Source of the DNA: Lujinxingiaceae bacterium
GTDB taxonomy: Bacteria > Myxococcota_A > Bradymonadia > Bradymonadales > Bradymonadaceae
Direction: 5' to 3'
Assembly (NCBI GenBank): GCA_013697635.1
Contig: JACCWM010000036.1
Coordinates: forward strand, 62,001-126,000
Length of the DNA stretch: 64,000 bases
In this document: piece by piece, positions 1 through 64,000 of the stretch
Position numbering within the stretch: position 1 is the stretch's first letter
Layout of the letters: every line of letters starts with the position of its first letter
Translations under genes and position numbers: made by a program
The notes under the pieces: model-generated
Databases searched by the model: none
What the model was told of the DNA's origin: nothing
The model's input: the letters and a program-made list of their open reading frames with translations, nothing else

Positions 1-819
1 GCGCGTCAGCTCCTCGAGGACCGGCGGTCGATAGCCGATCTTGCGCGTCAAGTCGCCGAGCATCTCAAAAGCCTCCTCGAAGTGAGGCTTGTCCGCTCCG
101 GCCATCAAGGTCTCAAGCAGCGGCGTCGTCGCACCCGAGAGAATGCCCTGCTGGTAGAGCGCCTTGGACAGACCAAAGCGCGCCTCGTACCACTCCGGCG
201 ACTCCGGGTCGGGATCGAGGGCGAGAAACTCCAGATAGGTGCGCGCGGCCTGCATGTTGTTGTTCGCGCGCAGCGCTGTAGCCGCACCCGGCAGCTTGCG
301 CGCGACCACGCCGAGCTGGCTGTCACGTTGCTCGTCGGCGGCGCGCTGACGATTGAGCTCGTCGGCGGCGCGCGCGATCTCGGCTTGGCGCTCGCGCTCG
401 AGGCGCTCGCGCTCTTCGCGTTCTTCCTCGCTCTCGCCTTCGCCTACGGCCGGCGCCGGAGCCGGCTCAAGGTTGATGTCATCGCCAGGTGCCGGTGTAC
501 CGCCAGCTGCAGGCTTCGCTCCCTTGACGTGGCCGCTTCGCTTGAGGTGCTCGATCACACCGTCCTTGACGCCCTGGCTGCGAAGCTCCGCGAGATCTGC
601 TTCGCTCAACATGAGTTCATCGCCGGCCGAGTCGATCGCACCGCGGATCGCCCGCTCATCCAGACCCAGCTTGCTCATCTGGATGATCTGGTTCTTATCG
701 AGCGCAAAGGCCGACGTGGCCGGCGCGCTGATCAGAGCAAGGCACAAAACGCAGCCTGCCAGACGCCTGAGTCCGGGGCGTTGAAACCAACGTGTAGTCT
801 TATTTGATCGCGTAAACAT
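1..819 (-). CDS. Periplasmic GltC-like helical/TPR-type protein, 3' end outside window
   Basis: Read directly on the minus strand from an ATG at 819; it stays open to base 1, so only the first 273 residues are seen. Residues 1-40 form a signal peptide ending near SAFA. A helical pair follows (MSKLGLDERAIRGAI and DLAELRSQGVKDGVIEHL), a motif common in myxobacterial exported proteins. Next come a Pro/Ala linker and a Glu/Arg-rich coiled coil (about 130-175). TPR-like helices start near 190. It is the last visible gene of a four-gene minus-strand cluster behind two beta-barrel genes and a CglB-like lipoprotein gene, which matches gltC following gltB-gltA in Myxococcus. In that system GltC is a periplasmic TPR protein of the gliding complex. 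The name rests on order and architecture and is inferred. Confidence 0.6.
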   Translation of the reverse strand, partial: MFTRSNKTTRWFQRPGLRRLAGCVLCLALISAPATSAFALDKNQIIQMSKLGLDERAIRGAIDSAGDELMLSEADLAELRSQGVKDGVIEHLKRSGHVKGAKPAAGGTPAPGDDINLEPAPAPAVGEGESEEEREERERLERERQAEIARAADELNRQRAADEQRDSQLGVVARKLPGAATALRANNNMQAARTYLEFLALDPDPESPEWYEARFGLSKALYQQGILSGATTPLLETLMAGADKPHFEEAFEMLGDLTRKIGYRPPVLEELTR

Positions 820-875
820 CAAGTTCCTGCCGACGTAATGAGGAGTAAAATCACTTCGAGACCGCTCGCCCAAAC

Positions 876-1634
876 TCAAAACAGATAGTTGACCCCGAGT
901 TGAAACTCGGTGGGCACATTGATCTGGCTGAAGAAGCTGTCTTTGTTAACCGGCGTCTTCGCCCCTTGATAGACGTAGGCACGCCCTTCGAGACGCAGCG
1001 TAATGGCCTGCGTCATGAAGAAGTGGATACCGCCACCAAGGACCAACTCGGGTGCGAGCGTGCTCGAGACGCTGTCGCGGTCGACCGACGGACGCTCCAC
1101 TCCGACCGCACCCAGGCCTGCGGCCAGGTTGAGATCGAAGTGAGAGAGCTTGCGCTGAAGAACGGCGAACTTGCCGTAAAACGGACTCCAGACGAACACG
1201 GCGTTGGCCCGCCACAAGAAGCGGTCTTCGGTATGGCGCGCTGAATCAAACGATGGGCTGCGCCGCTTGAAGAACTCGGTCAGCTCGGTGTCGTGGGTAA
1301 AGACCCCTTCGACATCGGTGAACTGGCCCGAGATCTCGATGCCGTATTGATCCCGAAAGTGGTAGGAGAGCCGACCACCGACCGGGATGTAATACAAAAA
1401 GGGCTCACTCGACATCATGCCCGTGAACAGCCCCACGCCGAAGCGGCCCTCGCGGGTGAACAGCTTGTCCTTGACCACGGGGAGCTTGCGATCGACGGCC
1501 CAGAACTCGCTGAGTTCGCCATCGATCGAGCCCTCATTTTGGGCCCAGGCCGACGTGGCATCGGCTGTCATCACCGTTGCCGCGAGCAGCAGCGCGATCA
1601 CCGTGGAAATTCGAAACCTTAAGACGTCCATCAT
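876..1634 (-). CDS. Outer-membrane beta-barrel protein, GltA-like by position
   Basis: 252-residue exported protein. The signal peptide ends at about TSAWA. The mature part has alternating hydrophobic/aromatic strands with frequent turn glycines and ends in an aromatic residue (QLGVNYLF), as outer-membrane barrels do. A TTG two codons upstream (1640) and a second ATG (1631) are other possible starts; none has a strong ribosome site. The preceding gene (1721-2455) encodes a protein of the same size and plan, with shared motifs such as VWSPFYGK and an LGGG...F segment, so the two are paralogs. Paired barrels of this kind are GltA and GltB in the Myxococcus gliding apparatus. The barrel call is fairly safe; the specific gliding role is inferred from neighbours. 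Confidence 0.72.
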   Translation of the reverse strand: MMDVLRFRISTVIALLLAATVMTADATSAWAQNEGSIDGELSEFWAVDRKLPVVKDKLFTREGRFGVGLFTGMMSSEPFLYYIPVGGRLSYHFRDQYGIEISGQFTDVEGVFTHDTELTEFFKRRSPSFDSARHTEDRFLWRANAVFVWSPFYGKFAVLQRKLSHFDLNLAAGLGAVGVERPSVDRDSVSSTLAPELVLGGGIHFFMTQAITLRLEGRAYVYQGAKTPVNKDSFFSQINVPTEFQLGVNYLF

Positions 1635-1720
1635 GTGCAACCTATGCTATCGCGTTTGGGCAACCCTGTCGGCGTTGAACACCGCACAAGGAATACATCA
1701 GATCCTTGTCCGAACCGGCG

Positions 1721-2455
1721 CTAGAAAAACCAGCTCGCCCCCACCGAAACCTCGGAGGGATTGGCCACACCACCGGCGACCTTCTCGAAGACGAACTGGC
1801 GAAAGTCCGCCCGCACGCCCAGGTGGCGCCCAAAATACAACGCCATACCGCCGCCAAGCACACCCTCGGGCTTGATCGCGGTGTCGAAGGCGGCATTGAA
1901 GTCCTTCTGGGTCTGAGTCAAGACGATACCGGCGCCGGCGACGAGAAAAACGTCGAAGTAAAACGGCCCGCGATCGTAGAAGGCGACCTTGCCATAAAAG
2001 GGGCTCCAGACGATCCCGAAGTTCGTATGCATGAGCTGGGAGTCGCCAATCAAAATCTCCTGAGCGCCGACACCTTTGGCGTCCTGGATGGTCGCTTTGA
2101 GCGAGGTGGTCGACTTGAACGCATAGGCCGTGGCGAACTCCACTCCGATATTCTCGAGGATGAAGTAGTTGAGCCGCGCACCGATGGGAAAGTACGTCTC
2201 GAAGATGTTGTTTGGGATCAGACCGCCATAGAGGCTCAGCGCCCAGCGCCCTTCTTTCTCGAAGACACGCTTTTGCACGGTGTAGACGTCGCGCATTTCG
2301 GCCCAGTACAGCGGGCTCGACGAATCACCGGAAAGCGTACTTGCTTCCTCAGCCGAGGAAGCCTCTTGAGCTGCGACGGGCGCCGCTGTCAAAAACAAGC
2401 AGACGAGCAGGCATCTGCCAAAAACACTATAAAACGAGGTGCTCAACTTCACCAT
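1721..2455 (-). CDS. Outer-membrane beta-barrel protein, GltB-like by position
   Basis: 244-residue exported protein. The start at 2455 is chosen because AGGAG lies immediately upstream and a standard signal peptide follows (hydrophobic core CLLVCLFLTAAPVAAQ). The longer open frame to 2500 lacks these. The mature region has beta-barrel character, includes VWSPFYGKVAF also found in the neighbouring barrel, and ends in Phe (VGASWFF), the usual outer-membrane insertion signal. It lies between a CglB-like lipoprotein gene and a second barrel gene in the same direction. In Myxococcus, GltA/GltB barrels form the outer-membrane platform of gliding motility with CglB and GltK; this gene would be the GltB equivalent if gene order is kept. 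Confidence 0.72.
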   Translation of the reverse strand: MVKLSTSFYSVFGRCLLVCLFLTAAPVAAQEASSAEEASTLSGDSSSPLYWAEMRDVYTVQKRVFEKEGRWALSLYGGLIPNNIFETYFPIGARLNYFILENIGVEFATAYAFKSTTSLKATIQDAKGVGAQEILIGDSQLMHTNFGIVWSPFYGKVAFYDRGPFYFDVFLVAGAGIVLTQTQKDFNAAFDTAIKPEGVLGGGMALYFGRHLGVRADFRQFVFEKVAGGVANPSEVSVGASWFF

Positions 2456-2548
2456 GATCTCCTGACTCGACCACCTCGCCATGGCTACGCAAGGCGGCAT
2501 TGGTCATTCTAGCGCAACGAGCAAACGATTAACGCACGAAAACTTGTG

Positions 2549-4165
2549 TTAGGGCGCGGCAAAGAAGGCAGGCCGATTATCTCGGCTGTCGTCGCTACCT
2601 TGCCCGGAAGTTCCAAGTTGTGAGAAATTGACCGACTTGTTCTCATTACCCAAATCGACCGAAAACTCGGTTTGAAGCCGGTAGGCCTCCCCAGCGGGCA
2701 CACTCTTGCGCTCCAACTGGCTGACTTCGAGCCCCAACTCCCACATGCCATCCATCGTAAACGGAAGGTTTTCCATGCGCTGGCGAAGCGAAGTCGCTGA
2801 GGTCACGTAGATGTAGCCGCCCTCGGTCTCGCAGGCCATGCGCGCATACTCGGAAATCGCGCCGATGCGCCCGTTGGCGTCGCGCTTGGGCATGCAGTAC
2901 TGCGCGTCGGGATTTTCGCCGTGATTGCTCGGGTAGGTCACGCTGCCCGGCGTGATCGCGAAGCGCTGAGGCTTGCGGCACTGCTCGAAATTCTTGCACT
3001 CGCTGTCTGCGCTGCACTCGTCTTGCTGCTCGTAGTAGACAAAGTCATCGCGAAGGCTGTCCGCGTTGAGCTTGGGATCGAGATGCACGAGAAACAGCCG
3101 CACGCCCAGCGCCGCCGCACGATCGATCACCGTGTCGGCCGTGTGGCTTTGCTTGAGGCGAAGGTCGTCGGGGCCGTCGACAAAGACAACCAGAGTCTTG
3201 TCGTAGTCCGCAAAGCTCGCGTCGGCAAACCCCTGCTCGAGTACGAGCGTCATCGCTTCAAAGACATTGGCCCGCGTCGCCGACGGATTGTTCACGCTGT
3301 CGGCCAGACGCTCGCGCGCCTGAACGACCGTCTCCGGGCGTGAGGCCCAAAGCGAGTCGTCATTGGGAATGTGGGAGATCACCTGCGCGCTGCTTCCGGC
3401 AAAAGTCCAAAGACCATAGAGGGTGCGCCGCGAGTTTTCACGCTCGGCGTTATCGCGCGCGATTTGCCAGAAACTGGTCAGGCCAATAAGTGCCGCCTTG
3501 CGCGCGCTGTCGTTGTCGGTGGCGCGCGCGGCGTTGGGACCGGAATCGGCGCTTCCCGTCGACGTGCCGTCATCGTTGACCGGCGTCAGTGAACCGACAT
3601 CGGTGGGCATCCAACCGCGAAGGCTGCCGGAGTTCTCATAGAGCACGCCAAAGAGCTGATTCTTGGTCGTATCGGAGACAAACCTGGGTGTACCGCGAAG
3701 CCCGACGTCCGAGGCCTTGAAGCAGCGCTTGAGCGTGGGGCTCAAGTTGGTGCTGGCAACGTCACAGGTGAATCCCGACGGGCAGTCGGAATTGGTCGCA
3801 CAAAGCTCGTCGGGCATGGAAAACACCCGGCCGCTGTTCGACACGCGCACACTGTCTGCCCCAAAGTTGACCTGGACATTGTCGACGACTTCACCGGGAC
3901 GGTTGGTGATCGGCGTCAAATCGTCGGCCATCATCACGAAGCGAAGCTTGAGCTCGTTGCCCACGCCCTCGCATTGCCCGCCCGGCGCGGCCGCACCGAC
4001 TGGATAGATATCCAAGAACTGACGCTCCGAGAAGCTGATCAGCGCGACCGTATCACAGCCGGCGACTCCAAACAGGGCAGCGCTTGTAAGACTCACAACC
4101 GACATTGTCGTCAGACGTCGCATCCAAGTCTGAGCGGATGGCCTCGTGCACAACCGATGTATCAT
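2549..4165 (-). CDS. Cys-rich surface lipoprotein with VWA-like region, CglB-like
   Basis: 538-residue lipoprotein. The start at 4165 has GAAGGA eight bases upstream. The N-terminus has a hydrophobic core and lipobox (VAGC). A Cys-rich segment follows (CATNSDCPSGFTCD), then a von Willebrand A-like alpha/beta region (KTLVVFVDGPDD, VRLFLVHLDP), a second Cys-rich insert (DECSADSECKNFEQC) and a C-terminal part with YARMACETEGGYIYV. In Myxococcus, CglB is a VWA-type surface adhesin of gliding motility that works with the GltA/B barrels, and two barrel genes follow here. A canonical DxSxS metal-binding (MIDAS) motif is not obvious, so adhesin chemistry is unproven. A generic VWA lipoprotein is the alternative. 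It appears to be the first gene of the cluster. Confidence 0.6.
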   Translation of the reverse strand: MIHRLCTRPSAQTWMRRLTTMSVVSLTSAALFGVAGCDTVALISFSERQFLDIYPVGAAAPGGQCEGVGNELKLRFVMMADDLTPITNRPGEVVDNVQVNFGADSVRVSNSGRVFSMPDELCATNSDCPSGFTCDVASTNLSPTLKRCFKASDVGLRGTPRFVSDTTKNQLFGVLYENSGSLRGWMPTDVGSLTPVNDDGTSTGSADSGPNAARATDNDSARKAALIGLTSFWQIARDNAERENSRRTLYGLWTFAGSSAQVISHIPNDDSLWASRPETVVQARERLADSVNNPSATRANVFEAMTLVLEQGFADASFADYDKTLVVFVDGPDDLRLKQSHTADTVIDRAAALGVRLFLVHLDPKLNADSLRDDFVYYEQQDECSADSECKNFEQCRKPQRFAITPGSVTYPSNHGENPDAQYCMPKRDANGRIGAISEYARMACETEGGYIYVTSATSLRQRMENLPFTMDGMWELGLEVSQLERKSVPAGEAYRLQTEFSVDLGNENKSVNFSQLGTSGQGSDDSRDNRPAFFAAP

Positions 4166-4450
4166 GCGTTTTTCCTTCAACAGACGATGTATCGACGCCA
4201 TCACCACAACCAAAATCTTTAGGATGCGTCAATGTGACCAGAACATCAGCGCTCGCTCTCCGGACTGACACTGCGAGCGCCTTCATGGGCGACTAAATGC
4301 GCCATGCAAGGACAACAGTCCGGCGCAAGGTTCTACCCCAACAATAGCCTCAATGCAAGTTACACTATCTCTTGAAGTTTATGCTTTTTAACCGTCGATT
4401 GGCCTACAAATGGCCCGCCCCCGAATTGACTTGGAGATTGCCCAAACGCA

Positions 4451-4481
4451 AAAAAGCCCCGCAACAATCGCGGGGCTTTTT
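4451..4481 (-). terminator. Rho-independent terminator after tRNA-Phe
   Basis: Perfect 12-bp stem AAAAAGCCCCGC / GCGGGGCTTTTT with a 7-base loop. It lies just 3' of the tRNA-Phe gene on the minus strand, and the A/T flanks make it usable in both directions. Confidence 0.85.
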
Positions 4482-4487
4482 GAGTAA

Positions 4488-4560
4488 TGCGAAGGGGCGG
4501 GCTCGAACCGCCGACACCGGCCTTTTCAGGGCCGTGCTCTACCTGCTGAGCTACCTTCGC
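4488..4560 (-). tRNA. tRNA-Phe (GAA)
   Basis: 73 nt on the minus strand. Acceptor GCGAAGG pairs with CCTTCGC, followed by discriminator A. D-arm TAGCTCAG and T-loop GGTTCGAGCCC are standard. The anticodon loop CTGAAAA gives anticodon GAA. CCA is not encoded. A strong promoter lies upstream and a terminator directly downstream, so it is probably transcribed alone. Confidence 0.95.
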
Positions 4561-4597
4561 ACGCTGGTTGTTACAGAAGAGCAACGCAGCGCGTAGG

Positions 4598-4626
4598 CTT
4601 ATAGTTAGGCCGACGAGTGAAGTCAA
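4598..4626 (-). promoter_or_regulatory. Sigma-70-type promoter of tRNA-Phe
   Basis: On the minus strand TTGACT (4626-4621) and TATAAG (4603-4598) are separated by exactly 17 bases, ending about 37 bases before the tRNA 5' end. It overlaps the end of the upstream deaminase gene's 3' flank, consistent with independent tRNA transcription. Confidence 0.75.
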
Positions 4627-4636
4627 CTCTTAATGG

Positions 4637-5119
4637 TCAGGCTGGCGTGTCTTTTTTGAGCTCGCCCGATGCCGGCGCGGTGATCGGCACCGGCTCGAGC
4701 TGCTGGAGCTCAATCTCCAACACGCGCGCGAACTCGTAAATTCGCTCGTCGCGATAGAACTCGCCAAAGATAATGCGCTGGATGCCGGCGTTGGCAATCA
4801 TCTTGAAACACGGCCAGCATGGCGACGCCGTCACATAAATGCTCGCGCCCTCGATCGCCACGCCATTTTTTGCGGCCTGGATGATCGCGTTGCACTCGGC
4901 GTGGATCGTGCGAACGCAGTGGCCGGCCTCCATCATGTGGCCGACCTCGTCGCAGTGGCCCAGGCCGCGCACGCTGCCGTTGTAGCCCGTTGACAAGATC
5001 GTGCGATCGCGCACGATCACGGCCCCGACATGCTTGCGATCGCAGGTCGCCCGCGTGGCCACCTGCGTGGCGATCGCCATGAAGTAATCGTCCCAACTCT
5101 TTCTGGCATCGTCGCTCAT
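4637..5119 (-). CDS. dCMP deaminase family protein
   Basis: 160 residues, full length for the zinc deoxycytidylate deaminase family, which makes dUMP from dCMP for thymidylate synthesis. Zinc and catalytic motifs are visible: HAE (H73, E75) and PCWPC with C101 and C104. The start ATG at 5119 has AAGGGATC just upstream. Extra Cys/His residues (C66-type HCDEVGHMMEAGHC) match the dCMP deaminase / ComEB subgroup rather than cytidine deaminases. It stands as a single gene; the next gene downstream is tRNA-Phe with its own promoter. Confidence 0.9.
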   Translation of the reverse strand: MSDDARKSWDDYFMAIATQVATRATCDRKHVGAVIVRDRTILSTGYNGSVRGLGHCDEVGHMMEAGHCVRTIHAECNAIIQAAKNGVAIEGASIYVTASPCWPCFKMIANAGIQRIIFGEFYRDERIYEFARVLEIELQQLEPVPITAPASGELKKDTPA

Positions 5120-5128
5120 GATCCCTTC

Positions 5129-5156
5129 TACTCCCAGCGTGCTACTCCCAGCGTGT
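5129..5156. repeat. 14-bp perfect tandem duplication
   Basis: CTACTCCCAGCGTG occurs twice back to back in the gap upstream of the dCMP deaminase start. On the minus strand it places repeated GGGAGTAG segments in the 5' leader, partly next to the ribosome site. Confidence 0.9.
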
Positions 5157-5188
5157 GCGTGGCCGTCTTCGGCCCCAAAACGCCACTC

Positions 5189-5821
5189 TTACAACACTTG
5201 GTGTAGCATGCGAAGCGTCTGCGCGTGCTGCGGGCTCAATATCCTTGGCACGCTCGCCAGTACCAGGCCCAAATGCTCGCCGACGTCGAACTGCTCCATC
5301 GAAGCGCAGGCGCCGACCAGCGCGCAGATCTGTTCGATCGCTGCCGGACGCCCCGCGCGGTGCCAGGCATGCACCATGCCCAGATGATATGCCTGGCTGC
5401 TCGCCATGATCCCGGCCTCACTGAGCGCCTCGCGCCACTCCAGCGAGCTTATCGAGGCCATGCGCACTGGCACGCGCTCGAACAGCTCTCGCCACTGGCC
5501 TGCGAGCGACACGGGGGCAGCACTTGCACCGGCCTCGCCCACCAGTTGCATGTGCACAACTGGCTGCTCGCCGTGCTTGCCCATGGCGATCATGGCCATG
5601 CTCACCCCGTCGTCACTCATGATGCGTAACAATTGCGTGCGCTGGGTGAGCGCATCGACCACCACGCGCTGAGCATCGAAGGGGCGCCACTGATCGCGCG
5701 CATTCATGTCGTAGCGGTGCGCCCTGAAGCCGGCGACGGCACAGACCTCCTCGAGCAGCGGGCCAACGACCTGCTCGCGATCAAGCACGCGGTGCTCCAA
5801 CTGCCACATCATTTCGAGCAT
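5189..5821 (-). CDS. Hypothetical protein
   Basis: 210 residues if started at 5821, where AAGGAG lies six bases upstream. The frame is open back to 5977, but that would overlap the divergent pncB start and has no ribosome site. The product is soluble, mostly helical, Met-rich at the N-terminus (MLEMMWQLEHRVLD) and has no signal peptide or membrane segment. No family was recognised. It is transcribed divergently from pncB-pncA with about 150 bases between starts, so the two units may share a control region. Confidence 0.65.
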   Translation of the reverse strand: MLEMMWQLEHRVLDREQVVGPLLEEVCAVAGFRAHRYDMNARDQWRPFDAQRVVVDALTQRTQLLRIMSDDGVSMAMIAMGKHGEQPVVHMQLVGEAGASAAPVSLAGQWRELFERVPVRMASISSLEWREALSEAGIMASSQAYHLGMVHAWHRAGRPAAIEQICALVGACASMEQFDVGEHLGLVLASVPRILSPQHAQTLRMLHQVL

Positions 5822-5975
5822 GTACCACTCCTTGAAACGACCCTGATCCGCCGCAAACATTGATCTTGAAAGGCTCACGTGGGGTGCTATGTTCGTCCGG
5901 TCCATCTGGAGGCTTGAAAACGCGCCCATTTCCCAATGGCCCACACCACCACATCTTCGCAATGGTGAACTGACC

Positions 5976-7412
5976 ATGGCTTCGACTTCTGCCTCGCTGA
6001 TCGAACACGTCTCGCTTTACACCGACCTCTACGAGCTGACCATGGCTCAGGGCTATTTCTTGGCGGGAAAGGCCTCTCAGCAAGCCTGCTTCGACTACTT
6101 CTTTCGCTCCAATCCTTTTGAGGGCGGCTACGTGGTCTTTGCCGGAATGCGGGACTTCTTGGAGCTTTTGGAGACGCTTCGATTCGGCGCGATAGAGCGC
6201 GATTACCTTCGCAGTCTGGGCTTTGACGAGCGCTTCTTGGCCTATCTGGCCGACTTTCGCTTTCGCGGCGAGATCTGGGCGCCGGCCGAAGGCGAGGTGG
6301 TCTTTCCCTATGCACCGGTGATCCGGGTGCGCGGCGGCCTGCTCGAGACACAGATCGTCGAGACCCTGCTGCTCAACGTCGTCAACTTCTCCTCGCTCAT
6401 TGCCACCAAGGCCTCGCGCATCCGCCGCGTTGCCGGCGAGCGCATGCTGATCGAATTCGGCCTGCGCCGCGCTCAGGGTCTGGGCGGTCTGCATGCCAGT
6501 CGCGCGGCCACCATCGGCGGCTTTGATGCCACCTCCAACGTGCTGGCCGGCTACCACTTTGATCTGGAGGTCGCCGGCACACAGGCCCACTCCTGGATTC
6601 AAAGCTTCGACGACGAACTCACGGCTTTTCGCGCCTACGCCGAGCATTATCCCGACAAGTGCCTGCTGCTCGTCGACACGTATGACACGCTGCGCTCTGG
6701 CGTGCCGCACGCGATCACGGTGGCCAAAGAACTCGAGGCTAAAAACAAGCGCTTGCTCGGCATCCGCCTCGACAGCGGCGATCTGGCCTACCTGGCCAAA
6801 AAGGCCCGCCAGATGCTCGACGAGGCCGGCCTTGACTATGTCAAGATCGCCGCCTCCAACCAGCTCGACGAGCACGTCATCAAGAGCCTGCTCGTCGACC
6901 AGGGCGCGCCCATCGATATCTTCGGAGTCGGCACCCAGCTTGTGACCGCCTACGACGACGCTGCACTCGGCGGCGTCTACAAGCTCAGCGAGGTCGACTC
7001 CTCGCCGCGCATCAAGATCTCGGAGAATTATCAAAAGGTTAACTTCCCCGCCATCAAACAGGTGCTGCGCCTGATCGACGACGACGGCCTCTTCTACGCC
7101 GATGCCGTCGTCGAGCACGAGCAGACGAGTGTTGGCCGGATGTTGCATCCCTTCGACCCACGAAAGAGCGTGGACGTCTCACGCTTTGCCACCGAAGCCC
7201 TGCTCAGCCCCTGGGTCCAAGACGGCGAGCAGGTGCGTGAGCTTGTCAGCGCGCATCAAAGCCGCGCCTTTTCGGCCAGCCGGCTTGCCCTCCTGCCCGA
7301 TGAGCACAAGCGCTTCGAAAACCCCCACATCTACAAGGTAGGACTGAGCGAGGAGCTCTACACGCTGCGCGAGCAGGTCTTGGAGCGCGCCCGACAGGAG
7401 ATCAAATCATGA
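5976..7412 (+). CDS. pncB: Nicotinate phosphoribosyltransferase
   Basis: 478 residues. It makes nicotinate mononucleotide from nicotinate and PRPP in the Preiss-Handler NAD salvage route. Family features include the N-terminal TDLYELTMAQGYF motif, the central EFGLRRAQG stretch, the catalytic-region histidine in AGTQAHSWI, and RLDSGDL and FGVGTQLVT near the phosphate-binding part. The start at 5976 is chosen because the conserved N-terminus begins about 15 residues later and GGTGAA lies upstream; the longer frame to 5889 lacks support. Its stop overlaps the ATG of pncA by four bases, so the pair is translationally coupled and converts nicotinamide to NaMN. Confidence 0.95.
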   Translation: MASTSASLIEHVSLYTDLYELTMAQGYFLAGKASQQACFDYFFRSNPFEGGYVVFAGMRDFLELLETLRFGAIERDYLRSLGFDERFLAYLADFRFRGEIWAPAEGEVVFPYAPVIRVRGGLLETQIVETLLLNVVNFSSLIATKASRIRRVAGERMLIEFGLRRAQGLGGLHASRAATIGGFDATSNVLAGYHFDLEVAGTQAHSWIQSFDDELTAFRAYAEHYPDKCLLLVDTYDTLRSGVPHAITVAKELEAKNKRLLGIRLDSGDLAYLAKKARQMLDEAGLDYVKIAASNQLDEHVIKSLLVDQGAPIDIFGVGTQLVTAYDDAALGGVYKLSEVDSSPRIKISENYQKVNFPAIKQVLRLIDDDGLFYADAVVEHEQTSVGRMLHPFDPRKSVDVSRFATEALLSPWVQDGEQVRELVSAHQSRAFSASRLALLPDEHKRFENPHIYKVGLSEELYTLREQVLERARQEIKS

Positions 7413-7954
7413 AAGCACTGCTGGTCGTCGACGTACAAAACGATTTTACACCCGGAGGCGCGCTTCCAGCCGAACAAGGCCACGCCGTCATCTCAGTGAT
7501 CAACGCGCTCATGGCCCAATTCCCACTGGTCGTGGCCTCGCGCGACTGGCACCCCCAGGACACCGTGCACTTTGAGCGCTGGCCGGTGCACTGCGTCAAG
7601 TTCTCAGCCGGCGCCGAGTACGACCCCCTGCTCGACAAGGAGAAGATTGACCAGGAGTTTCTCAAAGGCACGGATCCGGAAACAGATTCGGGCTACTCGG
7701 CGTTTGAAGCTACGAGCGAGGATCTCGACAAGTATCTTCGTGAGCACGACGTCGACGAACTCTACGTGGTCGGCTTGACCACCGAGTACTGCGTCAAGGC
7801 CACCGTGCTCGACGCGGTCAACCTGGGCTATAAGACCTTTGTCGTCACCGATGCCGTCGCCGCGGTCAATATGCTCGACGCGGCCGCCGCGCTCGAGGAC
7901 ATGCGCCGCCACAATGCCAGCCTCGTGGGCTCCCAGGCTGTGCTCGCCCAGTAA
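7409..7954 (+). CDS. pncA: Nicotinamidase
   Basis: 181-residue isochorismatase-fold amidase that hydrolyses nicotinamide to nicotinate. The catalytic triad is present: D8 (VVDVQNDF), K86 (FLKGTDP) and C128 (TEYCVK). Metal ligands correspond to D46 and H48 (SRDWHP) and H61 (PVHC). Length is normal for PncA. It overlaps pncB by ATGA and is followed 38 bases later by the phoB-like gene, which may read through from the same transcript. Confidence 0.95.
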   Translation: MKALLVVDVQNDFTPGGALPAEQGHAVISVINALMAQFPLVVASRDWHPQDTVHFERWPVHCVKFSAGAEYDPLLDKEKIDQEFLKGTDPETDSGYSAFEATSEDLDKYLREHDVDELYVVGLTTEYCVKATVLDAVNLGYKTFVVTDAVAAVNMLDAAAALEDMRRHNASLVGSQAVLAQ

Positions 7955-7992
7955 AGCCTGTTGCCGTCTTTTGCGAGAAGCGCGCCGCACAA

Positions 7993-8700
7993 ATGTCCAT
8001 CCTCATCCTCATCGTCGAAGACGAACAAGACCTCGCCCGCACGCTGAAATACAACCTCGAGCGTGAGGGCTATGCGACGCGCTGCGCGCTGACCGCCAGC
8101 GATGCGCTCTTGTTCGCCCGCCAGGAGCCGCTGCCCGACCTGGTCCTGCTCGATTTGATGTTGCCCGACATGTCCGGCACCGAGGTATGCCGCCGACTTC
8201 GCCAAGACGAGCTCACCCAGCACGTCCCGGTGATCATCCTCACCGCCAAGGGTGAGGAGATCGACCGTGTCGTCGGCTTCGAGGTCGGCGCTGACGACTA
8301 TGTCGTCAAGCCCTTCAGCGTGCGCGAGTTGATGCTTCGTGTGCGGGCCATCTTGCGCCGCGCTCAACCCGAAGAGGCCGCACTACCCAAAGACAGTGAC
8401 GTCGTCTTTGGCCGCCTTCGCCTCGACGTACCCGGATACCGCGTCTGGGTCGATGAGCAAGCCGTCCACCTGACCGCGCTCGAGTTCAAGCTCTTGACCA
8501 CGCTCTACCAACGCAAGGGGCGCGTTCAAAGCCGCGAGGCTTTGCTCAGCGACGTCTGGGACATCACCGCCGACGTCATGACGCGCACGGTCGACACCCA
8601 CATCAAGCGACTTCGCGAGAAGCTCGGCGCAGCCGGCGACTACATCGAAACCCTGCGAGGCGTCGGCTATTGCTTTCTGGCCGCCCCTGCCAACGAGTAG
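7993..8700 (+). CDS. phoB: PhoB-type response regulator
   Basis: 235 residues. The receiver domain (1-120) has phospho-acceptor D54 in LVLLDLMLP and the conserved Lys in YVVKPFS. An OmpR/PhoB winged-helix DNA-binding domain follows (about 130-232, with SREALLSDVW and RTVDTHIKRLREKLG). It is followed 11 bases later by a PhoR-like kinase gene, so it is the usual phosphate two-component pair. No pst transporter or phoU gene is in the window, so phosphate control is inferred from family and pairing. Confidence 0.88.
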   Translation: MSILILIVEDEQDLARTLKYNLEREGYATRCALTASDALLFARQEPLPDLVLLDLMLPDMSGTEVCRRLRQDELTQHVPVIILTAKGEEIDRVVGFEVGADDYVVKPFSVRELMLRVRAILRRAQPEEAALPKDSDVVFGRLRLDVPGYRVWVDEQAVHLTALEFKLLTTLYQRKGRVQSREALLSDVWDITADVMTRTVDTHIKRLREKLGAAGDYIETLRGVGYCFLAAPANE

Positions 8701-8710
8701 TCCAACCGGC

Positions 8711-10480
8711 GTGACACTTTCCTTTCGCAGCAAACTCTTTTTGATCGCGGTCAGCCTGCTGATGACCTTTGCGATCGCCAGTGGCCTGTATCTCGAGCGC
8801 GAGCTTCGAAACTGGTTCGAGAGCCGCATTGAGACCGAGCTGCAGGCCCATGCCCAGACCGCGCGCGAAGCCGTCACGGCTCTGCCCGCAGACGCTTCGC
8901 CCGAGGCGATCGCCTCGTTGGCCGAGCGCCTGGGAACGGCGACCGCTACGCGCGTGACCTTGATCGGCGCCGACGGGCGCGTGCTCGGAGACTCCCATCT
9001 ACCTGGCGACGCCCTGCACTCGGCCGAGAACCACGCCGCGCGCCCCGAGATCGCCGCAGCCCAGACCCAGACCTTTGGCTCGGCGCGCCGGCTCAGCCGC
9101 ACGGTCGGCAAACACATGTTCTATGTCGCCGTGCCCTACACCCGCGACGACGTGCGTGGTGTCGTGCGCGTCGGCCTGCCGCTCGACGACATCGACGAGG
9201 TCATCGCCCACCTGCGCCTTTTCATGGTCTTCGCGATCTTGTTCGGCCTGGTCGCGGCCATGTTCTTAAGCGGTGTGGCCTCCCATTTGATGGCGCGCAC
9301 GCTTCGCGAGCTGGTGCAGCACGCCCGCACGGTCACCCTGCGCCCGTCGCCCCTGGCCAGCGATGAGCCCGCCGCCGGCCTGGCCAACTCGATGCTCACC
9401 CTTCGCGAGGAGCTCGGCCAGACGCTTGCGACCATGGCCAGCGAGCGTGATCGCTTCGAGGCCGTGCTCGACGGTATGGGCGAGGCGGTGATCGCCGTCA
9501 GCCCCGATCGACGCATGACGTTGGTCAATCGCGCCGCGCGCGCGCTCTTTGGGCTCTCGACGCCCCCTGTTGGGCGCAAGCTCGACGAGATCCCTGATCT
9601 GGCGATGCTCGACGATCTCGTCGTTCGCACCGAACACGAGCAGTCCGCGAGCGCCGAGTTCGACTTGGCCGGCCCCGTCGTGCGCAAGGTCATGGCTCGG
9701 GCCACGGTCAAGCGCGCCAGCGGCGGCACGATCATCGTCATCCACGACGTCACCGAGCTTCGCCGCCTCGAGACGATCCGACGCGACTTCATCGCCAACG
9801 TCTCCCACGAGCTTCGAACCCCCGTGAGCGTCGTGCAGGCCAACGCCGAGACCCTGCTCGACGGCGCGCTCGAGGATGGCGAGATGGCCCGCGCCTTTGT
9901 CGAGGCAATCCACCGCAACTCCGAGCGTCTCTCGCGTCTGATCGCCGATCTCTTGGACATCTCTCGGCTCGAGGCCGACAAATACGAGATCGAGCTTCAA
10001 CCCGTCGCGCTGGCCGTCGCCGTCCACCGCGCGATCGATGCCGTCGAAGGCAAAATCGACCGCGCCCTGACGGCCATTGACCTGGCCATCGATGATCAGC
10101 TCGTCGTCTGGGCCGATCCCAAGGCGATCGATCAGGTGCTGTTCAATCTGCTCGACAACGCCTTCAAGCACATGCCCGACGGCGGCCGCGTCAAAGTCGT
10201 GGCCGAGCTTGGCGCCGACGAGGTGCGCATCGAAATTCGCGATGATGGCCCGGGCATCGATTTCAAGCACCGCGATCGCATCTTCGAGCGCTTCTATCGC
10301 GTCGACAAGGGCCGCGCGAGCCACATGGGCGGCACCGGCCTGGGCCTCTCCATCGTAAAACATCTGGTCAGCACCATGGGCGGCAACGTAGGCTTTCGCC
10401 CGAACTCGCCACGCGGCTCGATCTTCTGGTTCACCCTTTGTCGCGAGCAGCCCGACACCGACGCCGCTGCCCGACCCTAA
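8711..10480 (+). CDS. phoR: PhoR-type sensor histidine kinase
   Basis: 589 residues with a GTG start at 8711 right after phoB. Membrane segments lie at about 10-27 and 168-189 with a periplasmic sensor region between them. A HAMP-like stretch is followed by a PAS domain (about 245-350). The HisKA box is HELRTP with H366, and the ATPase has an N-box (NLLDNAFKH), G1 (DDGPGI) and G2 (GGTGLGLSI). The product would autophosphorylate and phosphorylate the adjacent PhoB-like regulator. The large periplasmic loop is longer than in E. coli PhoR and resembles the Gram-positive/delta-type PhoR. Confidence 0.88.
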   Translation: MTLSFRSKLFLIAVSLLMTFAIASGLYLERELRNWFESRIETELQAHAQTAREAVTALPADASPEAIASLAERLGTATATRVTLIGADGRVLGDSHLPGDALHSAENHAARPEIAAAQTQTFGSARRLSRTVGKHMFYVAVPYTRDDVRGVVRVGLPLDDIDEVIAHLRLFMVFAILFGLVAAMFLSGVASHLMARTLRELVQHARTVTLRPSPLASDEPAAGLANSMLTLREELGQTLATMASERDRFEAVLDGMGEAVIAVSPDRRMTLVNRAARALFGLSTPPVGRKLDEIPDLAMLDDLVVRTEHEQSASAEFDLAGPVVRKVMARATVKRASGGTIIVIHDVTELRRLETIRRDFIANVSHELRTPVSVVQANAETLLDGALEDGEMARAFVEAIHRNSERLSRLIADLLDISRLEADKYEIELQPVALAVAVHRAIDAVEGKIDRALTAIDLAIDDQLVVWADPKAIDQVLFNLLDNAFKHMPDGGRVKVVAELGADEVRIEIRDDGPGIDFKHRDRIFERFYRVDKGRASHMGGTGLGLSIVKHLVSTMGGNVGFRPNSPRGSIFWFTLCREQPDTDAAARP

Positions 10481-10495
10481 TTTGAGGTTCTTCTC

Positions 10496-11071
10496 ATGTC
10501 CGACACCGCTTTGCCCCCTGAAGCGAGCCAATGGCTCCAAACGCTTCGTGCCTTCAGCGCCACCCACCGCTCAGCCCCGCTTTCGGGCCGCGACGATCTC
10601 GACGCACTCGGCGACTGGCAGCGCCGCATCACCGGCGGCCTGATCATCCAGTTCTTCGAGTTCCTCGAGAAGAAAGCCGTCGACGAGCTCGCCGAGGACA
10701 GCACGCCGATTGGCGAGCGAGTCTTCTTGCTCATCACCGACGAGCCGGGCGCCGCTGCCGCACAGGAACTCATGGAGATGGACAGCCCGCTGGCCATCTG
10801 CCTGCTCAAAGAGGAGTGGCGACGCTATGTCGACGACGAACAAAACAACGCCGACGAGGACTTTCGCCTCCACTACCAGTTTTGGAGTGTCTGGCATCAA
10901 AACGTGCCCGAGCAATGGGAGCTCGAGCTCGAGGTCGACACCGACTACTGGGTTCACGAAGAGGGCTTTGCCCTGGCCGACGGCGTCGGCCGCGGCGCCC
11001 AGCACCTCTGGGCCTGGGACGGCGAGCAGATGAAGATCGTCGAAGAGACCATGACCTCCTGGGTCTCCTGA
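10496..11071 (+). CDS. Hypothetical acidic protein
   Basis: 191 residues, acidic, Trp-rich, with no signal peptide or membrane segment; no family recognised. It starts 15 bases after the kinase stop with GAGG upstream, so it is probably cotranscribed with phoB-phoR. Notable segments are GGLIIQFFEFLEKKAVDEL and a Trp/His-rich middle (FWSVWHQNVPEQWELE). A small regulator or partner of the phosphate system is possible but nothing in the sequence shows it. Confidence 0.7.
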   Translation: MSDTALPPEASQWLQTLRAFSATHRSAPLSGRDDLDALGDWQRRITGGLIIQFFEFLEKKAVDELAEDSTPIGERVFLLITDEPGAAAAQELMEMDSPLAICLLKEEWRRYVDDEQNNADEDFRLHYQFWSVWHQNVPEQWELELEVDTDYWVHEEGFALADGVGRGAQHLWAWDGEQMKIVEETMTSWVS

Positions 11072-11150
11072 ATTTTTGCCGGGTCCATCGCGTCTCAAAA
11101 CCTGTTGAACTTGAGTCCCTATTTTCGCTGACGCCTGCTGGGAATTGATC

Positions 11151-11729
11151 ATGTCTGGATCCAATCGAACTCGTATCGCCGCCCTTGGCGTTTGCGCCTG
11201 CGTGGCGCTCCTCGGCTGCGCCACTGGCTCCAGCCAGTATACTCAGAGCTACCAGTCGCCCTACGGGCCTGAGGCCCAGGCCAAAACCCCGGCTTATGGT
11301 GCGCCCGAGACGACGACCGAGGCGCTCATGCAGCCGCTTGAGGTCGAGCATTACGAGGACGACGCTGAGCCCCAGCCACAACGCCGAGCCAGAACCGCGC
11401 CCACGCCAAAGAACCGAGCCGATCGACGCACCGCGTCCGCTCCCCAGCCAATCGCCGCCGCCGACTTTCGCGTTCTCCAAAGATCGATTGAGGATGCCGG
11501 CTTTACCGACGACAAGCGCTCGGTGATAGCGCTGGCTGCGGCTCACAACTACTTCACCAGTGAGCAGGTCAAGACCCTGGTCAGCGAGCTCTCCTTTAGC
11601 GAGCTCAAGGTCGACGCTGCAACCCTGCTCTATCCGCGCCTGGTCGACCCGGAGCGCTTCCACATCGTCATTGACGCGTTGAGCTTTTCCAGCGAGAAGT
11701 CCCAGCTACGCCAGAACCTGGGGCTGTGA
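11151..11729 (+). CDS. DUF4476 domain lipoprotein
   Basis: 192 residues. The start ATG at 11151 is preferred over an in-frame TTG at 11145. Signal peptide with lipobox ALLGC. A Pro/Gln/Arg-rich linker follows. The C-terminal ~90 residues (FRVLQRSIEDAGF, AAAHNYFTSEQVKTLV, LYPRLVDPERFHIV) match the DUF4476 pattern, a helical domain of unknown function found in exported proteins of Myxococcota and Bacteroidetes. It probably sits in the outer or inner membrane. Its neighbours give no clear role. Confidence 0.75.
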   Translation: MSGSNRTRIAALGVCACVALLGCATGSSQYTQSYQSPYGPEAQAKTPAYGAPETTTEALMQPLEVEHYEDDAEPQPQRRARTAPTPKNRADRRTASAPQPIAAADFRVLQRSIEDAGFTDDKRSVIALAAAHNYFTSEQVKTLVSELSFSELKVDAATLLYPRLVDPERFHIVIDALSFSSEKSQLRQNLGL

Positions 11730-11851
11730 GCCCCAAGCTTCGATCATTGGCCAAATCGCCATGCCCGTGATAGAAGGCGAGCAGCCGTTGGTGGCCCGCC
11801 GACAAGGCGGAGTGCGCCGTTCGATACGTTCGCCCCGCGAGTTCTAAGTAC

Positions 11852-12613
11852 ATGGCGAGTTTTTTTGGTGAAGTCGTCGAGGTCTACCGGTCCTCGCGCA
11901 AACAACAAGATATCTTCTGGAACGTCTACGTCGCGCGCCCCCTGGCGGCCGCGCTCGTCTACTTTCTGCGGCGCACGCCGATCACACCCAACCAGGTCAG
12001 CTTTCTCGGGGTTTTTGTCTTCTTCGGCTCGGTCGCCCTGCTCGTGGGCTGGCGCGACCCGATCGCCATGGTGCTCGCTGCCCTGGTCTTGCAGTTCTCC
12101 TATCTCTTCGACTGCGCCGACGGCCAGCTCGCCCGGCTCAAGGGCATGACCTCGAACGTGGGCGCCTACCTCGACTTCTTCATGGACGAGGTCAAGGCCC
12201 TGCTGCTGGTTGCGGCCTGCGGAGCCAGGCTCTGGCTGCAGTTTGACGAGCCGATCTGGCTTTTAGCCGGCATGCTCGGCGTCATGCTCGTGGCCATTGG
12301 CACCTCGCTGACCAACTTCGTACGCCGCCCGGAGTACGCCGGCCACGAGATCAAGCCTGGCGCATCGGCGATGAAAAAAGCCATGCCCCAAAGCCTGGTC
12401 GGCCGGATTGTCTGGGTGCTCGAGCGCATCGCGCAGTGGATCGTGCACTATCCGTCATGGTTTCTCTACATCGCACTGCTCGACCTGGTGCCCGGCGTCA
12501 ACGGCGCATTGGTCTTCTTGTTCTTCTATCTTGGCATCTACGTCGCCTATGTCGGGCGCACCTCGCTTGGCGTGTTCGTGCGCCTTGCTCACCCAGGATT
12601 CTACCGCCCATGA
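11852..12613 (+). CDS. CDP-alcohol phosphatidyltransferase family protein
   Basis: 253-residue polytopic membrane enzyme. The full family signature D-x2-D-G-x2-A-R-x8-G-x3-D-x3-D is present at D87, D90, G91, A94, R95, G104, D108 and D112, so the di-metal site should be active. About six membrane segments surround it. The enzyme joins a CDP-activated alcohol to an acceptor, usually to make a phospholipid head group. Its stop overlaps the ATG of a LicC-like nucleotidyltransferase gene, which would make the CDP- (or NDP-) activated substrate. The pair probably builds a specific lipid head group, such as a phosphocholine, aminoethylphosphonate or inositol type. Confidence 0.88.
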   Translation: MASFFGEVVEVYRSSRKQQDIFWNVYVARPLAAALVYFLRRTPITPNQVSFLGVFVFFGSVALLVGWRDPIAMVLAALVLQFSYLFDCADGQLARLKGMTSNVGAYLDFFMDEVKALLLVAACGARLWLQFDEPIWLLAGMLGVMLVAIGTSLTNFVRRPEYAGHEIKPGASAMKKAMPQSLVGRIVWVLERIAQWIVHYPSWFLYIALLDLVPGVNGALVFLFFYLGIYVAYVGRTSLGVFVRLAHPGFYRP

Positions 12614-13353
12614 AAGCCATCATCATCGCAGCCGGTATGGGCTCGCGCTTGCAACATCACACCGAAGAGCGCCCCAAGTGCATGGTCGAGGTGGCCGGAC
12701 GCTCGATCCTCGACCACCAACTCGACGCATTTCGGCAAAACGGCGTCACGGATATCCACATCATTCGTGGCTATCTGGCCGAGCGCCTCGTCGTCGCCGG
12801 CGCCACCTATCACGCAAACCTCGATTATCGCTCCAACAACATCTTGTTTTCACTCTTTTGCGCCCAGGCGGCGATGGAAGGGCCGTTTTTGACGACCTAT
12901 TCCGACATTGTCTTTACGCCCGAGGTGGTCCAGGCCGCGCTCAACAGCGCCCACGACATCAGCCTGGTCGTCGATCGCCAGTGGGCCGGTGCTTACGACG
13001 GCCGCAGTGATCATCCCGTCAGCGAGGCCGAGTTGGCCGAGGTCGAAGGTGACCGCGTCATCGCCGTGGGTAAACAGGTCGGACCACAGCGCGCGGCCGG
13101 CGAATTCATCGGGCTTGCCCGCTTCTCTGAGCTTGGCGGACGCCAACTCAAAGACGCCTTTGCCGACGTTCGCGCACGCCTGGGTGATGACGATCCCTTC
13201 CACGCGGCAAAGCTGTTTCGCAAGGCCTATTTGACCGACCTCTTTCTCGAGCTTATCAAGCGTCAGATCCCGATCGGTTGGACCCCCATCGACGGCCAAT
13301 GGCGAGAGATCGACACGGTCGAGGATCTCGAGCGCGTCAACGCCAACTGGTAA
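12610..13353 (+). CDS. LicC/PntC-like nucleotidyltransferase
   Basis: 247 residues starting at an ATG that overlaps the previous stop (ATGA). It has the nucleotidyltransferase signature IIAAGMGSRL, the lysine in ERPKCMVEV and a metal Asp in TTYSDIVF. A second acidic site is likely in the C-terminal REIDTVEDLE. Size and motifs fit the sugar-1-phosphate / phosphocholine cytidylyltransferase family (LicC, and PntC for 2-aminoethylphosphonate). Coupling to a CDP-alcohol transferase suggests it makes a CDP-activated head group. Substrate cannot be read from sequence. Confidence 0.82.
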   Translation: MKAIIIAAGMGSRLQHHTEERPKCMVEVAGRSILDHQLDAFRQNGVTDIHIIRGYLAERLVVAGATYHANLDYRSNNILFSLFCAQAAMEGPFLTTYSDIVFTPEVVQAALNSAHDISLVVDRQWAGAYDGRSDHPVSEAELAEVEGDRVIAVGKQVGPQRAAGEFIGLARFSELGGRQLKDAFADVRARLGDDDPFHAAKLFRKAYLTDLFLELIKRQIPIGWTPIDGQWREIDTVEDLERVNANW

Positions 13354-13426
13354 GCTCGACGGCGTGATTAGTATCTGTGAGGAAGCCAGCCAGCCCGCCC
13401 AGCCCCTTTTGCGCTTGGAATTCTCG

Positions 13427-14929
13427 ATGGCGCTTGCCCCCCCTCCAGACGATTCCCTCAACGACTCAGCCACGGCACATCCGGCACCCACGGTGCGCCT
13501 TGCGATGGTCGCTCCGCGCCTGTTGACCACCCCGTCAAAGGCCCTGCTGATTCTGGCCACGCTGGTCTTTGTGACCCACGTCTTGCCCGAGATGGTGACG
13601 CACGGCCTCGACGCCCAGAACTTGAGCTGGGCCGCGGCGCTCTTGGGCCTGAGCTCGCTCGTGCTCGTTTCGCGTGCCTTGCTGCGCCCGCGCCAGCCGC
13701 AGACGATCGACTTTGCCGACGATCACGTCACCCTCCCCAAAAGTGCCCACTCCAGGCGGCGCCACACCGTCGCCTACGCTGACATCAACGCGATCTTTCG
13801 CATGGAACAGCGCAACGAAGAAGTGGTGCTCATCGACACCAAACGCCGCCTGATCTCGTATAACCAGAGTAGCTTTTTGCAACCCGAGGCGCTGGCCAGC
13901 CTGTGGAGCGAGATCCTCTCGAACGTTCGGGCATTGCCCGATGGACGTGCTCGCCTCGAGCGCATGCGCGCGCTGGCAAACACGGCCTATTTGACCGGCT
14001 TCAACCGCACGCGCATCACCCGGGGGCTGCTCGCTCTGATCGCGCTCGTGTTTTTGGTGCAAGTCTACAGCGCCGCTTTGCTCAATCCCTTTCGCATGAT
14101 CGATCTCGGTGCCAACAGTGCCACTCTGGTCGCCGAGGGCCAGTGGTTTCGCCTCGTTTCCGCTAACTTTCTGCACGGAAACTGGCCGCACGTGATCGTC
14201 AATGGCGTGGCCCTGTTCTTTTTGGGTACCGTGCTCGAGCGCTTGCTGGGCTCGCGCCGCTTGCTGTTCATCTTCCTGGTCTCAGCGCTCGGCGGCGCGC
14301 TCGCTTCGATGCTCGCTGCCCAAGGCGCGCTGTCCGTGGGCGCCTCGACTGCGCTCTTTGGATTGCTCGGCGCGTTGGGCGTCGTCCACCTCAAGTTTCA
14401 CCGCCAGTTACCCGTGCCCTACCGCCAATCCGTGCGCTGGTGGGTGATCATTTTGGGGTTGAACACGCTGCTGCCCCTGCTCATCGCCATGATCGACGTC
14501 GCCGCCCACGCCGGCGGCTTTTTAGCCGGTGCGCTAGCAACCTGGGCGCTGCTCGTGGGCGTCTCAGAGTTCGATCCCAGCCGCGCCCCACCGCGCTGGC
14601 TTCGCCTGGCCAACGCCATCGTCGTCGCCGCCTTTGCCATTGGCATCGCTCAAACCGTGGTCTACGCCATCAACGACCACCCCGGCGACGACGTGCGCGT
14701 GCTCGAAGACTATTTGGCGCGAGCCCAAACCGACGGGGCTGACGCGCTCTACCTCATCGCGTGGTCCAACGCTCACGATGATCGGATCGAGCGCCCACGC
14801 CTGGAGCTCGCACTTCGCGCCGGCCAACAGGCCCAGGCCCTTGAACCACAGCGCGCCGACATCGCCCAGGTTATCGCCCGCCTCCAATTTCGACTCGCCC
14901 AAATGAGCGAGAATAGCCCGCCCGACTAG
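13427..14929 (+). CDS. Rhomboid-family intramembrane serine protease
   Basis: 500 residues from the ATG at 13427; a GTG at 13364 would add 21 residues. The N-terminal part has two hydrophobic segments and a PH-like cytosolic region. The rhomboid core (about 240-410) carries HGNWPHVIVN, the catalytic serine in GASTALFG and the catalytic histidine in AAHAGGFLAGA. The residue after the serine is Thr instead of the usual Gly (GxSG to GxST). The soluble C-terminal tail has helical repeats. It cleaves membrane proteins in the bilayer; its substrate is unknown. Confidence 0.85.
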   Translation: MALAPPPDDSLNDSATAHPAPTVRLAMVAPRLLTTPSKALLILATLVFVTHVLPEMVTHGLDAQNLSWAAALLGLSSLVLVSRALLRPRQPQTIDFADDHVTLPKSAHSRRRHTVAYADINAIFRMEQRNEEVVLIDTKRRLISYNQSSFLQPEALASLWSEILSNVRALPDGRARLERMRALANTAYLTGFNRTRITRGLLALIALVFLVQVYSAALLNPFRMIDLGANSATLVAEGQWFRLVSANFLHGNWPHVIVNGVALFFLGTVLERLLGSRRLLFIFLVSALGGALASMLAAQGALSVGASTALFGLLGALGVVHLKFHRQLPVPYRQSVRWWVIILGLNTLLPLLIAMIDVAAHAGGFLAGALATWALLVGVSEFDPSRAPPRWLRLANAIVVAAFAIGIAQTVVYAINDHPGDDVRVLEDYLARAQTDGADALYLIAWSNAHDDRIERPRLELALRAGQQAQALEPQRADIAQVIARLQFRLAQMSENSPPD

Positions 14930-15388
14930 CCCACTTCGGGGCGTGCATGAGCGGTGATCACATCCAAGGTGATCGCCTCACCACCCGACCGCCATCGCAC
15001 CGGTGAGCAGCCCGACCAACCTTCAAATTATCCTGGCCATCCTCAACGAACGCGCATCGCGCTGTAATGGTGCGGATCGTCGCCCCAATCACGGGCCGCC
15101 TCGCAAGCACTTCTGGAGGCGCGGGTGCACCCATCGAGCAGGCGGGGTCTACTGTTCCCACCTGGATCATTTCCATTGGCTGCATCATTCGCTACCATGG
15201 GGTGAGGACTCCAGTACCTAAGCATGTGCCACGATGGCGCAACAAGCGCAGATCAAACCTGCATGGCAATGATAAATTGCATGAAACCACAAGCACTTAA
15301 CCCAAGAAATCAAGATCAAGGCTCGCCAGGGTATGAACTTTGCAGTTTTAATTGAGGCAACGTGCGAACCCGGCCAATGGAGTCACTG
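14930..15388. other. Intergenic region, no gene seen
   Basis: About 460 bases between the rhomboid gene and the pseudopilin operon. Short open frames exist on both strands but none has a ribosome site plus coding character. The last 150 bases are A/T-rich compared with the surroundings and probably hold the operon promoter; no clear -35/-10 pair was picked. GGAG six bases before 15389 is the ribosome site of the first operon gene. Confidence 0.6.
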
Positions 15389-16342
15389 ATGGAAAGCGGA
15401 TCCAATCAAAAGAAACCTCGTCGAGCCTCCGGCCTGGCCTCAACGATGATCACTGCACTGTGCCATCTCGTTGGCATAGCGGCGGTGTTCGCCATCTTGG
15501 CCGCAGCCTTTATCAACGAGTCCGCCTTGAGCGCGCTTCAGGGCACCCTGTCCGACAGCGCGCTGTCCGGGCGCGCGGCCATGGAATTGGCTCTGCAACT
15601 CGGGCTGGCTGCCTGCGTCTGGGCGCTTGGCTTCATCATGTACGCGATGTTTCGCGAGCACTTCAAGTCGCGAAAGACCACTCGATTGGTGCGCGCCCGC
15701 GGCACGATCCTCACCGAAACCCTGATTGTTTTTCCGGTCTTCATCTTGCTCACCTTCGGGCTTGCTCAGATGACGATCAACAACATGGCCGGCCTGCTGA
15801 CCACGCTCGCCGCCTACGAGGCCGGCCGCACGCTCGCGGTCTGGATGCCCGAGGCCCAGGCCGGACGAAACGGCGTCACCCCAGCGCTTGCCCATGACAA
15901 AGCGCGAGTGGCCGCTGCGGGTGTGATTGCTCCGGTCGTGCCGCAGTTGTTCAGCACCTGCAACCCGAACTCACCGACTTTGCAAAAGAAGCTCGCTGGT
16001 CTTCATCTGGCGGGCAATGTGCCACACTACATCAGTTTGCAGCAGCCTCTGGCCGGCAGCCAGCAGTTCACCGATGCCTTCGACAAGGCGCCGTTGGGCA
16101 TGCGCGGCATTCCCAAGACGCGCATGGCCTACTGCTCGACGACCGTTACCTCATCGGGTGCCTCAACCGGCGGCCTTCTGACCACCAAGGTCGTCTACCG
16201 ACACAACTCGGCGATGCCGCTGGTGGGCCGCCTCTTTGGCTCGCTGCAGATCGTCGAAGGCCGACCAGGTTTTTATGCAAATATCCAACGCAGCTATCGC
16301 ACCACCACGCATATGGCTCCCAATAAGATCGATCCCTACTGA
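15389..16342 (+). CDS. TadE-like pseudopilin-family protein
   Basis: 317 residues from the ATG at 15389 (GGAG six bases upstream; GTG 15362 and ATG 15377 are alternatives). Two hydrophobic segments lie near 25-45 and 75-95, then a TadE-type segment: RGTILTETLIVFPVFILL, with the Glu five residues after the small/polar residue as in pseudopilins. The extracytoplasmic remainder has few Cys. TadE/F-type proteins are minor pseudopilins of the Flp/Tad pilus machine. The two extra N-terminal membrane segments are unusual. It opens a four-gene run with TadG- and TadE-like genes. Confidence 0.72.
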   Translation: MESGSNQKKPRRASGLASTMITALCHLVGIAAVFAILAAAFINESALSALQGTLSDSALSGRAAMELALQLGLAACVWALGFIMYAMFREHFKSRKTTRLVRARGTILTETLIVFPVFILLTFGLAQMTINNMAGLLTTLAAYEAGRTLAVWMPEAQAGRNGVTPALAHDKARVAAAGVIAPVVPQLFSTCNPNSPTLQKKLAGLHLAGNVPHYISLQQPLAGSQQFTDAFDKAPLGMRGIPKTRMAYCSTTVTSSGASTGGLLTTKVVYRHNSAMPLVGRLFGSLQIVEGRPGFYANIQRSYRTTTHMAPNKIDPY

Positions 16343-16378
16343 GAAGCTCGCGCTCGGTTCGTCGGCCGCTGCAACCTG

Positions 16379-17938
16379 ATGATGGATACTATGATGACCA
16401 CCTCGCTCAAGACAATTCTGGCTCGTTTTCACGCCGAACAGTCGGGCGCAATTGCGCTGTTGTTGATGGCGGCCTGCTTGATCCTCTTCATGATTGCCAT
16501 GGTGCTCTACGACACCGGCCAGTCGGCACGCGACAAGATGGACGTGCAGATCGCCGCCGACCACGGCGCCTTCAGTCACTCCGTGGTCAAGGCGCGCACC
16601 ATGAACATGGTGGCCTACTCCAACACGATCAAGCGCATGATCTACGCCTACGCCAACGTCTATGCGACCGGCTGGGCGGCCTTGCTCGCCCAGTTTGCCA
16701 TCGATAAGGCCTTGTGCTTTAAGCCGTTCTTCCCCGACCCCTCGGCATGTGTGCGCTGGGGTAAAGGACTGGTGATGATCATCGCCGAGGGCATTGAAGC
16801 GGGCTTTACCAACATACGACAGATGATTCCTGGCGGTTCGCGCGCCAAGACTGAGATCGCCGCCCTGGACAAGTATCAGAAGTACATGATCGGTATCACC
16901 CCCTGGTGGGCCTATGTCGAGAACATGGGCCGTGCGATGGGCGCCGGCGCGATGTCCTCGGCTGCATGGCCGCCGCCCACGGGCAATTTGACATGGCTTG
17001 CCGACACCATCACCCAGGTCGCCGGATTCCTCGATGGCTTCGTGGGCACGAGCTTCATGGCCTTGATTCCGGCACACACCAACTCGACCGATGCTCTACC
17101 TTTGAAGCGTCGTGATGCCGACGAGGGCGCCGTTGTCGGCCACATCAGCTACTGCGCCGAATACGTCTTGTCCTTCGAGCAGCTCGTGCTCTCCCTGCAA
17201 TACATGGCTCAGACCGAGAAAATCGGCGGCATGAAGTTGATCTTCGTCGGCCTCTCGATCGTGCCGGCCATCGGCTGCACCGTAGCCGGCTTGATTTATG
17301 GCGGCGATGTGCTCGATTACAAGATCACGGACTCACGCTCCGGGTTGGGCGTCTATTGGGCCGCCCTGGGCGGTGGCGGTTCGACCACCGACAACAAGTG
17401 GCTACAAAACTCGGGCAGCATCACGCTGGCCTATAAGCCACGCTCCGGGCGCAACTCCGATACCGAGGGCCGCAAGCGTTTGCGCTTCGTCAAACAGGAC
17501 TACGGCGGCATTGGCCAGACGATCATCTACAAGAACGAGGGCTACTTTGCGCTCGCTCGAAGCGAGATGATGTACAAAGACGTCAGCATCACGGGCGCCA
17601 TCACCAGCGCAATCTCGGGCAGCGCCAGCAGCGGAAGCGGAGGCTTGACCGGCTTTGCTAGCCGCGTGACCGCACGACCCAATATGTGGAGCCCGGCCTG
17701 GACGGCGCGGCTTCGTCCGATCACCCTGCCCGGTGAGACCTTCGGCGAGACCACCCATGGAGGCAACACGGGCATGGGCGCGATGTTCTTTGACATGGCT
17801 CCCTTCTTGATCGTGAGCGCCGCGCTCGGTCTGTTCAACGACGACTTCGGCGGCCAGTCCGCGATCAACGATTTGCTCTACCTTCACCGCGCAACTTCTG
17901 GTTTTACGCATGACAAGATGGAGGGCATCGCCAAATGA
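16379..17938 (+). CDS. TadG-like pilus assembly protein
   Basis: 519 residues. ATGs at 16379, 16382, 16391 and 16394 are all possible starts. The N-terminus has the short cytosolic lead and a single membrane segment typical of TadG (FHAEQSGAIALLLMAACLIL), followed by a large extracytoplasmic domain with several hydrophobic stretches and Gly/Ser-rich loops. TadG-type proteins are anchored pilus-associated proteins. Its stop overlaps the ATG of the next TadE-like gene by four bases. No ATPase, secretin or prepilin peptidase of the Tad machine is in the window. Confidence 0.7.
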   Translation: MMDTMMTTSLKTILARFHAEQSGAIALLLMAACLILFMIAMVLYDTGQSARDKMDVQIAADHGAFSHSVVKARTMNMVAYSNTIKRMIYAYANVYATGWAALLAQFAIDKALCFKPFFPDPSACVRWGKGLVMIIAEGIEAGFTNIRQMIPGGSRAKTEIAALDKYQKYMIGITPWWAYVENMGRAMGAGAMSSAAWPPPTGNLTWLADTITQVAGFLDGFVGTSFMALIPAHTNSTDALPLKRRDADEGAVVGHISYCAEYVLSFEQLVLSLQYMAQTEKIGGMKLIFVGLSIVPAIGCTVAGLIYGGDVLDYKITDSRSGLGVYWAALGGGGSTTDNKWLQNSGSITLAYKPRSGRNSDTEGRKRLRFVKQDYGGIGQTIIYKNEGYFALARSEMMYKDVSITGAITSAISGSASSGSGGLTGFASRVTARPNMWSPAWTARLRPITLPGETFGETTHGGNTGMGAMFFDMAPFLIVSAALGLFNDDFGGQSAINDLLYLHRATSGFTHDKMEGIAK

Positions 17939-18972
17939 AAACCCAGTGGCTGCCAGTTCTACAATCCTTTCGCAAAGCGATCGCACAATCGAAGCTTCGA
18001 GACGACGAGCGCGGCTCGGCGATGACCGAATTCATCATGTGCCTGCCTGTCTTCATCCTGATCTTTGCCGGCGTGCTCGACCTATACAAGGTCAATCAGC
18101 AGGGCCTCGAGGTCAAATCGGCGGCCGCGGCCGTAACCATGGCTGACGCGATCTCGATCCAGACCACGCTCAGCGGCAACATGGATCACATGAACCCGCT
18201 CAGCTCTGGCATCAGCGACTTGATCGGCGGAAATTACAGCGGCATGGCCGACGCCATCCTCAACGGCGCCAGCGCCGGCGGTATCTACATCGACTCCGGG
18301 CTCAAGGCCTCCCTGGCCGATGTCGTGCTGCCCGTCAGCCCCTCGCCCAAGTTCACCCTTGCCAGCATCATGGGCACCACGACGGCAGAAGACGGCAACA
18401 ACCTGTATTCCTACAATCTGCTCAACGATCTGGTCAACTTCGAGAGCCAGGCCTTTACCAGTGGCAGCTTTGCTGGCATCACCAGCGGCATCCTCTCGGC
18501 CACGGGAGCGCGCCCGGGCATTGTCGCCGGCATTCGCTACGGAGCAGCCCGCGGTGAAAAATCCAAGACCACCAACGGCAATTTCGGCAGCTACGAAATG
18601 GGCGCGCGCTACACTCTGCCGGCACCGACGATGCCCACCCATCGCTTCTTCAGCGTGGCGATGACCCGTCTTGAGTTTGCCCGCTCCAATCCCTACGACA
18701 AGACGATCGTCGTCTTCAACTACGAGGCCGACACCTCCGGCGGCGACTCGGTGCCCTCCAACGAGGCCGACAACTGCGCCCAGGGCGCACAGAACTACGA
18801 ATCCTGCATCAATGCAAACGCCACCGACGAGAACGGCGCCGCACAGTGTCCGGGCGCCAATTGCCCGTGCAGTTTGGACGACTACGGCGTCACCGACGAT
18901 TGCGCGGGCGGCGGAAACCCCTTGAGCGGCTTCTTTGGCAGCTGGGATCCCAACAACCCCAACGGTCCCTGA
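17935..18972 (+). CDS. TadE-like pseudopilin-family protein
   Basis: 345 residues. The N-terminal segment DERGSAMTEFIMCLPVFILIF is a classic TadE/F motif: a Gly followed by a Glu at position +5, then a hydrophobic helix. The extracytoplasmic region is Ser/Gly/Ala-rich. The C-terminal ~70 residues hold several Cys (NCAQG, ESCINA, CPGANCPCS, DDCAGGG), probably disulfide-bonded. Overlaps the upstream TadG-like gene by ATGA, so translation is coupled. It is likely a minor pseudopilin or exposed subunit. Confidence 0.72.
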   Translation: MKTQWLPVLQSFRKAIAQSKLRDDERGSAMTEFIMCLPVFILIFAGVLDLYKVNQQGLEVKSAAAAVTMADAISIQTTLSGNMDHMNPLSSGISDLIGGNYSGMADAILNGASAGGIYIDSGLKASLADVVLPVSPSPKFTLASIMGTTTAEDGNNLYSYNLLNDLVNFESQAFTSGSFAGITSGILSATGARPGIVAGIRYGAARGEKSKTTNGNFGSYEMGARYTLPAPTMPTHRFFSVAMTRLEFARSNPYDKTIVVFNYEADTSGGDSVPSNEADNCAQGAQNYESCINANATDENGAAQCPGANCPCSLDDYGVTDDCAGGGNPLSGFFGSWDPNNPNGP

Positions 18973-19027
18973 ACGATTGCCATTGTCTTTTGACCATTTG
19001 AGATTCGCGTTACACGCGGAGTTACCT

Positions 19028-20059
19028 ATGAAACACGTTCTGCTAGCCCTGCTCAAGCTCACCGCTGCCGGCTCTGTCATCGCGACCATCGCCTGGCTTG
19101 TGCTCGTGACCTCGCCTGAAGGTGAGGTCGCCCAGCCGGCACAGGCGGTCATCTTCGACTTGTTCGGTGGTGCCGACTCCAGCGCCGAGTTCGGCAAGGT
19201 GATCGCCAACTCCGGTCTCGAGCCCCGCCCCTACAAATACAACGGCAACGTCATGTTCTTTGCCGCTGGCGAGACCGAGAAGAGCCCAAGTGACGTGCTC
19301 GACTACTACCAACGCGAGTTCGTTGCGCGCGGCATCAACAAGAAAAACCACAAGGACACCACGCCCATGAAGGGCGCGCTCGCCCAGTCCTTTTTGCCCG
19401 GGGCTGACAACGCCCGCGCGCTCGATGACGCTGACCCCGCCTCCAAGGCCATCTTGGCCGGCGAGATCGTGCCCTTTCAAACCGGCTCCGATTACGTCGC
19501 CATGGGCGGCATGGTGCTCAGTGACGCCAAACTCAGCAACGAGCAGCGCCTCGAAAAAATGCTCGAAGAGGACAAGTACGACTACGAAGCCAAGTTCAAG
19601 GGCTTTCGCTGGGTCGATGCTGCCTACGATCGCGATGTCAAACGTACTCAGATCACGGCCGTCTGGACCGACAATGACTTTGACGCCGCCAAAATGAACG
19701 GCACCGCCTTCGTCGAAGAGCCTGGCGATCCGGAGATCCCGGCCTGTATCGGTTGCTATCGCGACTTTCGCGTCGAGAGCCTCTCACCCAAAGAGCGCTT
19801 CAGCGCCAATCAGTTTCGCACCACCACCGCGCTCGACACCACGAACAATTTCTACACCGTGGCCATGGAAAAGCGCGGCTGGAAGCTCTCCGGTGCCCAG
19901 CCGGCGCTCGACAAGCTCGCCAAGTTCATCCCCGAGCTCGCCGACATCAATCAAGAAGGCCGCATGCTCGACCTCGAGCGCGGCGACAGCAACATCAGCA
20001 TCGTCATGGTCCCCAACGACGATGGCTCCACGCGCGTCTTCACGCTGCAGGCCCACTAG
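19028..20059 (+). CDS. Membrane-anchored hypothetical protein of the Tad-like operon
   Basis: 343 residues. The start at 19028 has GGAG six bases upstream. One N-terminal membrane segment (LLKLTAAGSVIATIAWLVLV) anchors a long extracytoplasmic domain without recognised motifs, apart from a CIGC pair near the middle. It contains two similar halves of alpha/beta character (DVLDYYQREFVARGINK and NNFYTVAMEKRGWKLSG), suggesting an internal duplication. Position as last gene of the pseudopilin operon suggests a part in that machine. No family recognised. Confidence 0.68.
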   Translation: MKHVLLALLKLTAAGSVIATIAWLVLVTSPEGEVAQPAQAVIFDLFGGADSSAEFGKVIANSGLEPRPYKYNGNVMFFAAGETEKSPSDVLDYYQREFVARGINKKNHKDTTPMKGALAQSFLPGADNARALDDADPASKAILAGEIVPFQTGSDYVAMGGMVLSDAKLSNEQRLEKMLEEDKYDYEAKFKGFRWVDAAYDRDVKRTQITAVWTDNDFDAAKMNGTAFVEEPGDPEIPACIGCYRDFRVESLSPKERFSANQFRTTTALDTTNNFYTVAMEKRGWKLSGAQPALDKLAKFIPELADINQEGRMLDLERGDSNISIVMVPNDDGSTRVFTLQAH

Positions 20060-20065
20060 AGCCTG

Positions 20066-21043
20066 TCACTTACCCGCTTCCCAGATCCCGGGAAGCGGCG
20101 CCTCGACCACGAGACGTCGGCCATCGAGCGGATGTTCGAGGCCAATTTTCCAGGCATGCAACGCGTGGCGGGCAAAGGGCAAGCGCGAGAGCAGCGCTTG
20201 GTCCTCGGGCTGCGCGCAGATCGCCATGAAAAACGCATCGTCCATGCTGTAGAGCTTGTCGCCGGCAATCGGCGTGCCCTCCATGGCCAGGTGGACGCGG
20301 ATCTGATGCTGGCGACCGGTCTCGATGGCCACTTCGAGGTCGGCCATCGGCCCAAAAGCGTGGCGGATACGCCGGATCACCTTCACATGCGTGGTCGCCT
20401 CGAGTTCTCCACGTCCCATGCGCACACTCAAGACGCTGTTGTGGTCCTGACCCAGCGGCGTCTTGAGCGTGGCGCTCATGCCCCGCTGCCAGCGCCCCTG
20501 CGGATCGAGCACCAGCGCACGGTAGATCTTGTCCGGGTGAGTCGTGGCAAACATGCCCCGCAGCCGGGCCACATAGGCCGTACGAGCCGCGCACACCAGC
20601 ACCCCGCTCGTCTCCCGGTCGATGCGATGCACGGGCTCAGCGTTTGCGTAGCCCTTGCGGCGCAGAAAGTGTGTGATCGTATTGAGCCGCGTCGAGGCGC
20701 TCTCGTGCACGAGCATGCCCGCCGGCTTGTTGACCACCAGCATCACCTCGTCCTCGTAGAGCAGCGAGGCCTCGCCGTCTTGGACGAGCTCGGGCTCGAG
20801 CGTTTGGCGCAAGATCACCACATCGTCCATATGCAGGCGCATCGCCGCCTTGGGCCGGCGCGCGGGCACGAGCTCGATATTTCCATGGCGAATGATCTCG
20901 CCGGCAAAGGTGCGCGAGATGCGCGGGATGCGGCTGGTCAGGAACTGATCGAGGCGCCAGCCCACGTAGTTCTGGTCGACCAAAAAATGGCGCTCGCGCA
21001 CGTTCTCCTGGGGCGAGCGCTCCTCATCGTCATTGACTGCCAT
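20066..21043 (-). CDS. RluA-family pseudouridine synthase
   Basis: 325 residues. An N-terminal S4-like RNA-binding region (WRLDQFLTSRIPRISRT) is followed by the RluA catalytic domain. The catalytic aspartate is D142 in HRIDRETSG. VVNKPAGMLVH and GRQHQIRVHL are the other family motifs. It isomerises uridine to pseudouridine in rRNA or tRNA; the exact site cannot be told. It runs convergently toward the pseudopilin operon with a six-base gap. Confidence 0.9.
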   Translation of the reverse strand: MAVNDDEERSPQENVRERHFLVDQNYVGWRLDQFLTSRIPRISRTFAGEIIRHGNIELVPARRPKAAMRLHMDDVVILRQTLEPELVQDGEASLLYEDEVMLVVNKPAGMLVHESASTRLNTITHFLRRKGYANAEPVHRIDRETSGVLVCAARTAYVARLRGMFATTHPDKIYRALVLDPQGRWQRGMSATLKTPLGQDHNSVLSVRMGRGELEATTHVKVIRRIRHAFGPMADLEVAIETGRQHQIRVHLAMEGTPIAGDKLYSMDDAFFMAICAQPEDQALLSRLPFARHALHAWKIGLEHPLDGRRLVVEAPLPGIWEAGK

Positions 21044-21280
21044 CTTCGGCCTAACTCCAAAAAGTGCCTCCCATCTGCCTACTCCTCGCCAGGTGTCCGC
21101 GTCCGAGCCCTTTACGCGGACACTTGGAAGGTTGATGCGACCCGTGCAGCGTCAATGCTGGGCTACCTACTTGCGCACGGTCGTAAACGTCCCGACAGAT
21201 TTTCCTATTCGCATCGGCGACTCCAGGCATTGAGTTGAATTTAGTTCGGCAACACGCTCATTATGGTGCCGATCCAAGAA

Positions 21281-21316
21281 AAAAGGAAATGCCGGGTTTT
21301 CCCGGCACTTCCTTTT
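21281..21316 (-). terminator. Terminator hairpin after tRNA-Ala
   Basis: AAAAGGAA-TGCCGGG pairs with CCCGGCA-TTCCTTTT across a TTTT loop with one bulged base on each side. It lies two bases 3' of tRNA-Ala on the minus strand. Confidence 0.75.
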
Positions 21317-21318
21317 AG

Positions 21319-21391
<73 letters not shown>

Positions 21392-21407
21392 GCATTCAGT
21401 CGAATAT

Positions 21408-21436
21408 TAGCTAAACCCTTTCTTGGCGGTGGTCAA
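21408..21436 (-). promoter_or_regulatory. Putative promoter of tRNA-Ala
   Basis: On the minus strand TTGACC (21436-21431) and TAGCTA (21413-21408) are 17 bases apart, ending 17 bases before the tRNA 5' end. The -10 box is only a moderate match. Confidence 0.5.
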
Positions 21437-21490
21437 GTCTCGCATCTTTGGCGCGTGGTGCACTGCGCAATCCGCCCCCTCTGTAGCGCG

Positions 21491-22483
21491 CTAGCGCGCG
21501 CCGGCCAGCCGCTGCACTTCCTGGCGCAACGCGGCGATGTCGGCCAGGTAGCTAGCGCGGCGCTCGCCGCCGGCGATCTCGAGCTGATGGCGGCGAAAGG
21601 CCAGCAAGGTTGCGGCCTTGATGTAAGGCTCTTTGGGAATGTGCGGGGCGAGCCAGTCGCTGCGCCGGCGCCGTGTCCAGTAGGGGATGATCTCGGCGTG
21701 GGCCATGGGGATGGTGCCGGCCTCGGCCTCGGAGCGAAGGTAGCGGCGGATAAAATCGTGCTCGCGCTTGAGCGAGAGCTGGGTGAGCAAGAACATCATG
21801 AAGGAGGCGGCGATGACGAGCAGCATACCGAGCAGGACGAACAGGGGCTGGGCGTCGCCAAAGCCCGTCATCTGGGAGAAGGTCGCCAGGGCGTTCCAGA
21901 TCGCGTGGTTGAGCACGGCCAGCATAAAACCCAACAGCGGGAAGATCGCCCAGCGCGCCGCGCCCGATCGGTGGCGAACCCAGCCTATCGACATGCCCAA
22001 GATCGCGCTCGAAATGCAGTGCACGAGCGCGGTGAACAGTGTGCGGATTACGACGATCGTAAAGAAGGCCGCCATCCCGTCTTCAACCGCGTTGACGAAG
22101 TAGATCAGGTTCTCCAGCGCCGCAAAGCCAAGACCTGCTGCAGCGCCGTAGATCAGACCGTCGGTCTCGTTGTCGATGTGTTTGGTGAGCAGCAGGGGCA
22201 AGAAGATCAGCCCCTTGGTGAACTCCTCGGTCAAGGGCGCGATCACCACGGCGCCAACGATCTCGACGATGTCAGCCGCGACGAACAGACCGACCGTCTC
22301 GGCCAGGATCACGCTGAAGAGAACACCCAGGCAGGTGCCGCCAACTGCGCCCCAGATAAAGGTGAGGACCACGAGCCAGAAGGGCTCGCGCTCGTAGCGG
22401 TCGAGCCACCAGATAAAGAGCAGGTAGCAAACCACCACGAAGGTGGCGAGCGATACGGCGGCCAGAACGACGACGATCTCCAT
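21491..22483 (-). CDS. PrsW-family intramembrane metalloprotease
   Basis: 330 residues with about eight membrane segments. Family motifs are present: EExxK (E86, E87, K90 in PLTEEFTKG), the GFAALEN motif (E124, N125) and histidines in ALVHCISS and LNHAIWN that would bind the metal. PrsW in Bacillus cleaves an anti-sigma factor; no sigma/anti-sigma pair is in this window, so the substrate is unknown. The soluble C-terminal tail (about 250-330) is charged and coiled-coil-like. Confidence 0.85.
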   Translation of the reverse strand: MEIVVVLAAVSLATFVVVCYLLFIWWLDRYEREPFWLVVLTFIWGAVGGTCLGVLFSVILAETVGLFVAADIVEIVGAVVIAPLTEEFTKGLIFLPLLLTKHIDNETDGLIYGAAAGLGFAALENLIYFVNAVEDGMAAFFTIVVIRTLFTALVHCISSAILGMSIGWVRHRSGAARWAIFPLLGFMLAVLNHAIWNALATFSQMTGFGDAQPLFVLLGMLLVIAASFMMFLLTQLSLKREHDFIRRYLRSEAEAGTIPMAHAEIIPYWTRRRRSDWLAPHIPKEPYIKAATLLAFRRHQLEIAGGERRASYLADIAALRQEVQRLAGAR

Positions 22484-22540
22484 AGGACCTCAGCTCAGCC
22501 GCCGGATCCCAGGCCGTATGCCTGCTACATTCGGGGCGAA

Positions 22541-23545
22541 TTAACGCGACTTGTCGCGGGCCACGCTCTCTTCGACGGGCTCATCGGCTCTGGCCAGCTC
22601 GTTTTCCTTTGAGAGCACGTCCACGGCCAGCTCGGGCAGCTTTTCGAACTGGCGCTCCAGGCCGCGAACCACGTGCAACATGCCCTGGCCTTCGGGCAGG
22701 TCGGGATTCTCGCCGTAGAGCAGGATGTAGCGCGCCGTGTTGATCTGGCGGATGTAATAACCCTTGACGTCACGCACCGAGTTTACGGCATATTCAATGA
22801 CACCGCCAACCGCAAGTGTGCCGACCAGACCGCCGGCAAAACCTACAGCACCCACCCAACCGGGCACCTCGAAGCGGCCCAACTTGAGCAGCGAGCGACG
22901 GTAGAAGTCCAAGTGGCGCTTGTAGACCTCGCCGGCGGCCTCGGTACCCACGCCGCCCAAGAAGGTGACCTTGCCAAAGAGCACATAGCCGAGCGTCGCC
23001 GGCAGACCGATGCGAACGCCCGAGCGAATCGCCTGGGCCAGGAGCGGATCGTGAGCGATCTCTTTTTCCATCTGCGTGACCAGGCGCGCGCGCACCTGAT
23101 CGATCTCGCTGTGCTGTTGACCGGCGAGCTCGGCCGAGCGCTCCGCGAGCGTGCTCCACTGCTCCTCCTCGAACTCGGCAAACAGGCGCTTGAGCAGGCT
23201 CTCGAGCTCTTCGGAGCTGACCACCTCGCGCTCAAAGGCTTCGGTGAGCTGGTCGTGGGTAAAGGTCGAGGTCGAAAAGTCCGGCCCACCAACGGTCTTG
23301 GAGACACCGGCGGCCAGGTTTCGCGCCGAGATGAACACGTCGCCAAGGCCTGTGCGCGGGCCCATGCTGCGTGCCATGGTCTTTCGAAAGCTCTTGAGGT
23401 GACGGTCGACAAATCCCGGAACGCGCGCGATCGCCTCGTCAAAGAACGTGTTGATCTGGGTCTCGAAGCGCTCCTCCCAGGCACTGGCCTCGTCGCCCTC
23501 ACTGGTGTCGATCGTCCCATTCTTCAAAGATTCGATGTCGCTCAT
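22541..23545 (-). CDS. Hypothetical membrane-associated protein
   Basis: 334 residues, no family recognised. The first ~190 residues are charged and helical (coiled-coil-like around LESLLKRLFAEFEEEQWSTL). Two hydrophobic stretches follow, one around LPATLGYVLFGKVTFLGGVG and one around VPGWVGAVGFAGGLVGTLAVGG. The C-terminus is acidic. No signal peptide. It lies between a PrsW-like protease gene and the aminotransferase/dapD pair, all on the minus strand, but gaps of 46-57 bases leave operon membership uncertain. Confidence 0.68.
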   Translation of the reverse strand: MSDIESLKNGTIDTSEGDEASAWEERFETQINTFFDEAIARVPGFVDRHLKSFRKTMARSMGPRTGLGDVFISARNLAAGVSKTVGGPDFSTSTFTHDQLTEAFEREVVSSEELESLLKRLFAEFEEEQWSTLAERSAELAGQQHSEIDQVRARLVTQMEKEIAHDPLLAQAIRSGVRIGLPATLGYVLFGKVTFLGGVGTEAAGEVYKRHLDFYRRSLLKLGRFEVPGWVGAVGFAGGLVGTLAVGGVIEYAVNSVRDVKGYYIRQINTARYILLYGENPDLPEGQGMLHVVRGLERQFEKLPELAVDVLSKENELARADEPVEESVARDKSR

Positions 23546-23591
23546 ATCTAAAAACCTCGTGGTGGGTGTTCAACTCTCAAGGTGTACGCCA

Positions 23592-24734
23592 CTAAAAGAA
23601 GCCCTTCAAGCGCCGCAGTGCCTCGCCCAGGCGAGCCTCGTCAAGCGTGTAGGCGATGCGCAAAAAGCCCTCGCCGCCGCTCCCAAATCCTGATCCCGGA
23701 ATGGTCACGACATTGGCCTCGTCGAGCACACGGTAGGCCAATTGCAGGGAAGTACCAAGGGTGTTCGCATGGGCGCGCACATCGAGAAAGAGGTAGAATG
23801 CGCCCAACGGCTCTGCAAAATCGACACCGGGGATCGCCCGGCAAGCGGCGATCGTCTGCGCACGCCGGCGCTCGAACACCGCCAGGGTCTCGGCGACCAG
23901 GCGCTCATGGTGCTTCAAAGCCACCACGGCCGCCACCTGCGCCGGCGTCGGCGCGCACGTCACCATGTGCTGATGCAGCGGCTTGAGGCCCTCGACGAGC
24001 CCTTCGGGCCCCAAAAGCCAGCCCAGTCGCCAGCCCATCATGTGGTGGCTCTTCGAGAGCCCACCGAGCTTGACGCCCCCATCGCGGTGCTCGCCAAAAT
24101 CGAGCGGGGAGTGGTGGCGATCGCCGTAGATGTAATCCTCGTAGATCTCGTCGCTGATCCAGGCAATGCCCCGCCCGGCCACCAGATCGAGCACGGCCTT
24201 TAGATCATCTCGCCCAAAGATCGCCCCGGTGGGGTTGGACGGCGAGTTGAGGATGATCGCGCGCGTCTTGGGCGTGAGCGCACGCTCGACAGCCTCGGCC
24301 TCGAGGCGCCAACCCTTCGCGCAGTCGAGCCGGTAGGGCACCGGCCGCCCGCCGGCGGCGCGAACGAGATTGGGATAGGCCGGAAACCCCGGCTCGGGCA
24401 CGAGCACGTCGTCGCCCGCGTCAATCATCCCAAAGATCGCCACAGCCAAAGCCTGCTGCACCCCGCACGTGATCATCACCCGAGCCGCGTCGACGCCGTA
24501 GTGGCTGGCGACGGCCTCACGGGTTGGGCCAAGACCCAGATTGGCGCTGTAGGGGGCGGCGCCAGCGGCGATGTGGGCGGCTACGGCCTCTCGCACCTCA
24601 GAGGCGACGAGCAAATCCGGCTGGCCAAGACCTAGATCGAGGCTGTCTGGGCGAGCACGCTCGCGCAGGGTGCGGATCAGGGTCGGCTCGATCGCCGAGG
24701 CGCATTGGGAGAGGGCTAGAAGGGGTTGGGTCAT
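23592..24734 (-). CDS. PLP-dependent class I/II aminotransferase, candidate DapC
   Basis: 380 residues of fold-type I aminotransferase. Visible signatures: LNSPSNPTGAIF, the cofactor Asp in WISDEIYEDY, the PLP lysine in GGLSKSHHMMGWRLGW and the C-terminal Arg in FLRIAYTLDE. It follows dapD by three bases on the same strand. DapD makes N-succinyl-2-amino-6-ketopimelate, which needs an aminotransferase (DapC) next, so this is a reasonable candidate for that step in lysine/diaminopimelate synthesis. The assignment is by context; aspartate- or other aminotransferase activity cannot be excluded. Confidence 0.85.
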   Translation of the reverse strand: MTQPLLALSQCASAIEPTLIRTLRERARPDSLDLGLGQPDLLVASEVREAVAAHIAAGAAPYSANLGLGPTREAVASHYGVDAARVMITCGVQQALAVAIFGMIDAGDDVLVPEPGFPAYPNLVRAAGGRPVPYRLDCAKGWRLEAEAVERALTPKTRAIILNSPSNPTGAIFGRDDLKAVLDLVAGRGIAWISDEIYEDYIYGDRHHSPLDFGEHRDGGVKLGGLSKSHHMMGWRLGWLLGPEGLVEGLKPLHQHMVTCAPTPAQVAAVVALKHHERLVAETLAVFERRRAQTIAACRAIPGVDFAEPLGAFYLFLDVRAHANTLGTSLQLAYRVLDEANVVTIPGSGFGSGGEGFLRIAYTLDEARLGEALRRLKGFF

Positions 24735-24737
24735 GTC

Positions 24738-25601
24738 TTAGCGCAGCAGCTCTTCGAGCGCTGCGCTCGCGTCGGTCTTCTCGTCGCGGTACTTGATGAT
24801 CAACAACGTGGCCATGTGCAGGCCGTGGCTCTCGGCGAACTCGCCGCGGGCCGGGCGGCTGCCGGGGATCACGACGGCGCCGGGCGGGATCACCAGCGGG
24901 GCGTCGGCCGTGGCGCGGTAGATTTGCTGGTGGACCAGATCGTAGACGGGAGTGCTGGCCGTGATCACGGCGCCAGCACCGATGACCGCGCCGCGCCCGA
25001 CCTGAACGCCTTCGTAGAGGCCGGTGTTGCCGCCGACGAGCACGTTGTCACCAATCACGACTGGTGCCTGGCCGATGGGCTCGAGCACGCCGCCGATCTG
25101 GGCGCCGGCTGAGAGATGCACGCCTTTGCCGATCTGGGCGCAACTGCCGACCAGGGCATGGGAGTCGATCATGGTGGCGTCGTCGACATAGGCGCCGACG
25201 TTGACGAAGGCCGGGGGCATCATCGTGACGTTGCGCCCGATGAAGGCGCCGCGGCGAACGGAGTTGCCGCCAGGGACGATGCGAATGTTGCGCTCGACGG
25301 CGGCCAGGCGCTGGGCCGGGTAGGTGTGCTTGTCGCTGAACTGCAGAGTGTCGTCGTCGCCGCCAAAGACGCGGTTGTGGCCGAGGCGAAAGCCCAGCAA
25401 GATGCCCTTTTTGACGCCTGCGACGGCCTGCCAACGGCCCTGGGCATCACCCTCGATCGGGCGCGCGGCGCGAAGCCTGCCGGCCTCGAGCTCGAGCAAG
25501 AAGGCATCGAAGAGCTCGCGCTCCTTGTCGCCGAGTTCGCCGGTCGGCAGCGCGTAGATTCGCTCGATCTCGTTGAGTATGTCGCCTGCGTCGTATCCCA
25601 T
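24738..25601 (-). CDS. dapD: Tetrahydrodipicolinate N-succinyltransferase
   Basis: 287 residues from the ATG at 25601 (AGGTGG just upstream; a TTG at 25631 is also in frame). The central left-handed beta-helix of hexapeptide repeats is clear (GAFIGRNVTMMPPAFVNVGA, VLVGGNTGLYEG). The N-terminal domain includes a GVKKGILLGFRLG stretch. It succinylates tetrahydrodipicolinate in the succinylase branch to meso-diaminopimelate and lysine. The partner aminotransferase gene follows after three bases. Confidence 0.93.
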   Translation of the reverse strand: MGYDAGDILNEIERIYALPTGELGDKERELFDAFLLELEAGRLRAARPIEGDAQGRWQAVAGVKKGILLGFRLGHNRVFGGDDDTLQFSDKHTYPAQRLAAVERNIRIVPGGNSVRRGAFIGRNVTMMPPAFVNVGAYVDDATMIDSHALVGSCAQIGKGVHLSAGAQIGGVLEPIGQAPVVIGDNVLVGGNTGLYEGVQVGRGAVIGAGAVITASTPVYDLVHQQIYRATADAPLVIPPGAVVIPGSRPARGEFAESHGLHMATLLIIKYRDEKTDASAALEELLR

Positions 25602-25679
25602 CACCACCACCTGATCTGTAATAAAGGTCAACTTGTGCGCCGCGCGACAGACCTTAGAGCCGGGGCGCTAAAATGACAA

Positions 25680-25729
25680 TGGCCACGTCTCGCCCCGCTC
25701 ATTTCGAAGCGGGGCGTACAACGTGGCCA
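25680..25729. repeat. Nested inverted repeat between secG and dapD
   Basis: Outer arms TGGCCACGT (25680-25688) and ACGTGGCCA (25721-25729) enclose inner arms CGCCCCGCT (25691-25699) and AGCGGGGCG (25708-25716) with an 8-base loop. This makes an interrupted 18-bp stem. No T-run follows on either strand, so it is not a simple terminator. It lies 3' of secG and upstream of dapD on the minus strand and may be an attenuator, mRNA stabiliser or processing site. Confidence 0.85.
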
Positions 25730-25768
25730 GATTCAAAACCTTGGCGTTTCAACTTGCCTGGCGCGTGC

Positions 25769-26224
25769 TCAGTCGCCGGCTTCGTCGACCGCTTCGTCGA
25801 CCGCTTCGTCGCCCGGCTGATCGTCGAGACTGTCGAGATTGAGCAAGAGCGGCTCGCTCTCTTCGACGGGCACGGGAGCCGCATCGCTCGGAGCGTTGGG
25901 CGCCGGGCCGCTGCCCGATTCGATGACGTCGTCAACCTGGCCCTGGCTGGTGGTGCCGGGGGCCTGGGTCAAATCAAGCGCCGAGCGCGGCTGGCTTGAG
26001 ATGTAGGCCAAGCCGAGACTTGTGGCCATGAAGGTCGCCGCGATGGCCACCGTGGCCTTGCCAAGAAAGCTCGCGGCGCCGCGGCCACCGAAGATTTGCT
26101 GACCGGCCGCAGCCGCTCCGCCAAAACCTGAACCCATGCCGCCGCCTTTTCCAGACTGCAACAAAATGGCGACGACGAGCACGATGCTTGCGACTATATG
26201 AACCGCAATAAGGAAGATTTCCAT
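25769..26224 (-). CDS. secG: Preprotein translocase subunit SecG with long acidic tail
   Basis: 151 residues from the ATG at 26224. Two membrane segments (about 3-23 and 55-78) flank the typical SecG loop QSGKGGGMGSGFGGAAAAGQ. SecG assists the SecYEG channel. The C-terminal ~65 residues extend well past the usual ~75-110-residue protein and are acidic and Pro/Asp-rich, ending in a DEAVDEAVDEA run encoded by a 12-bp tandem repeat at 25779-25811. It has its own gap of about 150 bases upstream. Confidence 0.9.
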   Translation of the reverse strand: MEIFLIAVHIVASIVLVVAILLQSGKGGGMGSGFGGAAAAGQQIFGGRGAASFLGKATVAIAATFMATSLGLAYISSQPRSALDLTQAPGTTSQGQVDDVIESGSGPAPNAPSDAAPVPVEESEPLLLNLDSLDDQPGDEAVDEAVDEAGD

Positions 26225-26379
26225 GACGTTACTAACCTGACACGTTGTGATGGCAAACGCGAGAATATCTGGTCGTACCATGGGAAAACGGCATCAAGTC
26301 TGCTATACGAAGCCTTGAGCCTCCCGGAAAGACGCAACTTAATACCCTAGCAAGATGGCGAACGCAAGTACCCATACCG

Positions 26380-27858
26380 ATGAAAGACGATACCAAAACA
26401 AAGCGCTCGCCCGAGGCGCTCGATGCCCTGCTCGGGGCCGTGGAACAAAGCCGCGAACAGCTTGACCAGGCCCATGCCGATTACATGGCAGCACTGACCG
26501 AGTGCCAGCGTGCCTACGGCCAGGTCATGGCCTCGTTCGACACGCTGTTGCAAGGTATTGATGCTGCCAGACAGGCCGATTGGAGCGTGTACGGGCAGCG
26601 ACTAGACCAGAACAGCCCGGATACGCCAGGACATTCCAGCGGCACGGAGAAAGTCGGCGGCGCCTGGCGCGAGCAGCTCGCGCTGGTCGCCTGCGCGCGG
26701 CCGGGGCGCGCGATCGAGGCACTCGAGGGCGCGGCCTCGATCCTTGTGACCGACGACGGCTTTGGCGTCGCGCCGCTGCTCGTCGGGCTCTTGAGCGCGA
26801 TGGGCCACCGCGCCCGATTGGCCGGCCCGCAGGGCATCGAGGCCGGCGTCGACGGGATCATCTTCTTGGGCGGACTTCGTGCGCCCTACACGCTCGATGA
26901 TGCGCGCGAAGTGCTCGACGAGGCGCTCGCGCTTGGCGAGGCGATCGGTGCGCGCCTGGCCAAGGGCGCAGGCTTTTTTGTCACCGTACAAGATACTGGC
27001 GGAGGCCTGGGTCTTGCGCCCTTCGATCCGGTATGCGCGCCCTATGGCGGCATACTGGCCTCGAGCGAGGCCATGGCCACACGCTTTAAACAAAGTACCG
27101 TGCGCGCAATCGACCTGGGGGCCGACGGGCTCTCAACCGAGGCGATTGCCCAGGCGATCGTCAACGAGCTGATCTGTGGCGGTGAGCAGAGCGTCATCGG
27201 GCTGCTCGGCGACGGCCGACGGGTTGCCCTCGAGCGCGCCCCGGCAGCCGGGCTGCCTGTCAAACCTGGCGCCCCGCGTGCACACGCGGGCGTGATCGTC
27301 GCCGCGCTGCCCCAAGATGAGGTGATGGCCGAGGGCCTGGTCGCACTGAGCCGACGTCTCAACGCGCGCGTTCTCCTGCTCGAGCAGCCAGGCAGCTCGC
27401 TTGCCCAGCTCGAAGAGCAGCTTCACGAGGCGGGCTGCGCGGTGCAGGTGGCGCCGCTCATCACGCGTGACTTCAGCGAGCTGATGGACACCCTCTTCGA
27501 GGTACGAGCACGCTGGGGGCCCATCGGCGCGTTGGTCTACGGCGTGGGCCAACGCGATAGCGGGTCAAGCTCGCCGGTGGACGAGCTCAACGCGCTCATC
27601 GCGTTGACGATCAACGAGCCGCTCGGGCTCATCGGCGTGCTCTATGGTGAGGGCGAGCCTATCGTCGAGCGGCTGGTGGGATTTGTCGCGCGTGCCGAGC
27701 GCATGCGCCGCGAGTTGGCCTGCGAGGTGCGCCTGGTGCACATCGGGGCCAGCCTGCGCGGTGCGCCGCGCGAGCAGCGCGCAGGCTGGATCGCCGACGA
27801 GCTCATGGGCTCGGCCGATCAGGTGGTTGAAGTGTATCTCGGTGCGCGCTCAAGCTAG
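26380..27858 (+). CDS. Stand-alone degenerate polyketide-ketoreductase-like protein
   Basis: 492 residues. An N-terminal coiled coil (1-65) resembles polyketide docking helices. Residues ~95-290 look like the structural half of a PKS ketoreductase, with YGGILASSEAMATRFKQ, STVRAIDL and LLGDGRRVALE in the expected order. Residues ~300-490 resemble the catalytic half (RWGPIGALVYGVGQ), but the NADPH glycine motif is replaced (AALPQDEVMAEGL) and no Ser-xxx-Tyr catalytic pair is apparent. No PKS modules, carrier protein or ketosynthase are nearby. It is likely an inactive scaffold or regulatory paralog. Weakly similar SDR-fold regulators are the alternative. Confidence 0.6.
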   Translation: MKDDTKTKRSPEALDALLGAVEQSREQLDQAHADYMAALTECQRAYGQVMASFDTLLQGIDAARQADWSVYGQRLDQNSPDTPGHSSGTEKVGGAWREQLALVACARPGRAIEALEGAASILVTDDGFGVAPLLVGLLSAMGHRARLAGPQGIEAGVDGIIFLGGLRAPYTLDDAREVLDEALALGEAIGARLAKGAGFFVTVQDTGGGLGLAPFDPVCAPYGGILASSEAMATRFKQSTVRAIDLGADGLSTEAIAQAIVNELICGGEQSVIGLLGDGRRVALERAPAAGLPVKPGAPRAHAGVIVAALPQDEVMAEGLVALSRRLNARVLLLEQPGSSLAQLEEQLHEAGCAVQVAPLITRDFSELMDTLFEVRARWGPIGALVYGVGQRDSGSSSPVDELNALIALTINEPLGLIGVLYGEGEPIVERLVGFVARAERMRRELACEVRLVHIGASLRGAPREQRAGWIADELMGSADQVVEVYLGARSS

Positions 27859-28733
27859 GGGATCTTGGGGATGAGCATCTTGTGGCGCAGGGGATCATCG
27901 GTGTAGCCGCGCGAGCTCTCCTGGAGCTGGCGAAGCAGTAAGCAGCCGCGCTCCTCGTCGAGGTTGTCCTCGGCACAGACGATCTCAACGCGCGGTTGAA
28001 GCGCATAGCTGTCGAGCGGAACCATGTCGGGATCGCTTCGCAAATCGGAGCGAACCCAGATCTGGTAGAGACCGTCCGGCGATTGGTAGACGGCGTATTG
28101 CGAAGGTGATGATTGCAGCCTGGGCACCTCGGCGATTGGGCTGCGCCGGGCCACGGACTGTGACCACTTTTGCGCCTCGACCTTGATGTGGGCCACGGCA
28201 CGCTCGCCGGGTTTGACGATCAGCGTTTGCGCCGAGACGTGGGCCGGCGACTCGACATAGAGTTTTCCCGGAGCGACCTGGATCTCGGCGCCGCAATAGG
28301 TCTCGACAAAACGATTGACCGTCACGGGCGTGCCAAAGGGCAGGCATTCGAGGGCAAGGCTTGCCGTCTCCTGGCACTGCTGCAGCTTGGGCGAGCTCTC
28401 GCGCGGAAACATCTCGGTGAAGAACACCTGCTGCTTTTGAGCGGCGCCGCAGTGGCCCATGAAGTCGTAGGAACGCACGATCAGGCGCAAGACACCGGCC
28501 GAGGGTTGCAGCGCGTAGGCGCGAAACAGATTCTCAACGGCGCCGACATAGTTGCCTTCGGCATAGTGGCGAAGGCCATCACCATAATAGGCGGCATAAA
28601 GATCGCCCGATGTGCCAGGCGGTGGGCCGGCCTGGGCAAAGGCCGCCGAGTTGGTGCCGAAAAAGAGCGAAAGCGCCAAGAGCAGCGCGGCGGCAACGGG
28701 GCAGTGGCTGGTCGAAAGAAATCGTGGGAGCAT
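27855..28733 (-). CDS. Exported hypothetical protein with TPR-like N-terminus
   Basis: 292 residues from the ATG at 28733 (a TTG at 28775 is an alternative). Signal peptide ends near AAFAQ. A TPR-like helix pair follows (YGDGLRHYAEGNYVGAVENLFRA), then a beta-rich region with several Cys that may be disulfide-bonded. No family recognised. It is convergent with the ketoreductase-like gene and overlaps its stop by four bases. Confidence 0.7.
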   Translation of the reverse strand: MLPRFLSTSHCPVAAALLLALSLFFGTNSAAFAQAGPPPGTSGDLYAAYYGDGLRHYAEGNYVGAVENLFRAYALQPSAGVLRLIVRSYDFMGHCGAAQKQQVFFTEMFPRESSPKLQQCQETASLALECLPFGTPVTVNRFVETYCGAEIQVAPGKLYVESPAHVSAQTLIVKPGERAVAHIKVEAQKWSQSVARRSPIAEVPRLQSSPSQYAVYQSPDGLYQIWVRSDLRSDPDMVPLDSYALQPRVEIVCAEDNLDEERGCLLLRQLQESSRGYTDDPLRHKMLIPKIP

Positions 28734-28932
28734 GCTCGGGTCTCGGCGAACTTGCCTGGCTACGGGCGTTGACAAAAACGCCTTTGCAAACCGGCAACGT
28801 TAGGCTAAGCCTAGCACAGTCCGTGAGAGGTTGAAACGCCATCGGCCTCATCAATTGTATTTCTCGAGTCAAGTGCCTAAGATCGCCTGAGTTTGGTGTC
28901 TTAGACCTATCACCATTTGCATAGGGGTATGT

Positions 28933-29559
28933 ATGGCCCAATCTCTGGCAAGCCTGATCCGCGGCGGTAACCCACAGGCGTTTCATCAGGCTATTCAGCA
29001 GCTCTGCGATGACAGTGAGCCGATTCCCAGCCTCGAGAACGAGACCTTTCGTGAGCTCAACCTGGCGGCCTACGACTTTAGCGGCCTCAACTTCACCAAT
29101 GCCGAATTCGAGTCCTGCACCTTGACCGAGGTCAACTTTCTGGGGTGCACCCTGGACGGGGCCTATTTCAACGGCACGACGATGTTCAGCTGCCGCCTCG
29201 ACGAGAACAGTGCCGACGGTCTCTCGGTGGACTCGTGCACGCTGAGCAAGTGCGAGCTGGGCTCGCTGCAGCTCGACAACTGCGAGTGGACCGACTGCCA
29301 GTTCAATGACTGCGTGCTCTCGGGGCTTCGCGGGGCCGATATCAACTTCGAGCGCCTGACCTTCAAGCGCGGGCGCTGGGTCAACGTGAACTTCGAGTCC
29401 GGCGAGCTCAGCTACGTGACACTGCGCTCGCTGAGCGTGAACGAGTGTGATTTGAGCGAGCTCGACGCAAGCCACTGCTATCTGGTCGATGTCGAGCAGG
29501 AGGCTGCCAAGCTTCCCGACGGCTTCAGCGAGAAGAGCGGGCGCCGCCAAACCTTCTAA
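28933..29559 (+). CDS. Pentapeptide-repeat protein
   Basis: 208 residues. From about 40 to 190 the sequence is made of A(D/N)LXX-like five-residue units (FSGLNFTNAEF, LTEVNFLGCTL, LDGAYFNG), which fold as a right-handed quadrilateral beta helix. Cys occurs in many central positions. There is no signal peptide or membrane segment. Some pentapeptide proteins mimic DNA and protect gyrase, but nothing here indicates that role. It stands alone, divergent from the neighbouring gene. Confidence 0.85.
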   Translation: MAQSLASLIRGGNPQAFHQAIQQLCDDSEPIPSLENETFRELNLAAYDFSGLNFTNAEFESCTLTEVNFLGCTLDGAYFNGTTMFSCRLDENSADGLSVDSCTLSKCELGSLQLDNCEWTDCQFNDCVLSGLRGADINFERLTFKRGRWVNVNFESGELSYVTLRSLSVNECDLSELDASHCYLVDVEQEAAKLPDGFSEKSGRRQTF

Positions 29560-29791
29560 ATCCCGGCGTTCATTGCGCAAAACCAGGCAGATTTTGACTA
29601 AAACTTGCTTGATTGCCAAGACTCGGGCGCTAGCTTGTAAACTCTTGTAAACCTGGGACCCAAAGCTTGCTCCAGTCATGGACAAGCTCAACCGCTGCCG
29701 TTGCATGTACATGTGCAGGCCTTGGCCCCGGTGTGCGGGCAGAGGTGCAAGGAAGCACTCACGCTCAAGGCCGAGCGACTCTAACTGCAAC

Positions 29792-29826
29792 AAAAAGGGC
29801 GCCCTCGCGATGAGGGCGCCCTTTTT
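29792..29826. terminator. Bidirectional rho-independent terminator
   Basis: Perfect 15-bp stem AAAAAGGGCGCCCTC / GAGGGCGCCCTTTTT with a 5-base loop. It lies between the pentapeptide gene (plus) and the convergent Kazal-type gene (minus, ends at 29852), so it can stop both. Confidence 0.9.
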
Positions 29827-29851
29827 ATTGTTTCTCCGATACCAGTCTTAC

Positions 29852-30673
29852 TTACTGGTGGGCTGCACACTCACCGGCAGCGGCCACCGAAACGCCACTC
29901 GAAGCGGCCGAGCAGGCGTTGCCATAGGTGTGGCCGTCGCAGCCGCAGACGGGATCGTAGTGCATGGTACAAGCCTCGGGCCGCCACACGCAGGTGCCGC
30001 CCATGTCGGTGGCGCCGCACTTGTTCTCGAGCGGAAAGCTGCAGAACTCATCGTCGCTGCAGACCACGCCGCCGCGCGTTCCACAGGCGCCTTCGCTTGC
30101 GCACTGGCCCTCGTAGTCGACCGAGATGCCGGCTGCGTGTGCGGTGCAGGCATTGCCGTACGTCTCGCCATTGCAGCCACATACTGGCTGGTACTGCTGG
30201 GTGCAGACGTTGGGAGGCGTCTGGCAGGTGCCCGGGTGGTCGCTGCGTCCGCAATTGGCCGAGACTTCAAAGATGCAAACCTCGTCCGCATCGCAGGGCC
30301 AGCCGCCGCGCGTTCCGCAGGCCTGGACCTGCGGTGCGCACTCGCCCAAGGACTGCGCCGAGACGCCGGCGGCCTTGGCCATGCAAGGGTTGCCATAGGT
30401 CTGGCCGTCGCAGCCACACACAGGATTGTACTCCTTGGTGCACACGTCCGGGCGAATCTGGCAGGTTCCCTGGCCACCCTCGGCGCCGCAGCTCTGCGAC
30501 AGCGCGTAGACACACGATTCGGCGGCATCGGCGCAGCCGGTATGGGCGCTGCAGGTCGCGTTCGAGGAGACAACGCCCGTATCACCTTCGTCATCGGCGC
30601 AGGCCAGAATGCTGATGAACATCACCAGAGCGAACACGCCACACCAAATCTTATTGTTTTTCATCATCGTCAT
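29852..30673 (-). CDS. Triple Kazal-type protease inhibitor lipoprotein
   Basis: 273 residues from 30673 (ATGs at 30667 and 30664 are also possible). Signal peptide with lipobox ILAC. Three Cys-rich repeats follow, each with a Kazal-like C-terminal core: CTKEYNPVCGCDGQTYGNPC, CTQQYQPVCGCNGETYGNAC and CTMHYDPVCGCDGHTYGNAC. A Cys-rich spacer (CGTRGGxxC) precedes the second and third. Kazal domains inhibit serine proteases by a loop near the PVCG segment. A secreted inhibitor in a bacterium that also encodes secreted proteases may protect its own surface. Terminates at the shared hairpin downstream. Confidence 0.85.
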   Translation of the reverse strand: MTMMKNNKIWCGVFALVMFISILACADDEGDTGVVSSNATCSAHTGCADAAESCVYALSQSCGAEGGQGTCQIRPDVCTKEYNPVCGCDGQTYGNPCMAKAAGVSAQSLGECAPQVQACGTRGGWPCDADEVCIFEVSANCGRSDHPGTCQTPPNVCTQQYQPVCGCNGETYGNACTAHAAGISVDYEGQCASEGACGTRGGVVCSDDEFCSFPLENKCGATDMGGTCVWRPEACTMHYDPVCGCDGHTYGNACSAASSGVSVAAAGECAAHQ

Positions 30674-30956
30674 CTCACAAGCTCAATCGTGCTATTGATC
30701 CATTGATGTGACCGGCTCCGGCCAACTGCAAGAGCAGTACTGCAAAAGCCCTGCCAATGCACGAGATCATCGATCCGCTTGTAGATTGGGCGTCTGTGAC
30801 GCTTACCGGTGGTCTCGCAAGCGGCAAGTCACGTTGCCCATGGCAACTCCACCTGCCGCCTGGCGAACTGCGTTTCGACTTTGCCGAAAGTTGGCCAAGG
30901 CTGTAAAAGACTCGGGTAAAGCGCGCGCAAAGCGCCCCTTTTTTTAAGGATTAGCA

Positions 30957-31730
30957 ATGACCCTCATCGGGCGCACGGGCGCCACGCCGCCCGACCTCAG
31001 TCGCGTGCGCCCCTATGGCGACACGATCGACGACGGCCAGATCCAACTCGCCTTCACGCTGCCCGTACCGTTTGGTGAGGAGGCGCGCGAGGCCGCGCGC
31101 CAGGTGTTGCGCCAGATGGGCCTAGGCGATCCGCGCATCTACCACATGCACGATCTGGGCGAGGGCTACACCTACTTCATCGCTTACGGGCGCTTTGAGG
31201 CGACGATCGACTTTACGAGTATTCACGTCGCCAAGGTCGAGTCGAGCCGCATGGACTTCTATGCGGTCAACGCCTTCGTGCGCGAGCATATCGGGCGAAA
31301 GGTCACGATCTTAGGTGCTTGCACGGGCACGGACGCGCATTCGGTGGGCATCGACGCGATCATGAACATGAAGGGCTATGCCGGCGAGTACGGCCTGGAG
31401 CGCTACCCGATGTTCAATGCCTTCAACCTTGGCATGCAGGTGCAAAACGAGGATTTGATCGCCCAGGCGATCGAGAAGAAGGCCGATGCGCTGCTGGTCA
31501 GCCAGATCGTCACCCAAAAGGACGTGCACATTCGCAACCTGGCCGAGCTTATCGACATGCTCGAGGCCGAAGGCATGCGCGAGCGCTTGATCGTGGTCTG
31601 CGGCGGCCCGCGCATCACCCACGAGCTCGCCCTCGAGCTGGGCTTCGACGCCGGCTTCAGCGCCGGTGCGACGGCACCGGATGTGGCAAGCTTCGTCGTG
31701 CACGAGATGCTCAAGCGAAAGCTGGCCTAA
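30957..31730 (+). CDS. kamE: Lysine 5,6-aminomutase beta-subunit-like B12/PLP protein
   Basis: 257 residues, the usual length of the beta subunit. AAGGA lies eight bases before the ATG. Cobalamin-binding DxHxxG is present (D126, H128, G131) within GTDAHSVGIDAIMNMKGYAG. In the family the cobalt-binding His and the PLP-binding Lys are eleven residues apart; here H128 and K139 fit. The C-terminal half has the Rossmann-like B12 fold (KADALLVSQIVTQKDVH, VVCGGPRI). The enzyme normally needs an alpha subunit (KamD), which is not in this window. It moves an amino group in lysine or ornithine degradation. Confidence 0.85.
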   Translation: MTLIGRTGATPPDLSRVRPYGDTIDDGQIQLAFTLPVPFGEEAREAARQVLRQMGLGDPRIYHMHDLGEGYTYFIAYGRFEATIDFTSIHVAKVESSRMDFYAVNAFVREHIGRKVTILGACTGTDAHSVGIDAIMNMKGYAGEYGLERYPMFNAFNLGMQVQNEDLIAQAIEKKADALLVSQIVTQKDVHIRNLAELIDMLEAEGMRERLIVVCGGPRITHELALELGFDAGFSAGATAPDVASFVVHEMLKRKLA

Positions 31731-32227
31731 GCCTGCTTTTGCGCCCACCGGGCATAGGGATGGCTGACCAGGTTGGCGTTGTAGTAGCGCGGATCGTCGG
31801 AGACCTCCTCGCCCAGCCACTCGGGCCGCTCGAAGTGCTCGTCGGGCCTGGCGAGCTCGATCTCGGCCACCACCAGCCCGGCATTGTCTTGCTCGAAGAC
31901 GTCGATCTCCCAGCAATGTGCCCCGTGGGCGACGAGGTGGCGCACCTTCTCGAGGCGGCGGCCCTCGCAGAGCTCGTCGAGCATGGCGACGGCGTCCTCG
32001 CAGGGGATGGCGTACTCGAACTCGCTGCGGCTGATGCCACGCGTGGCACCTTTGATCGTGAGATAGGCTTGGTCGTCTTGCAGACGCACGCGCACGGTGG
32101 TCAGCCCGACCGTGTCGATGTAACCCTGGCGCATTGCCGTGCGCTTGACGACCTCGCTTTGCCAGGAGGTGTCTTTGACGAGAAATTTGCGCTCGATTTC
32201 CTGGGCCACGCTTTTGCTCCTTGGCAT
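31727..32227 (-). CDS. CYTH-domain protein (triphosphate tunnel metalloenzyme family)
   Basis: 166 residues from the ATG at 32227. The N-terminus carries the diagnostic EIERKFLV motif (ExExK), followed by beta strands with alternating charged residues (VRVRLQDDQAYLTIKG, EFEYAIP, EIDVFEQDNAGLVVAEIEL). The fold binds inorganic triphosphate or ATP and metal in a tunnel. Bacterial members are tripolyphosphatases or adenylate-cyclase-like. Convergent with kamE, overlapping its stop by four bases. Confidence 0.88.
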   Translation of the reverse strand: MPRSKSVAQEIERKFLVKDTSWQSEVVKRTAMRQGYIDTVGLTTVRVRLQDDQAYLTIKGATRGISRSEFEYAIPCEDAVAMLDELCEGRRLEKVRHLVAHGAHCWEIDVFEQDNAGLVVAEIELARPDEHFERPEWLGEEVSDDPRYYNANLVSHPYARWAQKQA

Positions 32228-32540
32228 TGTTCGGTGGGCTTTTGTGGACAAGCACGGCTGCGCACGATGGCTCAAGACGTGATCCCAATGTCGCAGATCA
32301 ACTGCTGGCTTGTCCAGAGGTCGGTTAAACCGACCAGCCCGCGCAAGCTTTTGGTATTGCAGATGATTTGAACCGAAGGCCCAAAATCTGCGCGACAAAG
32401 TGGCCCCTCGCACATTGACTATGCGGGCAAGGTGGAAACATTGCCCTCTATCGCATTCGCGTAATCCCGCAGAGAACCGGGACTATGACGTTCTCAGTTG
32501 AATTGCGTTGCACCGTCCTATCAACCTTGCGGAAGGCACC
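32228..32540. other. Divergent intergenic region with a palindrome
   Basis: About 310 bases between the divergent CYTH gene and the hypothetical gene at 32541. No further open frame is convincing. It contains a 17-bp near-perfect palindrome at 32319-32335 (listed separately). A promoter for each direction is expected here but none was picked. Confidence 0.6.
32319..32335. promoter_or_regulatory. 17-bp palindrome, possible operator
   Basis: GGTCGGTT-A-AACCGACC, 8-bp arms with a single central base. The one-base spacer is too short for an RNA hairpin and points to a protein-binding DNA site. It lies between two divergent genes, CYTH and the gene at 32541. Confidence 0.5.
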
Positions 32541-33434
32541 ATGAGCTTTAAAATCGATCTGAGCATGACCACTGATCAACTCTCCCGATTCCACCGCCAG
32601 ATGATCGAGCCCGAGGTTGCCTCCTCCTTGGCCACGGTACGCCTTGGCGATCTTCCCTTGCCCCTTGTGCACGAGGCCCGCGAACAATGGGCCGGCCGCG
32701 CCCTGGCAAGCTATTATGCGATGGCCCAAGCCAACGATCTGAGCCAGCGCCTGATCACGATGGGCGCCCCGGTGGAGGTTTTTGCCGGCGCCTTGCAGAG
32801 CCTCGAAGACAGCTATCGCAACATGGTCATCTGTGCCGAGCTCTCGCGGCGCTTCGAAAACGCCGAGGTGCGCCAGGTCAATCCTGAGCATCTGGTCTCC
32901 TTTAACCAGAGCGGCGACCCGATGATGGCGATCTACAAAAGCGCACTGGTGAACTTTGGCTTCAACTTCACGCTCTCCGTACCGATCTTCGATGCCCTGG
33001 GCACGATCGCCACCAACGAGGCGATAAGCGACGTCTGTCTGACCATGGCCGCAAGCCTCGAGGAGGACGCCGAATACGGCTGGGCGCTGCTGCAGTGGTT
33101 GGGCGATCACCTCAGCACCGAGCAGAAAAAGCAGGTGCGACGCGAGCTGCCCCGGTTGATGGCCGTCTTCGAGAAGCGCTGCTTTGGCGGCCCGGAGACG
33201 CTCGATGCGCTGGCCGGCACCGAGATCGTCGTCGAGCAGGGCAGCGCCAACCTGGGCACTCTAACCCAGACCCAGCACGCCGCGATCTTCTACCACACGA
33301 TCACCGAGACGATCTTCCCACGCCTCGACCAGCTTGGCTTTGACGCCTCGGCCTGCTGGCGCGAGCACTACCGACTCAGCTCGGTCAGCGCCGAGCCTGG
33401 CCTGGGCGTCGTGGCGATCGATATCGTCAGCTAA
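32541..33434 (+). CDS. Hypothetical helical protein
   Basis: 297 residues from the ATG at 32541 with GGAAGG upstream. All-helical, no signal peptide or membrane segments, rich in Glu, His and Tyr at helix faces (EDSYRNMVICAELSRRF, EEDAEYGWALLQWLGDHL, HAAIFYHTITETIFPRL). The pattern could suit a ferritin-like or other four-helix metal protein, but the diagnostic carboxylate/histidine spacing was not confirmed. No family assigned. Confidence 0.7.
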   Translation: MSFKIDLSMTTDQLSRFHRQMIEPEVASSLATVRLGDLPLPLVHEAREQWAGRALASYYAMAQANDLSQRLITMGAPVEVFAGALQSLEDSYRNMVICAELSRRFENAEVRQVNPEHLVSFNQSGDPMMAIYKSALVNFGFNFTLSVPIFDALGTIATNEAISDVCLTMAASLEEDAEYGWALLQWLGDHLSTEQKKQVRRELPRLMAVFEKRCFGGPETLDALAGTEIVVEQGSANLGTLTQTQHAAIFYHTITETIFPRLDQLGFDASACWREHYRLSSVSAEPGLGVVAIDIVS

Positions 33435-33541
33435 GCTCGCCCCGGGGCGCTCGTGGCCCCCTCTGGCAAGCAACTTGCATCACGGTCCCCCGAGTGTTCG
33501 TATTTTAACGGCGCGGCGCCCCCGGCCGCTGGACTGATAAG

Positions 33542-35083
33542 ATGATGATGTTTGCCATGACTCCAAGCAAAATGGCTTGTTTATTGATGCTCTGCCTACT
33601 TGGTGCATGCAGTGGCAATGCCGATGTTGAACCCGCCTTTCAGTTTGAAGAGCCCATCGACGATGTCGCCTCCTTCGATGCCGATCCCGGCGATTTGAGC
33701 GAGCCCGATCGGGGTCACCAGCACGAGGAAGAGGTCGCGGTCGTCATTCCGTCGCGCGGCGCCGTCGATGGTGAGCCCTGCAAGCAAGACGTGGACTGTC
33801 GCGGGGGCACCTGCATCAACGCTCCAGACTGGCAAGACGGCTATTGCACGACCATGAATTGCATCGATCTGGAGAGCTGCGCCACGGACTACCAGGACAA
33901 CCGCTGTTTTCGTGGCAGCGAGCCCAACTTCTGTGTGCGCATGTGCCAGGTCGATGGCGATTGCCGTGATGGCTACATTTGCACCCGGGTGGGATTTCGC
34001 ACCTCGTTTTGCGCACCCGATACGACACCGCGCATCGACCTCGATGCACTTGAGAACCTGCCCTTCGAACTCAGCTGCACACCGAGCGAGGGTGGCACAG
34101 TCGAGTTCAGCTACGCGATCGCGCCCGAGACCTTGGCCTACATGGTCACGCCAATCTCGCGCGACGGCCGCCGGCTTCGCCCGTCGCATGTGACCACACC
34201 ATCGGGCGCCACGATCAACTTTCAAACCACCAACGCCTTTCAAACCGTGCCATCACAGCTCTTCGGTTCAATGAACCCGACCGTGGTGCCTGCCATCGGG
34301 CGCTTCGCCGACCAGCTCGAGAGCGGCGAGCACACCTACCACCTGCGTACCGAGGCCAACGAGGTCTGCCACTACTTGCTCGAGGAGAGCACGCCTGGCA
34401 CCACGATCGATCTCAATGTCTATTTGGTCGGCGTCCACGGTGTTACGGCGATCTCAGCAGAAGAGAATGCGAGCATACAGCGTGTGTTGAGTCAGTTCGC
34501 GGCGATCTACGAGAGCGCGGCGATCCGCCTTGGCGAGGTGAATTTTCACGACATCAGCGGCGACGATGCGCTGCGTTTCTCCGTGATTCGCTCTCAGACT
34601 GAGGTCATGCAGCTCGTGGCGCTTTCGCGCCAGCCCGAGGGCGATCTGAGCCGCAGCCTGAGCGCCAACATCTTCTTCGTGCGCCAGTTTGCCTTCTCCG
34701 ACGGTGGCGGCGCGATCGGAATTTCGCTGGGTCTGCCCGGTGCGGCCGGCCTTCACGGCTCACCAGTCAGCGGCGTCGTCTTTACCAGCGAATACATGGG
34801 GACGGCCTTTGAGGAGCGCGACGGCAGCGTCGTCGATGGCGACGATTTTACCGGCGTCGTGCTCGCCCACGAGTTGGGCCATTATCTGGGTCTGTTCCAC
34901 ACCAGTGAGCACTTCAGCCAGGGATTCGATCCGCTCGAAGACACGCCCGAGTGCCGCAGCGGCTTTCCATCGCGCTGCCCGGATCTGGGCAACTTGATGT
35001 TTCCGCTGGCAAGCGTTACCCACACCAACTTGACCGATGATCAGGCCTGGGTCGTGCGCGTCAACCCATTGACCAAAGATTAG
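33542..35083 (+). CDS. Secreted zinc metalloprotease lipoprotein
   Basis: 513 residues. Signal peptide with lipobox LLGAC. A Cys-rich module (about 77-160) with CRGGTC, NCIDLESCATD and CQVDGDC lies before a beta-rich central part. The zinc-binding HExxHxxGxxH of metzincins is at H443 (HELGHYLGLFH), with the usual downstream Met region (NLMFPLAS) as the Met-turn. It is likely a surface-anchored protease. No propeptide cysteine switch was identified. The HEAT-repeat gene follows in the same direction after about 15 bases. Confidence 0.85.
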   Translation: MMMFAMTPSKMACLLMLCLLGACSGNADVEPAFQFEEPIDDVASFDADPGDLSEPDRGHQHEEEVAVVIPSRGAVDGEPCKQDVDCRGGTCINAPDWQDGYCTTMNCIDLESCATDYQDNRCFRGSEPNFCVRMCQVDGDCRDGYICTRVGFRTSFCAPDTTPRIDLDALENLPFELSCTPSEGGTVEFSYAIAPETLAYMVTPISRDGRRLRPSHVTTPSGATINFQTTNAFQTVPSQLFGSMNPTVVPAIGRFADQLESGEHTYHLRTEANEVCHYLLEESTPGTTIDLNVYLVGVHGVTAISAEENASIQRVLSQFAAIYESAAIRLGEVNFHDISGDDALRFSVIRSQTEVMQLVALSRQPEGDLSRSLSANIFFVRQFAFSDGGGAIGISLGLPGAAGLHGSPVSGVVFTSEYMGTAFEERDGSVVDGDDFTGVVLAHELGHYLGLFHTSEHFSQGFDPLEDTPECRSGFPSRCPDLGNLMFPLASVTHTNLTDDQAWVVRVNPLTKD

Positions 35084-35100
35084 GCAGCCTGGAGCCCTTG

Positions 35101-35697
35101 ATGTTCTCACGAATTGCATGGATGAAAGTTTTGGTGGGATCGGCCCTGAGCCTTTTTCTGGCGCACAGCGCGCTCGCCCAAAAACATGACGTGGTCACGC
35201 GCCCGAGCGCGCCGCTCAAGCCCGACGCCGAGGCCAGCCACGAGCGCGCGAAGCTGCTGCTTTCGGGCTACCACGGGCTTGTGAGTCAAGCGGAGTTGGA
35301 GAGCGCCGTTCCCAACGCACGTGAGGTGATGTTTGACATCGCGCGCGATAAGGCCAGCGCTGAGCTGCACCGCCAACGCGCGGTGGCAGCGCTGGGCTTC
35401 TGGCCCGACGCCACGGTTCACGCCTTGTTCCGCGCGCTCTTGAGCGCGAGCGATTCCAGCGAGGGCCTGCGCCACCAACTCATCGGCCATCTGGCGCGCG
35501 TCTTTGGCGACGCGGCGCTGGCCGACATCGCGCCCTATCTGGCCGATGACGACGTGCAGCTTCGCCTCACGGCGATCAGCGCGCTGGGCATGCTCGGCAC
35601 AGACGAGGCCCTCTTGCTCCTCGCAAAGGCTGGTAAGAGCGAATCAAACCCCGTCGTGCTCGAGCGAATCGCTCAGGCCGGTCGTCATGTGCGATGA
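35101..35697 (+). CDS. Exported HEAT-repeat-like protein
   Basis: 198 residues from the ATG at 35101. Signal peptide ends near HSALAQ. The mature part is helical and has HEAT-like repeats (HRQRAVAALGFWPDATVHALFRALL, DVQLRLTAISALGMLGTDEALLLL). HEAT repeats usually bind other proteins. It lies close behind the metalloprotease gene and may be cotranscribed with it. Partner unknown. Confidence 0.75.
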   Translation: MFSRIAWMKVLVGSALSLFLAHSALAQKHDVVTRPSAPLKPDAEASHERAKLLLSGYHGLVSQAELESAVPNAREVMFDIARDKASAELHRQRAVAALGFWPDATVHALFRALLSASDSSEGLRHQLIGHLARVFGDAALADIAPYLADDDVQLRLTAISALGMLGTDEALLLLAKAGKSESNPVVLERIAQAGRHVR

Positions 35698-35706
35698 GGC
35701 GCTGGC

Positions 35707-36303
35707 TTAGCGCTCGGCGCTCTGGAGCATCGCGACATCGCGCTCAAAGTAAAGCGTGTAGCGCACCTGACCGGTGAGCCACTTGCTTTGAATGCTCGTG
35801 TGCACCATCAGGCGCTGGCCGTCATCGATGAATTCATACACATCTTGTCGCTGACCATGCTCGGTCGCATAGGTCTGAACCATGCGTGAGCCATCCTCAA
35901 AGGCATGGGAGAGCGCATAGCGATCGCCCGAGGCGCTGACCAGCTCGATCGCACGCCCGTCGACCGGCGCGGCGCTGGGCTGGCGGTCCTCGCACTGCAC
36001 GCTGGTTTCAGCGGCTTGCACGTCGAAAACGAAGTTTGCACAGGGATGGGTCAGCCCGCGCAGCTTGCCGCGCGCTTTGCCCCGCGTAAACATGCTCATG
36101 CTACCGACGGCGCGGTCAATGGCCTTGTTGACGCGGCTCTGCATCGTCTGGGCAGATTCGACCGAGACGAAGACGCCGCCGAAGTAGTTCGGCACAGCCT
36201 CGCCCGATTCGTGCTTTAACGAGGGCATTTGTTGCGCGGTGGCCATTGAAATCGGCAACGCAAGGAGGACCAGCAAGATGGTGACAGCGATATGTTTGCT
36301 CAT
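35707..36303 (-). CDS. Exported hypothetical protein
   Basis: 198 residues from the ATG at 36303; the longer frame to 36351 lacks a signal-compatible start. Signal peptide (VTILLVLLALPISMATAQQ) precedes a beta-rich region with two Cys (HPCANF and VQCEDRQ). No family recognised. It is transcribed divergently from the EEP gene and convergently with the HEAT gene. Confidence 0.7.
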   Translation of the reverse strand: MSKHIAVTILLVLLALPISMATAQQMPSLKHESGEAVPNYFGGVFVSVESAQTMQSRVNKAIDRAVGSMSMFTRGKARGKLRGLTHPCANFVFDVQAAETSVQCEDRQPSAAPVDGRAIELVSASGDRYALSHAFEDGSRMVQTYATEHGQRQDVYEFIDDGQRLMVHTSIQSKWLTGQVRYTLYFERDVAMLQSAER

Positions 36304-36522
36304 ACAAGCCCGTAGTAACGATGGACATTGAGGCGCGCCTAGATGCGCCATAAGATGTTGAAACTTAACAACTTTATACGGCGCAATCCAATTTCATCGC
36401 GGCGAAATTTCTTTGAATGGGCTCTAGCCTTGGTCACGCTCAATAGCATAACGGCTGGCGATCGCGCGTTGTACAAAGCGCACGCACGAGGCCTTTGCAC
36501 ATCTTGCGAGCGCTGAAATTCA

Positions 36523-37863
36523 ATGGGTCATTCACATTTCTCTACAGGATCCCAAGGGGGCGAGGGCTGCACGATTCGGCTGATCTGGTACAACACATTC
36601 TTGTTGCACGGCATCGAGCTGAACGCGCGCATGGTCAGCGATCTCGTGGCGATGGGCGCTCCGACGCTCACGCCGGCGCTGGGGACGCTGGCCGCGCTGG
36701 GCGAGAAGCTCTCGCTCGGGCCGCGCTCGCGGCTTCGCGTGGGCGCCAAGCCCTCGACCAGGCAGCGCGCCAGCGAGCTCGGCGCGCGATTGGGCGAGCT
36801 GCACAGAGCGCAGGGCGCCGAAGTGATGGTGGCGGCCTTGGGCGAGGTGTTTTGCCCGCAACTACTCGACACAATTCGCGATGGGTTGGATGAGACCGGG
36901 GTGCTGGGCGCATCCGGGCCTGGCGCAGGGATGGGTGGCGCGGGATTGGGCGGTGCAGGCAACGAGCCGCCACGGTGGATGCAATCGCTGGCGGCTGCTG
37001 CAAGCGACGAGTTGCCCATGAGCAGCGGCTTGCGTACCTTGAGCGTGGGGCGGCCGATAAGCCGCGTGGTCGCCGAGCCGTTTCATCTGACCCGGGCGGC
37101 CCACGATGGCTCCGCTTTGACGCTGCTCAACCGCGGCCATCCGATTCGCGACCCGGACTTCTGGGCCAACAAGGGCGTGTTGCTCACAGAGATCGATCTG
37201 GGCTTTGGTGGCATCGAGCTGTACACGACGCACTTGTTCTCAGGCCAGGTGATAGGCGAGGCGCTATGGCTCGGGCTGCAGCGGCTGACGAGGCGAAGGC
37301 CCTGGCTCGCGGGCACGCTGGCGCGGGCACTTCAAAACCCCGTGGCCGCCCGGCTCCTGGATCGTTTCGAGGCCCAGCGCCACTTCTTCTCACTGCCAAA
37401 AAAGAAGCGACTGCTCGTGCAACGCGCCCAACTTCGCCAGCTCAACGAGTTCATTTGTCGCCACCACCGTGCGCAAAACGTCGTGGTGGTGGCCGGCGAC
37501 TTCAACCTCAACTGGCACGACGCCTCAGCGCGAGCGCTGCTCGCCGACACGCTCGATCAGCTCGCCGGGGCAGGCATTGTGCTCGATGACGTCTGGGCTG
37601 GCGCACGGGCCAACGACTCAAGCCTGGTCACGATGATCGAGCCGGCTTGCTTGTTTGAGTACGAGCAGAGCCAGGCGTCAACGCCTGAGTGGCTCGACTA
37701 CGTCTTTATCGAGCGTGAAACCGAGGCCCATGAGGCGACGCTCGCGATCGCGAGCCAACAACTTCGCCACTTTGCGCGCCAGCCTGGAAGCGAGGGGATG
37801 CGCTTTCTCTCCGATCACATCGGGCTCGAGGTCATGCTTCGCGCAGCGCCCAGACGCCCCTGA
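36523..37863 (+). CDS. Endonuclease/exonuclease/phosphatase (EEP) family protein
   Basis: 446 residues, no signal peptide. EEP-fold motifs in order: WYNTFLL near the N-terminus, ELYTTHLFSG, the metal/catalytic block VVAGDFNLNW, and SDHIGLEV near the C-terminus. There is a long Gly/Ala-rich insertion between 120 and 170 that is unusual for the family. Members include sphingomyelinases, inositol phosphatases and nucleases; the substrate is not clear. The last 32 bases overlap the end of the dipeptidase gene on the opposite strand. Confidence 0.8.
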   Translation: MGHSHFSTGSQGGEGCTIRLIWYNTFLLHGIELNARMVSDLVAMGAPTLTPALGTLAALGEKLSLGPRSRLRVGAKPSTRQRASELGARLGELHRAQGAEVMVAALGEVFCPQLLDTIRDGLDETGVLGASGPGAGMGGAGLGGAGNEPPRWMQSLAAAASDELPMSSGLRTLSVGRPISRVVAEPFHLTRAAHDGSALTLLNRGHPIRDPDFWANKGVLLTEIDLGFGGIELYTTHLFSGQVIGEALWLGLQRLTRRRPWLAGTLARALQNPVAARLLDRFEAQRHFFSLPKKKRLLVQRAQLRQLNEFICRHHRAQNVVVVAGDFNLNWHDASARALLADTLDQLAGAGIVLDDVWAGARANDSSLVTMIEPACLFEYEQSQASTPEWLDYVFIERETEAHEATLAIASQQLRHFARQPGSEGMRFLSDHIGLEVMLRAAPRRP

Positions 37864-38827
37864 AGACGCGCTCGGCATTCTCGCCGCAGATCTTCAAGAT
37901 GTCGGCCTCGCCATAGCCGCGCTTGCGCAGGCCATCGGGGATACGATTGATGTCGCGACAGTCGCGATGATCGCTCAAGATCGAGGGTAGCCAGCCGTCA
38001 TAGTCCGAGCCTATCGCGACGAAATCGACGCCAACGCGCTCAACGACGTGCTCGAGGTGATTGAGCAGAACCTCGGTGTCGGCCTTGAGCTTGCCGGCCA
38101 GAAAAATCGGCGCGAAGATCAAACCGATCAGGCCGCCGGTTTGGGCAATGGCGTCGATCTCCTTGTCGGAGATGTTTCGCGCATGGTCGTGGATAGCCTT
38201 GACGCCGGTATGCGTGCAGAAGATCGGCGCCTTGGCTGCGGCGCAAGCATCGAGCGCGCTTGGGGTGTTGAGGTGAGCGACGTCGACGGCGATGCCAAAG
38301 CGGTTGCAGGCGGCCACAACCTCGCGGCCAAAGGCAGTCAGCCCGTCGATCTCGTTAGCGCCGCGGCCCATCGAAGAGGTGGCCGCGTGGTTGCTCGAGA
38401 AGTGAGCCAGCGTCAGGTAGGCCACGCCGCGGGCGGCGAGCTGTTCGACGCGCTCGAGGCGGCCGTTGAGCATGTGCGCGCCTTCGACGCCGGGCGCCAT
38501 ACCGAGCTTGCTCTGCTCGCGCGCACGCTGCCAATCCTCAGGGCTGTGAACGCGAAGGCAGCGCTCGTCGCCGGCACACAGGGCGTCGAGATAGTCGATC
38601 TGCTTGTTGGCCTCGGCCCAGCCCTTCTCGCTCTCCCAGGGAAAGTAGTGCACGCCCATGCACGCCCCCAGATAGCCGGCCTCGATCATGCGCGGAATGT
38701 CGGCGTGCCAGAACAGGGGCTGGCCCCGCAGGCCGGCGCGGTGGCGCTTTTCCACGTCGTAGCCAAAGAGGCGTTGTTGGATGATGCTGTCGACGTGGAG
38801 GTCGAGAAAGGCTGGAGAAGGCATCAT
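37832..38827 (-). CDS. Membrane dipeptidase family (M19) metallopeptidase
   Basis: 331 residues. Zinc-site motifs: LHVDSI near the N-terminus, EGAHML in the middle, HTGVKAIHDH and SDYDG. Renal-dipeptidase-like TIM-barrel enzymes hydrolyse dipeptides. No signal peptide, so it is likely cytosolic. Its start overlaps the stop of the fRMsr gene upstream by four bases, and the two would be coupled. Confidence 0.9.
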   Translation of the reverse strand: MMPSPAFLDLHVDSIIQQRLFGYDVEKRHRAGLRGQPLFWHADIPRMIEAGYLGACMGVHYFPWESEKGWAEANKQIDYLDALCAGDERCLRVHSPEDWQRAREQSKLGMAPGVEGAHMLNGRLERVEQLAARGVAYLTLAHFSSNHAATSSMGRGANEIDGLTAFGREVVAACNRFGIAVDVAHLNTPSALDACAAAKAPIFCTHTGVKAIHDHARNISDKEIDAIAQTGGLIGLIFAPIFLAGKLKADTEVLLNHLEHVVERVGVDFVAIGSDYDGWLPSILSDHRDCRDINRIPDGLRKRGYGEADILKICGENAERVFRGVWALREA

Positions 38828-39363
38828 TTGGCTCGCAAATTAGGGTGGGCCATCGCAGGTGGATCCATTCCATAGCGCGCGCCCAACCGGGCGCACAACT
38901 GTTCGAGGTGGAGCTGATCGAGCGCGCCAAAGGCCGCCGGCAAATCCGAGTCGACATCGAGCACGGCCAATAGCTCGCCGGCTGCACTGAGCACGGGCAC
39001 GACGATCTCCGATCGCGTAGTGGCCGAGCAGGCGATGTGGTCGGCAACGGCGTGCACGTCGTCGACGCGCTGAGTCAGCCGGCTCGAGGCCGCCTTGCCG
39101 CACACCCCGCGGGAAAACGCGATGCGCAGGCAGCCGTGGCCGCCCTGATAGGGGCCAACGACCAACGTCTGGTGGCCGACAACGCGGTAAAAGCCTGTCC
39201 AATGGAAGTAGCCAAAGCCGTGGTGCAGCTCGCAGGCCACCGTGGCCATGGCCGCAGTCCAGTCGTCCTCGTCCGCGAGCAATGCCTCGATGCGCTCGAG
39301 CACGAGCGCATAGTGCCGACTGCGCGCATCGTCGCTGGCGCTGACTTGAAGAGGTTCGACCAT
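38824..39363 (-). CDS. msrC: Free methionine-(R)-sulfoxide reductase (GAF type)
   Basis: 179-residue single GAF domain. The three cysteines of the family are present: C78 (HGCLRIAF), C88 (RGVCGKA) and C112 (HIACSA). WTGFY and VGPYQG are the other signature parts. It reduces free methionine-R-sulfoxide using thioredoxin. It is the first gene of a coupled pair with an M19 dipeptidase and joins two MsrB-type genes in the window. Confidence 0.92.
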   Translation of the reverse strand: MVEPLQVSASDDARSRHYALVLERIEALLADEDDWTAAMATVACELHHGFGYFHWTGFYRVVGHQTLVVGPYQGGHGCLRIAFSRGVCGKAASSRLTQRVDDVHAVADHIACSATTRSEIVVPVLSAAGELLAVLDVDSDLPAAFGALDQLHLEQLCARLGARYGMDPPAMAHPNLRAK

Positions 39364-39492
39364 GGGTTGCTCACGCTTGCAAAAACCACCTGAATAAACG
39401 AGCTTGGTCTAACCAATATGAACTGAATCGAGCGTTGTCGAGCCCAAACGACGCGCTCGATTGGGCCCACCATCCAAACTGAGAAGAAAACC

Positions 39493-41052
39493 ATGCGCGA
39501 TAGTCATGACGTCATCATCGTCGGTGCCGGTCACAACGGCCTGGTCAGCGCCGTATTGCTCGCCCGCGCCGGGCTCGACGTGCTCGTGCTCGAGGAAAAG
39601 GAGCGCGTCGGCGGCGCGGTGCGAACCGAGTATCCCTTTGCGGCCGCGCCGAATCTGGGCACCTCGACGGGCGCCTATTTGCTCGGCCTGATGCCGCCCG
39701 AGCTGGTCACCAAGCTTGGCGTCGAGCTTCCCTTGATCCGGCGCGACCCGCACTACTTCTTGCCGACGACGGACAATCGCTACCTGCTCTTTGGCTCGGA
39801 CCAGGAGGAGACGCGCCGCCAATTTGTCGAGTTCTTCTCGCAAAAGGACTGGGAGGCGAACTGCGCGCTGCAAGACGAGATCGCCAAGCTTCGCGAGGAC
39901 ATCGCCCCGACCTGGCTCGCGGAGCCGGCGAGCATCGAGCAGACGGCCGAGCGCTACGTGCGCCCTGCCCTTCGCGATGTCTTTGTCGACTTGTGCCGCG
40001 GCTCGGTGGGCGACTACCTCGATCGCTTCGGCTTTCAAAGCGATCTGGTCAAGGCCATGTACGCCGTAACGGACGGCTTCTCGGGCCTTAACGGCACCTG
40101 GGACACGCCCGGCACGGGCATGAACTTTCTCGTGCACAACATGTGCAGGCTGCCCGGCGCCGATGGCACATGGATGATCGTCAAAGGCGGCATGGGCACG
40201 GTCTCCGACGCCTTTGCCAGGGCGGCCAAAGAGGCTGGCGCCGAAATCGAGGTGGGCTGCGGAGTTGTCGCCGTCGAGCGCACGGCCGGTCGCGCAAGCG
40301 GCGTCGCCCTGGCCGATGGCAGCGTGCGCCGCGCCAAGACGGTGATCTTCAATGCCGACCCGTTTCGCATGCGCGACGTGCTCGGCGCAGCCGATCTACC
40401 CTCCGAATACAACGCCCGGCTGGACAATTACCGCCGCGACGGCACAACGCTCAAAGTCAACATGGCGCTGAGCGGGCTACCGCAGTTTACATGCCTGCCC
40501 GAAGCACGCGGCCAGCATGGAACGACCATTCATCTGCTCCCGCAAGAAAAAGATGTCATGCGCTCGCTTCGCACGGGCTTTGACGAGGTGCAACAGGGTC
40601 GGCTTCCCGAATTTCCAACGATCGAGTGGTACATCCACACCACCGTCGACCCCTCGCTCCAAGACGAGCACGGCCACCACAACTCCGCGCTCTTTGTCCA
40701 GTGGGTGCCCTACGAGCTCGCCGGCACGAGCTGGGAGGCCGAGGAGAGCCGTTATGTCAAACACCTGCTCTCGATCTGCGATCGTTTCGCCCCCGGCACA
40801 AGCGATCTGGTCGTCGACACCTTCGTGCTGCATCCGGCGCGCATCGAGTCCTACTTCGGGATAACGCGCGGACACATCCACCACATCGACAACGGCTTTG
40901 GCTTCGACGACCGCCTCCCCTACGCCACACCCGTGGCGGGCGTCTATTCGTGCAGCGCCGGCTGCCATCCGGCAGGCTCGGTCATTGGTGCCGCCGGCCA
41001 CAACGCCGCGATGGCCGTGCTTCGCGACCTGGACATCAAAAATAACGCTTAA
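39493..41052 (+). CDS. PYROXD2/phytoene-desaturase-like FAD oxidoreductase
   Basis: 519 residues. The FAD-binding N-terminus is VIIVGAGHNGLVSAVLLARAG with the downstream GG motif (ERVGGAVRTE). The C-terminal FAD block is around CHPAGSVIGAAGHNAA. This layout matches the PYROXD2 / phytoene desaturase (CrtI-like) superfamily. The substrate is unknown. It stands alone; carotenoid genes are not in the window. Confidence 0.85.
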   Translation: MRDSHDVIIVGAGHNGLVSAVLLARAGLDVLVLEEKERVGGAVRTEYPFAAAPNLGTSTGAYLLGLMPPELVTKLGVELPLIRRDPHYFLPTTDNRYLLFGSDQEETRRQFVEFFSQKDWEANCALQDEIAKLREDIAPTWLAEPASIEQTAERYVRPALRDVFVDLCRGSVGDYLDRFGFQSDLVKAMYAVTDGFSGLNGTWDTPGTGMNFLVHNMCRLPGADGTWMIVKGGMGTVSDAFARAAKEAGAEIEVGCGVVAVERTAGRASGVALADGSVRRAKTVIFNADPFRMRDVLGAADLPSEYNARLDNYRRDGTTLKVNMALSGLPQFTCLPEARGQHGTTIHLLPQEKDVMRSLRTGFDEVQQGRLPEFPTIEWYIHTTVDPSLQDEHGHHNSALFVQWVPYELAGTSWEAEESRYVKHLLSICDRFAPGTSDLVVDTFVLHPARIESYFGITRGHIHHIDNGFGFDDRLPYATPVAGVYSCSAGCHPAGSVIGAAGHNAAMAVLRDLDIKNNA

Positions 41053-41096
41053 AACCAACCACTTGCGCGCACCTATGGCACGCGCACTGGATCGTC

Positions 41097-42854
41097 TCAG
41101 CGGAATCCACCGACCCCCGTCCACCAGTGTTTGTAGGTCGAGTCACTCTTGTGAAAGTAGCCGATGCCGACCTCGTTGGTGTTCGAGGCCATGATGTTCT
41201 TGCAGTGCCCCGAGGAGTTCATCCAGCCGTTAACGGCGGCCGTCGGTGTCGAATAGCCGGCGGCGACGTTCTCGTTTCGCGGTGATCCGGGGTAGTTGGC
41301 GCGTTGGATTCGCTGAGAGAAGGTGCTGCCGTCCGAGCCTGTGTGACTCATGTTGTTGGTCTGGCCCATGTCCACGCTGTGACAGCGCGCCGCCTCGGTC
41401 AAGGCCGCGTGTACCTTGACGGCAGGCACGGCCGGGTAGTTCGTGCCACCGCAGTTTGCACCTTGAGCGCGGCGCTGGTTGATCTGGGTGATCACCTCGG
41501 TCTCGAAGTTCTTCCAGGCCGTGGGCCAGCTCGCCGGATTTTTGCAGTCGACTACGCAATCGGTGTCGTTGGCGGCCGTGCAACCCGCCGGACAGCAGCC
41601 GTCGCCGCTCGTGCAGGCCGTGACCGCGCTCTGGGTACACTTGGAAGTGCACGTTTGGGCGCTTCCACTCAAGGTGCCCACCGTGCAGGAGTTGCCGTCG
41701 TTGCAGCTCGTCGGGCAGCTCGCCACCGGATCGCAGGTCTCGCCGGCCTCGACGACACCGTTGCCACACGAGGCCGCACAATCGTTGTCGTTGGTGGCGT
41801 TGCAGCCAGGCGGGCAACAGCCGTCGTTACTCTTGCAGGTGGTGATCGCCACCTGGGTGCACGACGCGGTGCACGACTGGGCGCTACCGCTCAGGGTGCC
41901 CACCGTGCAGGAGTTGCCGTCGTTGCAGCTCGTCGGGCAGCTCGCCACCGGATCGCAGGTCTCGCCGGCCTCGACGACACCGTTGCCGCACGAGGCGCTG
42001 CAGTCGTTATCGTTCGCAGAAGTACAGCCGCTTGGACAGCAACCGTCGTCGTGCTTGCAAGCGGTGACCGCCGTTTGGGTGCACTCGGCATCACAGGTCT
42101 GGGCGCTGCCGGTCATTACTCCTACCGTGCAGGCATTGCCGTCGTTGCAGCTCGTCGGACAACTCCCCGGTGGGTCACACTTCTCGCCGGCTTCGAGCGC
42201 ACCATTGCCACAGTTTGCGGAGCAATCGTTGTCGTTGTTGGCCGTGCAGCCAAGCGGACAACATCCGTCACCGCTGACACACTCGGTGACGGGGCTTTGC
42301 GAGCAGCGCGCATTGCAGTTGGCTGCACTTCCAATCATCACGCTGTTGGTGCAGGCATCGGCGGCGGCGCAGGATTGTGGACAGCTCGAGGGCGGGTCGC
42401 AGCTCTCATTGTCATCGATCACACCGTTGCCACACGTCGCCGAACAATCGCTGTCATCATCGGCGGTGCAGCCGGCCGGGCAGCAGCCGTCGTCATCAAC
42501 ACAGAGCGCGATCGCCCTTTGAACGCAACGTGCGTTGCATTGATCGGGGCTGCCGAGCATCTCGCCCACTGTGCACGCATTGCCGTCATCGCAGGTTTGT
42601 GGGCAGCTCGAGGGCGGATCGCAGCGCTCGCCATCCTCGAGCACACCATTGCCACAGATCGATTCGCCGGGCAGGGCCGTATCCGCGACGTCGCGCACGT
42701 CGAAAACAGCTGCAGCATCCGCAGCGGCGTCATCGGGTTGCGTCGTAGGATTGCGCGTGTCGATACCCAGGGTCAGGCTGCCATCGAGGCATCCGCTCGC
42801 GGCGCTGATCATAAAAAGGGCGACGATTGCAAACCGCGTTAAACCGGTTTTCAT
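41097..42854 (-). CDS. CAP/SCP-domain lipoprotein with five Cys-rich repeats
   Basis: 585 residues from the ATG at 42854. Signal peptide with lipobox AASGC. Five successive 74-residue units each start with CGNGxxExGExCD and end in DGCCPxGCTxxxDxDC; they resemble the DUF4215/myxobacterial Cys-rich repeat. The last ~145 residues form a CAP (SCP/PR-1) domain with QINQRRAQGANC, HSVDMGQTNNMSHTG and SSGHCKNIM. Units 4 and 5 are nearly identical in DNA. It is likely a surface-exposed protein of unknown target. Confidence 0.9.
   Translation of the reverse strand: MKTGLTRFAIVALFMISAASGCLDGSLTLGIDTRNPTTQPDDAAADAAAVFDVRDVADTALPGESICGNGVLEDGERCDPPSSCPQTCDDGNACTVGEMLGSPDQCNARCVQRAIALCVDDDGCCPAGCTADDDSDCSATCGNGVIDDNESCDPPSSCPQSCAAADACTNSVMIGSAANCNARCSQSPVTECVSGDGCCPLGCTANNDNDCSANCGNGALEAGEKCDPPGSCPTSCNDGNACTVGVMTGSAQTCDAECTQTAVTACKHDDGCCPSGCTSANDNDCSASCGNGVVEAGETCDPVASCPTSCNDGNSCTVGTLSGSAQSCTASCTQVAITTCKSNDGCCPPGCNATNDNDCAASCGNGVVEAGETCDPVASCPTSCNDGNSCTVGTLSGSAQTCTSKCTQSAVTACTSGDGCCPAGCTAANDTDCVVDCKNPASWPTAWKNFETEVITQINQRRAQGANCGGTNYPAVPAVKVHAALTEAARCHSVDMGQTNNMSHTGSDGSTFSQRIQRANYPGSPRNENVAAGYSTPTAAVNGWMNSSGHCKNIMASNTNEVGIGYFHKSDSTYKHWWTGVGGFR
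41547..42656 (-). repeat. Five tandem 222-bp in-frame repeats
   Basis: The codons for CGNG begin at 42656, 42434, 42212, 41990 and 41768, exactly 222 bases apart each time. Units at 41990 and 41768 share runs of nearly 100 identical bases (41673-41767 against 41895-41989), showing a recent duplication. Confidence 0.95.
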
Positions 42855-43146
42855 GTTTTGCTCATGCGTTCGGCCCGTCAGGTGACAGGTATTGGTTGAT
42901 GACACGCCCATGCTACCAGCATGGACGCGTCAAGACCAACATTGGACTGATTATAGGTGTCGAGTTGACCTCGCTCCGCACAGCATAGCATCCGGCTGCG
43001 AGCGGCATCCAGGCCGAAGGCGAAAAAGAACGCCAAATCAAGGACATAGCCTTGAAAAACCAAATACACACGGGCATGAGGGCTTGTTCTTCAGCGTTAT
43101 GCTACAGTCCTGCCCAACCGCTGGCCCTTTATGAGGAGAAATTGCC

Positions 43147-43560
43147 ATGAAGTTCAAAGTTGAAAAGTCCGATGCCGAGTGGCGAGCAGAGCTCGATGCG
43201 GAGAGTTACCGCGTGACGCGCGGTTGTGGCACGGAGACGCCTTTTACCGGCAAGTATTACCATCACAAAGAGGACGGCATTTACCGCTGCATCGCCTGCG
43301 GCAAGGCCCTGTTCGACGCGCGCGCAAAATACGAGTCGGGAAGTGGTTGGCCAAGCTACTTTGAGCCCTACGATCAGGATGCCGTCGTGGAGATCACCGA
43401 CACAAGCCACGGCATGGCACGCACTGAGGTCCGATGTGGCGACTGTGGCGCTCACCTTGGCCATGTCTTCAACGACGGTCCCGCACCGACGGGGCTGCGC
43501 TATTGTATCAACTCCGTGGCCCTGGATTTCGAGGCGCGCGACTCGGCCACCCAAGGCTAG
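43147..43560 (+). CDS. msrB: Peptide-methionine (R)-S-oxide reductase
   Basis: 137 residues, full-length MsrB. Zinc cysteines C48, C51 (RCIAC) and C97, C100 (RCGDC). Active-site residues: catalytic C120 (RYCINS), N122, H103 and H106 (GAHLGHVF), W68 (GWPSYF). A likely resolving Cys, C27, precedes GTETPF. GAGGAG lies upstream of the ATG. It repairs methionine-R-sulfoxide in proteins. A second MsrB-like gene follows after 46 bases. Confidence 0.95.
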
Positions 43561-43606
43561 CGGGCGCGGCTTCTCGAGTCCCTGGCCACCTGCCAGGAGC
43601 AAGTCC

Positions 43607-44008
43607 GTGAAATTCAAGTACGACAAACCCGACGCCAGATGGCGAGCGGAGCTCGATCCTCAAGCCTACCGCGTGATGCGTGAAGGGCGCACCGAGGCGC
43701 GCTTCTCCGGCCAGCACTGCCAGCCTCGCGCTGAGGGAATGTATCGCTGCCGAGGCTGCCATACGCCTTTGTTCGACACGCTAGCCCAGGTCGACGCAGA
43801 CTTTGGTTGGCCATGCTTCGTCGAAGCGCTCGACGCCCACAATCTGTTCGAGGAGACCGAGGCGAGCTACGGCATGCTGCGAACCGAGCTGTTTTGCAAG
43901 GGCTGCGGCTCGCACCTGGGCTTTATCTACGAGGATGATGGGCCCGACTCGCCGGTGCGCTTTTGCGTCAACTCGGTGGCACTGGAATTCGTTGCCCGGC
44001 CAGGCTGA
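43607..44008 (+). CDS. Diverged MsrB-like protein, tandem paralog
   Basis: 133 residues from a GTG at 43607 with AGGAG upstream. It aligns with the neighbouring msrB without gaps. C48, C51, C97, C100 (zinc) and C120 (RFCVNS) are kept, and W68 is kept. Two positions differ: the second His of the HLGH motif is Phe (HLGF, F106) and the resolving Cys position is Gly (G27). It may have altered or lost reductase activity. It is probably cotranscribed with msrB. Confidence 0.88.
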   Translation: MKFKYDKPDARWRAELDPQAYRVMREGRTEARFSGQHCQPRAEGMYRCRGCHTPLFDTLAQVDADFGWPCFVEALDAHNLFEETEASYGMLRTELFCKGCGSHLGFIYEDDGPDSPVRFCVNSVALEFVARPG

Positions 44009-44089
44009 GCCGAGCAAGGCTTGAAATCGTGGCCCAGGTGGTCAAGATGGAAGGAGCATCGCTCACGTTCAAATGCCTCGGAGCCACCG

Positions 44090-45169
44090 ATGAATGCCAC
44101 GTCGCAAGCTGTGAAACCGCGCGCCCTCGAGCCCGATAGCCTCTGGGAGCAGTTGACCGGAGGTCTGGTACGCACGCGCTACCGCGTTCAGCACGATCAC
44201 CTGGCGCGCTCGTTTTCGCTGCTCGTCGATGCCTGGCACCACCTGATGGCCCCCAAGCTGGCCGGCCCTCCCGCCGATCAGATCGAACTGATCGAGCGCC
44301 GCTTCGATGCCCTGCTCGAGGCCGATCTGGCCAACGTCGCCCAGGGCTATTATCCGCGTGAGCTGTTGCTTCAGCTGCCCCTTAGCCAATACTTGCGCTG
44401 CATCCCACAAGTGCTCCTGGAGGCGCCTCGCGTGCTGATGCGCAGCCAGAAGAACCGCTATGACGAGCTGCCCGAGGCGCTCGATTTGTCGGCCTATCCA
44501 CGCTACTACCGGCGCAACTTCCACTGGCAAACCGACGGCTGGCTAAGCGATCACTCCGCGCGCATGTACGATATGGCCGTCGAGGTTTTGTTTGCGGGTA
44601 CGGCCGACATCATGCGGCGCATGGCGATTCCACCCGTCATCGAGGCCACGCGCACGATCGAGCGCCCGCGCATCCTCGACGTGGCTTGCGGCACGGGACG
44701 GTTTTTGTTGCAGCTTCAAAAGGCCTTGCCCAACGCCAAGTACTTCGGCCTGGATTTGAGCCCGTTCTATTTGCGCTTTGCCAGCCAGCAGCTGCGCCAC
44801 GTGGCCGATCTCAGCCTGGTCAGCGACAATGCCGAAGCGATGCCTTTTGCCGACGCCAGCTTCGACGTGGTCACCACGATCTTTTTGTTCCACGAGTTGC
44901 CCCGCGATGCGCGACGCAACGTCGCGCGCGAGATGTTTCGTGTGCTCAAACCCGGCGGCCGGCTGAGCTTTTGCGACTCCGCCCAGCGCCACGAGAGCGC
45001 CGAGATCGGCGCCTACCTCGAGCGCTTTGCGACCATCTACCACGAGCCCTACTACAAGAGCTATCTCAAGGATACGGTTGAGGATCTGCTCAGGGAGGTG
45101 GGCTTTGAGATCGAGAGCGCCACGGCCCACCTGGTCTCCAAGGTCGTCGTGGCTCGCCGGCCCGAATAG
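44090..45169 (+). CDS. SAM-dependent methyltransferase
   Basis: 359 residues from the ATG at 44090, chosen for GGAG six bases upstream; the frame extends back to 44021. A helical N-terminal domain (1-190) precedes a class I methyltransferase domain with ILDVACGTGRFLLQL, GLDLSPF, DNAEAMPFAD and VLKPGGRL. The substrate is not visible. The N-terminal domain is unlike typical small methyltransferases. Confidence 0.85.
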   Translation: MNATSQAVKPRALEPDSLWEQLTGGLVRTRYRVQHDHLARSFSLLVDAWHHLMAPKLAGPPADQIELIERRFDALLEADLANVAQGYYPRELLLQLPLSQYLRCIPQVLLEAPRVLMRSQKNRYDELPEALDLSAYPRYYRRNFHWQTDGWLSDHSARMYDMAVEVLFAGTADIMRRMAIPPVIEATRTIERPRILDVACGTGRFLLQLQKALPNAKYFGLDLSPFYLRFASQQLRHVADLSLVSDNAEAMPFADASFDVVTTIFLFHELPRDARRNVAREMFRVLKPGGRLSFCDSAQRHESAEIGAYLERFATIYHEPYYKSYLKDTVEDLLREVGFEIESATAHLVSKVVVARRPE

Positions 45170-45276
45170 CCCAAGTCCAAAGAATTATTGGGGGCTAGCG
45201 ATCGTCGAAGCTATCGTCTAAGATGCGCGCCAGATCCTGCACAAGGATTATGCGCCCCTATAATGAGGATGCTCGA

Positions 45277-46014
45277 ATGAAAAACACATACAAGTCCATT
45301 GCCCTGATCGCCGTGTTGAGCCTGTCACTTGCCGCCAACGCCTTTGCTCAAGAGAACGCCGAGGCGCGCCCTGACAAAGCCGGCGTCGACCAGCTCAAGG
45401 CCCAAGATCTCAAAAGAAAGTCCGACCTGCCTGCCAAAGCCGAAAAGAAGGACGCGAATCGGCCGAGCAAGGCTCGCCCCGAAGTTCTCAGCCGCCCGGA
45501 CGAGCAAGGCAACCGCGCCCGTCCATCGCTGCCCAACCAGGCCGACGAGCGTGCCCGCCCGGAGGTTCCGGTACGCGGCCTGGGCGACGACAAAGGCTTT
45601 CCGCCATCGACACGCCCCGGCGTTCGTCCCCAGCGCACCGAGCGAAGCGACGCCGAGACCGAGGCGCTTCGCGAGCGAATCCGCGCCGAGCGCTCGACGC
45701 GCATGCGTGACGGACGCTTCCAAGTAGAGCAGGCGAAGCATGTGCGTCGCCTGGCACAGATCGATCGAATTCGCGAATTGGGCACCCAAAACGACAACGC
45801 GAACCTGGTCGAGAAGGCCAATTTACTGCGCGAAAAAGAGATGCGCCGCCACATGCGCACCATGTCAAGCTTTCGGCGAACGCCGCCCGCGGCACATGAG
45901 CGCTTGCAGCGTGAAGCCAAGCAATTGGCGCCGGCTGAGGGCAAGGACTTACGCGCCCGGCCCGAAATCAGGCCCGCCGTCAAGCCTTCGATCAAGCCCA
46001 CATCAAACGACTGA
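45277..46014 (+). CDS. Exported Arg/Pro-rich hypothetical protein
   Basis: 245 residues from the ATG at 45277 (GAGG upstream). Signal peptide ends near NAFAQ. The mature part is charged, rich in RARP-type stretches, with a helical coil at about 145-215 (ERIRAERSTRMRDGRF). No domain recognised. Possibly disordered and surface-located. Confidence 0.7.
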   Translation: MKNTYKSIALIAVLSLSLAANAFAQENAEARPDKAGVDQLKAQDLKRKSDLPAKAEKKDANRPSKARPEVLSRPDEQGNRARPSLPNQADERARPEVPVRGLGDDKGFPPSTRPGVRPQRTERSDAETEALRERIRAERSTRMRDGRFQVEQAKHVRRLAQIDRIRELGTQNDNANLVEKANLLREKEMRRHMRTMSSFRRTPPAAHERLQREAKQLAPAEGKDLRARPEIRPAVKPSIKPTSND

Positions 46015-46048
46015 ACCCTTCCTCTTCGGCCAGTGCTAAAGGTAGTCC

Positions 46049-46348
46049 ATGATACTCAAGCCATCTTCGTTCTTCGCCATCGGCGTGCTCTTGTGCGTAG
46101 GTTTGCTCTTCGCTCTGGGTTGTGACACCAAGAAATCCACGGAGCCCGTCGAGGCACCGGTCGAGGCGCCCAAGCCGGCCGCGGAGGTCGTCGAGGCACC
46201 CGCCAGTGTGGATGCGCCACCGACGCGCTCGGCGCTTCGCGCCAAGTTCCAGGCCGAAGCCAAGACTGAGATCACCGACGAAAATGTCGATGAGCTGGTC
46301 TTGTCCCTCGAACGCGAAATCAATGCCGAGCTAGCCGAGTTCGAGTAA
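46049..46348 (+). CDS. Small lipoprotein
   Basis: 99 residues. Signal peptide with lipobox ALGC, then a Pro/Ala/Val/Glu-rich linker and a short acidic helix (ENVDELVLSLEREINAELAEF). It starts 34 bases after the upstream gene, so they may form one transcript. No family recognised. Confidence 0.7.
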   Translation: MILKPSSFFAIGVLLCVGLLFALGCDTKKSTEPVEAPVEAPKPAAEVVEAPASVDAPPTRSALRAKFQAEAKTEITDENVDELVLSLEREINAELAEFE

Positions 46349-46363
46349 GGCCCCGCTCCGCGA

Positions 46364-47200
46364 TCACAGATCGTCGATAACGATCGCGTCGAGGCCCTCG
46401 GGTACAGGCGGATACTGCATGTCCTGGGCCTCGAGCACCTGACGCAAGATCGTGCTCATCGCATAGTTGCGAAACCACTTACGATCAGCAGGAATGACGT
46501 ACCAGGGAGCGTGCGGCGTGGAGGTGTGAATCATGGCCTCGTTGAAGGCCAACTGGTACTCATCCCAGAGCTTGCGGTCGTCGAGATCGCCCAGATCGAA
46601 CTTCCAGTTGCGCTCGCGGTCGTCGAGACGGGCCTGAAGGCGGCTCTTTTGCTCGTCTTTGGAGATGTTGAGCATGAACTTCACGACCAGCGTGTCGTTG
46701 TCGGCGAGCAGTGACTCAAAATTGTTGATGTGCTGGTAGCGCGGCCGCCACACGGACTCGGGCACATAGTTCTTGACGCGAACGACGAGCACGTCTTCGT
46801 AGTGGCTGCGGTTGAACACCTGGATGTGGCCGCGCTCAGGGGCGTGATGATGAACGCGCCATAAAAAGTCGTGGGCCCGCTCCTTGGTCGAGGGGGCCTT
46901 GAACGACTGCACCCGCACACCTTGCGGATTGAGCGAGCCAAAGACGTGGCGAATCGCGCCGTCTTTGCCGCCGGTATCGATCGCCTGCAAGACGACGAGC
47001 ACGCTGCGCCGGTTCTCCGCGTAGAGCAAAAACTGCAGATGGCGAATGGCCTCGCAATTCTCCTCGTGCACCGCCTCGGCGCGCTCGCGGGTGAGCACGT
47101 GGCCATCGGCGCCGCGCTTGTCGCGGGTATTGGTCTTGGAGAGCGCGAAGCTTGCCGGCTCGACGCGAAGCCACGATGGGTAGTTCGACGAATCAATCAT
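46364..47200 (-). CDS. ppk2: Polyphosphate kinase 2 family protein
   Basis: 278 residues from the ATG at 47200. Walker A-like QAIDTGGKDGAIRHVF, Walker B-like VFNRSHYEDVLVVRV and the PPK2 lid region KDEQKSRLQARLDDRER are visible. This family moves phosphate between polyphosphate and nucleotides. The length and single domain fit class I/III. Only the open frame upstream of 47200 is excluded, as it lacks a signal or conserved residues. Confidence 0.92.
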   Translation of the reverse strand: MIDSSNYPSWLRVEPASFALSKTNTRDKRGADGHVLTRERAEAVHEENCEAIRHLQFLLYAENRRSVLVVLQAIDTGGKDGAIRHVFGSLNPQGVRVQSFKAPSTKERAHDFLWRVHHHAPERGHIQVFNRSHYEDVLVVRVKNYVPESVWRPRYQHINNFESLLADNDTLVVKFMLNISKDEQKSRLQARLDDRERNWKFDLGDLDDRKLWDEYQLAFNEAMIHTSTPHAPWYVIPADRKWFRNYAMSTILRQVLEAQDMQYPPVPEGLDAIVIDDL

Positions 47201-47231
47201 TTTCAACACCCTGCTCAAGTCTAGCCAATAT

Positions 47232-48143
47232 TTAAGTAACCGCCTGGCGCGCCGGTTTCGCGTCGAGGCTGTCCAAAAAGCGCTCGACCTCGTCACCGAT
47301 GACGTCGGTATGGCCGAGCAACCCCGTATGGGTCGCGTCGGCGATGTGCAGCCAGCGTGAGCCCTCGATGAGCTCGGACATGCGCTGTCCCAGATGCGCC
47401 GGCGCAAAGGAGTCACGCCCGCCGGTGATCACCAGCACGGGCACGTCGATGGTCGACAGCAGGTCTTCGGCGCTGTGCTCCTGGGCTGCCGCGCCCATGG
47501 CAAACCACGTCTCGGCGTCGATCGCGCCCAGATGGTCGTAGAAGGGGCGCATGTCGCCCGCGCCCACCGAATTGCAAACCATACCCAGCTTGCGCGCGAC
47601 CTCGTGGGAGCCGGGCAACTTGGCCCCGTACCAGCCCGTGCGCAACATCATCGAGGCGCCGCGCGGACCGGCCATCTGGAAGGCCCGAAAGACCACCTTG
47701 CCAACGCGCGGGTCGAAGACATTGTCGAAGGGACGCCCATAGGGGCCCAAAATCGGCACTATCGCGTTGATCCGATCAGGAAAATGGCGCCAGGCCTCGA
47801 GCACGATCTGGCATCCAAATGAGAAGCCCAAGAGCGTGGCGCGCTCGATGCCGGCGGCGTCCATGACGCGGCGCAGATCGTCGGCGCAGGCTGGCACCGT
47901 CACCGAACCCATGTCGCGCGCCGGCGCCGAGCGACCGTGCCCCTTGAGATCCCAGGTCACAAGCCTTGCCCGGTGGCCAAGGCGCCCCATCAGCGGGCGC
48001 CAATAAAAGGTCGACGTGGCATAGCCGTTGGTAAAAATCAAAGGATGACCGCTGCCATGACTCTGGTAGGCGAGCGATGTGCCGTCGGCGGCCAAGGTGA
48101 ATTTAAAGGCATCCATATTCTGTACCGTGTTTGAGCCGTTCAT
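47232..48143 (-). CDS. Alpha/beta hydrolase
   Basis: 303 residues from the ATG at 48143 (ATG 48116 is an alternative). The hydrolase fold is clear: HPLIFTNGYA near the oxyanion region, VTWDLKGHGRS, the nucleophile elbow LLGFSFGCQ with Ser, and a C-terminal ITGGRDSFAP and DATHTG with acid and His. Substrate unknown. It follows the ppk2 gene on the same strand, 31 bases apart, and diverges from the membrane-protein gene at 48283. Confidence 0.88.
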   Translation of the reverse strand: MNGSNTVQNMDAFKFTLAADGTSLAYQSHGSGHPLIFTNGYATSTFYWRPLMGRLGHRARLVTWDLKGHGRSAPARDMGSVTVPACADDLRRVMDAAGIERATLLGFSFGCQIVLEAWRHFPDRINAIVPILGPYGRPFDNVFDPRVGKVVFRAFQMAGPRGASMMLRTGWYGAKLPGSHEVARKLGMVCNSVGAGDMRPFYDHLGAIDAETWFAMGAAAQEHSAEDLLSTIDVPVLVITGGRDSFAPAHLGQRMSELIEGSRWLHIADATHTGLLGHTDVIGDEVERFLDSLDAKPARQAVT

Positions 48144-48282
48144 AGAGCGCCATCTTATACCGGGCCGCCAAAAAATCGCCAGCCCCAAGTGAGCATTGTC
48201 CGGTGAACGTGCAGGCTTTGTCGGCGCGGCCGTGGTAGGCTGTGCGCGTGCAATCGATGCTTCTTTCAAAACAAGTGTGGCC

Positions 48283-49104
48283 ATGAGTAAAGAGCTTCAA
48301 CGCCTGAGCGAGCGATGGTCCGAGAAGACCGGCGTCGATTTGACCCGCTATCGCAGCGATGCTTTGATTGAACACGTCGAGCACATGTTCAGCCTCGTGC
48401 GCATCATGCCCCTGATGGGGGCTGGTATTGCCACGGTCTGGGCGGTCGGGCTCACGGCCTGGTTTGCGTTTTTCTACGGCGCGCTTTCCACCCCTTTTCT
48501 CCTGATCATGTTGGCCTATGTGCTGATCACGGGCTGGTTGCTCGGCGGCCTGCTCGGCCTGACCTTCGTGGTGCGTCGCATCATGGCCCACATCAGCGCG
48601 ATCATCGACTTGACCCTCCAGACCGTTCAAGAGATCGCGCGCGACGTCAACGCGACCAGCCGCGATGGTGAACGCTCGCGCATCGCGCTTGTGGAGCTCT
48701 TCCAGGCCGCCCTGCTCGTGGTCATCGTTCCAGCGATCAAGGTCGTCATCGCGGCCAAGGTGGGCGTCTTGCGCCGGCCGGTGACCTGGGTCATCGAGCG
48801 CGTTTTGCGCCGCGCCGGCCGACTTGTAACCCGAACGATCAGCCGCGCATTTCGTCGAAGCGCCAAAGATCGACTCGACGATCCAGACAACGACGACGCG
48901 CTTGTCCACACGCCCGATGCGCTTGTTCGCATCGCCGACGGCGCGCAAAAGACCAACGCGTTTCTCGACATCGCCCGCGCCCGGGTGCAAAAAACCTCGC
49001 GGCGCGTGCAAAGCTTTGCGCTCTTTCCGCTCTATCTGGCTCTTGCTGGCGGCGCCACGCTTGCTGCCCTGCCCCTGGTTTTGGTCTACCTGCTCTTAGT
49101 ATAG
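48283..49104 (+). CDS. Hypothetical membrane protein
   Basis: 273 residues from the ATG at 48283. Two or three membrane segments near 45-100, a further hydrophobic stretch near 145-165, and a C-terminal hydrophobic segment (LALAGGATLAALPLVLVYLL). The middle is strongly basic (RRAGRLVTRTISRAFRRS). No family recognised. Start choice favours the ATG closest to the first charged helix. Confidence 0.65.
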   Translation: MSKELQRLSERWSEKTGVDLTRYRSDALIEHVEHMFSLVRIMPLMGAGIATVWAVGLTAWFAFFYGALSTPFLLIMLAYVLITGWLLGGLLGLTFVVRRIMAHISAIIDLTLQTVQEIARDVNATSRDGERSRIALVELFQAALLVVIVPAIKVVIAAKVGVLRRPVTWVIERVLRRAGRLVTRTISRAFRRSAKDRLDDPDNDDALVHTPDALVRIADGAQKTNAFLDIARARVQKTSRRVQSFALFPLYLALAGGATLAALPLVLVYLLLV

Positions 49105-49229
49105 CACAATATTGCGGACGACTTTCCAGGGCGGTCTTCACAAGGTTTTCTCACCGTTCAAAGATCCATTTTCCATTTGGGGCGTTAATCGGAGTATGTT
49201 GGCAACAAACATAACTCCACGAGGACGCC

Positions 49230-52200
49230 ATGCTTTGCTCGAACCCAACCCGCGCCACCCTCAGCCTGCTTTTTCTCATCCCGATGCTGCTCCTTGGCTG
49301 TGAGCGGGTAGCGCCCTCGGTTGTGCCCGAGTCCAAGCTCGTCGCGCCGGACACCACGCCGATCGGCTGGTCAGCGAGCCTATCATCGATGGAGACCATC
49401 GGCGGTTCAAGCGGCCTGACGGTCAAAGGCGCAGCGAGCGACGCGACTTCCCCGGCCGTGGCGAACATGCTGCTGACGCCCGGCTCGATCATCGAGACCG
49501 ACGGTCGAAGCCGCGCGCGCTTTACCCTCGACGCCGGCGGCGAGGTGGAACTCAACCACAGCACGAGCGTCGAGCTCGTCGGCGACGTCAAGCGCGGGCT
49601 TCGCGTCTTGCGCGGCCAGGCGATCATCGCCATGCCCCACAGCGATGAAGCGCGCGAGACGCGCGTCTACCTGCCCACTGGCGAGGTCGTCTTGCGCGGC
49701 ACCAAGGTCGGCGTGGTCGCCGCCCCCAACGAGAGCATCGTCACGGTCACCCAGGGCGAGGTCGCCGTGCTTGGCGAGGCCGGCGAGCCGCTGATCGCGC
49801 GCGCCGGTCAGGAGATCTACCTCGAGCGCTCGGCCGGCCCCTACATCACCTCAGCGAGCAATCTGGAGTCGGCGCTTGGCTGGTCCGGCGGCCAGGAGCA
49901 GACCGCGGCCATTCATCGCGGCCTGGGAACACTCACGGGCAAGACGCCTGGCGAGGAGCGCGAGTGGCCGCTTCGCAAACAAAGCCAGAATGTCGTCGTC
50001 ACAATTCAGGGCGCAATGGCCTACACCGAGATCACCGAGGTCTTTCAAAACGAGTCGTCGCAAACGATCGAGGGCGTCTATCGCTTTCCGCTTCCCGACG
50101 ACGCCCAGATCAGCCGCCTCGCGCTCAAGGTGGGCAACCGCATCATGGAGGGCGAGTTTGTCGAAAACGCGCGCGCCGCGCGCATCTGGCGCGATTTGAT
50201 CGACCAGTGGCGCGATCCGGCCTGGCTGCGCTGGGTTCAAGGCGATCAATTTGAGCTTCGCATCTTTCCGATCGAGCCGCGCTCGAGCCGTCAGGTCACG
50301 ATCGGCTACACCCAGCGCCTGCAGAGCAGCGCAAACGGCCACACCTACACCTATCCGATGGCCTACGACACGATCGGGCGCATCCCGGCCGATCAATTCA
50401 CCTTTCATGCCCGTATCAGCACCGCGGTATCCGCTGAGAGTGTGCGCGTGCACGGTTATCCGGCGCGCGTCGAGACCCAGCGCGTGACCACTGCAAGCGG
50501 CAAAGACGTGGTACCAACGGGTGCACTGCGCGGCGTGGCGGTGGATTTTGATGCCCAGCACTTCGTGGCCACAGGCGATCTGTCGATCCGCATCCCCGAG
50601 GACGACGACGGCCGTGAGCTTCGCGCTTATGGATACGCCGATCCGCGACGCAGCAACGAACCCGGCTATGCCGTCTTGAGCATTCGCCCCAACCTGTTGG
50701 CGAGCAGCGAGACGCGAGCGCGCGACGTCGTACTCATCGCCGACGTCTCGCATCGACGCCGCGGCGCAGCCCTGGATTTGCAGCGCAAGCTCTTGCCCCA
50801 GATCGTGCGCGAGATGGATCCGCTCGATCGCGTGGTAGTGATCGCCTGCGCTGAGCGCTGCCGTGCTGTAGGACCGCGCGGCTTTGATCGCCCGTCGATG
50901 GCCAACGCCGATGCGATCGCCAATGAGCTGGCCACAATCGAGGCCGAAGGCTCGACCAACCTCGTCGAAGCGCTGCGTGTGGCGGGCGAGCTTGCTCGAA
51001 GCCGCTCGAACGCGGACGCCTCCAATCGCGCCCTGCATTTCGTCTTTGCGACCAACGGCATCGCCAGCAGCGGCGAGCTTCGCGCCGGCAAGATTGCCGA
51101 GGCGACGCGCGCCGTAGTCGCTCGAGCCAACGCGCAGATGACCGTGATCGATCTGGGCGGCGATGGCGACATCCTCGCGCTCGAGGCGCTGGCGCGAGCC
51201 GGGCGCGGTGCGCTGGTGCGTCTGACGCCAGGAAACAACCTGGGCGAGCACGCCCTTCGCGTCTTGGGACGCGTCTATGGCAGCGCGCTGCATGATCTGC
51301 GCGTCGAGCTGCCCAAAGGCTTTGAGCAAGTCTATCCCAGCGAGCCGCTCTCGCTTGGACGCGGCGAGGAGCTGGTCATCGTGGCCAGGCTTCGCGAACA
51401 AGCCAGTGGCGAGGTCGTGCTGCGCGCGACCTACGCCGGCGAGGCTTTCGAGCGGCGCCTTCCGATCAATATCGTGGCCAGGCCTGAGGCCGGCAACGCC
51501 TTTGCCTCCAGGCTTTGGGCCGAGCAGCGCATTCGCGATCTGGAGTTTGACGCCGAGCGCGATCATCGCGCCGAGATCGTCGCCCTCTCGATTCGCCATG
51601 GTCTGCTCTCACGGCACACCTCGCTTCTGGCCCTGGAGGACGAAAATATGATGCGCGAGTTCAACGTGCGCCGCGAACATCGCCCCAACTGGAGCGGCGC
51701 CGACGAGGCCGTCGAGTCCGGGCCGACCGAGCGTGCCGATAGCAGCGCCGAGTCCAAGAGTGAGCCGGCCCCACGCAGCCAGGTGGCACCATCTCCGGCA
51801 AAGAAGATGGCGCCATCAGACAAAGGTTTATCCAAGTCCGGTGACATGGACGACATGTTTGGCTCGGGCAGCGCAGGAGCACCCACGTCGAGTTTTCCGC
51901 GAGATCGCGCGGAGCCAATGCCTATGCGAAGCAGCTATCGCCGTGCGCGCCCTGTCGCTCAATTTAGCTTGAGCGAGCCGCGCTCGCCTTCGGCGCAGGC
52001 TCTTCGCCGCGTCGAGACCCACCGCAAGGCCGCCGAGCGCGACGTGAACGCGCGGCTGCCGCGGCGAAGCCTGATCCGCTCGCTCGTGCAAGCCGAGCAG
52101 ATCGAGACCGCCGAGCGCGAGATTGTGTCCTGGCTCGAGCGCGACCCGATGGACTCCGAGGCGATTCTTGCACACTCCCAGCTCATGGCCTACCGCGGTC

Positions 52201-52802
52201 AGATCGCGCAGGCTGAGGTGCTCTTGAGCTCGGCTATCGACGCCAACCCTCGGGCAAAGTGGCTGCACGAGCGTGTCCAGGCAGCCTTTGATGCCAGCGG
52301 CGACGACGCCATGGCCTGTGCCCACGCGGTCAGCCTCGAGGCCTTGCTCACGCGTGCCCCCAAGAGCCCGCTGAACATCCTCGACTGCCCGCTGGCCACC
52401 GACCTTGGCCCCTTCGGCCTGGGAAGCGCACCTGTGCGCTCAACGCGCCACAAATCCGGCGCGGGGCCCAAAGGTGAGATCGTCGTCGAGCTCGAGTGGA
52501 GCGGGCGCGGTGATCTCGATCTTGCGCTGGTCGAGCCCGATGGACGCCTTCTCTCCTGGATGAGCCAGCGTCGAAACGTCAAGGTCAGCGGCGTGCGCGG
52601 CCCCGGTCCTGAGACCCTGGCGCTGCCCACGGCGCAAAACGGCACCTGGCGCCTACATCTTCTTCGCCAGGACGACGGTGACCACCCGATCAATGCCCGC
52701 GTCACGGTTCGCGCCGGCAGCCAGAGTCGTCAGTTCCATGTCACGGTCACCGGCCGCTCCACCGCAGTGGCCGAGATCAACCGCAGCGTCGGCTACCGCT
52801 AA
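49230..52802 (+). CDS. FecR-VIT-VWA lipoprotein with C-terminal DUF2135-like domain
   Basis: 1190-residue outer-membrane-type lipoprotein (lipobox LLLGC, C24). FecR-like domain at about 80-200 (LLTPGSIIETDGRSRARF, GEVVLRGTKVGVV). VIT domain at about 245-375 (YTEITEVFQNESSQTIEGVY). VWA-like domain at about 495-690; its MIDAS start is DVSHR at D505, not DxSxS. A Pro/Ser/Lys-rich linker spans 830-960, then helical repeats, then a DUF2135-like C-terminus (DLDLALVEPDG). Proteins with VIT plus VWA are common in delta-proteobacteria and related groups, but FecR and DUF2135 in one chain is unusual. Function unknown. Confidence 0.85.
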   Translation: MLCSNPTRATLSLLFLIPMLLLGCERVAPSVVPESKLVAPDTTPIGWSASLSSMETIGGSSGLTVKGAASDATSPAVANMLLTPGSIIETDGRSRARFTLDAGGEVELNHSTSVELVGDVKRGLRVLRGQAIIAMPHSDEARETRVYLPTGEVVLRGTKVGVVAAPNESIVTVTQGEVAVLGEAGEPLIARAGQEIYLERSAGPYITSASNLESALGWSGGQEQTAAIHRGLGTLTGKTPGEEREWPLRKQSQNVVVTIQGAMAYTEITEVFQNESSQTIEGVYRFPLPDDAQISRLALKVGNRIMEGEFVENARAARIWRDLIDQWRDPAWLRWVQGDQFELRIFPIEPRSSRQVTIGYTQRLQSSANGHTYTYPMAYDTIGRIPADQFTFHARISTAVSAESVRVHGYPARVETQRVTTASGKDVVPTGALRGVAVDFDAQHFVATGDLSIRIPEDDDGRELRAYGYADPRRSNEPGYAVLSIRPNLLASSETRARDVVLIADVSHRRRGAALDLQRKLLPQIVREMDPLDRVVVIACAERCRAVGPRGFDRPSMANADAIANELATIEAEGSTNLVEALRVAGELARSRSNADASNRALHFVFATNGIASSGELRAGKIAEATRAVVARANAQMTVIDLGGDGDILALEALARAGRGALVRLTPGNNLGEHALRVLGRVYGSALHDLRVELPKGFEQVYPSEPLSLGRGEELVIVARLREQASGEVVLRATYAGEAFERRLPINIVARPEAGNAFASRLWAEQRIRDLEFDAERDHRAEIVALSIRHGLLSRHTSLLALEDENMMREFNVRREHRPNWSGADEAVESGPTERADSSAESKSEPAPRSQVAPSPAKKMAPSDKGLSKSGDMDDMFGSGSAGAPTSSFPRDRAEPMPMRSSYRRARPVAQFSLSEPRSPSAQALRRVETHRKAAERDVNARLPRRSLIRSLVQAEQIETAEREIVSWLERDPMDSEAILAHSQLMAYRGQIAQAEVLLSSAIDANPRAKWLHERVQAAFDASGDDAMACAHAVSLEALLTRAPKSPLNILDCPLATDLGPFGLGSAPVRSTRHKSGAGPKGEIVVELEWSGRGDLDLALVEPDGRLLSWMSQRRNVKVSGVRGPGPETLALPTAQNGTWRLHLLRQDDGDHPINARVTVRAGSQSRQFHVTVTGRSTAVAEINRSVGYR

Positions 52803-52807
52803 AACAG

Positions 52808-52840
52808 CGCGACGTCCGATGATTGTCATCGGACGTCGCG
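52808..52840. terminator. Terminator hairpin between convergent genes
   Basis: Perfect 15-bp stem CGCGACGTCCGATGA / TCATCGGACGTCGCG with a TTG loop, then TTT on the plus strand. It lies six bases after the FecR-VIT-VWA stop and before the end of the convergent lipoprotein gene. Confidence 0.8.
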
Positions 52841-52869
52841 TTTAGCAGCAAGCCGTGCTCTCAAAAGGG

Positions 52870-53643
52870 CTATTCGTGTTCGGACAGGATGCGCGTTCGC
52901 ACCTCGAAGAGCGACTCGTCGACGCGCACCCAACCACTGGCCTTTTTGTGCTCGACGAGCACCCACCACTGCTGCTCGAGCGGCTGGAACTTGCGCCTGC
53001 CCACGGACGGCTCGCTCTCGGCGGCGAATTGCTTGGCCGGGCAGCTCCCCAGATACAGGCGCTCGCGAACCTCGACATAACAGGCGCCCTCGCCGGCATA
53101 CTGAAAGAGCGCGACACGCTCTTCGGCCTCGATCGTGAGAGTCTCCTCGCTTGCGACCATCTCCTCGGGCTCGATGGGCTCCGCCAAAGGATCGTAGAAA
53201 ACGCCCACAAAACGTGTCTGACGCAGCGCCCGGTAGATGCGCGGGCGGGTTACGACGACGCGCGTCTCCTTCCATTCGACTTCGTTGCCGTCTGGCCAGC
53301 TGACTTCAGCGACGCTGGCCGACAGGGCGTCCGGGTGCTGGCGAAGCGCAATCTCGTCGCTGCCTCCAAGCCATGTGAGGCTGAATGTGTGCATCTCCTC
53401 TCGCCCGGGCCACGACTCGATCACAAAGGGCGCCGGTCCCGGTTCAGCCGCCGCGTCGCGCCCGGCATCTGCGCTCTCGACGATCTCGGGGGTCACGGCC
53501 ACGTCAGCTTCGACGGCCGTGGGCGGCAAAACGGCTGGCTCGGGCGGGCTTGCCAACTGCCTTTCACAGGCGCTAGCACCGGCCAGGCCGAGGATGGCGG
53601 CGGCGATGCCGGCTGCTTGCTTAAAACTACGACTTCTCAACAT
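52870..53643 (-). CDS. SH3-like lipoprotein
   Basis: 257 residues from the ATG at 53643, with GGAG six bases upstream. Signal peptide with lipobox ASAC. An acidic Pro/Ala linker precedes two beta-rich parts. The C-terminal half (RERLYLGSCPAKQFAA, EQQWWVLVEHKKASGWVRV) has the pattern of bacterial SH3-like domains. Likely a cell-envelope lipoprotein. A longer frame upstream to 55164 is only the shadow of the Sel1 gene. Confidence 0.75.
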   Translation of the reverse strand: MLRSRSFKQAAGIAAAILGLAGASACERQLASPPEPAVLPPTAVEADVAVTPEIVESADAGRDAAAEPGPAPFVIESWPGREEMHTFSLTWLGGSDEIALRQHPDALSASVAEVSWPDGNEVEWKETRVVVTRPRIYRALRQTRFVGVFYDPLAEPIEPEEMVASEETLTIEAEERVALFQYAGEGACYVEVRERLYLGSCPAKQFAAESEPSVGRRKFQPLEQQWWVLVEHKKASGWVRVDESLFEVRTRILSEHE

Positions 53644-53769
53644 CTTGCGCTCCAACCGCTCGGCAGACTCAACAATGTGAAGCGAAACAGATATGCTGTT
53701 CACCACGTCACGCTTGCTGCATACCAGATAGCAAGTTCTATACTCTACGACAAAACGAACTTGAACACG

Positions 53770-55089
53770 ATGGGCCTGACCATGTTGACTCGAAAGCGCA
53801 TCGTACTTCGCATTGTGATCGCATTGTTGGGCCTGGTTTTGGGCTTGCTGGTCTTTGCTCAGCTCAAGCCTGGCGAAGCTGACGAGCCCAGTGTGCCTTT
53901 CGAGCCGGCGCACAACGCCGAGATCACCCTGCCGGCCGAACTCGAGATCACCTCGAAGTCGTGCAAAGGCGGCGTTATGGCGGCCTGCTATGAGCTCGGC
54001 GTGCAACTGGCATCCGGCGTGGTCGTCGAGTCGAACATCGAGGCTGCGCGCGAGCTGTTCGAGACGGCCTGCCACGGTGGCCACACGCCGGCCTGCGTCG
54101 ATCTGGGCCTGATGTTCGAGGAGGGCTTGGGCGTGTCGATCGATGTCGAGGGCGCCCGCCGTTGGTATCAGATGGCCTGCGATGGCGGCGACCCCACCGG
54201 TTGCAGCAGCCTGGAGTTCGTCGGGCAAGGCCGCGATGCGCTGGAGAACGCGCTCGAGCGCAACGCACAACACTGCGAGGCGGGCGATCTGCTGGCCTGC
54301 GTCGATCTGGGCATCTTCTACGGCACCGGTCAGGGGGTCGTGCTCGATATTGCCCGTGCCTACGCGCTCTATGCGCGAGCCTGCGAGGGCGGCCAGATGC
54401 TTGGCTGCTACTACCTGGGTGCGGCCTTTGCCAGCGGCGAGGGCGTCGAACGAGACCTCAACCGTGCCAAGACGCTCTACGAGAAGTCCTGCGACGGCGG
54501 CGAGCTCAGCGGCTGCAACAACCTCGCGGCGATGCTCGAGGCCGGCCCAGGCGAGTCTGGCGAAGGCGGCCCGGTGCGTGATCTGGCCGGCGCCCGCGCG
54601 CTCTATGAGCGCAGCTGCGAGGGCGAAAACATGCGCGCTTGCCACAACCTGGCCGTGCTCTATCAGAGCGGCAGCGGCGTCAAAGCCGATCCGCGCCGCG
54701 CGCGCGAACTCTTCGAGAAAGCTTGCGAGGGCTGGGAAGGCGCGGCCTGCCATAGCCTGGCCGTCTTGCACGCACGCGGCGACGATTCGAGCAGCGAGGA
54801 TGTCGACGCGGCTCGCCTGCTCTACGAGAAGGCCTGCCAGGCAGGCTTTGCACCCTCGTGCCATAACGCAGGCATCATCTACGCGATGGGCCAGGGCGTC
54901 GAAGCCGATTTTGTGCGCGCTCGCGCCCTGCTCAACCAGGCATGTGAGGGCCAGCACATGCTGGGATGCTACTTTCTCGGAGCGCTCCATGAGCGTGGAC
55001 AGGGCGGCCCGGCGAGCAAGACACTCGCCGACGCGCTTTATGCCCGAGCATGTCAGGGCGGTGTAGCGCTCGCCTGTGCACAAGACTAA
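53770..55089 (+). CDS. Membrane-anchored Sel1-repeat protein
   Basis: 439 residues from the ATG at 53770 (ATG 53782 possible). One N-terminal membrane segment (IVIALLGLVLGLLVF) and then about nine to ten Sel1-like repeats of ~36-38 residues with paired Cys (KSCKGGVMAACYELG, ACHGGHTPACVDLG, ACEGGQMLGCYYLG). The paired cysteines resemble disulfide-bridged repeats in Helicobacter Hcp proteins, so it is probably periplasmic. Such repeats usually serve as protein-binding scaffolds. Confidence 0.88.
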   Translation: MGLTMLTRKRIVLRIVIALLGLVLGLLVFAQLKPGEADEPSVPFEPAHNAEITLPAELEITSKSCKGGVMAACYELGVQLASGVVVESNIEAARELFETACHGGHTPACVDLGLMFEEGLGVSIDVEGARRWYQMACDGGDPTGCSSLEFVGQGRDALENALERNAQHCEAGDLLACVDLGIFYGTGQGVVLDIARAYALYARACEGGQMLGCYYLGAAFASGEGVERDLNRAKTLYEKSCDGGELSGCNNLAAMLEAGPGESGEGGPVRDLAGARALYERSCEGENMRACHNLAVLYQSGSGVKADPRRARELFEKACEGWEGAACHSLAVLHARGDDSSSEDVDAARLLYEKACQAGFAPSCHNAGIIYAMGQGVEADFVRARALLNQACEGQHMLGCYFLGALHERGQGGPASKTLADALYARACQGGVALACAQD

Positions 55090-55193
55090 AGCTGCTGCAG
55101 GGTTGACAAGCAGTGTGGGATATACGCCATTATAGCCCGGTTTGGTTTTGTCCAAGATTCTCAAATGTCATCTACCAGCCCAGGAGAACCCCA

Positions 55194-55970
55194 ATGTCCC
55201 AGCCCACGCTAAGTTTTTTGCTCGTCTTGATCTTCGCCGCTTCGGCGGCCTGTAACGGGCAAAAAACGCCCCAGGCGGCCGCACCGGCGCCCGAGCCGAG
55301 CGCGCAGGAGCAGGCTGAGCAGCCCGCAAACGAGCCCGCAAACGAGCCCGCCGCTGAGGTCGCCAACGAAGTCGAGGCTGCACCGGCCGGTGAGCGCCAC
55401 CCGGCGATGACCGATCCCTCGCTCGCCGCCGAGACCGCCCCGGCAAGCTACAAGCTCAATTTCGAGACGACCAAGGGCACCATCGTCATTGAAGTGACCC
55501 GCGACTGGGCGCCCAACGGCGCCGATCGCCTCTACAACCTGGCCAAGATCGGCTACTTCAATGACGTCGCCTTCTTTCGCGTGATCCAGGGCTTCATGGT
55601 GCAGTTTGGCATCCACGGCCAGGCCGACGTCAACGCCGCCTGGCGCGAAGCGCGCATCCCCGACGATGCCGTCAAAGAGAGCAACAAGCCGGGCTACGTC
55701 ACCTTTGCCACGGCCGGTCCGAACACGCGCACCTCACAGCTCTTCATCAACTTTGGCCAGAATGCCGGCCTCGATCCCCAGGGCTTTGCGCCGCTTGGTA
55801 AAGTGGTCGAGGGTATGGACGTGGTCAACAGCCTCTACGCCGGTTACGGCGAAGGTGCGCCCCAGGGCCGCGGTCCCTCGCAGGGACGCATGCAGGCCGA
55901 GGGCAACACCTACCTCAAGTCGAGCTTTCCCGAGCTCGACTACATCAAGTCGGTCACGATCGTCGAATGA
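55194..55970 (+). CDS. Cyclophilin-type peptidyl-prolyl isomerase lipoprotein
   Basis: 258 residues from the ATG at 55194 (AGGAG upstream). Signal peptide with lipobox SAAC. An Ala/Pro/Glu linker has a 12-bp repeat. The cyclophilin domain (about 85-258) has FFRVIQGFMVQFG, TSQLFINFGQN and GFAPLGKVVEGMDVV. The Arg in FFRV is the catalytic Arg of the family. It should speed proline isomerisation of exported proteins in the periplasm. Confidence 0.9.
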   Translation: MSQPTLSFLLVLIFAASAACNGQKTPQAAAPAPEPSAQEQAEQPANEPANEPAAEVANEVEAAPAGERHPAMTDPSLAAETAPASYKLNFETTKGTIVIEVTRDWAPNGADRLYNLAKIGYFNDVAFFRVIQGFMVQFGIHGQADVNAAWREARIPDDAVKESNKPGYVTFATAGPNTRTSQLFINFGQNAGLDPQGFAPLGKVVEGMDVVNSLYAGYGEGAPQGRGPSQGRMQAEGNTYLKSSFPELDYIKSVTIVE

Positions 55971-55979
55971 GCCAAGCCC

Positions 55980-56021
55980 GAGCCTGGTGAGCCGGGCGCC
56001 CTGCCCCCGCTCGCCAGGCTC
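55980..56021. terminator. Hairpin after cyclophilin gene, possible terminator
   Basis: GAGCCTGGTGAGC pairs with GCTCGCCAGGCTC (13 bp, one G-U) around a 16-base loop. No T-run follows. It overlaps the end of the convergent membrane-protein gene by two bases. Confidence 0.5.
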
Positions 56022-56421
56022 AAGCCGTGAGCGCTGGCGCCGCCTGCGAGATCGCACGCAGGCGTAGAAACCAGTACGTCCATATGCCGTTGAAGCTCGC
56101 AAATATCGCAAAAAACAACCAACCCATGGCGGGGCCGCCCTGGAGCATCGTCACAAGGATGCCCAGCGTCGCTGTGCCCGACCACAAGATCTTCAGGCGC
56201 AGCATGGTGCGAAACGACTCCAGGGGCGCGTCGCGCCCGAGCAAGCTCTCCACGCCAATGCCCACGAGCGCTGCGCCCACCAGCCGCGCCGTCATCGGAT
56301 CGACCGCCGGCCAGCCGAACATGCCCAGAAACAACTCCGGGGCGATGAGCAGCGGGGCCGCAAAGACGATGTCGGCGACAAAATGAAAGACGAACCAAAA
56401 GCGTAAGGCCTTGGGAACCAT
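56020..56421 (-). CDS. Hypothetical membrane protein
   Basis: 133 residues from the ATG at 56421, chosen because GGAG lies six bases upstream. About four membrane segments (FVFHFVADIVFAAPLLIA, VGAALVGIGVESLL, LWSGTATLGILVTML and a C-terminal one). No family recognised. Convergent with the cyclophilin gene. A longer frame to 56622 overlaps the start of the kinase gene and is unlikely. Confidence 0.7.
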   Translation of the reverse strand: MVPKALRFWFVFHFVADIVFAAPLLIAPELFLGMFGWPAVDPMTARLVGAALVGIGVESLLGRDAPLESFRTMLRLKILWSGTATLGILVTMLQGGPAMGWLFFAIFASFNGIWTYWFLRLRAISQAAPALTA

Positions 56422-56621
56422 ACCATTCTCCACAAGAGAGGGTGGGACAACGATCGAGCGTCTGCGATGCCTGCCCATTGTGCGCATGGCGCGAGGCCGA
56501 GGTAAAGCGCGGCTACGCAGAAAATGCGGACCTTCGCGGCAAGCCGCTAGTGCATGGGCCAATCTGTGATAGGCTTTTGATCGTTCTGCCGCAATAATTC
56601 TAGGTGACAGGGTCAAGTGCA

Positions 56622-58946
56622 ATGGCTAATTTTCGTAGACATTGGCGATGGATATTTGGCAATCGATTCCCGCTGGTGGGCATCGTCGTCATCGGACTCT
56701 CGCTGGGCGCGCTCAACGCCGCGAGCATCAGGGTGCTCTCGGTTTTCCAGTATTGGAACGAGAGCCAGAGCCGGGTAGCCCACGCGGTGCAGGCCGCCGG
56801 CACGAGTCTTTATCGTTACGCTGACACGGGCAACCCGGCACACTACGCAAAGTACCTGCAGGCCATGCGAGTTCCTTTGCTGAGCATCGAGGTACGCGCC
56901 GAGCTCGATAAGCCCGAGCCCGACCTGTCGCTGGTGATCCGCCGCCTCGAGGAGGCGGGCTTCTCCTCGACGAGCACCACGGTCGGAGTGCGCGCGCACC
57001 ACTATTTCAGTTACTTGCCGGCTGTGCAAAGCGTCGATGCGCTGTGGCGCCAATCCAACATCGAGTTCGAACGCTTGCAGCGCGTCGGTGACCAAGTCCA
57101 TGCCGATCATGGCGCCGGCAAGCTCGACGTTGATGGAGCACACGCCGAGTTGGAGGCGATCGAGGCCTCGGTCGAGCGTCTGGCCGTGCCCTTTCGACAG
57201 ACATTGCAGTTTGCCAGCGAGCGAATGCGGCGCATTCTCGGTGGCTTCAGCCTCTTTTTCTCCACCGGCCTGCTGCTGCTCATCGGACTGATGAGCTGGC
57301 GATCACTGCGACAACAAGAGCACGAGAGCCAGCGCACCCGCGATGAGCTCGACGAGCGCGACCAGCTCTACCGGGCCGTACTCCAAAACACGCCCGATGC
57401 CATCTATGTCTTCGACCCTCACACCTTGTGCGTCGTCGAGACCAACGCCGCATTTCGCCAGTTGCTGGGCTTTGATGGCGATGAGCGCGGCGTGGCCCAT
57501 CTGCATGATTTTGTCGATCAGCCCCCCGAAGAGATTGCTGCCGTCGTTCAAGAGGTGCGACGCCAGCCGCTTCTGGCCACGCCGAGCAAGTGGCGCCACC
57601 GCGACGGGCACACGATTGTGATCGAGATCACGGCGGCCGGCGTCAAACCCGACGCCGACGGCGAGGCCGAGCTGATCTGCGTGATCGGCCGCGACCTGAC
57701 CGCGCAGCGCGAGCTCAATGCCCGTTTGATCGAGGTCGACCGGCTCGCCTCGATGGGAAACCTGGCGACCGCCGTCGGCCACGAGATCAATAATCCGCTG
57801 GCCTTCATCACAGCCAACATCGAGTTCGCCTGGCGCTCGCTGCTTGACGAAAGAGCGCTCATCGCGCGCTTGTCCGAAGCAGCCAAGCTGGTCGACCCGG
57901 TAAGCAACGTCGTCGCTGAGCTGGGCATCAAGCGTGACACGATCATCGAGGCGCTGCACGACGCCGTCGCAGGAGCCGCGCGCGTTCGTGACGTCGTACG
58001 CGACCTCAACACCTTCACGCACTGGAAGGTCACCGAGAGCTGGATCCCCGTCGAGTTGGAAAAGGTGCTCGACTCGGCGATCAGCATCGCCAACAACCAG
58101 ATCCGGCATCGCGCAACGCTGGTCAAGGACTACGCCGGCGGCTTTTACGTCGAAGGCACCGAGACGCGCATCGCCCAAGTTTTTCTCAACCTGATCGTCA
58201 ACGCCGCCCAGGCTATTCCGTCTGGCGACGCCGCGCAAAACGAGATTCGCGTGGCGGCCGAGATCGACGGTGACTTCGTTGTCGTCAGCGTCTCCGACAC
58301 CGGCGTGGGCATGGCGCCGGCAGTCTTGGAGCGCATCTATGAGCCCTTCATGACCACGCGCGCCGGCAACGGCGGCAGCGGTCTTGGGCTGCCGATCTCC
58401 AAGAACATCGTCGAGAGCCTCGGGGGACGCATCGAGGTGCAAAGTGAACCGGGCCAAGGCACCTGTTTTCGCGTCTGGCTTTGCCGCGCTATTCCTGAGA
58501 TCGAGGCGGTCGCAGCCATTGCAGTGGAAGCGCCCAGATCGACGGTCGCGCGCATTCTCGTCGTCGACGATGAGCAACGCATGGGCCGCGCCGTTCAACG
58601 TACGCTGGGCAAGTCGGTCACCGTCGTCCACGAAACCAGCGCCCAAGATGGGCTGATCCGTTTGGAGACCGACGAGGCCTTCGACCTGATTTTGTGCGAC
58701 TTGATGATGCCGCATATGAACGGCGTCGTTTTCTACGGCGCGCTCGCCAGCCGGCAACCTGAGCTCTGCGAGCGCGTGATCTTCATCTCCGGTGGCGTCT
58801 TCTCCGATGACGTTCGCCAGTGGCTCGAGACCCACGATATCGAGGTACTCGAGAAGCCCTTCGATCGTGAAAAAATCTGCCGCCGGGTGCGCGAGGCTGT
58901 CGAGTCCCTCGAACGCGATGCAAATCCAGCGGTTCACCCGGAATAA
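56622..58946 (+). CDS. Hybrid sensor histidine kinase with C-terminal receiver
   Basis: 774 residues from the ATG at 56622 (GTG 56604 possible). Membrane segments near 15-35 and 205-225 flank a periplasmic helical domain. A PAS domain (about 245-360) follows (LQNTPDAIYVFDPHT). Kinase H387 is in VGHEINNPLAF, with ATPase N-box around NAAQAIPSG and a glycine box (GGSGLGLPI). The C-terminal receiver has D693 in ILCDLMMP. Hybrid architecture suggests an internal phosphorelay. No cognate regulator is adjacent; the next gene is a peroxiredoxin. Confidence 0.9.
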   Translation: MANFRRHWRWIFGNRFPLVGIVVIGLSLGALNAASIRVLSVFQYWNESQSRVAHAVQAAGTSLYRYADTGNPAHYAKYLQAMRVPLLSIEVRAELDKPEPDLSLVIRRLEEAGFSSTSTTVGVRAHHYFSYLPAVQSVDALWRQSNIEFERLQRVGDQVHADHGAGKLDVDGAHAELEAIEASVERLAVPFRQTLQFASERMRRILGGFSLFFSTGLLLLIGLMSWRSLRQQEHESQRTRDELDERDQLYRAVLQNTPDAIYVFDPHTLCVVETNAAFRQLLGFDGDERGVAHLHDFVDQPPEEIAAVVQEVRRQPLLATPSKWRHRDGHTIVIEITAAGVKPDADGEAELICVIGRDLTAQRELNARLIEVDRLASMGNLATAVGHEINNPLAFITANIEFAWRSLLDERALIARLSEAAKLVDPVSNVVAELGIKRDTIIEALHDAVAGAARVRDVVRDLNTFTHWKVTESWIPVELEKVLDSAISIANNQIRHRATLVKDYAGGFYVEGTETRIAQVFLNLIVNAAQAIPSGDAAQNEIRVAAEIDGDFVVVSVSDTGVGMAPAVLERIYEPFMTTRAGNGGSGLGLPISKNIVESLGGRIEVQSEPGQGTCFRVWLCRAIPEIEAVAAIAVEAPRSTVARILVVDDEQRMGRAVQRTLGKSVTVVHETSAQDGLIRLETDEAFDLILCDLMMPHMNGVVFYGALASRQPELCERVIFISGGVFSDDVRQWLETHDIEVLEKPFDREKICRRVREAVESLERDANPAVHPE

Positions 58947-58993
58947 TCATGGGGCCCTGCTTCTTGCATTGTCGGCGATGACACGTTAAGAAT

Positions 58994-59014
58994 ACCCTAC
59001 AAGCTCGGTAGGGT
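58994..59014 (+). terminator. Short hairpin after hybrid kinase gene
   Basis: ACCCTAC and GTAGGGT arms with a 7-base loop, followed by TTCTGAT. The 7-bp stem and short T-run make it a weak terminator candidate. Confidence 0.4.
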
Positions 59015-59080
59015 TTCTGATACGACCGTCCTTCTCATCGCTCGACGACCCAATAACGCGCACCATCAATGGAGGCACCC

Positions 59081-59716
59081 ATGGCACTGCAACTTGGCGA
59101 TATTGCACCCAATTTCACAGCTCAAACCACCCACGGACCGATCAATTTCCATGAGTGGGCTGACGACTCCTGGGTCATCTTCTTCTCCCATCCAGCGGAC
59201 TTTACGCCGGTATGCACCACAGAGCTTGGCACAGTGGCGCGCCTGCAGGGCGAGTTTCTGGAGCGTAACGTCAAGACGATCGCGCTCTCGGTTGATTCGC
59301 TCGAGTCCCACGAAGCCTGGATCAAGGACATCAACGAGACCCAGGACACCATCGTCAACTTCCCGATCGTCGCCGACGCGTCGCGCGAGGTGGCGCACAG
59401 CTACGGCATGATCCATCCCAACGCCGACAACACCATGACGGTGCGCTCGGTGTTCGTGATCGATCCCAGTCGCAAGATTCGCCTCACGCTGACCTATCCG
59501 GCGGCGACGGGTCGAAACTTCGTCGAGTTGTTGCGCGTCATCGACGCCCTTCAGCTCACCGACGGCTACAGCGTGGCCACGCCGGCCAATTGGAAGGTCG
59601 GCGAGGACGTGATCATCGTACCCTCGCTCAAGGATCCGGAGGTGCTCAAGGTGAAGTTTCCGGCCGGCTACACCGAGATCAAGCCCTATCTGCGCCTGAC
59701 CCCCTACCCCAGATAA
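59081..59716 (+). CDS. 1-Cys (Prx6-type) peroxiredoxin
   Basis: 211 residues from the ATG at 59081 (GGAGG five bases upstream; ATG 59069 lies before the conserved start). The peroxidatic Cys is C45 in PVCTTE, and no other Cys occurs, so it is a 1-Cys enzyme. PGDFTP-like HPADFTPVC and the Prx6-type C-terminal extension (PTPANWKVGEDVIIVPS-like segment) are present. It reduces peroxides and needs an external thiol. The strong hairpin behind it lies inside the convergent kinase gene. Confidence 0.93.
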   Translation: MALQLGDIAPNFTAQTTHGPINFHEWADDSWVIFFSHPADFTPVCTTELGTVARLQGEFLERNVKTIALSVDSLESHEAWIKDINETQDTIVNFPIVADASREVAHSYGMIHPNADNTMTVRSVFVIDPSRKIRLTLTYPAATGRNFVELLRVIDALQLTDGYSVATPANWKVGEDVIIVPSLKDPEVLKVKFPAGYTEIKPYLRLTPYPR

Positions 59717-59719
59717 GAG

Positions 59720-61666
59720 CTAAGCGCCTGGGCCTGGCGCGGCGCTGTCTCCGCGCCAGGCCCAGGCGATCAGCGCGAGCGCGATGAAATTGCTTGCGCC
59801 GTCGATCTCGAGCACCAGCTCAGGAAAGAGCGCGATGCCGAAGGTTCCCAGCAAAAATCCGCCTGCAGCCGGCCACAGCCTGTGGTCGACGAGATTGGCG
59901 AGCATCATGATCGAGAAGGCCAGCAAACCGTTTTCGAGCGCTGTGCAACCGCCGACATCGAGCCCCAATGCAAAGCCGACAAGGCGCATGATCAAGATCC
60001 CCGCGAGGATCACGAACAGCGAGGTGACGATGCGCGTGTTGATCGCGTTCTTGAACAACTTTTTGCGCATCACGATGACGACCAGCGTCGAGAGCGTCAA
60101 GATCGCGGCGAACTGCACGAAGTAGTTTTGAAACGAGAACTCGCTCAGAGCGTTTCGCACCAGGACGCTGTTGATCATCGGCGCTCCGCCAAACAACAGG
60201 GCCAGACACATCATCATCACGCTTCGGTCCTTGCCGCCCAGGCCCAGATCGACGTCGTGGCTGATGCGTTTGAGCTCGTCGAGCGCGCGCTCCTTTGCCC
60301 CGAGCGCCTCGCGCAGCATGGCGAGGCGCTCGAGCAGCGCGCTTGACGGCGCGCTCAAGGCGTCGATCAACAAGGTGGCGGCCTTCTCGTCTCCCATGCG
60401 CAGCTCGAAGTCGGCCATAACCTCGAGCGCCGCTTGCCTGCCGATGCGCGCATCTTCGTTGCCCGGCCAGATGTTGAGCGCCTGATCGAAGCCAAAGCGA
60501 CACTCCGTGAACAGCTCGTAGAGCGAGCCGGGCGCTTCCTGCTCGATCGCCACGCCATCGCCTGGCCCACAGTCGACAAAGAAGTCGGCGATCTGGGCTC
60601 TCAAGGCGTTCAGACGCCTCGCGCTCTCGTCGCTGAGCTTGCGGCTGACGCGGTTGCGCAAATGCTCGACCAGGGCCAGGCGAAAATCCTCGGCGCTGGC
60701 AAAGCGGTCTTCACGATTGTGACTGGTAGCCCGGTTGCAGATCGCGGCCAGATCGCGCGGTACGTCTTCGTCGTAGGCCACCGGATCGGAGCGAAAGGCA
60801 TTGATCAGCATGGCCATCACCGACGCGCCTTGATGGCGCGGCGTACCGGTGACGAGCTCGTGGAGCACCGCACCGAGCAGGTAGACGTCGGTGCGCTCAT
60901 CGAGCTGCTCGCCATGCCCTGCGGACATCTCCGGGGCGATGTAGGCCGGCGTGCCGGCGACGTCTTTGACGTCTTTTGCCAGCGGAAGCCGGCCCTTGCC
61001 ATCGTCGATCAAACTCGCTGCCAGGCCCCAGTCGAGCAGGTACACCTCGCCAAAAGCGCCGAGCATGACGTTGTCGGGCTTCAAATCACGGTGAATGATC
61101 CCCTTGCTGTGCGCAAAATGCACGGCGTTGCAGACCTGGATCAAGATATCGAGGTGGGCCTCGAGCAAGTCTTCGCTGACCCGAAACTTGGCCGGCAAAA
61201 GCTCGGGCTTATTCAAAGCCTCGGCCCAACTGACGCCCTCGACCTTCTTCATGACGAGCATCGGCGCGCCGATCTCGTCGAGACCCAGGGCATGGATCGG
61301 GATGATGTTGGGGTGCTCAAGGCGCCCGGCAATCCAGGCCTCGCGCAAGAGGTCGTCGGCGGCCCCCTCGTTGGCTCCAACGCGAACGGTCTTGATCGCC
61401 ACATCGCGGTAGAGCGAGGTTTGCTCGGCCAGGCGCACGATCCCCATGCCACCCTCGCCAATCGTGCGCGTGACACGGTACTCGGCCAGCTCGCTCAGAT
61501 CGCCAAATGCGGCCAGGCGCGGCAGCTTGCTCACCGTCAGATTGTGATGCAGACGAGGGCCCTCGATCGTGTCGCTGCTCGCGCCCACGCGCATCGTCTG
61601 GCTGTCGAGGGCGAGCGTCTTCCAAAATGCGATCAAGTTTTCGTCGGGTTGTACAGGCGTCTTCAT
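59720..61666 (-). CDS. Membrane Ser/Thr protein kinase, tandem paralog 1
   Basis: 648 residues from the ATG at 61666, which overlaps the upstream kinase stop by ATGA. Hanks-type kinase domain: glycine loop GEGGMGIVRLA, Lys K92 (VAIKTV), HRDLKPDN with D194, DWG at D212 in place of DFG, and the APEMS site. A helical middle (about 330-480) follows, then a membrane C-terminus with about five segments. The last codons also encode the peroxiredoxin terminator. It is likely a membrane-bound sensor kinase. Confidence 0.92.
   Translation of the reverse strand: MKTPVQPDENLIAFWKTLALDSQTMRVGASSDTIEGPRLHHNLTVSKLPRLAAFGDLSELAEYRVTRTIGEGGMGIVRLAEQTSLYRDVAIKTVRVGANEGAADDLLREAWIAGRLEHPNIIPIHALGLDEIGAPMLVMKKVEGVSWAEALNKPELLPAKFRVSEDLLEAHLDILIQVCNAVHFAHSKGIIHRDLKPDNVMLGAFGEVYLLDWGLAASLIDDGKGRLPLAKDVKDVAGTPAYIAPEMSAGHGEQLDERTDVYLLGAVLHELVTGTPRHQGASVMAMLINAFRSDPVAYDEDVPRDLAAICNRATSHNREDRFASAEDFRLALVEHLRNRVSRKLSDESARRLNALRAQIADFFVDCGPGDGVAIEQEAPGSLYELFTECRFGFDQALNIWPGNEDARIGRQAALEVMADFELRMGDEKAATLLIDALSAPSSALLERLAMLREALGAKERALDELKRISHDVDLGLGGKDRSVMMMCLALLFGGAPMINSVLVRNALSEFSFQNYFVQFAAILTLSTLVVIVMRKKLFKNAINTRIVTSLFVILAGILIMRLVGFALGLDVGGCTALENGLLAFSIMMLANLVDHRLWPAAGGFLLGTFGIALFPELVLEIDGASNFIALALIAWAWRGDSAAPGPGA
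59725..59768 (+). terminator. Terminator hairpin of the peroxiredoxin gene
   Basis: Perfect 18-bp stem CGCCTGGGCCTGGCGCGG / CCGCGCCAGGCCCAGGCG with an 8-base loop, starting nine bases after the peroxiredoxin stop. It lies within the last codons of the convergent kinase gene. No T-run follows, so it may act by pausing or on the mRNA end. Confidence 0.6.
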
Positions 61667-63609
61667 CTTTGCTTTGAGTCCTCTGTTTGTTTCCAGGCGC
61701 GCGCGATCAGCAAAAGCGCTGCAAAATTGCTCAATCCGTCGAACTCGAGCACCAGCGACGGCACGAAGGCCGCGCCAAAGGCGCCCACCAGAAAAGCGAG
61801 CGCCGCCGGCCAAAGCCTTGCATCGGTGAGCAGCGCCAGCATCAAGATGCCAAAGGCGAACAATCCATTCTCGAGCGCCGTGCAACCGGCCACGTCAAGC
61901 CCCAGCACAAAACCCAACAGGCGCATGACCAGGGCTCCGGCCAACATGGCGAACACCGAGGCGATTAGTCGCTTGTTGATTGCGTTTTTAAGCAACTTGT
62001 GGCGCATCACATAGACGACGAGCGCGGCGCCCGCCGAGATCGCGGCAAACTGCACGAAGTAGTTTTGAAACGAGTACTCGCTCGCGCCCAGTCGCACCAG
62101 CGCGCTGTTAAGCAAGGGCGCGCCGCCGAAGACCACGGCGAGGCGCGCGATCATCACGCTTCGCTCCCCGGTCGCGAGTTCGAGATCGACGTCGTGGCCG
62201 ATGCGCTTGAAGCGGTCGATCTGCTGGGCCTCGCGGCCGAGCGCCTCGCGCAATGCCGCCAGACGTTGCTCGAATTCATGATTGCGTTGCTTCAACTCGG
62301 CCAGCAGATTGGCGGCGGCCTTCTCGTCGCCCACGTGCAACTCGAAGTCGATCATGACCTCGAGCACGTCTTGAACGCCGCTCTTGGCGTCATCATTGTC
62401 GGCCCAGAGCATCAGGGCCTGCTCGAAGCCAAAGCGGCACTGGGCAAAGAGCTTATAAATCAGCGTTGGCGGCTGGCGCTGGGTGCGCGGGCCGGCGGCG
62501 TCGTGGGGCTGGGCCAAGAATTCGGCGATAAAGGATCGCAGCGTCGCCAACTGGCGTCCTGCCGACTCGGTGAGCCGGTGGCTGTCACGGTGCTCGACGT
62601 AATCCTCGACGGCGACGCGAAACGCCTCGGCGCTCTCATAGCGCCCTGCGCGCTCGCGGTCGGTCGCCTTGTTGCAGATCAAGGCAAGCTCGCCCGGCAC
62701 GAAGTCGGGATAATCGACCGCTTTGGAGTCGTAGGCGTTGATCAGGGTAGCCATCAAAGATTCACCGCCGTGGCGAGGTTGCCCGGTGACGAGCCGGTGC
62801 AAGATCGCGCCGAGCAGGTAGACGTCGGTGCGCGCCTCGATCGCCTGACCATGGGCGCCGGCCATCTCCGGGGCGATGTAGGCCGCAGTGCCGGCCACGT
62901 CCTTGATGTCCTTGGCCAGCGGCAAGCGAGCGCTTCCGTCGTCGATCACGCTGACCGCCAGGCCCCAGTCGACCAGGTACACCTCGCCAAAGGCGCCGAG
63001 CATGACGTTGTCGGGCTTCAAGTCGCGGTGCACGATGCCCATCGTGTGGGCAAAGTGCACCGCGTTACACACCTGCATCAAAATTTTGAGATGGGCCGTG
63101 AGCGGATCGCGCTCGCTTCGAAGGCGTGCCGGCATCTTGGCCGGATCGTGCAGCGCCTCGGCCCAGTTGACGCCCTCGACCATCTTCATCACGAGCATGG
63201 GCAAGCCGTGCTCGTCCTGGCCCAAGGCGTGTACCGGGATGATGTTGGGGTGCTCGAGACGCCCGGTGATCCAGGCCTCGCGCAACAAGTCGAGCGTGGC
63301 GCCCTCGTAGTGTTGATCCGTTCGCAGAGTCTTGATCGCCACGTTGCGAAACAGGGAGGTCTGCTCGGCCAGCCGAATCACACCCATGCCGCCCTGGCCG
63401 AGCGTGCGCGCGACGCGGTACTCGCCCGGGGCGCCCACCGCGTCGAGCGCCGCAAGCCTTGGCAGCGAGGCGATCGAGAAGGCCTCGGGCAGTCCGACGA
63501 CCAGCGGCTCGAGGGTGTCCGCAGATACAAGGCGCATCGTCTGATTGTCCTCGGCCAGCCCGTTCCAGGCGGCGAGTAGATGATCGTCAGGATGCGAGGC
63601 TGAACTCAT
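61663..63609 (-). CDS. Membrane Ser/Thr protein kinase, tandem paralog 2
   Basis: 648 residues, the same length as paralog 1. Kinase motifs match: GQGGMGVIRLA, Lys K93 (VAIKTL), HRDLKPDN with D196, DWG at D214, and APEMA. The C-terminal half has the same helical and multi-membrane layout (HKLLKNAINKRLIASVFAM). The ATG at 63609 has GAGAGAAG upstream. The two kinases overlap by four bases and are probably cotranscribed and cotranslated. Confidence 0.93.
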   Translation of the reverse strand: MSSASHPDDHLLAAWNGLAEDNQTMRLVSADTLEPLVVGLPEAFSIASLPRLAALDAVGAPGEYRVARTLGQGGMGVIRLAEQTSLFRNVAIKTLRTDQHYEGATLDLLREAWITGRLEHPNIIPVHALGQDEHGLPMLVMKMVEGVNWAEALHDPAKMPARLRSERDPLTAHLKILMQVCNAVHFAHTMGIVHRDLKPDNVMLGAFGEVYLVDWGLAVSVIDDGSARLPLAKDIKDVAGTAAYIAPEMAGAHGQAIEARTDVYLLGAILHRLVTGQPRHGGESLMATLINAYDSKAVDYPDFVPGELALICNKATDRERAGRYESAEAFRVAVEDYVEHRDSHRLTESAGRQLATLRSFIAEFLAQPHDAAGPRTQRQPPTLIYKLFAQCRFGFEQALMLWADNDDAKSGVQDVLEVMIDFELHVGDEKAAANLLAELKQRNHEFEQRLAALREALGREAQQIDRFKRIGHDVDLELATGERSVMIARLAVVFGGAPLLNSALVRLGASEYSFQNYFVQFAAISAGAALVVYVMRHKLLKNAINKRLIASVFAMLAGALVMRLLGFVLGLDVAGCTALENGLFAFGILMLALLTDARLWPAALAFLVGAFGAAFVPSLVLEFDGLSNFAALLLIARAWKQTEDSKQR

Positions 63610-63657
63610 GACTTCTCTCGCAAAGATGATTCGAGGCGTTCGCCTTCAGTGCTGGCA

Positions 63658-64000
63658 CTAACCTACGTGAGTTGAGTACGGATCTCCAGTCTGCGTCGCT
63701 TGGGAGCTCTTGCGGCTGTCGGAATACCAGACCAGCGCACAGAACCACATCGAGAGCAGATTGCCCACGCCGCTGATCTCAAACGCCAGAGAGGGAAAAT
63801 ACGCCGCGCCGATGCCGCCGAGCAAGAAGCCGCCCACGGCCCCGATCAAGCGCCGGTCGATAAAGGTCGCAGCGAGCGCCGCGACCGTGGCGAACAAGAC
63901 GCCCTCCATGGCGACAACGCTGACGATCGGCAAATCGAGTTTGAGCCCGAGCACGCGCATGGCCAGGTTGGCCACCAGCCCGACCATGATCGAGGTGACG
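63658..64000 (-). CDS. Third tandem kinase-like gene, C-terminal part only
   Basis: Open frame of about 114 codons that runs off the window, ending at 63658. The visible part is the membrane C-terminus and matches the end of the two kinases upstream in order (RVLGLKLDLPIV, RRLIGAVGGFLLGGIGAAYFPSLAFEISGVGN). The kinase domain would lie beyond 64000. Its presence shows at least three kinase paralogs in a row. Confidence 0.85.
   Translation of the reverse strand, partial: VTSIMVGLVANLAMRVLGLKLDLPIVSVVAMEGVLFATVAALAATFIDRRLIGAVGGFLLGGIGAAYFPSLAFEISGVGNLLSMWFCALVWYSDSRKSSQATQTGDPYSTHVG

Follow-up and report, generated by a model that had tools for sequence, protein, structure and literature searches.

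The organization of the kinase array

Three genes encoding Ser/Thr kinases lie next to one another at one end of the DNA analysed here. The question raised by this locus is whether they constitute a distinct signalling unit, in which the kinases sense different signals or phosphorylate each other, as was suggested in an earlier note made from the sequence, or whether they are simply the outcome of gene duplication. The DNA, from a bacterium related to the predatory Bradymonadales, is a stretch of 64,000 nucleotides, termed the window below (G000:C15:62001-126000), within an assembly of 6.2 Mb in 213 contigs. The positions of the genes are collected in Table 1.

Table 1. Positions of the kinase genes and of the genes that flank them. 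Numbering is that of the window unless a locus is named.
Feature	Position	Strand	Description
K1, complete in the assembly	L001 9584-7659; window-scale 65583-63658	(-)	641 aa
K1, C-terminal part in the window	63658-64000	(-)	cut by the window edge; start at window-scale 65583
K2	63609-61663	(-)	648 aa; architecture as K3
K3	61666-59720	(-)	648 aa; Pfam kinase domain aa 63-287, catalytic domain to ~335, helical linker ~336-470, six membrane helices ~478-638
1-Cys-type peroxiredoxin (AhpC-TSA and 1-cysPrx_C)	59069-59716	(+)	convergent; ends 3 bases from the K3 stop
Double AAA+ ATPase with winged-helix domain	L001:9688-12066	(+)	past the end of the window; transcribed away from K1, the starts being 103 bases apart

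All three kinase genes are intact and run head to tail on the minus strand, in the transcription order K1, K2, K3. K1 is located upstream of K2 with a gap of 48 bases, and the 3′ end of K2 shares the sequence ATGA with the start of K3, an overlap of 4 bases. From this spacing the three genes are probably co-transcribed; a promoter scan found no promoter-like site above chance on the kinase strand. An independent search of the genome with PF00069 places kinase domains at C15:122803, 124758 and 126612. The earlier note had described two kinases of equal length with a four-base overlap, and a third with a matching C-terminus. The assembly beyond position 64,000 bears this out, and K1 is complete there, intact and related to the other two. 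The array is uneven: K1 is clearly farther from K2 and K3 than those two are from each other.

There is no sign that the peroxiredoxin gene belongs to the array. Beyond it, downstream of K3, lies a PAS/histidine-kinase/receiver hybrid. A Pfam scan of nine neighbours found no phosphatase or other obvious partner gene. When the neighbours of the array were compared by blastp with 20 other stretches, no shared neighbour genes were found, save for histidine-kinase-like matches, probably generic ones, in L048 and L054. An all-against-all comparison of neighbours gave no conserved partner, although this is a weak test since the largest groups were antisense frames of the kinase genes; the other groups looked at came from close relatives or were generic regulators.

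The kinase domains and the DWG motif

K1, K2 and K3 all belong to the Hanks-type kinases, matching PF00069 over most of the domain with 116.5-122.3 bits (~E 1e-34) against the Pfam cut-off of 31.7. The only other Pfam matches above the cut-offs, to the related PK_Tyr_Ser-Thr family and a marginal one to APH, both fall on the kinase domain. The Gly loop, the VAIK Lys, the αC Glu, the HRD Asp, the Asn, the D-x-G Asp, the APE Glu and the F-helix Asp are present in all three proteins. Judged by sequence, these are catalytically intact Ser/Thr kinases with no sign of being pseudokinases. A pseudogene or an inactive kinase was rejected for K1 on its sequence, the reading frame being intact and the catalytic residues all kept, and the concern that the third gene might be unrelated or the kinases inactive is not borne out at the sequence level.

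The conservation of these residues was followed in an alignment of 52 proteins, comprising K3, K2 and those 50 of 67 relatives that have a Gly loop, a start and a length of 520-720 aa (17 were dropped). The catalytic Lys, the αC Glu, the HRD Asp, the Asn, the DxG Asp and Gly, the APE Glu, the F-helix Asp and a late Arg are found in 52 of 52, and the HRD Arg in 47. The invariance of the Gly loop is partly built in, as this was a selection criterion for 50 of the 52. A Ser or Thr lies 4-9 residues before the P+1 Thr in 30 members, and phosphorylation of the activation loop is possible in many of the family. K2 and K3 have no Ser or Thr in this interval, nor at the PknB-like positions of activation-loop phosphorylation.

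The DFG motif is replaced by DWG in each of the three kinases, as the earlier note had observed for the two that it could see. The same replacement occurs in 65 of 67 named family loci, the remaining two being fragments that lack this part, and the Trp is present in all 52 aligned proteins. As far as the sequences go, DWG is a hallmark of the whole kinase family and not a peculiarity of the array. It is uncommon among the kinases of this genome. Taking every third by rank gave a sample of 40 of its 118 kinase matches, and the 34 that were readable comprise 31 with DFG, 2 with DWG (one of them K2) and 1 with DMG. The longer signature GEVxxxDWG occurs at six places in this genome, i.e. in the three array genes, in one other family member (C63), and at G000:C81:35467-35492 and G000:C207:19786-19811. 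These last two are kinases that were missed by the search for the C-terminal half of the family, and DWG therefore reaches beyond this architecture. The exact signature is found in 48 of 57 genomes, this one counted. The idea that DWG might be a trait of the kinases of Planctomycetota was dropped, as the one kinase checked, from Aquisphaera, reads DFG.

According to two papers on CK2α, the Trp of its DWG motif has a larger number of contacts than the Phe usually found there, and a DFG-out conformation has never been seen (PMC5374413, PMC9608649). The second (PMC9608649) terms the motif 'unique' in CK2α. A literature search combining the DWG motif with DFG and bacterial kinases found nothing, and one on polytopic Ser/Thr kinases found nothing judged relevant; neither is proof of absence from print.

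The structure of the C-terminal half

Beyond the kinase domain there is no consistent Pfam family. Among 50 members scanned TPR_19 is the commonest match, with just two occurrences, and TPR_14 occurs once. Each of the three array proteins contains a helical segment and, from hydropathy, a hydrophobic C-terminal part, in keeping with the helical middle regions and several membrane segments that had been noticed earlier; the number of six membrane helices derives from models of K3. These were made with AlphaFold2, using alignments of the window proteins and the named relatives, and have a pLDDT of 95.6 for the C-terminal half and 91.6 for the full-length protein. In the model a helix of 42 residues (325-366) comes after the kinase; next are a bundle of TPR-like helices and a helix of 30 residues (442-471), and last the six membrane helices (478-638), which are joined by loops of 1-8 residues.

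The termini of K3 should lie on the same side of the membrane because the number of helices is six. The loop between membrane helices 2 and 3 (K3 ~533-545, read from the sequence) is rich in Arg and Lys. By the positive-inside rule positively charged loops are cytosolic, which suggests that the kinase domain faces the cytosol. With the kinase so placed, the predicted architecture of K3 has no room for an extracytoplasmic sensor domain.

The fold of the C-terminal half has no close counterpart among the structures searched. In VIA-align comparisons residues 1-82 of the model align with TPR proteins with Z ~6-7, a level that is also reached by unrelated helical repeats. A Foldseek search with the six-helix bundle gave no match below E 0.001, the best being E 0.88. 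Two candidate folds for the bundle from VIA-align, TMEM45A (Z 11.6, 5% identity) and SatP-type proteins (Z ~8.9), were rejected as lying within the stated noise for helical bundles. A PDB profile search weakly matched phosphatidylserine synthase 1 at E 7e-4, but only over hydrophobic helices, and this match was taken as chance.

The distribution of the kinase family

When the C-terminal half was used as the query, the family was found in 47 of 95 genomes at levels from genus to phylum, this genome counted. With a stricter cut-off, 18 of 21 genomes in the taxonomic family have it, as do 21 of 26 in the order. A collection from different species provided the 67 named loci, mostly labelled Myxococcota or Myxococcales. 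The combination of kinase, TPR-like linker and six membrane helices is a Myxococcota-wide architecture that is uncurated.

The tandem arrangement is confined to the present genome among those compared. The array genes are its sole strong members of the C-terminal family (E 1e-138 to 8e-147); there are two other, weaker full-length members (~E 1e-36 to 1e-38) and one fragment. No two family matches lie within 5 kb of each other in any of the 46 other genomes with matches, where the closest pair (G004) is ~7.6 kb apart and on opposite strands. Likewise no tandem pair of separate family genes occurs at the 67 named loci, each taken with up to 6 kb of flank. Single-contig genomes have either scattered copies (G005, G007 and G010) or one each (G013, G016 and G018). 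Drafts such as G008 and G011 have family kinases at contig ends, and broken arrays are possible there.

Several individual loci have features of their own. L119, labelled uncultured Myxococcaceae, is the only one of the 67 with a second member, in a tail-to-tail pair with overlapping frames (4819-6807 (+) and 6782-9172 (-)). L051 (G008:C177, 484-3609) has a family kinase directly downstream of a DFG-type kinase, on the same strand and 15 bases apart. In the genome of the array, L049 (G000:C141:17000-23006) contains a family kinase remnant where a contig ends (~5467-5846 (-)); this matches aa 39-85 of K1 and then, after ~45 bases, aa 577-645 of K3, as if the middle had been deleted. L065 (CAMDBH010000013.1), titled as a Klebsiella pneumoniae MAG, encodes a typical family kinase with 29% identity to the C-terminal half of K3, and the bin is probably mislabelled or mixed. 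L102 (JACPHN010000018.1) and L103 (JACPHN010000257.1) encode DWG family kinases; the record label is Candidatus Schekmanbacteria, outside the Myxococcota by title.

The duplications that generated the array

K3 has an overall identity of 60% with K2 and 47% with K1. Divided into kinase, linker and membrane parts, the identities are 68.7, 43.7 and 65.9% for K3 and K2, 63.1, 36.1 and 34.1% for K3 and K1, and 62.2, 40.2 and 31.2% for K2 and K1. The membrane half of K1 thus appears to have diverged about twice as much as its kinase half, while the kinase heads have been held alike.

In a tree of 41 proteins K2 and K3 are sisters (support 100/99) inside a clade of orthologues from relatives. K1 pairs with a sequence from G011 (97/90), outside the K2/K3 clade. 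On this phylogeny K1 is the older paralogue, and K2 and K3 are the result of a recent local duplication. A single triplication was rejected: of 200 bootstrap trees 0% group the array as one clade, whether full-length proteins or the membrane half are used. With the kinase half only, K1 has no well-supported position (10%).

Gene conversion was suspected because the kinase half of K1 is nearer to those of K2 and K3 than its membrane half suggests. Recent conversion of the kinase halves is not supported, since the silent sites have no near-identical tract in any pair. Overall silent-site identity among K1-K3 is 56-60%, against 39-45% expected from composition, and an old conversion between the kinase halves is possible.

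Among the 118 kinase matches of this genome there are 12 same-strand neighbouring pairs whose starts lie no more than 4 kb apart. The array accounts for two of these pairs, and some of the 12 are perhaps two matches in one reading frame. In the available text of PMC11032199, citing Perez et al. 2008, tandem duplications of kinases are already described for myxobacteria. The array is a lineage-specific tandem expansion, and as such an ordinary, expected result of kinase duplication in this group.

Discussion

The reading that we favour, and hold to be reasonably probable, is that the array grew by tandem duplication within its lineage, in two events, and that its genes, probably co-transcribed, encode active Hanks-type kinases that sense within the membrane and are probably kept in a CK2α-like active shape ('DFG-in'). 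By analogy with CK2α, the Trp that replaces the Phe of DFG would hold the active site in the 'in' state, and control would not operate by flipping of the DFG motif. The CK2-like 'always active' interpretation may be wrong, however, because 30 of the 52 aligned members have a Ser or Thr before the P+1 Thr. The six-helix bundle may sense the state of the lipid, a hydrophobic ligand or a partner within the membrane. A signal would then pass from the helix at ~442-471 through the TPR-like bundle to the helix at 325-366, and alter dimerisation or access of the substrate. A sensing role is putative, since the bundle has no reliable fold match and could be a mere anchor. The notion that the kinases sense different signals is plausible for K1 relative to K2 and K3, given the divergence of its membrane half. 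K2 and K3 probably respond to one cue, or to similar ones, at two settings, and K1 probably to another. The substrates of all three would overlap because the kinase halves are alike.

Alternatively K2 and K3 could be redundant or dosage copies, interchangeable and without separate signals, with the bundle acting only as an anchor. The two membrane halves share 66% identity, a level similar to that of the kinase halves, and this genome seems rich in kinase duplications, with its 118 matches and 12 same-strand neighbouring pairs. Yet the two proteins are only 60% identical overall and 44% in the linker, so both copies have been long retained with every catalytic residue kept, and a mere anchor would not need a six-helix design that is conserved across the phylum. 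We regard redundancy as unlikely.

The three kinases might instead form a cascade or hetero-oligomer in which they phosphorylate each other, and so be a distinct signalling unit. K1-K3 are adjacent and probably co-expressed, with similar kinase halves, and cross-phosphorylation between Hanks kinases is reported for Bacillus subtilis (PMC4166321) and Mycobacterium tuberculosis (PMC6213207). Against this, the three occur together in no other genome examined. The nearest relatives have one or scattered copies, so that each kinase presumably functions by itself; the surroundings revealed neither a phosphatase gene nor a conserved partner. K2 and K3 moreover have no Ser or Thr at the PknB-like activation-loop positions. 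With single or scattered copies in relatives, neighbours that are not conserved and a phylogeny indicating a lineage-specific pile-up, the proposal of a distinct signalling unit is not supported, and we consider a cascade doubtful.

A more far-reaching idea, which we put forward as no better than a speculative and rather improbable one, is that the whole family corresponds to CK2 in its regulation, as a bacterial equivalent: DWG would lock the kinases in the active state, and the six-helix sensor, acting through a TPR-like lever, would be their only gate. The array would then be a multi-input gate, in which diverged sensors are attached to near-identical heads with shared substrates.

Finally, a role in defence against phages, as kinases of the PD-T4-6 or MADS type, seems very remote. 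PADLOC PD-T4-6 models do match the array kinases (E down to 4e-61), but the listed matches coincide with the generic kinase domain or its surroundings, most Hanks kinases would be expected to match these models, and no curated cut-off is given. With the NCBIfam MAD6 model the scores are 102-117, where the cut-off is 460, and no defence genes are evident among the nine Pfam-scanned neighbours.

On the favoured reading, of a tandem expansion of active kinases, the most notable trait is the fixed DWG in combination with a putative sensor half that is purely membrane-embedded. Tandem duplication of kinases is already known in this group, while a Trp at this position of the active site is rarely discussed. 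A widespread, uncurated Myxococcota kinase architecture with a fixed DWG offers an independent test of whether the Trp there enforces constitutive activity. In the array itself, nature provides similar catalytic heads joined to dissimilar membrane sensors, a set suited to domain swaps.

Comparison with known systems

The Ser/Thr kinases of myxobacteria and Planctomycetota, as described in the available text of PMC11032199, have undergone species-specific duplications, with some of the copies adjacent, and most are membrane-bound. The combination of a kinase, a TPR-like region and six helices with an invariant DWG is not mentioned in that text.

The PknB/Stk1 branch resembles the array kinases in the kinase domain, and the best solved relatives of the latter are chains of PknB (E 1.5e-38). 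The array kinases differ in having no PASTA (by Pfam) or other extracytoplasmic domain, and in having DWG, not DFG. They score 174.9-184.7 bits with the PASTA-kinase model NF033483, against a cut-off of 450 and over the kinase domain only, and so lie outside that family. PknB has a single membrane helix, compared with six C-terminal helices in the array kinases.

CK2 is a soluble enzyme. CK2α shares the DWG motif with the array kinases, and in the excerpts of PMC5374413 and PMC9608649 the motif is tied to a fixed active conformation. CK2 is a eukaryotic kinase of the CMGC group, according to an excerpt of PMC8041304. No CK2 chain is found among the 21 solved sequences below E 1e-20, all of which are PknB, PknE, PknA, StkP or kinases with unspecific names. 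The resemblance to CK2α, as it appears from these comparisons, is convergent and not one of membership.

In SaeS, BceS and DesK, which sense within the membrane or sense its state, the membrane helices are N-terminal to the catalytic domain. The sensor of these proteins is essentially the membrane segment, linked by a helix to the cytosolic catalytic part, and in this the array kinases would be like them. The full-length model of K3 has the marks of such intramembrane sensing, with very short loops and no extracytoplasmic sensor domain. SaeS, BceS and DesK are histidine kinases, however, and have fewer membrane helices than the six of the array kinases, DesK having five in the text available from PMC8301901. 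In the array kinases the Ser/Thr kinase domain comes first and the six helices last, the reverse of the order in SaeS, BceS and DesK.
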